Part shown: positions 1-23,244 of the stretch, piece by piece
Position numbering within the stretch: position 1 is the stretch's first letter
Layout of the letters: each line of letters opens with the position of its first letter
Origin: a virus
Virus record (IMG/VR): IMGVR_UViG_3300025669_000198
Location: 1 to 23,244 of that record
Strand: one strand, 5' to 3'
Length of the DNA stretch: 23,244 nucleotides
The notes under the pieces: generated by a model
What the model was told of the DNA's origin: nothing
Databases searched by the model: none
What the model saw: only the letters and a program-made list of their open reading frames with translations
Position numbers and translations under genes: made by a program

Positions 1-164
1 TTTTCAAACGCTGCGCCAATACTATATATTTTTTTTATCGCAAAAGCCGCCGCCATTATTCCGCCGGCTTTTTTAAGAGTTGCGCCCAACTTGCCAACAG
101 ACTTTTGAGCCTGACTTGTATCACCTTTATATTTAAATACTAGTTGTGCATCAGCCGTTGCCAT
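1..164 (-). CDS. Tail tape measure protein, N-terminal fragment (runs off window)
   Basis: The ATG at 164 opens a frame with no stop to the window edge, giving 54 codons. It is preceded by AAAGGGTGA, which overlaps the stop of the tail chaperone extension. The visible residues begin MATADAQLVFKYKGDTSQAQ, then a lysine/alanine-rich amphipathic stretch (KSVGKLGATLKKAGGIMAAA) and a hydrophobic alanine-rich segment. This is the usual start of siphophage tape measure proteins, which set tail length and occupy the tail lumen. Its position directly after the tail assembly chaperone pair is the standard siphophage order. Only about 5 to 10 percent of a typical tape measure protein would be in view, so the call rests on context plus N-terminal character. 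Confidence 0.75.
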   Translation of the reverse strand, partial: MATADAQLVFKYKGDTSQAQKSVGKLGATLKKAGGIMAAAFAIKKIYSIGAAFE

Positions 165-168
165 TTAA

Positions 169-804
169 TCACCCTTTCTTCTTTGCTAATCCTTTAAAGT
201 AACTGAACATTTTACCAAAAGAAACATTCAAATCCTGTACTCGCTGGTCTTCGTCTTTTCTAATCCGGTACATACGTTTCATTCTTTGCCTTGACGCTTC
301 CTGTACTGATTCCATTACTTTAGAAGCACTTTTGCCTTTCGGCGGCGTTTTATATGTCCTAAATTCTAGCATCTTTGACAAACTCCCCACCCCTTCAAGT
401 AACACACCGTGCAGCAGATTCAAAAAATCAATCCAGCTTATATCTGTTGTGTTTAAATCAATGCTTCTGTGGGCCTTGAACGTATCCCAGATAATCGAGT
501 AATCTTGTTTAAAGTCTATCCCCTCGCCCGATTCTTCTTCGCCTTCTGAATACACGGACTTGAACAGCCCGAATACCTTTTCTATAATCTTTTCTTTGTC
601 GCTGGCAGCTACGAACCTATTTATCGTTACAAGCTTTGCGAATATTATATCTATCGTATAATCGTTGACAACAATGTCATATATATTCTCAAAAGAAATG
701 TTTATTGCATATTCTGTGCCCGAGATACATATGGCTGATATTTCTTCAGCGTCTTGTTTTCGTTCATTGCAGAGAGGCTGCCCTCTATCCTCTGCGCTTG
801 AATA
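169..804 (-). CDS. Gp15-family tail chaperone extension (-1 frameshift product of the upstream gene)
   Basis: This frame is open from the slippery site at 804-810 to the TGA at 169-171, about 211 codons. Its C-terminal 128 residues match the Gp15 family pattern: an FKQDYSIIWDTFKAHRSIDL block, then ISWIDFLNLLHG, then a basic C-terminus. The N-terminal part (GTEYAINISFENIYDIVVND) overlaps the preceding chaperone gene. Between the slippery site and codon 553-555 there is no ATG, GTG or TTG in frame. The first start-like codon is a GTG at 555 that lies inside the conserved domain and has no ribosome binding site. Expression as a -1 fusion to the upstream protein (about 312 residues in total) therefore fits best, as with lambda gpG-T. 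Use of a rare start such as ATT cannot be excluded. Confidence 0.75.
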   Translation of the reverse strand, partial: YSSAEDRGQPLCNERKQDAEEISAICISGTEYAINISFENIYDIVVNDYTIDIIFAKLVTINRFVAASDKEKIIEKVFGLFKSVYSEGEEESGEGIDFKQDYSIIWDTFKAHRSIDLNTTDISWIDFLNLLHGVLLEGVGSLSKMLEFRTYKTPPKGKSASKVMESVQEASRQRMKRMYRIRKDEDQRVQDLNVSFGKMFSYFKGLAKKKG

Positions 805-1106
805 AAACCCATAATATGACCGCTTATGTTACCAACAATCATTTTATACTGGTAATCGTTCTTTGTATTCTTTTTCAAGTGTGCAATCTGCTCCATCGTC
901 ATCATCGCTGCGGCTATTTGGTCAGTGCCGTTCGTTTCCATAACTTCAGCAGCAGTTTTGTCCGACATATCAAATTTATCAAGCTGTCCTTCGCTTAGTT
1001 TAATCGCCATTTTATGTGTAATATCTTTGCCTTCTTTGTCCTTGACAATGTATTCAAATTCTCCGTTGAACGGAAACTCTTCTTCTTTATAAACTACATA
1101 AGCCAT
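702..1106 (-). CDS. Tail assembly chaperone (gpG-like)
   Basis: A 134-residue protein lies between the major tail protein and the Gp15/tape measure genes, the position of the tail assembly chaperone in siphophages. That protein coats the tape measure during tail polymerisation. The start is taken at the second Met (MAYVVYKEE), because the GAAGAGG upstream lies 7 bases from it but only 1 base from the first ATG at 1112. The protein is acidic in its first half. The zero frame ends with NMQ and TAA at 702. A GGGTTTT heptamer sits in the correct register about 34 codons before the stop, and the -1 frame stays open into the next gene. No enzymatic motif is present; the assignment rests on context and the frameshift signal. 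Confidence 0.75.
   Translation of the reverse strand: MAYVVYKEEEFPFNGEFEYIVKDKEGKDITHKMAIKLSEGQLDKFDMSDKTAAEVMETNGTDQIAAAMMTMEQIAHLKKNTKNDYQYKMIVGNISGHIMGFIQAQRIEGSLSAMNENKTLKKYQPYVSRAQNMQ
804..810 (-). promoter_or_regulatory. Programmed -1 frameshift slippery heptamer G GGT TTT
   Basis: On the minus strand the chaperone reads ATG GGT TTT ATT. The heptamer GGGTTTT fits the X XXY YYZ rule in the zero frame, so both tRNAs can re-pair after slipping back one base. The next -1 codon is TAT at 802-804, and this frame is open to 169. Tail chaperone genes commonly use such a site to make a minor longer product. Confidence 0.7.
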
Positions 1107-1164
1107 TTTCATACCTCTTCTTTATAGTGCAGGAGCAATCTGCCCCTGCACTATAGATTTTTTG

Positions 1165-1950
1165 TTAAGCCGCTGTCGTAAAGCTCCATACTGTCGTGAC
1201 CGCAATTCCTGCGAAATCATTACCCTGAAGGTCAGTGAATGCACCTTCAGTAATAAGAACGTAGTATTCCGTGTCCGCCGCAAGCGTTACGCTTCTGGTA
1301 ATCGTAACAACCGTATCCGCGATTGATACATCACTTAGCTGAACATTGACGGATTCTATCAAATCATCATCCGCTGTCTTGTAGACCTCAATGTTGCCGA
1401 TTCCCTTAAGAACGGTCTCGCTGAATGTCAGTATAAACGCCATATCAACGTTTTGACCAACCGCGTCATCCGCTGGAACATATGTGCTGATTGTCGGCGC
1501 GACTACTTCAACGTCCGCCACAACTACTTCTGCGCCATCGTATGGTTTCAGTGACCATGCCACTTCAATTACAGTAGGTGTTTCAAACGTTACGTTGTAT
1601 CCTGAAACTGTCGCTGCGAAAGTGACAACCTCCAAATTAAACGTATTCGTCAACCGCACCATGAGCACAGCATCCTCGTTTGTTTCCCAAATTGTAGCAA
1701 GTAACGCTTGCATACCAACGTTAGCTTTATCACCTTTTGTTGCCAACGTAAACTCCGGATCAACCGCCGTTTTCACACTGGACGATATCGCTGATTCCAA
1801 TACTTGGAATGTATCAACCACATCATTAAACGCCTCTGCCATGTTTATTACGATATCGGAAATGTCCGTATATGTCGGCGCCGCCAACGTTCCTCCTGTC
1901 TGGATTTCTAAGCTATATCCCAGACCTGTTACCCAATCTTTAAAAGCCAT
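1165..1950 (-). CDS. Major tail protein with C-terminal Ig-like (Big_5-type) domain
   Basis: A 261-residue protein preceded by AAAGGAGGAG with ATG at 1950. Residues 1 to about 147 (MAFKDWVTGLGYSLEIQTGG, ending near AWSLKPYDGAEVVV) look like a siphophage tail tube subunit, which polymerises into the tail tube. Residues from about 150 (APTISTYVPADDAVG) to the end (LQGNDF, VTTVWSFTTAA) match the bacterial Ig-like domain 5 pattern. This includes the FSETV strand and the VTLAADTEYYVLITEGAFTD signature. Such Ig domains are common surface decorations on tail tube proteins and may bind cell-surface glycans. It lies between the connector genes and the tail chaperone, as expected. Confidence 0.85.
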   Translation of the reverse strand: MAFKDWVTGLGYSLEIQTGGTLAAPTYTDISDIVINMAEAFNDVVDTFQVLESAISSSVKTAVDPEFTLATKGDKANVGMQALLATIWETNEDAVLMVRLTNTFNLEVVTFAATVSGYNVTFETPTVIEVAWSLKPYDGAEVVVADVEVVAPTISTYVPADDAVGQNVDMAFILTFSETVLKGIGNIEVYKTADDDLIESVNVQLSDVSIADTVVTITRSVTLAADTEYYVLITEGAFTDLQGNDFAGIAVTTVWSFTTAA

Positions 1951-1966
1951 GTTTTATTCTCCTCCT

Positions 1967-2356
1967 TTATCCGACGTTGCAAAGAACGTCTATATTGTGT
2001 ATATAGTTTCCTTGTTCATCCTGTCCTATATATTGTGTTGTTGGTTGCGTCCCAACAACTAACCTTTCTCCAGACGTGAATAAATGGTTTTGAATCACTC
2101 CCAATTCGTCTATAACGGTATCTACAAGCTGGTCTGTTTCGTTGCCAACATCATTTCCTCTAATAAGAACGCTGCATAAATACTCGCCAAAGAGTAATGT
2201 ACCCTTCAAGGAATATTGAGCGTCTTTTACTATAATTCTAACGCTCGCAACATTTTGTCCTTCCGTCGGCAATGAATTGTTTCTAACTTTCGTCAACTCG
2301 TCGATTGCTTCCAGCAAACCTATAATATACTGTTTCAGATTATCAAAAGTGTTCAT
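1967..2356 (-). CDS. Minor capsid / tail terminator-like protein (Minor_capsid_3-type)
   Basis: A 129-residue protein, ATG at 2356 with GAGGAGAAACGG upstream, whose ATG overlaps the stop of the preceding gene (ATGA). It is the last of four small genes between the beta-helix protein and the major tail protein. In A118-like phages this slot holds the minor capsid 3 / tail completion protein. The sequence starts MNTFDNLKQYIIGLLEAIDE and contains VRIIVKDAQYSLKGTLLFGEYLCSVLIRG, a beta-rich pattern compatible with a tail terminator fold. Family assignment comes mostly from order and length. Confidence 0.65.
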   Translation of the reverse strand: MNTFDNLKQYIIGLLEAIDELTKVRNNSLPTEGQNVASVRIIVKDAQYSLKGTLLFGEYLCSVLIRGNDVGNETDQLVDTVIDELGVIQNHLFTSGERLVVGTQPTTQYIGQDEQGNYIHNIDVLCNVG

Positions 2357-2709
2357 TTCCGTTTCTCCTCGCCTAGACTCTTCTTAGCTTGTTTTATCAT
2401 ATCTTCTCGATGTACTCGTTTTGTAACTTCCCACCATCGCGGCTGACCGCCCGAATGCTGGCTGTTTGGAGTGCCGCCCATGTAGTAGAGCTTTCTTACC
2501 TGCGGCGATTTCTGGATAACCAGCCCATGTTTAAAATCTAGCACCGGCGCGCCTTTATCGCCGTATGTCTGCCCTGTCAAATAATACGTATACGGCAAAC
2601 TCCATTTGTATAAATCCTCGGTTATAATCTCCATGCCTTTAAGCGCTCCCCTGTCAAGCACTCGCTGCATCCACATAGTAAGCTGCGCTTCGTTATGAAA
2701 AGTTTTCAT
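2353..2709 (-). CDS. Minor capsid protein (Minor_capsid_2-like, head-tail joining)
   Basis: A 118-residue protein whose ATG at 2709 overlaps the stop of the upstream gene by ATGA, so it is probably made by translational coupling. It has no strong ribosome binding site of its own. The pattern (helical start with MWMQRVLDRGALKGMEIITE, then PYTYYLTGQTYG, a VLDFKHGLVIQ strand and WWEVTKRVHREDMIKQAKK near the end) fits the HK97 gp10-like/minor capsid 2 proteins. These form part of the neck between head and tail. The basic C-terminus is typical. The function is inferred from family resemblance and position. Confidence 0.65.
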   Translation of the reverse strand: MKTFHNEAQLTMWMQRVLDRGALKGMEIITEDLYKWSLPYTYYLTGQTYGDKGAPVLDFKHGLVIQKSPQVRKLYYMGGTPNSQHSGGQPRWWEVTKRVHREDMIKQAKKSLGEEKRK

Positions 2710-3032
2710 TGTAACAGCACTTCTTGATGATGAGTTTCGAGCGTTTCTAAGTTCGCAGGAGCAACAACCTTTAATGTTTTTCCATTGACTGTCACTTTGT
2801 CCTCTGCGCCAAATATAATGCCGGTAGGAGAACTTGTGACATTGTCATAGACCAACAATGTTAACCCTTTCAAAATGTTCCCTTTATCATCCCGAATGAG
2901 TTTATAGTTTTCCTCGTATCTAACATACTTGACCGTAACCACCGCCGCCCAGCTATTTTCGCTTCCTGCATCACTGAACTTTTGATACGTTACAGACTGC
3001 GTTAGCCGTTGTCTTGGAATTGGTCTACTCAA
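2706..3032 (-). CDS. Minor capsid protein (Minor_capsid_1-like) with probable TTG start
   Basis: About 108 residues ending ...LETHHQEVLLQ. An AGGAGG at 3041-3046 lies only 2 bases from an ATG at 3036-3038 but 8 bases from a TTG at 3030-3032, so the TTG is the better start (LSRPIPRQRLTQSVTYQ). The frame overlaps the end of the connector gene. The protein contains FSDAGSENSWAAVVTVKYVRYEE and VNGKTLKVV, a beta-rich fold like the head-closure proteins of Gram-positive siphophages. It sits in the fixed order of connector, head closure, joining and terminator genes. The longer start at 3077 would lie inside the upstream gene and lacks a ribosome binding site. Confidence 0.65.
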   Translation of the reverse strand: MSRPIPRQRLTQSVTYQKFSDAGSENSWAAVVTVKYVRYEENYKLIRDDKGNILKGLTLLVYDNVTSSPTGIIFGAEDKVTVNGKTLKVVAPANLETLETHHQEVLLQ

Positions 3033-3462
3033 AATCATCGCCTCCTGTAAACGTATGATCCGACGGATACGTTGCATCTTTGAACCCGTTCTCGGTCAGA
3101 TTGCACGCTCTTAAATATTCCCGCGCTTTTTCAGATACGCTATCCACACTGCGCAAATCGCCTTTACCTCCTGAACTGCTGTACTTCCCAACAGAAAAGC
3201 CTTCGTTATAGTCCGCACTGGACATGTCTGCTGGATTGTATCCTAGCCCTTTGATGTAATCGACCTGCGCTGCTGTTGCGTACTCTAAGCATTCTACTTC
3301 GTCGTCCGTCATTTCGCTTTTGTAATTGGCGCGCTGGAATGTTATCTTATCCATCACGCGGCTCGCCACAGCAATCGCCGTGTCCAGCTCATCGTCATCT
3401 GTAATAGCATTAATGAACGGATACGCTCTATAAAAAGCCTTTGTAATATAATCGTCAAACAT
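3025..3462 (-). CDS. Head-tail connector protein (gp6-like adaptor)
   Basis: A 145-residue acidic protein with ATG at 3462, preceded by AGGAGGTGAAAAGGA, ending with TAG at 3025. The first 75 residues are predicted helical (MFDDYITKAFYRAYPFINAI through ECLEYATAAQVDYIKGLGY) and are followed by a glycine/serine segment (GKYSSSGGKG). This architecture is typical of the small alpha-helical adaptors (HK97 gp6/SPP1 gp15-like) that dock under the portal. It is the first of the four neck genes. Its use of a TAG stop in a tightly packed operon shows that TAG acts as a true stop in this genome. Confidence 0.75.
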   Translation of the reverse strand: MFDDYITKAFYRAYPFINAITDDDELDTAIAVASRVMDKITFQRANYKSEMTDDEVECLEYATAAQVDYIKGLGYNPADMSSADYNEGFSVGKYSSSGGKGDLRSVDSVSEKAREYLRACNLTENGFKDATYPSDHTFTGGDDFE

Positions 3463-3478
3463 TCCTTTTCACCTCCTA

Positions 3479-4411
3479 TTAGCTCGGTATTGCTGCCGTT
3501 ACTACTGGATACGGGCTCATAGTTCCACCGCTGCAAGAGAAATAGTTATCGGATGCCAAGTCTGCATTGTAATCAAGACACGATGCTAACTTACCATCTG
3601 TGAGCGTAAATCCTCTATTTCCGCTGAACATCAGGGTATCACTATCATCATCCATAATAAATCCTGTAACCGCAAACATATTTCTGAGAATCTTGCCAAC
3701 ATTCCCCGTACAAGTAAGTCCAGAGTTTACATTGATACCTTTTGCACCAGACTCAATGAAGTTATCTGTAATTTCCAGACCCTTCATAGACCCTGCACCC
3801 AGTTCGATAGCGTCTACGCTAAACAACCCCCTGAAGTTACAGCCGACAATTTTCAGCTTTTCAACTGCTGTTGCTACGATACCCTTGGTTGCCACTACTG
3901 CTGTATTACCATCGAAATTACAACCTCTGAATTCAAGCCCACTAGTCGTTGTTGGTACTGTAAAGATCGCTCCACCAGCTGCCAATGACTGAAATCCCAC
4001 ATTGAAAAATCTTGTTCCCATGTACGCACCAGCACCAATAACATGGTTACCGATAAATTCAGGGAACGGCTTGGCATCGTAACTACCAACCCCAATAACA
4101 TCACACTTGTTCGGCAATGTAATCAATGTTTCTTTTGATGCCTCATTGTTGTCACTTTTGATGAAGATCTGGTTCCTCGAAGCCCATCCTGAGGAACTCG
4201 CTGCGATATTAGCATTACTCGCTGCGAACGCTACCATTGCCGTTTTAAAGGCACTGCCCCAAGACAGACCGTCATTAGAATCGTTTCCTGCGTTCCCTTC
4301 TACAAAGTATCTCGTTCCCGAAGGAGCAAGGATATCTCCAAGAATACTATTCAGTCTTAATCCGTCAGCATATCCGTTTACATCTCGTGCTAAAATATTA
4401 TATGTATTCAT
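3479..4411 (-). CDS. Right-handed beta-helix (pectate-lyase-like) virion protein, putative head fiber or decoration
   Basis: A 310-residue protein, ATG at 4411 with GAAAGGTGAAATA upstream. After a 30-residue leader, the segment GTRYFVEGNAGNDSNDGLSW and AFKT is the standard opening of parallel beta-helix surface proteins of gut phages. It is followed by turns of the type LEFRGCNFDGNT, LKIVGCNFRGLF and LEITDNFIESGA, the repeating GCNF/DNF rungs of a beta helix. No transmembrane segment or enzymatic motif was recognised. It lies between the major capsid protein and the neck genes rather than with the tail fibers, which suggests a capsid-attached fiber or decoration. A truncated relative of its N-terminus is encoded at 13790-13990. 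Confidence 0.7.
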   Translation of the reverse strand: MNTYNILARDVNGYADGLRLNSILGDILAPSGTRYFVEGNAGNDSNDGLSWGSAFKTAMVAFAASNANIAASSSGWASRNQIFIKSDNNEASKETLITLPNKCDVIGVGSYDAKPFPEFIGNHVIGAGAYMGTRFFNVGFQSLAAGGAIFTVPTTTSGLEFRGCNFDGNTAVVATKGIVATAVEKLKIVGCNFRGLFSVDAIELGAGSMKGLEITDNFIESGAKGINVNSGLTCTGNVGKILRNMFAVTGFIMDDDSDTLMFSGNRGFTLTDGKLASCLDYNADLASDNYFSCSGGTMSPYPVVTAAIPS

Positions 4412-4617
4412 TATTTCACCTTTCCTTTCGTAGTTTGTTTCAAAGCAGAATCGCGTCCTTTTTCAAACGATGCTTTTTTTTCCGCGTCTATATCGACCTT
4501 TGCTTCTTTAACCTTAGGCATCTCTGATTCTGCGAGCACGTATCCCCGCCCCTTAAAGACGTTCTGGAATTTCTGTGTTGATACGTTTTTATAACATCCG
4601 TTTCTTTTTATTCGCAT
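4411..4617 (-). CDS. Small basic phage protein of unknown function
   Basis: The 68-residue frame starts at ATG 4617 (MRIKRNGCYKNVSTQKFQNV), 5 bases after AAGGGGG. A longer reading from 4716 would run inside the capsid gene and has no ribosome binding site. The C-terminal half is lysine/alanine/glutamate-rich and probably helical or disordered. Small genes with this kind of start directly after the major capsid gene are common in Firmicutes phages and are sometimes called Rho-termination-factor-like or head accessory proteins. Nothing here allows a firm function. Confidence 0.6.
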   Translation of the reverse strand: MRIKRNGCYKNVSTQKFQNVFKGRGYVLAESEMPKVKEAKVDIDAEKKASFEKGRDSALKQTTKGKVK

Positions 4618-4628
4618 AATATACCCCC

Positions 4629-5534
4629 TTAAGACGTGTGATAATGAGAATATAGACCGTCTGTCTTGTTCTCTAATACCCATGCATCGTGATACGCTCT
4701 GAAGTAATATTTCCATCCGTCCGAATCCTGGTTGACTTCCGGCGATATAATCTTCGTTACAGCGTGCTTCATTGTCTGCATGATCGAACTCGGATGCATC
4801 ATCAGGAAGTTGCCATCATAACCTGCCGCATCTTTAATATAGCCGCCCGCTTCTTGTCCTGGAGTTGAGCCGTCGTACTGCGTGATCGCAGTATAAAAAC
4901 GAGTCTTAGGCATTTTAACAAGGGTCATTCCATCGAACGTTCTGAAGCGTCTGTCGAAAGTGCCATCGTTGCCATCCCCAATACGTCTCTGAATTGTTGC
5001 CTCAGCTTTGAGCAAATTATATTTGGCATTTGCTATATAAAGCAATCTTCCTTCTTCAGGAACTTCGGCATCATCCATCACGCCTGTTGCTACATCGATT
5101 GCTGCAAGAATTAATGCGCCAGTTGACAAATCTGCTGATACTTTTGTTCCTGCACCGTCCTGATATGCTGCCATTCTATAAGCGTCAAACTCAGGCGTGG
5201 ATTTTGTTCTTACAAACTCGCCGGAAACTTTACCGAAAGCAAGGTTCGCTGATTCGATGTTGTCAACTGCGTCAATCGTAAAAGTGCGGCCCCTATCCTG
5301 CGAGAATGTATGTTCCTCCCAAGTCAATGTAACGTCGCCGCTTACATAACCTGTGTTTCTGTCATAGTCACCAAGCCCCTGCAACGCTATCTTTGCAATC
5401 TTGACTTTGTTAGCTTCAGACCCTGCTTGAATCATTGTTTTCCCGGCGTCAAGTATTGCTGTCTTGGAACTAAACTGATAAATTTCATCTAGCACCGCTA
5501 GATATTTTGTAATTAATGATATTGCGTTCGCCAT
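4629..5534 (-). CDS. Major capsid protein
   Basis: A 301-residue protein, ATG at 5534 with AAAGGAGAG upstream, directly after the scaffold gene. The sequence MANAISLITKYLAVLDEIYQ, the block DYDRNTGYVSGDVTLTWEEH, FSQDRGRTFTIDAVDNIE and the C-terminal WKYYFRAYHDAWVLENKTDG match the major capsid family common in Clostridia and Bacilli siphophages (HK97-type fold expected). Length is normal for the family. It forms the icosahedral shell. Gene order terminase, portal, minor capsid, scaffold, capsid supports the call. Confidence 0.9.
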   Translation of the reverse strand: MANAISLITKYLAVLDEIYQFSSKTAILDAGKTMIQAGSEANKVKIAKIALQGLGDYDRNTGYVSGDVTLTWEEHTFSQDRGRTFTIDAVDNIESANLAFGKVSGEFVRTKSTPEFDAYRMAAYQDGAGTKVSADLSTGALILAAIDVATGVMDDAEVPEEGRLLYIANAKYNLLKAEATIQRRIGDGNDGTFDRRFRTFDGMTLVKMPKTRFYTAITQYDGSTPGQEAGGYIKDAAGYDGNFLMMHPSSIMQTMKHAVTKIISPEVNQDSDGWKYYFRAYHDAWVLENKTDGLYSHYHTS

Positions 5535-5554
5535 TTTAATCTCTCCTTTTTAAT

Positions 5555-6193
5555 TTATTTTGGTTTTACTGGTGGTGCTCCGCCCCACATCGACTCAAGC
5601 ATTTCTTCGTCGTATGCAGTGCCAACCGGCGGAGGTGTACCTATCGGCGTTCCGATAGTTCTTCTCGGTTGTGTTTCTCCGTATTGAGGATTATCTTTCA
5701 TAAATTCTTTGAATGAATCCTCGAACTTTTCATCTTCTTTTAAGTTACCACCTACTTTTGTAACAACAAAATCTACAAACTCTGGATTGACATTTATATC
5801 TTTTGCCGTTCTCGCTGTATTGAGCCTTTCTAAATACGTTTTGCTGGACGTCAGCGTGCCAACGCTCCCTGTTAGCTCTTCTACTTTTCCAAGTAAATCT
5901 TTGTTGTCAGTTTCCAGCTTTGTTGCTTTTTTCTGCAAATCAGTTTCCGCTGATTTTGTGTTTTTGACAAAAGCTTCAAATGCCGTCTCGTCTTTGATTT
6001 CGACTTTTTTTAGAAACTCCTCAACGCCAGTTTTCTTTGCCGCTTCCATGTCAACTGCCTCCACAGCAGCTTTGACTTTCTTGTCGATGACAACGTCATT
6101 ATCTGCGTTGACATCGTTCGTTAAACTAGTGTAATCAATAACATCATCAGCTGTGTGCTTTTTCAATAATGCTTGTAAATCTGTCTTTTTCAT
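5555..6193 (-). CDS. Capsid scaffold protein (GP20/DUF4355-like)
   Basis: A 212-residue, highly charged protein preceded by GGAAAGG, ATG at 6193. Residues about 80-115 (TDLQKKATKLETDNKDLLGK and VEELTG) form a clear coiled coil. The C-terminus is proline/glycine-rich and disordered (TIGTPIGTPPPVGTAYDEEM). This composition and its place immediately before the major capsid gene are those of siphophage scaffolding proteins, which guide procapsid assembly and leave or are degraded. No protease motif was seen. Confidence 0.8.
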   Translation of the reverse strand: MKKTDLQALLKKHTADDVIDYTSLTNDVNADNDVVIDKKVKAAVEAVDMEAAKKTGVEEFLKKVEIKDETAFEAFVKNTKSAETDLQKKATKLETDNKDLLGKVEELTGSVGTLTSSKTYLERLNTARTAKDINVNPEFVDFVVTKVGGNLKEDEKFEDSFKEFMKDNPQYGETQPRRTIGTPIGTPPPVGTAYDEEMLESMWGGAPPVKPK

Positions 6194-6244
6194 GTTTGCC
6201 TTTCCGGTAGCTCCCGCCGCCCCTAGTTTTAAAGGTCTAGCAAC

Positions 6245-6631
6245 TTATATATTTTTAGATAAACCACGAAGCACTGATATAGGATTAACACCACAATGCC
6301 CCTGTTCTTCTACAACATTAACCAGCAATCTTAGCTGACCCATTCTTTTACCTATCTTCGCTCTTACAAGCACCGTGGTTGTTGACATTGCCTCGCTTGC
6401 GGCTGACGATTCTTGTAAATCGAATTTGATAATCTTTATAACCGAACATGTTTTCCGCATCCAATTAATTGCTTCTAGCTTATCTGACTTGGGCAGTTTC
6501 CAAGACTTCTGCGCATTCTTTAACATCATACTATAATCTTTGCGCTGCCATGCTGAAAAATAAGTGGATACCGCTTTTCTATGCTCTATAATATCTGCTG
6601 TTTTTACAATGTGCATTTTTTGTGCAATCAT
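6245..6631 (-). CDS. Putative NTF2-like small protein
   Basis: A 128-residue protein with AAAGGA about 11 bases before ATG 6631. Residues 16-45 (EHRKAVSTYFSAWQRKDYSM plus ML) look like the first helices of an NTF2/SnoaL-type cone fold, followed by predicted strands (VIKIIKFDLQESSAASEAMS and TTTVLVRAKI, then LRLLVNVVEEQGHCGVNPIS). No catalytic residues could be assigned. It lies between the minor capsid and scaffold genes, so a structural or morphogenesis role is possible. The fold call is a judgement from pattern only. Confidence 0.5.
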   Translation of the reverse strand: MIAQKMHIVKTADIIEHRKAVSTYFSAWQRKDYSMMLKNAQKSWKLPKSDKLEAINWMRKTCSVIKIIKFDLQESSAASEAMSTTTVLVRAKIGKRMGQLRLLVNVVEEQGHCGVNPISVLRGLSKNI

Positions 6632-7767
6632 TTTACATATATCCTTTCATTCGCATAATATCGTGTACCGTTTGTACTCTTAACAAAATCCCTGTTCTTG
6701 GCTTGCCATCTGCTTATCTTAGCTTGCGCCATCTGCACATCTTTCTTGGATGCCCCCGACTCCTCCAGCAGAGCTTTCTCGCGCTTCGCATTCCGGGTGT
6801 TCCGCTCATAATACCGTTGCTGCTGCCGTTCCTCGTACTGTTTGGTGTTCTCTTTGCGATTGATATCTTCGTGCTTTGTCGCCTGTGTTGAGAACCCCGG
6901 AACAAACGCCCACCTACTATGCCCGCAATTTATACCCAGTAATCCATCTGCCTCGCCATATGATGTGCTGCCCCATGCTCTCGGCTCTATCGTGTTTCCG
7001 TCCAAATCTTGTATAGGCGCGGCGTTGTCATTTAGCGAGTATATGTATCCCTGATCTTGCGCACACTTGGGTCTCGCGCCGCCGTATGCATCGACTTCAA
7101 CATAATTGACGCCGGATTCCGCATATCGTATATCTTGCGACTTGGTAACCGCGTTCTTGGCGTTTGCTTGTATCACCATCTTGGCATACGCTTCCGGGGA
7201 ATACCTGTTGCCGTTTTTTCCTATAAACGCGGTTAATCCTTCATCATTGAACGCCCTAACCGCTTGCGATAATGCCTTGTCTACCGTTGCCGTTCCTGAT
7301 ATAACCTGCGTTGACACATCGTTTATTATCTTTACGTACTGGCTGCCTGTGCTTTTCAGTATAGAGTTGTTCATTTTGTTAAACGTTGTCAATGTATCTT
7401 TTGCCGCCGCCCCTAGCACTTTCGTAACCGCGCTTTGCATAAGCGGAACTACCTCTTTTAACGCTCCCGCTTTTGATGCTAATGCCAGAATGCTTTCGTC
7501 TTTTATCAGCCCTTTTTTTACAACCGATTCAAATAACCCGCTTACCTCATTTTTGCTCAATCCACTATACTTCGATATCGTTATAATGTTTTGCTTTGTT
7601 AGCCCGCCCAGTTTCGCTAGTTGTAATGCTTTCCAATGTACAATGTTATCTACCATGATTGATTTATTCTTAGCAATATAATCCGCAACATGTACCATCA
7701 ACTCAGTTTCCATGTTGATGTAATTGTCTATTATAGGCTGGCTTAGCTTTTCAATAAAAGCGTTCAT
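6628..7767 (-). CDS. Minor capsid protein (Phage_min_cap2-like, SPP1 gp7-type)
   Basis: A 379-residue protein starting at ATG 7767, overlapping the stop of the zinc-protein gene (TAATGA). The N-terminal two thirds are helical. The conserved part follows: AYAKMVIQANAKNAVTKSQD, YVEVDAYGGARPKCAQDQGY, then SYGEADGLLGINCGHSRWAF. This is characteristic of the minor capsid protein that follows the portal in A118/SPP1-like phages and is injected or sits inside the head near the portal. The C-terminal 80 residues are basic and coiled (KQYEERQQQRYYERNTRNAK), as usual in this family. Confidence 0.85.
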   Translation of the reverse strand: MNAFIEKLSQPIIDNYINMETELMVHVADYIAKNKSIMVDNIVHWKALQLAKLGGLTKQNIITISKYSGLSKNEVSGLFESVVKKGLIKDESILALASKAGALKEVVPLMQSAVTKVLGAAAKDTLTTFNKMNNSILKSTGSQYVKIINDVSTQVISGTATVDKALSQAVRAFNDEGLTAFIGKNGNRYSPEAYAKMVIQANAKNAVTKSQDIRYAESGVNYVEVDAYGGARPKCAQDQGYIYSLNDNAAPIQDLDGNTIEPRAWGSTSYGEADGLLGINCGHSRWAFVPGFSTQATKHEDINRKENTKQYEERQQQRYYERNTRNAKREKALLEESGASKKDVQMAQAKISRWQAKNRDFVKSTNGTRYYANERIYVK

Positions 7768-8057
7768 TACTTTATCGTTATCTTTACAAAGCCAGCTTGC
7801 CGATCTTTACAAGCCTCGTTTTTGCATTCAATGTATCCTGTAATATATTCAGGTGTTATCTTTTCTACAATGCGTTTTGCTTTACTCCCACAAACAGGGC
7901 ATTTAGTCATTTGATCCCTCCCCCTATAATTCTTTGTAAATGGACAAACCTGCTGACATTCGTCTGTGCATATCGGCTCTTTCTGAGGGTTGCATATCTC
8001 GCAAGGATGTATGTACTCTCTATCTTGTACATTTTGCACCTTTTTTTTTGTACTCAT
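7767..8057 (-). CDS. Cysteine-rich double zinc-finger protein
   Basis: A 96-residue protein, ATG at 8057 preceded by AGGAGGGGTGAG. Two cysteine clusters are visible: C19, C22, C30, C34 and C38, then a ribbon with C53-x2-C56 and C78-x4-C83. The second half (MTKCPVCGSKAKRI, GYIECKNEACKDRQ) resembles the small Lar-type zinc ribbons of phages. Lar modulates type I restriction in the Rac prophage, but no such function can be claimed here from sequence alone. The gene is embedded in the late head operon between portal and minor capsid genes. Confidence 0.6.
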   Translation of the reverse strand: MSTKKKVQNVQDREYIHPCEICNPQKEPICTDECQQVCPFTKNYRGRDQMTKCPVCGSKAKRIVEKITPEYITGYIECKNEACKDRQAGFVKITIK

Positions 8058-8070
8058 TTTCTCACCCCTC

Positions 8071-8259
8071 CTATTTCGTCAAAGCAAGAAGTGCTAACTG
8101 ACACTTTCGCATTTCCCATGTATCGGCTCTTAAAAACATTTTACTAGCTAACACAAGTTCTTGGTTTCTTGACTTTGACAGTTCTTTATAGTATTCAATC
8201 TTCTTTTCAATGACTATTATCTCGGCTTCAAGTTTCTCCATCTCTTTACTTTTCTTCAT
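8071..8259 (-). CDS. Small coiled-coil protein of unknown function
   Basis: A 62-residue protein whose ATG at 8259 lies inside the 3' end of the portal gene, with GGAGGGAAATA just upstream, so it is probably translated. Residues 1-35 (MKKSKEMEKLEAEIIVIEKK, IEYYKEL) have heptad character and should form a coiled coil. No known family was recognised. The portal and zinc-finger genes flank it in one operon. Confidence 0.55.
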   Translation of the reverse strand: MKKSKEMEKLEAEIIVIEKKIEYYKELSKSRNQELVLASKMFLRADTWEMRKCQLALLALTK

Positions 8260-9730
8260 TATTTCCCTCCGCTTTAAAAAAGTCTATTTCCGATGCTTTG
8301 GCTGTTGCCGTTTGTTCTTGGTTCATCAACGCTATTTCTTCAATAACTCGTTTCTCTGACCATAGCGGATATATCTGAATTAGCGATGTTTGCAGCGATT
8401 GCATGTTTGCAGCATATAATGTTTTTGCTGTGTCTGCGCGTTCGGCATAATCGTTTTTAACGCCGTCCATGAACTGTATTAAAATCTCTTGTCTAATATT
8501 ATGCTTTGTTTTTTCTGTTACCCCTGCATCCTGATAATATCTGTTGTCAATTTCCATGATAGACCGAAACATCTTATCAAGTATGGTTAACCAGTTATTC
8601 TTATAATCGTTCCCTGTATCAATGCTATCCTTATCTGCAAGCTCCCATTCAGTCGCGGTTTTTGCACCGCTGTTCTTTTGCACCGCGCCTCGAAACAACC
8701 CGCATGATTCATATATCCTGTCAAGTTTACCGTGTATGCTTTCTTCAAAATCGCCTTGCTTGCTCGGCATATCAACAACTTTATATATTTGGTCGCCTGT
8801 AACTGAACTCAACTTAACGTAAAACTCTTTGCCAAAGTCTATACTATGATCAACAGACGTTTTGCCTCTCACCATATGCAATAAATCTTCCGTAACTATT
8901 ACTTTAGGCTGTTTGAGCTTGTCGTCTTTGTAATAAGATTGTAATGTCAAGTTTAGATGATCTATCATTTCAAGGCTGTTTGCTGTTATCGCTATTCCCA
9001 TAACTGAATCAGGATTCTTGTTGTTCGGCATAGGCGATTTCAGATGATAGAACCAAGGCAGCTCTGTTTGTAAATCATCAATCGGCGGTTTCTCTGCGGT
9101 TTCAGTAATCATTGTCAATGCCACTTCTTCGCCTAGCTGCATCATTGTACCTTTGTATAATCTGTTCTCGATTACAAAATTCCCGCTTACTTTATCCTTT
9201 TTGTATGTTTGACCTAGCCAATAACACTCTATGTTTATTTTCCTCATTAATATGAAGAACGTAACGCCTGTTACTGTTGTCCAGTCAACTTCAGCAGGGA
9301 TAGCATTCACACCTCGCACTAATTCGATTATTGGATAGTCTTTCACCGGGTCAACATTAACCTTCAAATAAGCGTTTCCAACACCGCATACTTCTGTCTG
9401 CGCTCTGCGCAACAATTGAAATAAGTCATTTTTGTTTATTATATAATCTAGCCGTTTTTGCGATTTTTCTGCGAATGTAAACTTTGGCAGTTCAGTGAAT
9501 ACCAGTTTTGCTACTTTATCGCCTATCCGATATGCAGCAGGATATGACACTGTACTCTTTTTATATACTTCTATGTTAGCTGCATATTGTCGCAGCATAG
9601 ATATATCGTTTCGATAATACGAATCCCACAGCTCCATCCTCGTGAACGCTTTTTGGTATTCTTCGTTTTGGAACAAGTTCGGCTTTGCTGTTCCGTCTTT
9701 TTTAAAGAAGTTTTTAACCCATTCAAACAA
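8246..9730 (-). CDS. Phage portal protein (SPP1 gp6-like), TTG start
   Basis: A 494-residue protein beginning at TTG 9728-9730, placed 8 bases after GGAGG at the end of the terminase gene; no ATG fits better. The sequence has the expected portal layout: YQKAFTRMELWDSYYRNDIS near the N-terminus, AAYRIGDKVAKLVF, FQLLRRAQTEVCGVGNAYLK, then the tunnel helix region with VDMPSKQGDFEESIHGKLDR and NSGAKTATEWELADKDSIDT. It forms the dodecameric ring through which DNA is packaged and ejected. Position right after the large terminase and before the minor capsid gene agrees. Confidence 0.9.
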   Translation of the reverse strand: MFEWVKNFFKKDGTAKPNLFQNEEYQKAFTRMELWDSYYRNDISMLRQYAANIEVYKKSTVSYPAAYRIGDKVAKLVFTELPKFTFAEKSQKRLDYIINKNDLFQLLRRAQTEVCGVGNAYLKVNVDPVKDYPIIELVRGVNAIPAEVDWTTVTGVTFFILMRKINIECYWLGQTYKKDKVSGNFVIENRLYKGTMMQLGEEVALTMITETAEKPPIDDLQTELPWFYHLKSPMPNNKNPDSVMGIAITANSLEMIDHLNLTLQSYYKDDKLKQPKVIVTEDLLHMVRGKTSVDHSIDFGKEFYVKLSSVTGDQIYKVVDMPSKQGDFEESIHGKLDRIYESCGLFRGAVQKNSGAKTATEWELADKDSIDTGNDYKNNWLTILDKMFRSIMEIDNRYYQDAGVTEKTKHNIRQEILIQFMDGVKNDYAERADTAKTLYAANMQSLQTSLIQIYPLWSEKRVIEEIALMNQEQTATAKASEIDFFKAEGNNEEK

Positions 9731-9733
9731 ATG

Positions 9734-11032
9734 TCATACCTCCACCCTTAATTTACCTTTCTTTGGCAGCATCAAATCAGTTATCGCCCATACCAGCGCA
9801 TCTAATCTATTCGGGCTTTTATCGCCCGGCTCCCAATCGCATAGCTCATCTTCTAACTCTGGATACATTCCTACATGATGTACCTTGCCTTGCTCGTACA
9901 ACGCTGCGACCGGTTCAGCCCGGATGTATTTGCCACGGCTCGCCCATACTTTGGAATATGCAACATGTTTTTCATGCTGACGGATTATAATCTCTATCAT
10001 ATCACCGCCGTTGTTCGCCTCGCCGATTATCCGATCAGCTTCCCATTTGTTGTATACATATACAGCTTTCTGCGCCCATTTGTCCGGGCTCGCTTTCAAA
10101 CTGACATCTCCCAAGATGTAGCCATGCCCTCTCATATCAACACCAGCAACTACAATCCCCGCTTCATCGCTGTTTTCGTCGTCTGTTGTCGCTGGGTCAA
10201 TCGCTACAATGATACGCACCAGCTCCGGCGCTTTGTCTACTCTGTACTTTTCTATAATATCACTATGCCACAGCGCACTTGGGTTATCATCCAGTATTTC
10301 AGCATGTAGCTCTTGTCTGCCTAACCTTGTACCTTCGTATTTTCTAACAACCGTTGCAAAGAACTTCTCTGCTAAATTGCTTCTATTCTCGTAAGTGCTA
10401 CCTTTTGTAATAATCGTGTCAGGCTGTGAGATAATCTCCTTCAATGTCTTTATCGGTTTTGGCGTTGTCGCTATTACAATTTGCGGATTATCGCCTATCC
10501 TTGTACCCAGCAAGAGATTATCCCAAGTTTCCTGCGGGTATTTGTACTTCGCTAATTCATCAACGATAGCTTTTTCTTGCTGCGCACCTCTTAACTGTTC
10601 AGGGTTCTCGCCGGAATATATAATTGCTGTTGTGCCGCTGCCCCATGTTACACGTCTTTTAGACGGCTCGTATACCGGCATATCCCACAGCGGCGATATT
10701 GACAGCAACCCGCTTTCGCCTTCTATGATAACGTCCCTTGCCTCTGCTGGCGTTTGCGCTACTATTGCAAATCGTTTGTATCCTTCCCGTTTCCATTTCA
10801 ATAGTTGCTCGCATGCTACTCTTGTTTTGCCGTACCCGCGCCCTGCAAGTATCAACCATACAAAAAAGTCTTGTTCAGGTGTTTGCTGCGATGGTCGCGC
10901 CCAAAAATTCCAATCATACAATAACGCTTCCATCTGCTCGACATCGTAACCTTTATATACCTTCTCCTGTTCCGTTTCGGTCAGCAATGCCAGCAATTCT
11001 GCGCTTGATTTCGTCGATTGGGCTTTTAACAT
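9734..11032 (-). CDS. terL: Terminase large subunit (TerL)
   Basis: A 432-residue DNA packaging motor with ATG at 11032 after AAAGGTGAG, overlapping the small terminase gene by about 80 bases. The ATPase domain shows Walker A GRGYGKTR (residues 64-71), Walker B KAIVDELAK (about 154-162) and the coupling segment VIATTPKPI. The nuclease domain shows VAIDPATTDDENSDEAGIVV with the first acidic residue, IIGEANNGGDMI in the middle and SPNRLDALVWA near the end, consistent with the RNase H-like fold of TerL. It pumps DNA into the procapsid and cuts the concatemer. Nothing appears missing. Confidence 0.95.
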   Translation of the reverse strand: MLKAQSTKSSAELLALLTETEQEKVYKGYDVEQMEALLYDWNFWARPSQQTPEQDFFVWLILAGRGYGKTRVACEQLLKWKREGYKRFAIVAQTPAEARDVIIEGESGLLSISPLWDMPVYEPSKRRVTWGSGTTAIIYSGENPEQLRGAQQEKAIVDELAKYKYPQETWDNLLLGTRIGDNPQIVIATTPKPIKTLKEIISQPDTIITKGSTYENRSNLAEKFFATVVRKYEGTRLGRQELHAEILDDNPSALWHSDIIEKYRVDKAPELVRIIVAIDPATTDDENSDEAGIVVAGVDMRGHGYILGDVSLKASPDKWAQKAVYVYNKWEADRIIGEANNGGDMIEIIIRQHEKHVAYSKVWASRGKYIRAEPVAALYEQGKVHHVGMYPELEDELCDWEPGDKSPNRLDALVWAITDLMLPKKGKLRVEV

Positions 11033-11426
11033 TTATCTCACCTTTATGTTCCACTTCCGTTTTATCGCGCCATTTTGCCGATTGCCGATTCTTCAGCCAA
11101 TATATGCATGCTAATGTCTCCGGCGGATAGTGCTTGATTAATGGAGTCTCAACAATCTCATGATTAACAACGTTTAGTTTTACCTCAGGATGGCTATATC
11201 CTAATGCACGATGAAACAAAGATTCAGAGACTCGCGCATCCGCTTCAGCCTTTCCTTTTTTAGTGGAGTCTAAAAATTCTGGTTCGGTTTCACGCCAATT
11301 ATATATTGTTTGCTTTTCAACGTTAAAAAAGTCAGCGATTTCTACATCCGTTGCTCCCAACAAACATAGCTTCGTGACTTGCTCATTATATTCTTCTTTG
11401 TATTTAGTGGGTCTTCCTGCTGGCAT
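10953..11426 (-). CDS. terS: Terminase small subunit
   Basis: The frame starts at ATG 11426 (MPAGRPTKYKEEYNEQVTKL), 7 bases after AGGTGAGGTG; a longer in-frame ATG at 11441 has no suitable site. About 157 residues. An N-terminal helix-turn-helix is evident: LCLLGATDVEIADFFNVEKQ followed by TIYNWRETEPEF, the typical GATD-EIA-FF-V arrangement of DNA-recognising small terminases. The C-terminal tail is predicted to be helical and ends GIADRNGTGEGI. It binds the packaging site and recruits TerL. It is the first gene after a near-consensus promoter at 11446-11474. Confidence 0.9.
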   Translation of the reverse strand: MPAGRPTKYKEEYNEQVTKLCLLGATDVEIADFFNVEKQTIYNWRETEPEFLDSTKKGKAEADARVSESLFHRALGYSHPEVKLNVVNHEIVETPLIKHYPPETLACIYWLKNRQSAKWRDKTEVEHKGEINVKSPIDEIKRRIAGIADRNGTGEGI

Positions 11427-11445
11427 ACATTCACACCTCACCTAG

Positions 11446-11474
11446 ACTATAGCCCTATTATGTGTAAATGTCAA
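11446..11474 (-). promoter_or_regulatory. Sigma-70-type promoter in front of the terminase/late operon
   Basis: On the minus strand, TTGACA (11469-11474) and TATAGT (11446-11451) are separated by exactly 17 bases. The -35 box overlaps the stop codon of the HNH-like gene. The expected start lies close to the ribosome binding site of the small terminase, giving a very short leader. The match to a host vegetative promoter is strong, and no other comparable site was found ahead of the late genes. Confidence 0.75.
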
Positions 11475-11845
11475 TCTTTTATCCACCACTTATCTTTCTG
11501 TATGCTCGGCAAACCCAATACTTGGCTAGAAGGTTTACCTGCTTTAAGTCTTTTATAAGCACTATTATAGTTTATTTTTAAATCATAGCACCATTCAAGC
11601 AATAGTTTAGTCTTACCGTTATATGATGCATAGACATTATTACTTCGCCGTTTTCGGTTGTGCATCATCTCTTGCCAAAGACATCCGCAACTCTTCGTAT
11701 TGCCGGAGCTTAAATTAGCACCAACAACAACAATCTTTTTACCGCAATCGCATAAACAATTCCATGTTGCATCTCCGTGCGTATTTATGCCCGCACAATC
11801 ACCCGCTGTTAGCCGCCCAAACTTCTTTCCTTTTAAATCATTCAT
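11471..11845 (-). CDS. HNH-homing-endonuclease-like DNA-binding protein lacking a visible HNH core
   Basis: The start is ATG 11845 (MNDLKGKKFGRLTAGDCAGI), after AAAGGAAG; a longer ATG at 11884 has no ribosome binding site. About 124 residues. The N-terminal LKGKKFGRL and WNCLCDCGKKIVVVGANLSS followed by GNTKSCGCL are the zinc-binding recognition module of many phage HNH endonucleases (CxC-x-G ... CGC). The C-terminus LLEWCYDLKINYNSAYKRLK is the small helix-turn-helix seen at the end of these proteins. The H-N-H catalytic residues are not visible between them, so the protein may be a degenerate or DNA-binding-only derivative. It stands beside the terminase genes, a common site for free-standing homing genes. 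Confidence 0.65.
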   Translation of the reverse strand: MNDLKGKKFGRLTAGDCAGINTHGDATWNCLCDCGKKIVVVGANLSSGNTKSCGCLWQEMMHNRKRRSNNVYASYNGKTKLLLEWCYDLKINYNSAYKRLKAGKPSSQVLGLPSIQKDKWWIKD

Positions 11846-11884
11846 ATCTATACTTCCTTTCGATAAGTTTTGTCCACTATACAT

Positions 11885-12128
11885 CTTTGCCTATAGCACG
11901 CTATGTGTATAAGGGACATTTAGCACCCTTTTTCTTTCATACTAAACAATATGGTCGGTAGCCGTCGTGTGTAAATAACAATAAATAATTAAGAATAAAT
12001 AATACATATTATTACACAGGTAGTTAAACACTAAGGATTAAGCCTTAAAATAATCAAATAATCAAATAACCTTTTATCTAACTACGAAAATAAAAAAACG
12101 AAAAATATTCCCTTATATAGAGGTATTG
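11885..12128. other. AT-rich intergenic region with direct and inverted repeats
   Basis: No open frame with a ribosome binding site was found here. It holds GTAGTTA (12020-12026) and its inverted copy TAACTAC (12079-12085). Between them lie a small hairpin TAAGG-N6-CCTTA (12032-12047) and a short direct repeat of AATAATCA (12049-12064, then a partial third copy). A weak extended -10 (TGCTATAGG, -10 at 11890-11895) precedes the HNH-like gene. The region separates the small-gene cluster from the late module and could hold regulatory or packaging/replication signals, but none is proven. Confidence 0.4.
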
Positions 12129-12398
12129 TTATAATAACGCTTCTTTCACGTCATCCACGCTATGCGCCACAATACATATCGCCCCTGCTTCCTTCCATTC
12201 CTTCAGCCTAAACTTTTGTATATCGGACGGCGTATCGGGCAGCACTTTAACCTCGATTTCAAAATGCCGCCCTTTATAAGAACCGCATAGATCGGGTGCA
12301 CCGACCACAGCGCCGCGCCCCTGCCTGTTATCAACGTTACAGCGAGGCAAAGATAGCAGGTACTTAGTAATCGCCTTAGACAGGCTGCTATGCGTCAT
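12129..12398 (-). CDS. VRR-NUC domain nuclease
   Basis: An 89-residue protein made almost entirely of one nuclease domain. Visible motifs are the GRGAVVGAPDLCGSYKGRHF block with the catalytic-type PD (GAPDL), then EIEVK, followed by SDIQKFRLKEWKEAGAICIV. These match the VRR-NUC (PD-(D/E)XK superfamily) pattern: an Asp, the E-x-K and the conserved Gln. Stand-alone phage VRR-NUC proteins are thought to process branched DNA during replication or packaging. The ATG overlaps the stop of the previous gene (ATGA), so translation is probably coupled. It is the last gene of the small-gene cluster. Confidence 0.85.
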   Translation of the reverse strand: MTHSSLSKAITKYLLSLPRCNVDNRQGRGAVVGAPDLCGSYKGRHFEIEVKVLPDTPSDIQKFRLKEWKEAGAICIVAHSVDDVKEALL

Positions 12399-12637
12399 TT
12401 GCGTTCGCCATTATCACAATACCCCATATCGTCTACTGCTGGACGGTAATTATCATCCGTCCAATAACCACATGTTCCATTTTCTTCAAAACCACAATCC
12501 TTGCACCGCACTACCTCAACCAACTCGCCACGGTCAACCTTTTTGAGAATTTTAGCAGCTTCGTTCAAATACTCATTGTCATCTGGGAATAGCGTATAGT
12601 CTAATTCGCATATTTCTATTACTTCTTTAATCTCCAT
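12395..12637 (-). CDS. Small zinc-ribbon-like protein
   Basis: About 80 residues. Two adjacent ATGs are possible (12640 and 12637); the second lies 7 bases after AAGGAG and is preferred. The N-terminal half is helical. The C-terminal half carries RCKDCGFEENGTCGYW and MGYCDNGERK, a four-cysteine set (CxxC, C, C) of the small phage proteins with a predicted zinc site. No function is known for such proteins. It overlaps both neighbours and belongs to one operon with them. Confidence 0.6.
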   Translation of the reverse strand: MEIKEVIEICELDYTLFPDDNEYLNEAAKILKKVDRGELVEVVRCKDCGFEENGTCGYWTDDNYRPAVDDMGYCDNGERK

Positions 12638-12911
12638 CATTCAGCTCCTTCAGCTTTTCTATGATAACTTTCTGCGCCGCCATCAGCTTATCATATATTT
12701 CTGTGTTTTCGTTCTTAAGAGTTCGAATAGTTTTCTCGCTGCCGATTGTCTTATATGCAACTTCAGCAGCAGCTTCCGGCATTGCATAAGTTATAATAAA
12801 CTCTGCGGCTTCCGTTAACTGCTGATCTATCCGATCATCATATTCCTTTTCGTGGCGGCTTGCTCGAGTGCCAAACATCCGCTTATATTGCTTCATCCAT
12901 CTTAGTATCAT
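12627..12911 (-). CDS. Small helical protein of unknown function
   Basis: The start at ATG 12911 (MILRWMKQYKRMFGTRASRH) forms an ATGA overlap with the previous stop and is 7 bases after GGGAGG; the ATG at 12926 has no such site. The 94 residues are mostly helical, with a basic N-terminus and a coiled-coil-like C-terminus (KTIRTLKNENTEIYDKLMAA). No family was recognised. It is part of the overlapping chain of small genes driven from 14014-14042. Confidence 0.5.
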   Translation of the reverse strand: MILRWMKQYKRMFGTRASRHEKEYDDRIDQQLTEAAEFIITYAMPEAAAEVAYKTIGSEKTIRTLKNENTEIYDKLMAAQKVIIEKLKELNDGD

Positions 12912-13180
12912 TCGCTTACCTCCCATTTTTTACTGTTCCATTTGTAGAAAGCCGCAAGCGCATCATAAAAATCCTCTGCACTATAAAACGTTTTTGCTCT
13001 TATCGCGGACATAAGCGATATTACATTCCCTATATCCACCTGGTCTTCAACTGGTAACTGCGCTATTATCTCAAACCCTGTCATTTCATCGCCTTTTTGG
13101 ATTTCCAATTCATAGCTAGGAGCATCCCAATTTCCTTGTTTTAAAATCTCTTTCTCTATCAACCTTGCACATCTATTCAT
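12908..13180 (-). CDS. Small phage protein of unknown function
   Basis: A 90-residue protein, ATG 13180 preceded by GGAGGAG and overlapping the dockerin-like gene stop by ATGA. It has an acidic middle (MTGFEIIAQLPVEDQVDIGN) and an aromatic end (FYDALAAFYKWNSKKWEVSE). No known domain was recognised. The tight overlaps on both sides argue that it is translated. Confidence 0.55.
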   Translation of the reverse strand: MNRCARLIEKEILKQGNWDAPSYELEIQKGDEMTGFEIIAQLPVEDQVDIGNVISLMSAIRAKTFYSAEDFYDALAAFYKWNSKKWEVSE

Positions 13181-13395
13181 TTCAGCTCCTCCAGCCCTAA
13201 AATATGCAAGCGTATCAGCGTATAATCCGTGATGGTTATTTCGTCGTCATTATTTACATCGCCTTTGATAAGAGTTGATTGTTCTTCAATTAGTATTCTG
13301 TTTGTTTCTATACTTTTAAGAATTAAGCCTAAAGTTACGAACAAACAAACAATTAACCCTATTGCTAATATTGCATAAACTGTTCTATTTCTCAT
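13177..13395 (-). CDS. Membrane-anchored protein with a single dockerin-like repeat
   Basis: The most likely start is ATG 13395 (MRNRTVYAILAIGLIVCLFV), 8 bases after AAGGA; upstream in-frame ATGs at 13404, 13419 and 13422 are possible but have poorer spacing. About 72 residues. Residues 7-27 form one transmembrane segment with basic residues before it, so the C-terminus is probably outside. Residues 45-70 read GDVNNDDEITITDYTLIRLH then ILGLEEL, which fits one dockerin type I calcium-binding loop (D-x-N-x-D ... D) plus helix. True dockerins have two repeats; only one is seen. Its role in the phage is unknown. Confidence 0.6.
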   Translation of the reverse strand: MRNRTVYAILAIGLIVCLFVTLGLILKSIETNRILIEEQSTLIKGDVNNDDEITITDYTLIRLHILGLEELK

Positions 13396-13591
13396 TATTT
13401 TCATCCTTTCCCAGCGCATCAAGTGCGGATTCCAAGGACTCTCTGCCTTCCATAGTAAACATTAATCCATGCAACCGCTCTTTTTCCTGCTTGATAATCT
13501 TGTATGTTTCCGGCTCAAAGCTATCATTTACATACATATCAGCTTCCATATCTAATAATATTTTGAGCATTTCTTTATAAACTTTATTCAT
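13385..13591 (-). CDS. Small acidic protein of unknown function
   Basis: A 68-residue protein, ATG 13591 after AGGAGGAAAAG, overlapping the stop of the SEC-C gene. It is predicted helical throughout (MNKVYKEMLKILLDMEADMY, then IIKQEKERLHGLMFTMEGRE). No family was recognised. It overlaps the dockerin-like gene at its 3' end. Confidence 0.5.
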   Translation of the reverse strand: MNKVYKEMLKILLDMEADMYVNDSFEPETYKIIKQEKERLHGLMFTMEGRESLESALDALGKDENNEK

Positions 13592-13799
13592 CTTTTCCTC
13601 CTCTATTCAATATAGTTTCTGTTAAGGCTTTTTGTATTATATTGCTTGCCGCTTGCATTTTATATCCAGCCATCTTTTTAGCTGTAGGATCAGCATACTC
13701 TGTCTTAGCGAGCTTCTCTTCAACGTCTTTCGCATAACAACAGTGCTTATATTTCTTGCCACTGCCGCAAGGACAAAGACTATTTCTGCTTATTTGCAT
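13584..13799 (-). CDS. SEC-C motif zinc-binding protein
   Basis: A 71-residue protein starting MQISRNSLCPCGSGKKYKHC. The CPCGSGKKYKHCC block is the SEC-C zinc motif found at the C-terminus of SecA and in many small proteins. The remainder is helical (YADPTAKKMAGYKMQAASNI). GAGGAAGTAGG lies ahead of the ATG at 13799, which overlaps the end of the beta-helix fragment. Small SEC-C proteins are frequent in Firmicutes phages; the target they bind is unknown. Confidence 0.75.
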   Translation of the reverse strand: MQISRNSLCPCGSGKKYKHCCYAKDVEEKLAKTEYADPTAKKMAGYKMQAASNIIQKALTETILNRGGKDE

Positions 13800-13990
13800 T
13801 TTCCTACTTCCTCTCTGACTGGAAGGTTGCGTTTAAAATTAATGCGGTTTCTTTCTCCCTCTCCTGTTTCTGTGCTTGCTGCCAATGCTGCAGGGAAAGT
13901 TTTAAACGGTTTATCCCATGATAGTCCATCGTTTGTATCCTTCGCTTTTTTGCTGTAGCCGTCGACATAATAGGTTGTTCCTGTTTTCAT
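13790..13990 (-). pseudogene. Truncated N-terminal fragment of a beta-helix virion protein
   Basis: The 66-codon frame has a very good ribosome binding site (AAAGGAGGTAGG) and its own promoter. Residues 1-39 (GTTYYVDGYSKKAKDTNDGL, SWDKPFKTFPAALAAS) clearly parallel the N-terminus of the beta-helix protein at 3479-4411 (GTRYFVEGN...NDGLSW..AFKT...AFAAS). After that the relation fades (ERNRINFKRNLPVREEVGKC) and a stop follows; the roughly 230-residue helix body is absent. It is either a decayed relic, or a leader-like first gene retained because it carries promoter and translation signals for the cluster. It may still be translated. Confidence 0.6.
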
Positions 13991-14013
13991 ATTTTCCTAC
14001 CTCCTTTTCCTAT

Positions 14014-14042
14014 ACTATAGCATAATAATAATAACTTGTCAA
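14014..14042 (-). promoter_or_regulatory. Strong sigma-70-type promoter of the small-gene cluster
   Basis: On the minus strand, TTGACA (14037-14042) and TATAGT (14014-14019) are 17 bases apart, and TGC before the -10 gives an extended -10. The site lies directly behind the GIY-YIG gene and just upstream of AAAGGAGG and the ATG at 13990. It probably drives the genes down to 12129. Confidence 0.8.
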
Positions 14043-14050
14043 TAGCTATG

Positions 14051-14797
14051 TTATAAATCAAATCTTATCTGCTGGTCTTCTTCTAACCTTTTCCGTTTTT
14101 TTGTTTCACTTATTTTTCTTTTAGTTTCCTCTGATCTTGGTTTGCCATAATTGGGATTTTTTTCACCTTTTTTTAATTCGCTTATTTTTCTTTTAGTTTC
14201 ACTAGAATGCTTCATCCCTTTATGTGCTTCGCTTATTTTCTTTTTAGTTTCTTCTGAATGAACATATCCTTTACGTGATTCAATTATTTTTTGTATTGTT
14301 TCTTTTGAATGTTTAAATCCAAGTGAATACTTGTTACCCTTGCCAGCTTCGCTTACTTTCTTTTTAGTCTCTTCTGAATGTTTAAATCCCAACGCATATT
14401 GGTTTCCAATTTTTCCTATGCTCATTTTTCTTTTTGACTCTTCGGTATGGTGATATCCTATTTTTGATTTACGTATTTTTTCTCTTGTTTCTTTACTTCG
14501 TATAACTCCTAAGCAACTTTCAGCCTTTGAATTAATATTATATTCTGGGTTTAAATCATCTATATATTTTTGTTCACATGGAATACAATCTTTTGGATTT
14601 TTTACAATTTCAAGTATAGAAAACTCGAACTCCGATTCACCATATTTATTATAAGCGTTTTGTAGGTGCTTGTTTACATGTTTGTTGTTCCGTAATTTAT
14701 ATAAATGTTGATTTTTCCGTAACCTAAAGCCGCGTGCAGTACTGCCTACATAAATTTTATTATTAAATTTTATTTGGTATACGCCGATATTTTTCAT
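14051..14797 (-). CDS. GIY-YIG homing endonuclease with NUMOD3 repeats
   Basis: A 248-residue protein, ATG 14797 after CGGAGGTG. Residues 1-95 are the catalytic GIY-YIG domain: GVY at 5-7, YVGST at 16-20, R25, H31, AYNKYGESEFEF, and E75 in CEQKYID, followed by NPEYNIN. Residues about 97-240 hold seven tandem NUMOD3-type DNA-binding repeats (S-x-E-T-K-x-K-I-S-E followed by KG), as in phage SegB/I-Bmo-like enzymes. It cuts a specific DNA site to spread its own gene. It has its own promoter and structured leader and lies between the helicase gene and the small-gene cluster. The C-terminal residues QQIRFDL resemble the end of the methyltransferase at 19362. Confidence 0.9.
   Translation of the reverse strand: MKNIGVYQIKFNNKIYVGSTARGFRLRKNQHLYKLRNNKHVNKHLQNAYNKYGESEFEFSILEIVKNPKDCIPCEQKYIDDLNPEYNINSKAESCLGVIRSKETREKIRKSKIGYHHTEESKRKMSIGKIGNQYALGFKHSEETKKKVSEAGKGNKYSLGFKHSKETIQKIIESRKGYVHSEETKKKISEAHKGMKHSSETKRKISELKKGEKNPNYGKPRSEETKRKISETKKRKRLEEDQQIRFDL
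14075..14510 (-). repeat. Seven degenerate in-gene NUMOD3 repeats
   Basis: The 3' half of the GIY-YIG gene contains repeated DNA units, seen on the plus strand as recurring (g)cttatttttcttttagttt-type words. They encode S-E-E-T-K-K-K-I-S-E blocks separated by glycine-rich linkers of variable length. They are coding modules, not a CRISPR array. Confidence 0.75.
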
Positions 14798-14817
14798 AGA
14801 AACAACACCTCCGTAGT

Positions 14818-14888
14818 GTTTTCCGTTTTAAAATATAGTGGGAAACAAGTTCGGAAAACTTGCTTATCGGGTGCGCTCCCTATCCCAC
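14818..14888 (-). ncRNA. Structured 5' leader RNA of the GIY-YIG gene (candidate)
   Basis: The transcript from the promoter at 14895-14923 starts with an RNA able to form an outer stem GTGGGA/TCCCAC (14883-14888 with 14838-14843). This encloses a short GGG/CCC hairpin (14878-14880 with 14869-14871) and a 9-pair stem (14857-14865 with 14843-14851) with loop TTCCG. The loop and stem top (GTTTTCCG, 14852-14859) are perfectly complementary to CGGAAAAC at 14818-14825, just upstream of the GGAGG. A pseudoknot or a switch controlling translation is therefore possible. No known RNA family was recognised. Confidence 0.5.
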
Positions 14889-14894
14889 CTCTAC

Positions 14895-14923
14895 ATTATA
14901 TCACAAATCTTCGCTTGCTTCAA
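14895..14923 (-). promoter_or_regulatory. Promoter of the GIY-YIG endonuclease gene
   Basis: On the minus strand, TTGAAG (14918-14923) and a perfect TATAAT (14895-14900) are spaced by 17 bases, with TGA giving an extended -10. It sits just behind the stop of the helicase gene and about 100 bases before the endonuclease start. Confidence 0.75.
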
Positions 14924-14927
14924 GTTT

Positions 14928-17900
14928 TCACCATGTAGAATTACTCGCACTATCTAAAAGTATAAGACTCTCCCGGGCTCGCGTATACGCCACATACTTC
15001 AACCGCGCCATTGCGTCGTGCCCTGCTATGCTTTGGCTTGCTTCAATATATCCGGCATACGACAAATCAGGCGCCACATAAACCACGTCTCCTTCGCCGC
15101 CTTTGACAGAATTATGCACAACTATCCCTCCGCTTACATAATAATTATAAGGCGGCACGTCCAGCCCAAAAACACTACCCACAAAAGGTTCTGTTGTGAT
15201 AATCGCTTGAATTGGTATCGGCGCGAATCTTTCGCGGCTGCCATCTATAAAATCTTTTGATACTACAGGAATATCTATAAATCCATTTAGCGAAACAAGA
15301 TTAGCGGCTATTGTTGTAAACCATCCTCGCATATTTTTCTTTGCTGTTTCCCCTTCTTCTCTTTTTCCGTAATGCCCTACTCCAGAATTTAAAGATCGCG
15401 TCCATAGCGGAATTTCTATATCAAGCCCTAAATTGTTTAAAAGAGTTTTAGCATGTATCCCTGATACTGGCTTTAATGCTTCATGAATTTCTTCCAATCC
15501 ATTCGTTGAAAAAGTACGTCCATTACAATTAGCTGTAAACGTTAAGCCTGTTAATCCGTAAGTACTTTGTATTATTGCTTCTTTTTTTAATGCTTCTTCG
15601 CGGCTGCTACAAACTCCTAACACCCATCCGCAATCAGCTGCCTCAGTTGCAAGTCTTCCACCCAATCCACCCGACCGATAAGGTCTATGTCCAGATATAC
15701 AGATTCCCACTCGCCACCAATCACCTTTTCGCATAAGATAAACAATCCATTTAGAATCAAAGAATTTATCGTTAAACTTAACAACCATTTTATGATTTAG
15801 GGTTACTCGTGTTTTCGTTGATTCCGTCTTAAAAACAACAAGATTTCCTTTAAAATACTGCACACTTTTCTCAAAAGCAAATCCTTCATTTCCCTTTTTC
15901 TTAGATCCCCAAGTCATGCGATTTGTGCGTCTGTGATGCCCGGCTAATCTGTGCTTTAAAGGATTAAGTTCTTTCATCGGAATCCATCCATCGGTTGTCA
16001 AGATAGGCTCATCGGCAGGGGAGCAATGAATCGTGCCAATTACTACCTTTGGTTTTTCGCGCAACGGCTCAATTCCATGCTTTAAAACAATCGACGATGG
16101 ATACTTCAACGCTTTAGATTTAGCCTCGGTTACGTTTTGCCCGAACCATTCAATCGCTGGATTAAGCATATCAGCGAACCCAAAATAATCATGCATACCA
16201 CTCCTACTATCGAACAACTCCGACACCTCAGATAATCCGATAAACGCGGTTTCTTGCAGCTTGGCAATATTAACAGCTTTCATCTTAGATGGGATGTTGC
16301 CTTGCGCTTTTAATATCTCATACCATTTCAAAAACTCTTCAACATCAAGCACCGGCTCAAAATCGGTATCATCCATGCCGTATTTATGCGGCACTTGGTC
16401 CGCAAACGCCAGCAACCTATCAACCGTGCCCGACCTTAACGGATTCCATGCGCCGTTCTTTGTCCTGTACGGGTTATGAAACGGTATGCCTTCAACTCTT
16501 AACGCTTTGATAATTGATTGCAGCATATAAGAGCACGATGCAAGTATCATAATGCGCTTACCTTTGTACTGCTCCATATCGCGTATAATCATCTCCGGCG
16601 TGTTGAAGTTAACACCATGCAACAACCGTACCTCGCCGTCACAATCACGCGGCTGGTATATCTTAGGCTCGCGCTTTTTTACCGTCAATATAACCTTCTG
16701 CGCCAGCGCATGCACCGCGCGCGGCACTCTAAAGGATTGCTGCAACACAACCTTTTTCGCGGGTTCGCCTTCAAGCATAACACCAGGACGCGCCCCAGCC
16801 CATTCATAAATACAATTATGAGTAATGATACCATCTGCAATATATGAATGATATTTCTCAACGTCAAGAGAATAAACGGTTTCATTTCTTACAGTCCGGG
16901 ATTTCATTGTAAAGGCTGACCACTGTATTCGCCTATTCAGTTTTTCATAATCCGGTAGTGGCAACAACATTAAATCAGGCAATAAATTGCATGTTCTATG
17001 AATATAAATACTTGCACCACCTCGGCTTATGCCGTCTTTTTCCCAAAAAGGATATATATAAACTCGTCCGTATTCTTCAAATACACACATATCTATAGCA
17101 TTACCAGTAGAATTCCACTTATCCCAAAACCGCGCTATAACGCTTGATGTATAAAGCCCATTTTCCATAGAAGCTTTGAACATTATAGTTGGTATTCCGT
17201 ACTTTGCAGCAATGTATGTTTCCATTATTGACGCTTCTGCTTTATCATCTGTAGTCAATAATATCCATGCTTTCTCAGCACCCTCCAATCGCGCTCTTGC
17301 GCCTAAATGAAAAACTCCGTCTACGCGCATAATCTGGCACCATCCGACCCTGAAACATTCGCGAGCATTAATAACCTTGCTCATAACATAAACGCAATAT
17401 TGGTTTATTGCTTTAGATTTATTCCATTTTGCAAACCATTTATGATTGGACGTTGCCTGCGTCGTTTTTTTATTAGCAGTTACAGAATACATATTGCCTG
17501 TATATATTCTTGATGATATTGCTTTTATTCTGCCTGTTTTATATACAGCAGAATCACGCCTCGCATACGCAAAAGCTATGTTTCCTGCATGTAAATTTTC
17601 AATAGATACTTTTCCTTTTATTGTATCAATCATTGTTCCGGCTGGCTGACACTGGTCGTCATCTCCTGCCATCAGAATATAATCAAGCGCCTTGCCCCAT
17701 TTGCGTATCAACGCCATCGACAACGGCGTTTCGTCCTGTGCTTCATCAAAGAACCCAACCGACGGATTTCCCGGCGGCGCGTCGATATCACGATACGGTA
17801 TTTCTATCATATCAGTATAATCAATAATGCTGTGCTTAGCTTTCCACCTATCCCATTTATCCGCAAACGCGCGTCCCTGCATCCGCCAATGTTCACGCGG

Positions 17901-18293
17901 AATCATCAACGCACGTTGCATCTGCATATAATTGAATAACTCATCGCCTAGTGTTTCAACCTTGCCGCCTTCATTCGTCTCGTCAACATCTGACTGCTTA
18001 CCGCCCGTCAGTGCATAAATCGGATAATCCTCGTTCCACGATGGCAAACAGTTCTCAGCAATCTTTAACGAACGCCCTAAAGCGCGGTATCCGTGCGCAT
18101 GTAACGTGCCGATGTTCTCAACGTTTGTATTACGTCCGCCGACCTCATGCGCTGCCGCACGGGTGAAACTAGCCACGAACAATTTATCCGCGCCGTGCTT
18201 CTCCGCTGCTGTTTGAATCGCGGTTGTAAGATACGTCGTTTTTCCGGTTCCCGACTAAGGCGAGCCGAAAACTCTATATTCTACGGCTTGCAT
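14928..18293 (-). CDS. UvrD/Rep-like SF1 helicase with two inteins and an in-frame TAG in Walker A
   Basis: The natural start is ATG 18293, after AAGGTGGTG and inside the end of the methyltransferase gene. It reads MQAVEYRVFGSP, then TAG (18255-18257), then SGTGKTTYLTTAIQ. The frame then runs open to TGA 14928. The open part alone could only start at TTG 18182, which lacks a ribosome binding site and would remove the P-loop. Counting codons from ATG 18293, helicase motifs are Ia SFTRAA (42), GTLHAHG (62), II FFDEAQD (to 187), III GDDDQ plus CIYEWAGA (210-214 and 494), IV QQSFRVP (518), V TIH plus SVKGGEGD (754-756 and 1062) and VI YTRARE (1103). Removal of both inteins leaves about 536 residues, normal for this family. 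The TAG makes full-length product uncertain; TAG serves as a normal stop in other genes here. Confidence 0.85.
15111..16025 (-). mobile_element. Intein 2 in helicase motif V (305 residues)
   Basis: The insertion splits TIH and SVKGGEGD of motif V. It begins with Cys (CSPADEPILTTDGWIPMKEL, block A), has TLNHKMVVKF (block B, T-x-x-H) and ends with VFGLDVPPYNYYVSGGIVVH then Asn; the following extein residue is Ser. These are all the residues needed for standard class 1 protein splicing. The central part, about 170 residues, has no visible LAGLIDADG or HNH motif. It contains a module (RVGICISG to TYGLTGLTF, 15537-15713) that also occurs in intein 1. Confidence 0.9.
16815..17651 (-). mobile_element. 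Intein 1 in helicase motif III (279 residues)
   Basis: The insertion splits GDDDQ and CIYEWAGA. It starts CQPAGTMIDTIKGKVSIENL (block A), carries ATSNHKWFAKW (block B) and ends VYSLDVEKYHSYIADGIITH then Asn; the next extein residue is Cys. Nucleophiles Cys1, His-Asn and Cys+1 are present, so splicing should be possible. The middle has no LAGLIDADG or HNH motif. It holds the module RVGWCQIM to KYGIPTIMF (17178-17351), which is similar to the one in intein 2. Confidence 0.9.
18252..18257 (-). other. Six-base in-frame insertion TAGTCG in the Walker A codons (inferred)
   Basis: The gene reads GGC TCG CCT TAG TCG GGA ACC GGA AAA ACG. Removing TAG TCG restores GSPGTGKT, the normal P-loop with correct spacing, so these two codons look like an insertion. 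It breaks the helicase frame at its most conserved motif. That it is an insertion rather than a substitution is inferred from P-loop spacing. Confidence 0.6.
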
Positions 18294-19090
18294 TTGGCAT
18301 CACCACCTTTTATCTCAATTTGTCTCGAATTATTTTTCTTTTCAACATTAAAGATTGTTGTTTGTACATTCTTTGCTATCTTTTCATTAAACCCTTCTAT
18401 GTAATCTTTTTTGATTTCAAAGCCATATGATTTTCTTCCTAATTCTTCTGCTGCTAATAATGTTACACCGCTACCAGCGACAGGGTCAATCACAACATCG
18501 CCCACGTCTGTAAATGTTGATATTAATTTTTTCAAAACGTATATACTTTTCTGTGTTGGATGTATCTTCGGCGTTTTATTATCTCTTTGATAATCAATAC
18601 AATTAAAAACCATTTTACCGTTGTTGTTAAACTTAGGTAATTTATCTCTGTATAATAGCACAGCATATTCGCAGTTTCCGACAACTCTCATATTTGCTTT
18701 TAAGACTTGTGCTGAATAATTCTTACGAAATACAAGATTGATATAGTTCGGAAACCCGTATTTTTTACCGTAATCTATTAACATAAACTGTTGTTCAAAC
18801 TCGCAAAAAACAATCATGCATCCTGCTTTACCTTTTTCCTTTGGTTCTTTCTTAAGCATTGTGTTTACAAAGTGCATAAATTCCGCAACCCTGAAATCGC
18901 TATCAGTATCAAAAAAACTTTTCTTTGCTAGTTTGCTTTCTCCGTTTTTGTTATCACCGTCTTTATACCAACTCGGACTCGACGCATACGCGTTGATACC
19001 TATGTTGTACGGGATATCAGCGATTATCAACTGCGCTTTTGGAATAGCATATTTTTTATAGTTTTGAAAATGGTCTCTATATAATTTCAT
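18281..19090 (-). CDS. DNA methyltransferase (N6-adenine/N4-cytosine type, DIPY variant)
   Basis: A 269-residue protein; the ATG at 19090 overlaps the stop of the DUF4406 gene (ATGA). The catalytic motif IV is IIADIPYNIGINAY (residues about 22-35), where DPPY is replaced by DIPY. The AdoMet site is VVIDPVAGSGVTLLAAEELG near residues 200-219, with KIHPTQKSIYVLKKL before it, giving the beta-class order. It should methylate an amino group in a specific DNA sequence. No restriction enzyme partner was found, so it is probably an orphan enzyme protecting phage DNA or regulating it. It ends TAG at 18281, with the helicase start embedded in its last codons. Confidence 0.85.
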   Translation of the reverse strand: MKLYRDHFQNYKKYAIPKAQLIIADIPYNIGINAYASSPSWYKDGDNKNGESKLAKKSFFDTDSDFRVAEFMHFVNTMLKKEPKEKGKAGCMIVFCEFEQQFMLIDYGKKYGFPNYINLVFRKNYSAQVLKANMRVVGNCEYAVLLYRDKLPKFNNNGKMVFNCIDYQRDNKTPKIHPTQKSIYVLKKLISTFTDVGDVVIDPVAGSGVTLLAAEELGRKSYGFEIKKDYIEGFNEKIAKNVQTTIFNVEKKNNSRQIEIKGGDAKCKP

Positions 19091-19365
19091 CTTTCATACA
19101 TCATTTCTTTATTTATCCACATAGCATAATACCTTTCTTTCATTGCGCCGTTGCTACTCTTATAATCTTTCAAGAAATACACCACATCCGCAACATCAAT
19201 CATCGCAAAATCTATATGCATATAATCGTTGTAATCTAATCCCAAAGGCAGCACTGTTGGAGTCAACACAACATGCCCCTTTGCTGATAATCGCTTTGCT
19301 GCTTTGTCAAACTTCGCTTTGTAATTCGGGTCGCCGGTAATCTTGCCAGCTATATATATAATCAT
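19087..19365 (-). CDS. DUF4406 protein (nucleoside 2-deoxyribosyltransferase-like)
   Basis: A 92-residue protein, ATG 19365, with an AGAGG site formed by the last codons of the upstream methyltransferase. The opening MIIYIAGKITGDPNYKAKFD, the central HVVLTPTVLPLGLDYNDYMH, then DFAMIDVADVVYFLKDYKSS and NGAMKERYYA are the DUF4406 pattern. This family shares the fold of nucleoside 2-deoxyribosyltransferases (Y-x-AG-I and D-A-V). It may act on deoxynucleosides, but substrate and activity are unknown. Its place between two DNA methyltransferases suggests a link to nucleotide or DNA modification. Confidence 0.8.
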   Translation of the reverse strand: MIIYIAGKITGDPNYKAKFDKAAKRLSAKGHVVLTPTVLPLGLDYNDYMHIDFAMIDVADVVYFLKDYKSSNGAMKERYYAMWINKEMMYER

Positions 19366-19970
19366 AAATCAAACCTCTGTTGTGCTTTGTGGTTGTTGAT
19401 ACGCTCCATTGCTGCTTTGTAATAATCTTTGTCTAACTCAAAAGCCATGTACTCAAAGCCCATGTTGTGGCAAGCTATGATTGATGAACCACTGCCCGTG
19501 TGTGTGTCTAGTATCTTGTCACCCTCTTTGGCGTAGTTTCTTAGAAGCCAATGATATAGCTCTACGGGTTTTTGTGTTGGGTGGATTTTTCCTCTTTCTT
19601 TCAACACCGAAAAGCTAAACATCTTTATTGGTTTTTGTATACTGCACCACGCCAATTCACACATCGCTAGACTGAAGTCGTGCGGTTGCCTCTTATCCCA
19701 TACAATATAATTTTGAGTTGGTGGTAAATCATAATAATTACCACCCCATATTATCTGGTCTTTACTGACTCTTTTTAATTCTTCAAAGTATTCTTTATCT
19801 GGTACAGCGTTATCCCACTTCTTTTTTTGGTGTGCTTGTCTAACTGGATTTTTGCTTATTCCTATCCCATACGGCGGGTCTACTATGCAAAGGTCTGCGA
19901 AGTTATCGGGCATCTGTCTTAATGCTATCATGCAATCTTCGTCATAGATGTTGTTCCATTTATATTTCAT
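19362..19970 (-). CDS. DNA methyltransferase (DPPYG type)
   Basis: The preferred start is ATG 19970 (MKYKWNNIYDEDCMIALRQM), 9 bases after GGAG; a further ATG at 19985 has poorer spacing. About 202 residues. Motif IV CIVDPPYGIG is at residues 28-37, then KIHPTQKPVELYHWLL, then the AdoMet site KILDTHTGSGSSIIACHNMG, in beta-class order. It is a compact N6-adenine or N4-cytosine methyltransferase without a visible target-recognition domain beyond the middle segment. Upstream, a broken N-terminus of a second methyltransferase of the same kind is found (20538-20669). Confidence 0.88.
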   Translation of the reverse strand: MKYKWNNIYDEDCMIALRQMPDNFADLCIVDPPYGIGISKNPVRQAHQKKKWDNAVPDKEYFEELKRVSKDQIIWGGNYYDLPPTQNYIVWDKRQPHDFSLAMCELAWCSIQKPIKMFSFSVLKERGKIHPTQKPVELYHWLLRNYAKEGDKILDTHTGSGSSIIACHNMGFEYMAFELDKDYYKAAMERINNHKAQQRFDL

Positions 19971-20541
19971 AAAACCATTCTCCATTCCTTATTATGTCTG
20001 AAAAGTATTTAGCGTTTGTTTTGTATGGTTTATAATTGGTTTTTAACATTCTGCTTACTGTTGTATTTGATATACCTAATTGACGCCCAATTGCAAGCTG
20101 TGTCATCTCTCCGCTTAACGCTATAACATTTTTGTAATCTTGCATTCCTTTTTCATCGTAATAAGTATTCTTTAGTTTATCAACTCGAAGATTTATGGTA
20201 TCAGGCATATCAACGTTTTTTATATATCCTACTTGCATAGTATCTAATGTAACTAAAGCAAACATGTCAACTTCATTCTTTGTATATCTAGTTGTGTTGT
20301 TCTTCCCATGCCTTTTAATATTAAATATGTATGCGTAGCTTTCTTTTTGTCTCTGTGGTATTTTTTTATATTTGCTTGTTGTCTTAACCTGTATCCTTAA
20401 TAGATTATTGCCAGTATCAATAACAACATCATATGGAAGCCCTTGCTCACTTGGATATGCGACAAAACCTTTTAATATTAAATCTGCACATACAAGATAT
20501 TCGCCCGCTTTTCCAATCTGCATCATATCGCTTATTTTCAT
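19960..20541 (-). CDS. PD-(D/E)XK homing-endonuclease-like protein (I-Ssp6803I-type) with HTH
   Basis: A 193-residue protein, ATG 20541 after AGAGGTGGG. The N-terminal domain shows GKAGEYLVCADLILKGFVAY (with E14), PYDVVID (D38) and LLRIQVKTT (Q51-V-K53). This is the D ... Q-x-K active site of the group I intron homing enzyme I-Ssp6803I and the PDDEXK_5 family. A second conserved segment VDMFALVTLDTMQVGYI follows. Residues 141-167 (LSGEMTQLAIGRQLGISNTT, VSRMLKT) are a helix-turn-helix. Its own promoter lies inside the broken methyltransferase gene. A role as a free-standing homing nuclease is likely; a different nuclease role cannot be excluded. Confidence 0.75.
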   Translation of the reverse strand: MKISDMMQIGKAGEYLVCADLILKGFVAYPSEQGLPYDVVIDTGNNLLRIQVKTTSKYKKIPQRQKESYAYIFNIKRHGKNNTTRYTKNEVDMFALVTLDTMQVGYIKNVDMPDTINLRVDKLKNTYYDEKGMQDYKNVIALSGEMTQLAIGRQLGISNTTVSRMLKTNYKPYKTNAKYFSDIIRNGEWFYEI

Positions 20542-20669
20542 ATTCCCACCTCTATATAATTATACCACACATACCTCTGCTTGTCTATTGCAAGGTCAAA
20601 GTATTTGTCGGGTATTTCTTTCATGCCTTCCATACAGTCCATTAAATATACATTATTTAGTTCTAGCAT
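20538..20669 (-). pseudogene. Truncated DNA methyltransferase N-terminus (43 codons)
   Basis: This short gene has ATG 20669 after AAAGGGGAATAGG, overlapping closely with the primase gene end. It reads MLELNNVYLMDCMEGMKEIP then DKYFDLAI, which parallels the N-terminus of the intact enzyme at 19362 (NNIYDEDCM...MPDNFADLCI). Where VDPPYG is expected it changes to DKQRYVWYNYIEVGI and stops, so the catalytic motif and everything after it are missing. The break lies exactly where the promoter and start of the PD-(D/E)XK gene begin. The peptide cannot be an active methyltransferase. Confidence 0.75.
20559..20587 (-). promoter_or_regulatory. Promoter of the PD-(D/E)XK endonuclease gene
   Basis: On the minus strand, TAGACA (20582-20587) and a perfect TATAAT (20559-20564) are 17 bases apart, with TGG completing an extended -10. 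It lies within the foreign tail of the broken methyltransferase and would give a leader of only about a dozen bases before the ATG at 20541. Confidence 0.75.
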
Positions 20670-20670
20670 C

Positions 20671-22296
20671 CTATTCCCCTTTCAGTATCCATATACTGCG
20701 CGTTGTTATCTTCCCGTCAATCTCCGCGGTCATCTTCTCCGGCATGCATCCAATACCTCTTAGCAGTAAACCCATGCGCTTACTTGTAACTTTCTCCTGC
20801 TGCGTTGTTCTCAGCCATTTCCGAAAGTCCGACCCGAATATTGCAACACTGCCGTGATACTTAACAGGCAATTGATGCATTGCTGCATCGTTTATATCCT
20901 CGCTGTCCATCGGCTGCTTTGCATCAAGGTATTGCATTAACCATGATTTGACTTCACCAATCTCCGTTGCTTCATCTCCAATCTCTACATCATAACAACA
21001 ATCTAACAACGCTTGTGCGACATTATCCCACTTGTCGGCTTTGAACCTCGGCATAAACTTTCCGGTCACAGCCGCAATATGCGTTCGCAGTTTCGCTTGC
21101 CCGATAAGATTATCTACCTCGCCGAGCGTGACATCGCCGCGCACCGTTTTGAGTTTATATATTGGAGGGTCAGCTACAAACTTGATTATCTGTACAAGCC
21201 GCACATCAAACCGCGCTGACAACGCTTGTAATATACTTTCTTTTTGGTTCGGGTCAATCGTGCCCGCCGCGTCCAAATCCTGCGCATCAACATAATTATC
21301 AATCAGCTCTGACGCTTGCTGCTTTTTAATGTTTTTTTTTGCGATTGTCAACGTCCGTTCGTAATAATCCATACGCAATTTCAAATCTTCTTTGTGCTTG
21401 CGTCGGAACGCTACCAGCAACGATACGACTTCTTGATCGCTCCATCCGAACATATACGCAAACCGTGCTAACGATAAATCATAACTGCTCGCGCTCTGGT
21501 CTTGGAAGTCTTTGCGTTTTTTCTCCCACGACAACCCGAAGTTTGGTTCAATCTCGCTCGCTGTATTAAATTTATCAAACGGCGGTTCAAGGTCAGCCGC
21601 CAATTCAAATTTTAGTTTCGATGGTTCAGATAAAGATTGTTGTTCTTTCGATAATTCCGGCAACCACGATTCAAACTCCGATGGGTTGTACCGCACGTCA
21701 TTCAAAGATATCAATTCAACCGGCACCGGCTTGCTTTTATAATTTGTTGTTCCGGGCACGCGCATTACACGGTCGAGGTTAAAAGTGCTGTCAACATCCC
21801 ATCCGTGCTTTGCTGCTTCAGCTTTGAAATAATAGTTGAACCGGCGCGATAACTGCTCGGCGTCCGCGCGTTCGGTTACGCTGTCAAACAGCCACGGCTC
21901 GCGGAATATCCACCACGCCTGCAAACCGTGACCGCTGTTGACAACCGCCGACGGCATAAATCTATCGTCGAACAACTTATATGCTTCATCTTTTGAACCC
22001 GGTAGATTAGGCTTTTTATGCTCTGCGCATTTATAATCTATATCAAGCCACAACCCGCCGATTCCTGCAACGTCCTTTTTTAAACAACGCTGGTTCTTAC
22101 CATAATCTTTCGGCGATAATCCCACGCCCATATACGCGTTGACGTGCCGCTCTTTGACCTTATCCAAAAAATCAGCAGCAGCTTTAGTGGATGCAAACCA
22201 AAACGATTCTTTTAGTTTATCCCCGTCGTAAAACCACAGCAATATATATTTATCTTGCACGTCGCCGAACAAAGCGGCTAGAAACTTTCTGTACAT
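20671..22296 (-). CDS. Archaeo-eukaryotic-type primase/polymerase (PrimPol-like)
   Basis: A 541-residue protein, ATG 22296 after AGAGGTAAC. The N-terminal half is an AEP primase domain: metal-binding GLWLDIDYK (D85, D87), then VVNSGHGLQAWWIF (about 119-131), then FNLDRVMRVPGTTNYK (about 172-187), the characteristic third motif. A helical PriCT-like segment follows (LSLARFAYMFGWSDQEVVSL). The C-terminus with DFRKWLRTTQQEKVTSKRMG and TTRSIWIL looks like a winged helix. It should start phage DNA synthesis. No replicative helicase or DNA polymerase is present in this window, so these are presumably further upstream. Confidence 0.82.
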   Translation of the reverse strand: MYRKFLAALFGDVQDKYILLWFYDGDKLKESFWFASTKAAADFLDKVKERHVNAYMGVGLSPKDYGKNQRCLKKDVAGIGGLWLDIDYKCAEHKKPNLPGSKDEAYKLFDDRFMPSAVVNSGHGLQAWWIFREPWLFDSVTERADAEQLSRRFNYYFKAEAAKHGWDVDSTFNLDRVMRVPGTTNYKSKPVPVELISLNDVRYNPSEFESWLPELSKEQQSLSEPSKLKFELAADLEPPFDKFNTASEIEPNFGLSWEKKRKDFQDQSASSYDLSLARFAYMFGWSDQEVVSLLVAFRRKHKEDLKLRMDYYERTLTIAKKNIKKQQASELIDNYVDAQDLDAAGTIDPNQKESILQALSARFDVRLVQIIKFVADPPIYKLKTVRGDVTLGEVDNLIGQAKLRTHIAAVTGKFMPRFKADKWDNVAQALLDCCYDVEIGDEATEIGEVKSWLMQYLDAKQPMDSEDINDAAMHQLPVKYHGSVAIFGSDFRKWLRTTQQEKVTSKRMGLLLRGIGCMPEKMTAEIDGKITTRSIWILKGE

Positions 22297-22313
22297 ATGT
22301 TACCTCTATTCTG

Positions 22314-23000
22314 CTATTCTTGGATATCTTCTTGCTGAATTGATACTGTTTTCAATGCTGGCAATAACGCTTTGCGATACGCTGTAACATCCTTTAGCCC
22401 TTTTTCGTCGAGTTTCTCTGCCATTTTAATATTAATCGTTGAATAAGCTATACCATTGTCGTTTTTAGTTTTTTCGAGTTCAATGCTCGACATCGCATCA
22501 TAATAATGCATTGACGCACTTGTCAGCCTCATGAAATAGTTCTTTGCTGGTCTAATTGATGTCGGCGGTAATGACACGACAACTGGCAGAATCGAATCTG
22601 GCATCAGCATAAACAGCATCAGCATGTTTTTGCATTCTTTGCCTTTGCCGCCTTTTTGGTCGCTGCCCCATGCGTTAAGCGGACATGTGCTGCATTCGCC
22701 GCCCGGATCGCCAACTCCGTTCTTTGCGTCTCTTGCTACACAATCAGGCGGACTGCCGCCGCCCGAATCATCAACGCTCTGCGCCCAATATGCGTTTTGA
22801 TACGCAATGTGGATGATAATTCCTGTTAGTGTTTTCTCGTCGTGTTCGCCGTCAAGCGCGGGCACGCTGAACGATGTACCGCCGCCCGCCGGAACTTTAA
22901 TCCGGTCAAGATTAAACACATCCAACTGCCCTGCCATGTTCGTCTGAATAAGTTCCTGAATTGCCTCGCTGTTGTTCAAAACCATGATCTCTTTACTCAT
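22314..23000 (-). CDS. Four-cysteine phage replication-associated protein, possible ssDNA-binding protein
   Basis: A 228-residue protein, ATG 23000 after AAAGGAG, ending TAG. The N-terminal part (LDRIKVPAGGGTSFSVPALD) is followed by a predicted beta-rich region with IIIHIAYQNAYW and a cysteine set C87, C103, C106 and C123 (PPDCVARDAK, GGECSTCPLNAWGSDQKGGK, GKECKN). The set may bind zinc or an iron-sulfur cluster. The second half has strands and helices (MPDSILPVVVSLPPTSIRPA). Its position directly before the primase suggests a role in replication, such as single-strand binding, but no named family was recognised. Confidence 0.5.
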   Translation of the reverse strand: MSKEIMVLNNSEAIQELIQTNMAGQLDVFNLDRIKVPAGGGTSFSVPALDGEHDEKTLTGIIIHIAYQNAYWAQSVDDSGGGSPPDCVARDAKNGVGDPGGECSTCPLNAWGSDQKGGKGKECKNMLMLFMLMPDSILPVVVSLPPTSIRPAKNYFMRLTSASMHYYDAMSSIELEKTKNDNGIAYSTINIKMAEKLDEKGLKDVTAYRKALLPALKTVSIQQEDIQE

Positions 23001-23019
23001 AATGTTTATCTCCTTTTAT

Positions 23020-23244
23020 TTATTTAATATTGTGTATTGTGCCGTGTTTTATTAGACTTGAATATTCGTCAATAAGCCACATATCACTAGCTGTTGCTAT
23101 ATAACATGCCGCGCCCTCGCGTTCGATCACCCCATCGACAACCGTTTCGTCTAAATCCATTCTGACTTTATCCCCTTCGTGAAGTTTTTCACCGAGCTTG
23201 CCATCAACAAATTCTTCAACCCCTATATATTGCTCAAGTATATA
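23020..23244 (-). CDS. Partial gene of unknown function (5' end outside window)
   Basis: The minus strand is open from the window edge to TAA at 23020-23022, 74 codons. Residues include IGVEEFVDGKLGEKLHEGDK, VRMDLDETVVDGVIEREGAA and SDMWLIDEYSSLIKHG, which look like a small beta-rich domain. The missing start prevents a family call. It precedes the four-cysteine gene with about 20 bases between, so the two are probably co-transcribed. Confidence 0.6.
   Translation of the reverse strand, partial: YILEQYIGVEEFVDGKLGEKLHEGDKVRMDLDETVVDGVIEREGAACYIATASDMWLIDEYSSLIKHGTIHNIK

Follow-up and report, generated by a model that had tools for sequence, protein, structure and literature searches.

Efficient bypassing by ribosomes in phages is so far firmly known essentially from one gene, gene 60 of phage T4, whose gap, as Bonocora and colleagues are said to have described in 2011, forms a mobile cassette together with mobA. 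A 5' stem-loop that re-forms is thought to be the motor of bypassing in gene 60 (PMC5009743). In synthetic stop-hops, matched codons placed around a stop allowed a +6 hop (Weiss et al., 1987; PMC5009743), and a 2016 review stated that no natural in-frame stop hopping was known (PMC5009743).

Here we describe a helicase gene of an environmental virus in which UAG UCG is very probably a programmed translational bypass (a +6 stop-hop) within a mobile cassette like that of T4 mobA and gene 60. The case is sequence-based, and it is made from the stop, the variable gap length, a codon rule, a hairpin, endonuclease linkage, the scattered distribution of the gap, and purifying selection. We found no report of this element in the open-access literature.

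The helicase gene and its in-frame stop

The window, i.e., the whole stretch of DNA analysed, is a complete IMG/VR virus record of 23,244 bases. Its minus strand carries a gene for a UvrD/PcrA-like superfamily 1 helicase (14928..18293; PF00580, PF13245, PF14890) that is interrupted by a short gap and two inteins. The original prediction had placed an in-frame TAG and an extra TCG inside the Walker A motif of a helicase starting at ATG 18293, in a frame otherwise intact and containing two inteins, and both points are confirmed: the frame runs from ATG 18293 to TGA 14928 and is open downstream of the gap. The codons read ...GTT TTC GGC TCG CCT TAG TCG GGA ACC GGA AAA ACG ACG, with GGC TCG CCT TAG TCG GGA ACC as codons 10–16, and Walker A is thus GSP*SGTGKT, TAG (18257-18255) and TCG (18254-18252) lying within VFGSP[*S]GTGKTT. 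In terms of a hop, the take-off codon, assigned from the alignment with relatives, would be CCU (Pro 12; 18258..18260, minus strand), followed by the in-frame stop UAG as the first codon of the 6-nt gap (18255..18257, minus strand), by a putative landing codon UCG assigned from relatives, which could pair with tRNAPro via one G.U (18252..18254, minus strand), and by the resume codon GGA, the Gly of GTGKTT (18249..18251, minus strand).

Intein 1 (279 aa, GDDDQ^C...HN^CIYEW; 16815..17651, minus strand) was recognized by sequence and domain matches, and intein 2 (305 aa, GTIH^C...HN^SVKGG; 15111..16025, minus strand) by sequence. Skipping TAG TCG and taking both inteins out yields a predicted mature helicase of 535 aa with a normal GSPGTGKT; the earlier count of 536 residues was one too high. 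Across this helicase family (window, L191, and L195) inteins interrupt motif III (GDDDQ^C) and motif V (GT[IV]H^C), and L195 has one in motif II (DE^C); one gene therefore hosts both inteins and hop gaps. The nearest relative (L002, 61% identity) is without inteins and reads GGA TCG CCA GGA ACC GGA, with no insert.

General recoding of TAG had been thought unlikely, and we agree: TAG terminates 6 of the 35 window genes and is therefore a normal stop here, and no tRNA genes, including any for a suppressor tRNA, are present in the window. Since relatives also use TAA or TGA, TAG reassignment or suppression was rejected. Also rejected was a hop that would start at the Ser codon UCG and land on the window's second UCG, because the proline would be lost.

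Recurrence, gap lengths, and landing codons

About 30 distinct phage UvrD-like helicases in IMG/VR have a stop inside Walker A. For example, L056, a homologue at only 28% identity, shares the in-frame TAG, down to the codon. When IMG/VR was scanned for TAG at that place, 11 contigs were returned, all of them in-frame phage helicases, and an insert-agnostic scan, in which any six bases were permitted between CCN and GGN, returned 37 contigs, 36 of which are helicases. In every one of these 36 the first insert codon is a stop (TAG, TAA or TGA), CTN or CCN comes next, and the sole stop-free contig is not a helicase. The recurrence of an in-frame stop at one position is far beyond chance, and the only thing conserved at the insert position is being a stop.

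Recurrence in about 30 distinct sequences rules out an assembly error, and the same stop position in relatives contradicts the earlier suggestion of a very recent event. Nor is there support for a P-loop simply broken by an insertion, as had been supposed, given that the stop is recurrent, can be any of the three stops, and comes with a hairpin and often an HNH gene. The comparison with relatives at GSPGTGKT that the original prediction had called for, in search of a normal sense codon pair, found none: at this position relatives either lack an insert or carry a stop.

The first P-loop-pattern searches were biased to intact P-loops, and scans independent of the P-loop were therefore added; these found a gap in 3 of 76 readable A2 loci and 7 of about 77 A3 loci, most homologues being intact. 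The gap sequences all come from metagenomic contigs (L365, with an N and a frameshift, was left out). No gap alleles were found among the cultured phages inspected, whose homologues are intact; of these, DSL-LC04 is the closest to the main clade.

The stop directly follows the take-off codon in every accepted gap allele, and the variable-gap scan, together with the P-loop-independent scans, revealed several gap lengths: 7 nt in L210 (CCG [TAAT CCT] GGT) and L337 (CCG [TGAC TCG] GGG), 8 nt in L211 (CCA [TGATG CCG] GGC), 4 and 6 nt at the preceding Gly codon in L306 (GGT [TGAC]) and L301 (GGT [TGAAGC]), respectively, and 10 nt after Thr in L304 (ACC [TGAAGGT GCC] GGA). Skipping the gap restores Walker A in each of these six. 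The lengths bear directly on stop-codon read-through, which had also been suggested and in which a tRNA would decode the stop and the P-loop would gain two residues (X-S, X-L or X-P). The 6-nt gap of the window and most relatives is in frame and would suit it; however, the gaps of 4, 7, 8, and 10 nt in several relatives are out of frame, and read-through is therefore not a general answer. Moreover, all three stops are in use, the stop is never replaced by a sense codon, two added residues would break GxxxxGK[TS], and the window offers no suppressor tRNA, so that we regard read-through as highly improbable.

The last codon of the gap follows a rule that a hop would explain. All 30 tabulated Pro cases land on CCN, CUN or UCG, i.e., on codons that match the take-off codon in the first two positions save for one G.U at most, and in all 30 the third base, judged by the reading rules of the tRNAPro isoacceptors, is readable by an isoacceptor that also reads the take-off codon. 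Among CUN landings the third base is the same as that of the take-off codon in 14 of 19 (shuffle mean 7.2, p 0.0002; rows not fully independent). This codon rule is as expected if the same peptidyl-tRNA pairs again. The Gly take-off cases have landing codons that are near-cognate only (AGC, AGT, GAC or GGA). Termination is slow where a stop follows Pro-Pro, a context that would favour a hop.

The landing codons also bear on re-initiation, in which the ribosome would stop at UAG and restart at the next codon to give a helicase without its first strand. An SD-like AAGGAG would come near the landing codon if the hairpin were looped out (counted by eye), and L211 has an overlapping TGATG. However, none of the landing codons CCA, CUA, CUU, and UCG is a start codon, the product would be missing beta strand 1 along with part of Walker A, and the upstream codons KVFGPP remain in frame with a start; re-initiation is therefore extremely improbable.

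L209/L315 has a 13-nt gap with no matched landing codon (ACA in L209), and L304 has, near 3345, a second in-frame TGA at a conserved Trp, which could reflect decay or an error, or be a TGA decoded as Trp. A few copies may therefore be dead or decaying.

Hairpin, endonuclease linkage, and selection

Where an accepted gap allele has enough upstream sequence, it shows a stem-loop: the 3' arm is made of the V-F-G-P codons and stops a few bases at most from the take-off codon, and the 5' arm lies about 20–40 nt upstream, behind an SD-like AAGGAG. The stems average 10.7 bp in gap alleles (n = 28, z -4.2) vs. 5.0 bp in intact alleles (n = 213, z +0.2; Mann-Whitney p ~2e-16). Arm variants among members are compensatory (GGGCCGAAGA/UCUUCGGCCC, AGGGCCAAAGAU/AUCUUUGGCCCU, and CCCAAAAAACU/AGUUUUUGGG) in a table that was folded per sequence and thus leans to pairing. 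In the window, folding places the 5' arm AGCCGUAGA at 18280..18288 and the 3' arm UUUUCGGCU, the V-F-G-S codons, at 18263..18271 (both minus strand), ending 2 nt before the take-off codon, and the Shine-Dalgarno-like AGGUGGUG of the helicase (18301..18308, minus strand; cf. AAGGAG in relatives) lies just 5' of the hairpin. This hairpin (AGCCG-U-AGA/UUU-U-CGGCU, MFE -14.2, z -1.6) is present but weaker than in the main clade; its z-score, and the G.U that the landing codon UCG needs in position 1, are points against bypass in the window itself. A stem beside a TAG in L424 was dismissed as chance because it is out of frame.

A structured RNA beside a gap whose length is free in the family could also mark a site at which a ribozyme or enzyme excises the gap from the mRNA before translation. 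However, no known phage RNA splicing takes out 4–10 nt, no Rfam intron matches occur at the site, and a leading stop and a tRNA-matched last codon are expected of a ribosome event rather than RNA excision, all of which makes removal at the mRNA level most improbable. With no Rfam match and no large insert at the site, where the inserts are only 4–13 nt long, an intein or intron remnant was rejected as well. The six bases are not the scar of a lost mobile element, one of the explanations first offered.

The original prediction was right to place the six bases at a site that mobile elements favour. In 19 gap loci, representing about 11 distinct sequences, an HNH homing-endonuclease gene lies 160–470 nt upstream of the gap; of about 240 intact loci, none has one. 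In pairwise DNA alignments several gap alleles carry an insertion that ends just upstream of the P-loop, and in L231 and L180 this insertion encodes an HNH homing endonuclease. Upstream of about half of the gap alleles no endonuclease was recognised, and small unrelated ORFs or nothing lie there instead. A conserved small ORF (63–105 aa, e.g., MLKIDGHDNAIIGPAMVW...) lies between primase and helicase in four gap alleles without HNH (L176, L192, L194, and L200), and a similar ORF lies upstream of the helicase in L187 and L212.

An int-alpA RNA (RF02996) was found by Rfam directly 5' of the HNH gene in L231 (2425-2490), in L180 (8813-8878, minus strand), and in 10 of 10 further HNH loci, and it is absent from the three gap loci without HNH that were examined (3/3). 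This suggests that int-alpA RNA is a leader of endonuclease genes.

Further helicases with the same layout were found through a scan for the HNH: L387 (GPPG^TGKT, GGC [TGAATTG AGT] ACA) and three of SNF2 type, L389 (DPG^LGKS, GGC [TAATCCG AGC] TTG), L393 (DPG^LGKT, GGC [TGAACCA AGC] CTC), and L446 (DMGLG^KT, GGT [TAACTAC GGA] AAA). A stem of at least 13 bp ends at the take-off codon in L387, L389, and L393. Several HNH-linked helicases have intact P-loops, so that the endonuclease gene is not always accompanied by a gap.

In a tree of 224 helicases (FastTree on the 215 aa after the gap, with gap rows enriched by the search), gap and intact states are scattered, with 24 state changes for 30 gap rows (25–30 in shuffles), and the gap-bearing L231 is 100% identical to the intact L233 over these 215 aa. 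The scattered states and the L231/L233 identity support horizontal spread of the gap, and the scattered distribution together with the adjacent HNH gene suggests a mobile cassette made up of gap, hairpin, and endonuclease.

In the window, a free-standing GIY-YIG/NUMOD3 homing endonuclease gene (14051..14797, minus strand; GC 0.30) directly downstream of the helicase is a candidate partner of the gap. The block between the primase-like gene and the helicase, absent from the relative L002, comprises a PD-(D/E)XK_5 endonuclease-like gene with a weak match to 2OST (19960..20541, minus strand; E 0.29), two methyltransferase genes, and a DUF4406 gene. The link of the window's gap to an endonuclease is circumstantial; these neighbours belong to families other than the HNH of relatives. 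The DNA methyltransferase gene whose stop overlaps the helicase start (18281..19090, minus strand) has about 70% DNA identity to Campylobacter, Lactococcus, and Fusobacterium phage genes and is AT-richer than the window's replication genes. A small protein encoded at 11471-11884 starts like an AP2/HNH-associated zinc protein (FGRLTAGDCAG...CLCDCGKK) and is perhaps a truncated endonuclease.

Linkage to homing-endonuclease genes and a scattered distribution would also be expected if the helicases were inactivated genes, in which an endonuclease cut was repaired with a small insert and the dead genes were kept as the endonuclease spreads; the few copies that look decayed (L304, L209) fit as well. 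However, downstream of the gap dN/dS is 0.02–0.2 over 460 codons in pairs of gap and intact or two gap alleles, and by this measure the gap-bearing helicases are under purifying selection there. Intact sister alleles without the gap exist. Most gap copies have no other disruption, and an in-frame start upstream of the gap is kept in 46 of 46 tabulated gap loci. The stop and landing-codon rule are maintained, as is a matched hairpin with compensatory changes. Inactivation is therefore very unlikely.

Proposed bypass and its relation to known systems

Taken together, the comparative evidence points strongly to ribosomes hopping over the stop, and so producing an intact helicase, in many unrelated environmental phages. 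We infer the hopping itself and its efficiency, the hairpin as its driver, and a resistance to cutting given by the gap. In the window, a ribosome on the helicase mRNA would arrive at CCU (Pro 12) as UAG occupies the A site, the peptidyl-tRNAPro would leave CCU while the mRNA slides by 6 nt, assisted by re-formation of the hairpin behind the ribosome, and the tRNA would re-pair with UCG through one G.U, so that reading would resume at GGA to give GSP-GTGKT, a normal Walker A. The gap would change the endonuclease target in the conserved P-loop, and bypass would keep the interrupted gene working. More generally, these are probably widespread phage mobile elements, in which an endonuclease gene, a leader RNA, and a hop signal travel together, settle in the Walker A codons of helicases, and make hopping a common rather than singular way to express important phage genes.

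If this is true, about 30 natural sites with gaps of 4–10 nt, matched intact alleles, and compensatory hairpins would open bypassing to comparative study, and codon rules, hairpin requirements, and gap-length limits would become testable in ordinary reporters. It would also suggest a way for endonuclease genes to invade essential codons, link the int-alpA RNA family to a partner in the genome, and warn annotators that helicases of this kind are truncated or dropped by gene callers.

Phage bypass has been proposed before, for the terminase of Streptomyces phage Hau3 (PMC5009743), a single case in which the A-site codon is UUA and not a stop. The byp elements of Magnusiomyces capitatus mitochondria resemble the present gaps in that many short in-gene gaps are skipped and imperfect codon matches are allowed (PMC5009743); however, they are mitochondrial and context-independent, whereas the gaps described here have an A-site stop, lie in phage genes, and are linked to endonucleases. 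Closer still are the stop-hops of Weiss et al. (1987), in which nine nucleotides likewise give one amino acid and the P-site tRNA re-pairs beyond the stop (PMC5009743), although those were constructs and these are natural phage genes. With T4 gene 60 and mobA the phage helicases share, in their layout, a stop right after the take-off codon, a matched landing codon, a 5' stem-loop, a short non-coding gap in a DNA-replication gene, and a linked HNH endonuclease gene (PMC5009743; PMC2988022). In contrast, the gap of gene 60 is 50 nt rather than 4–10 nt, and here the targets are the Walker A motifs of helicases, the take-off codon is Pro or Gly, and dozens of phages are involved.
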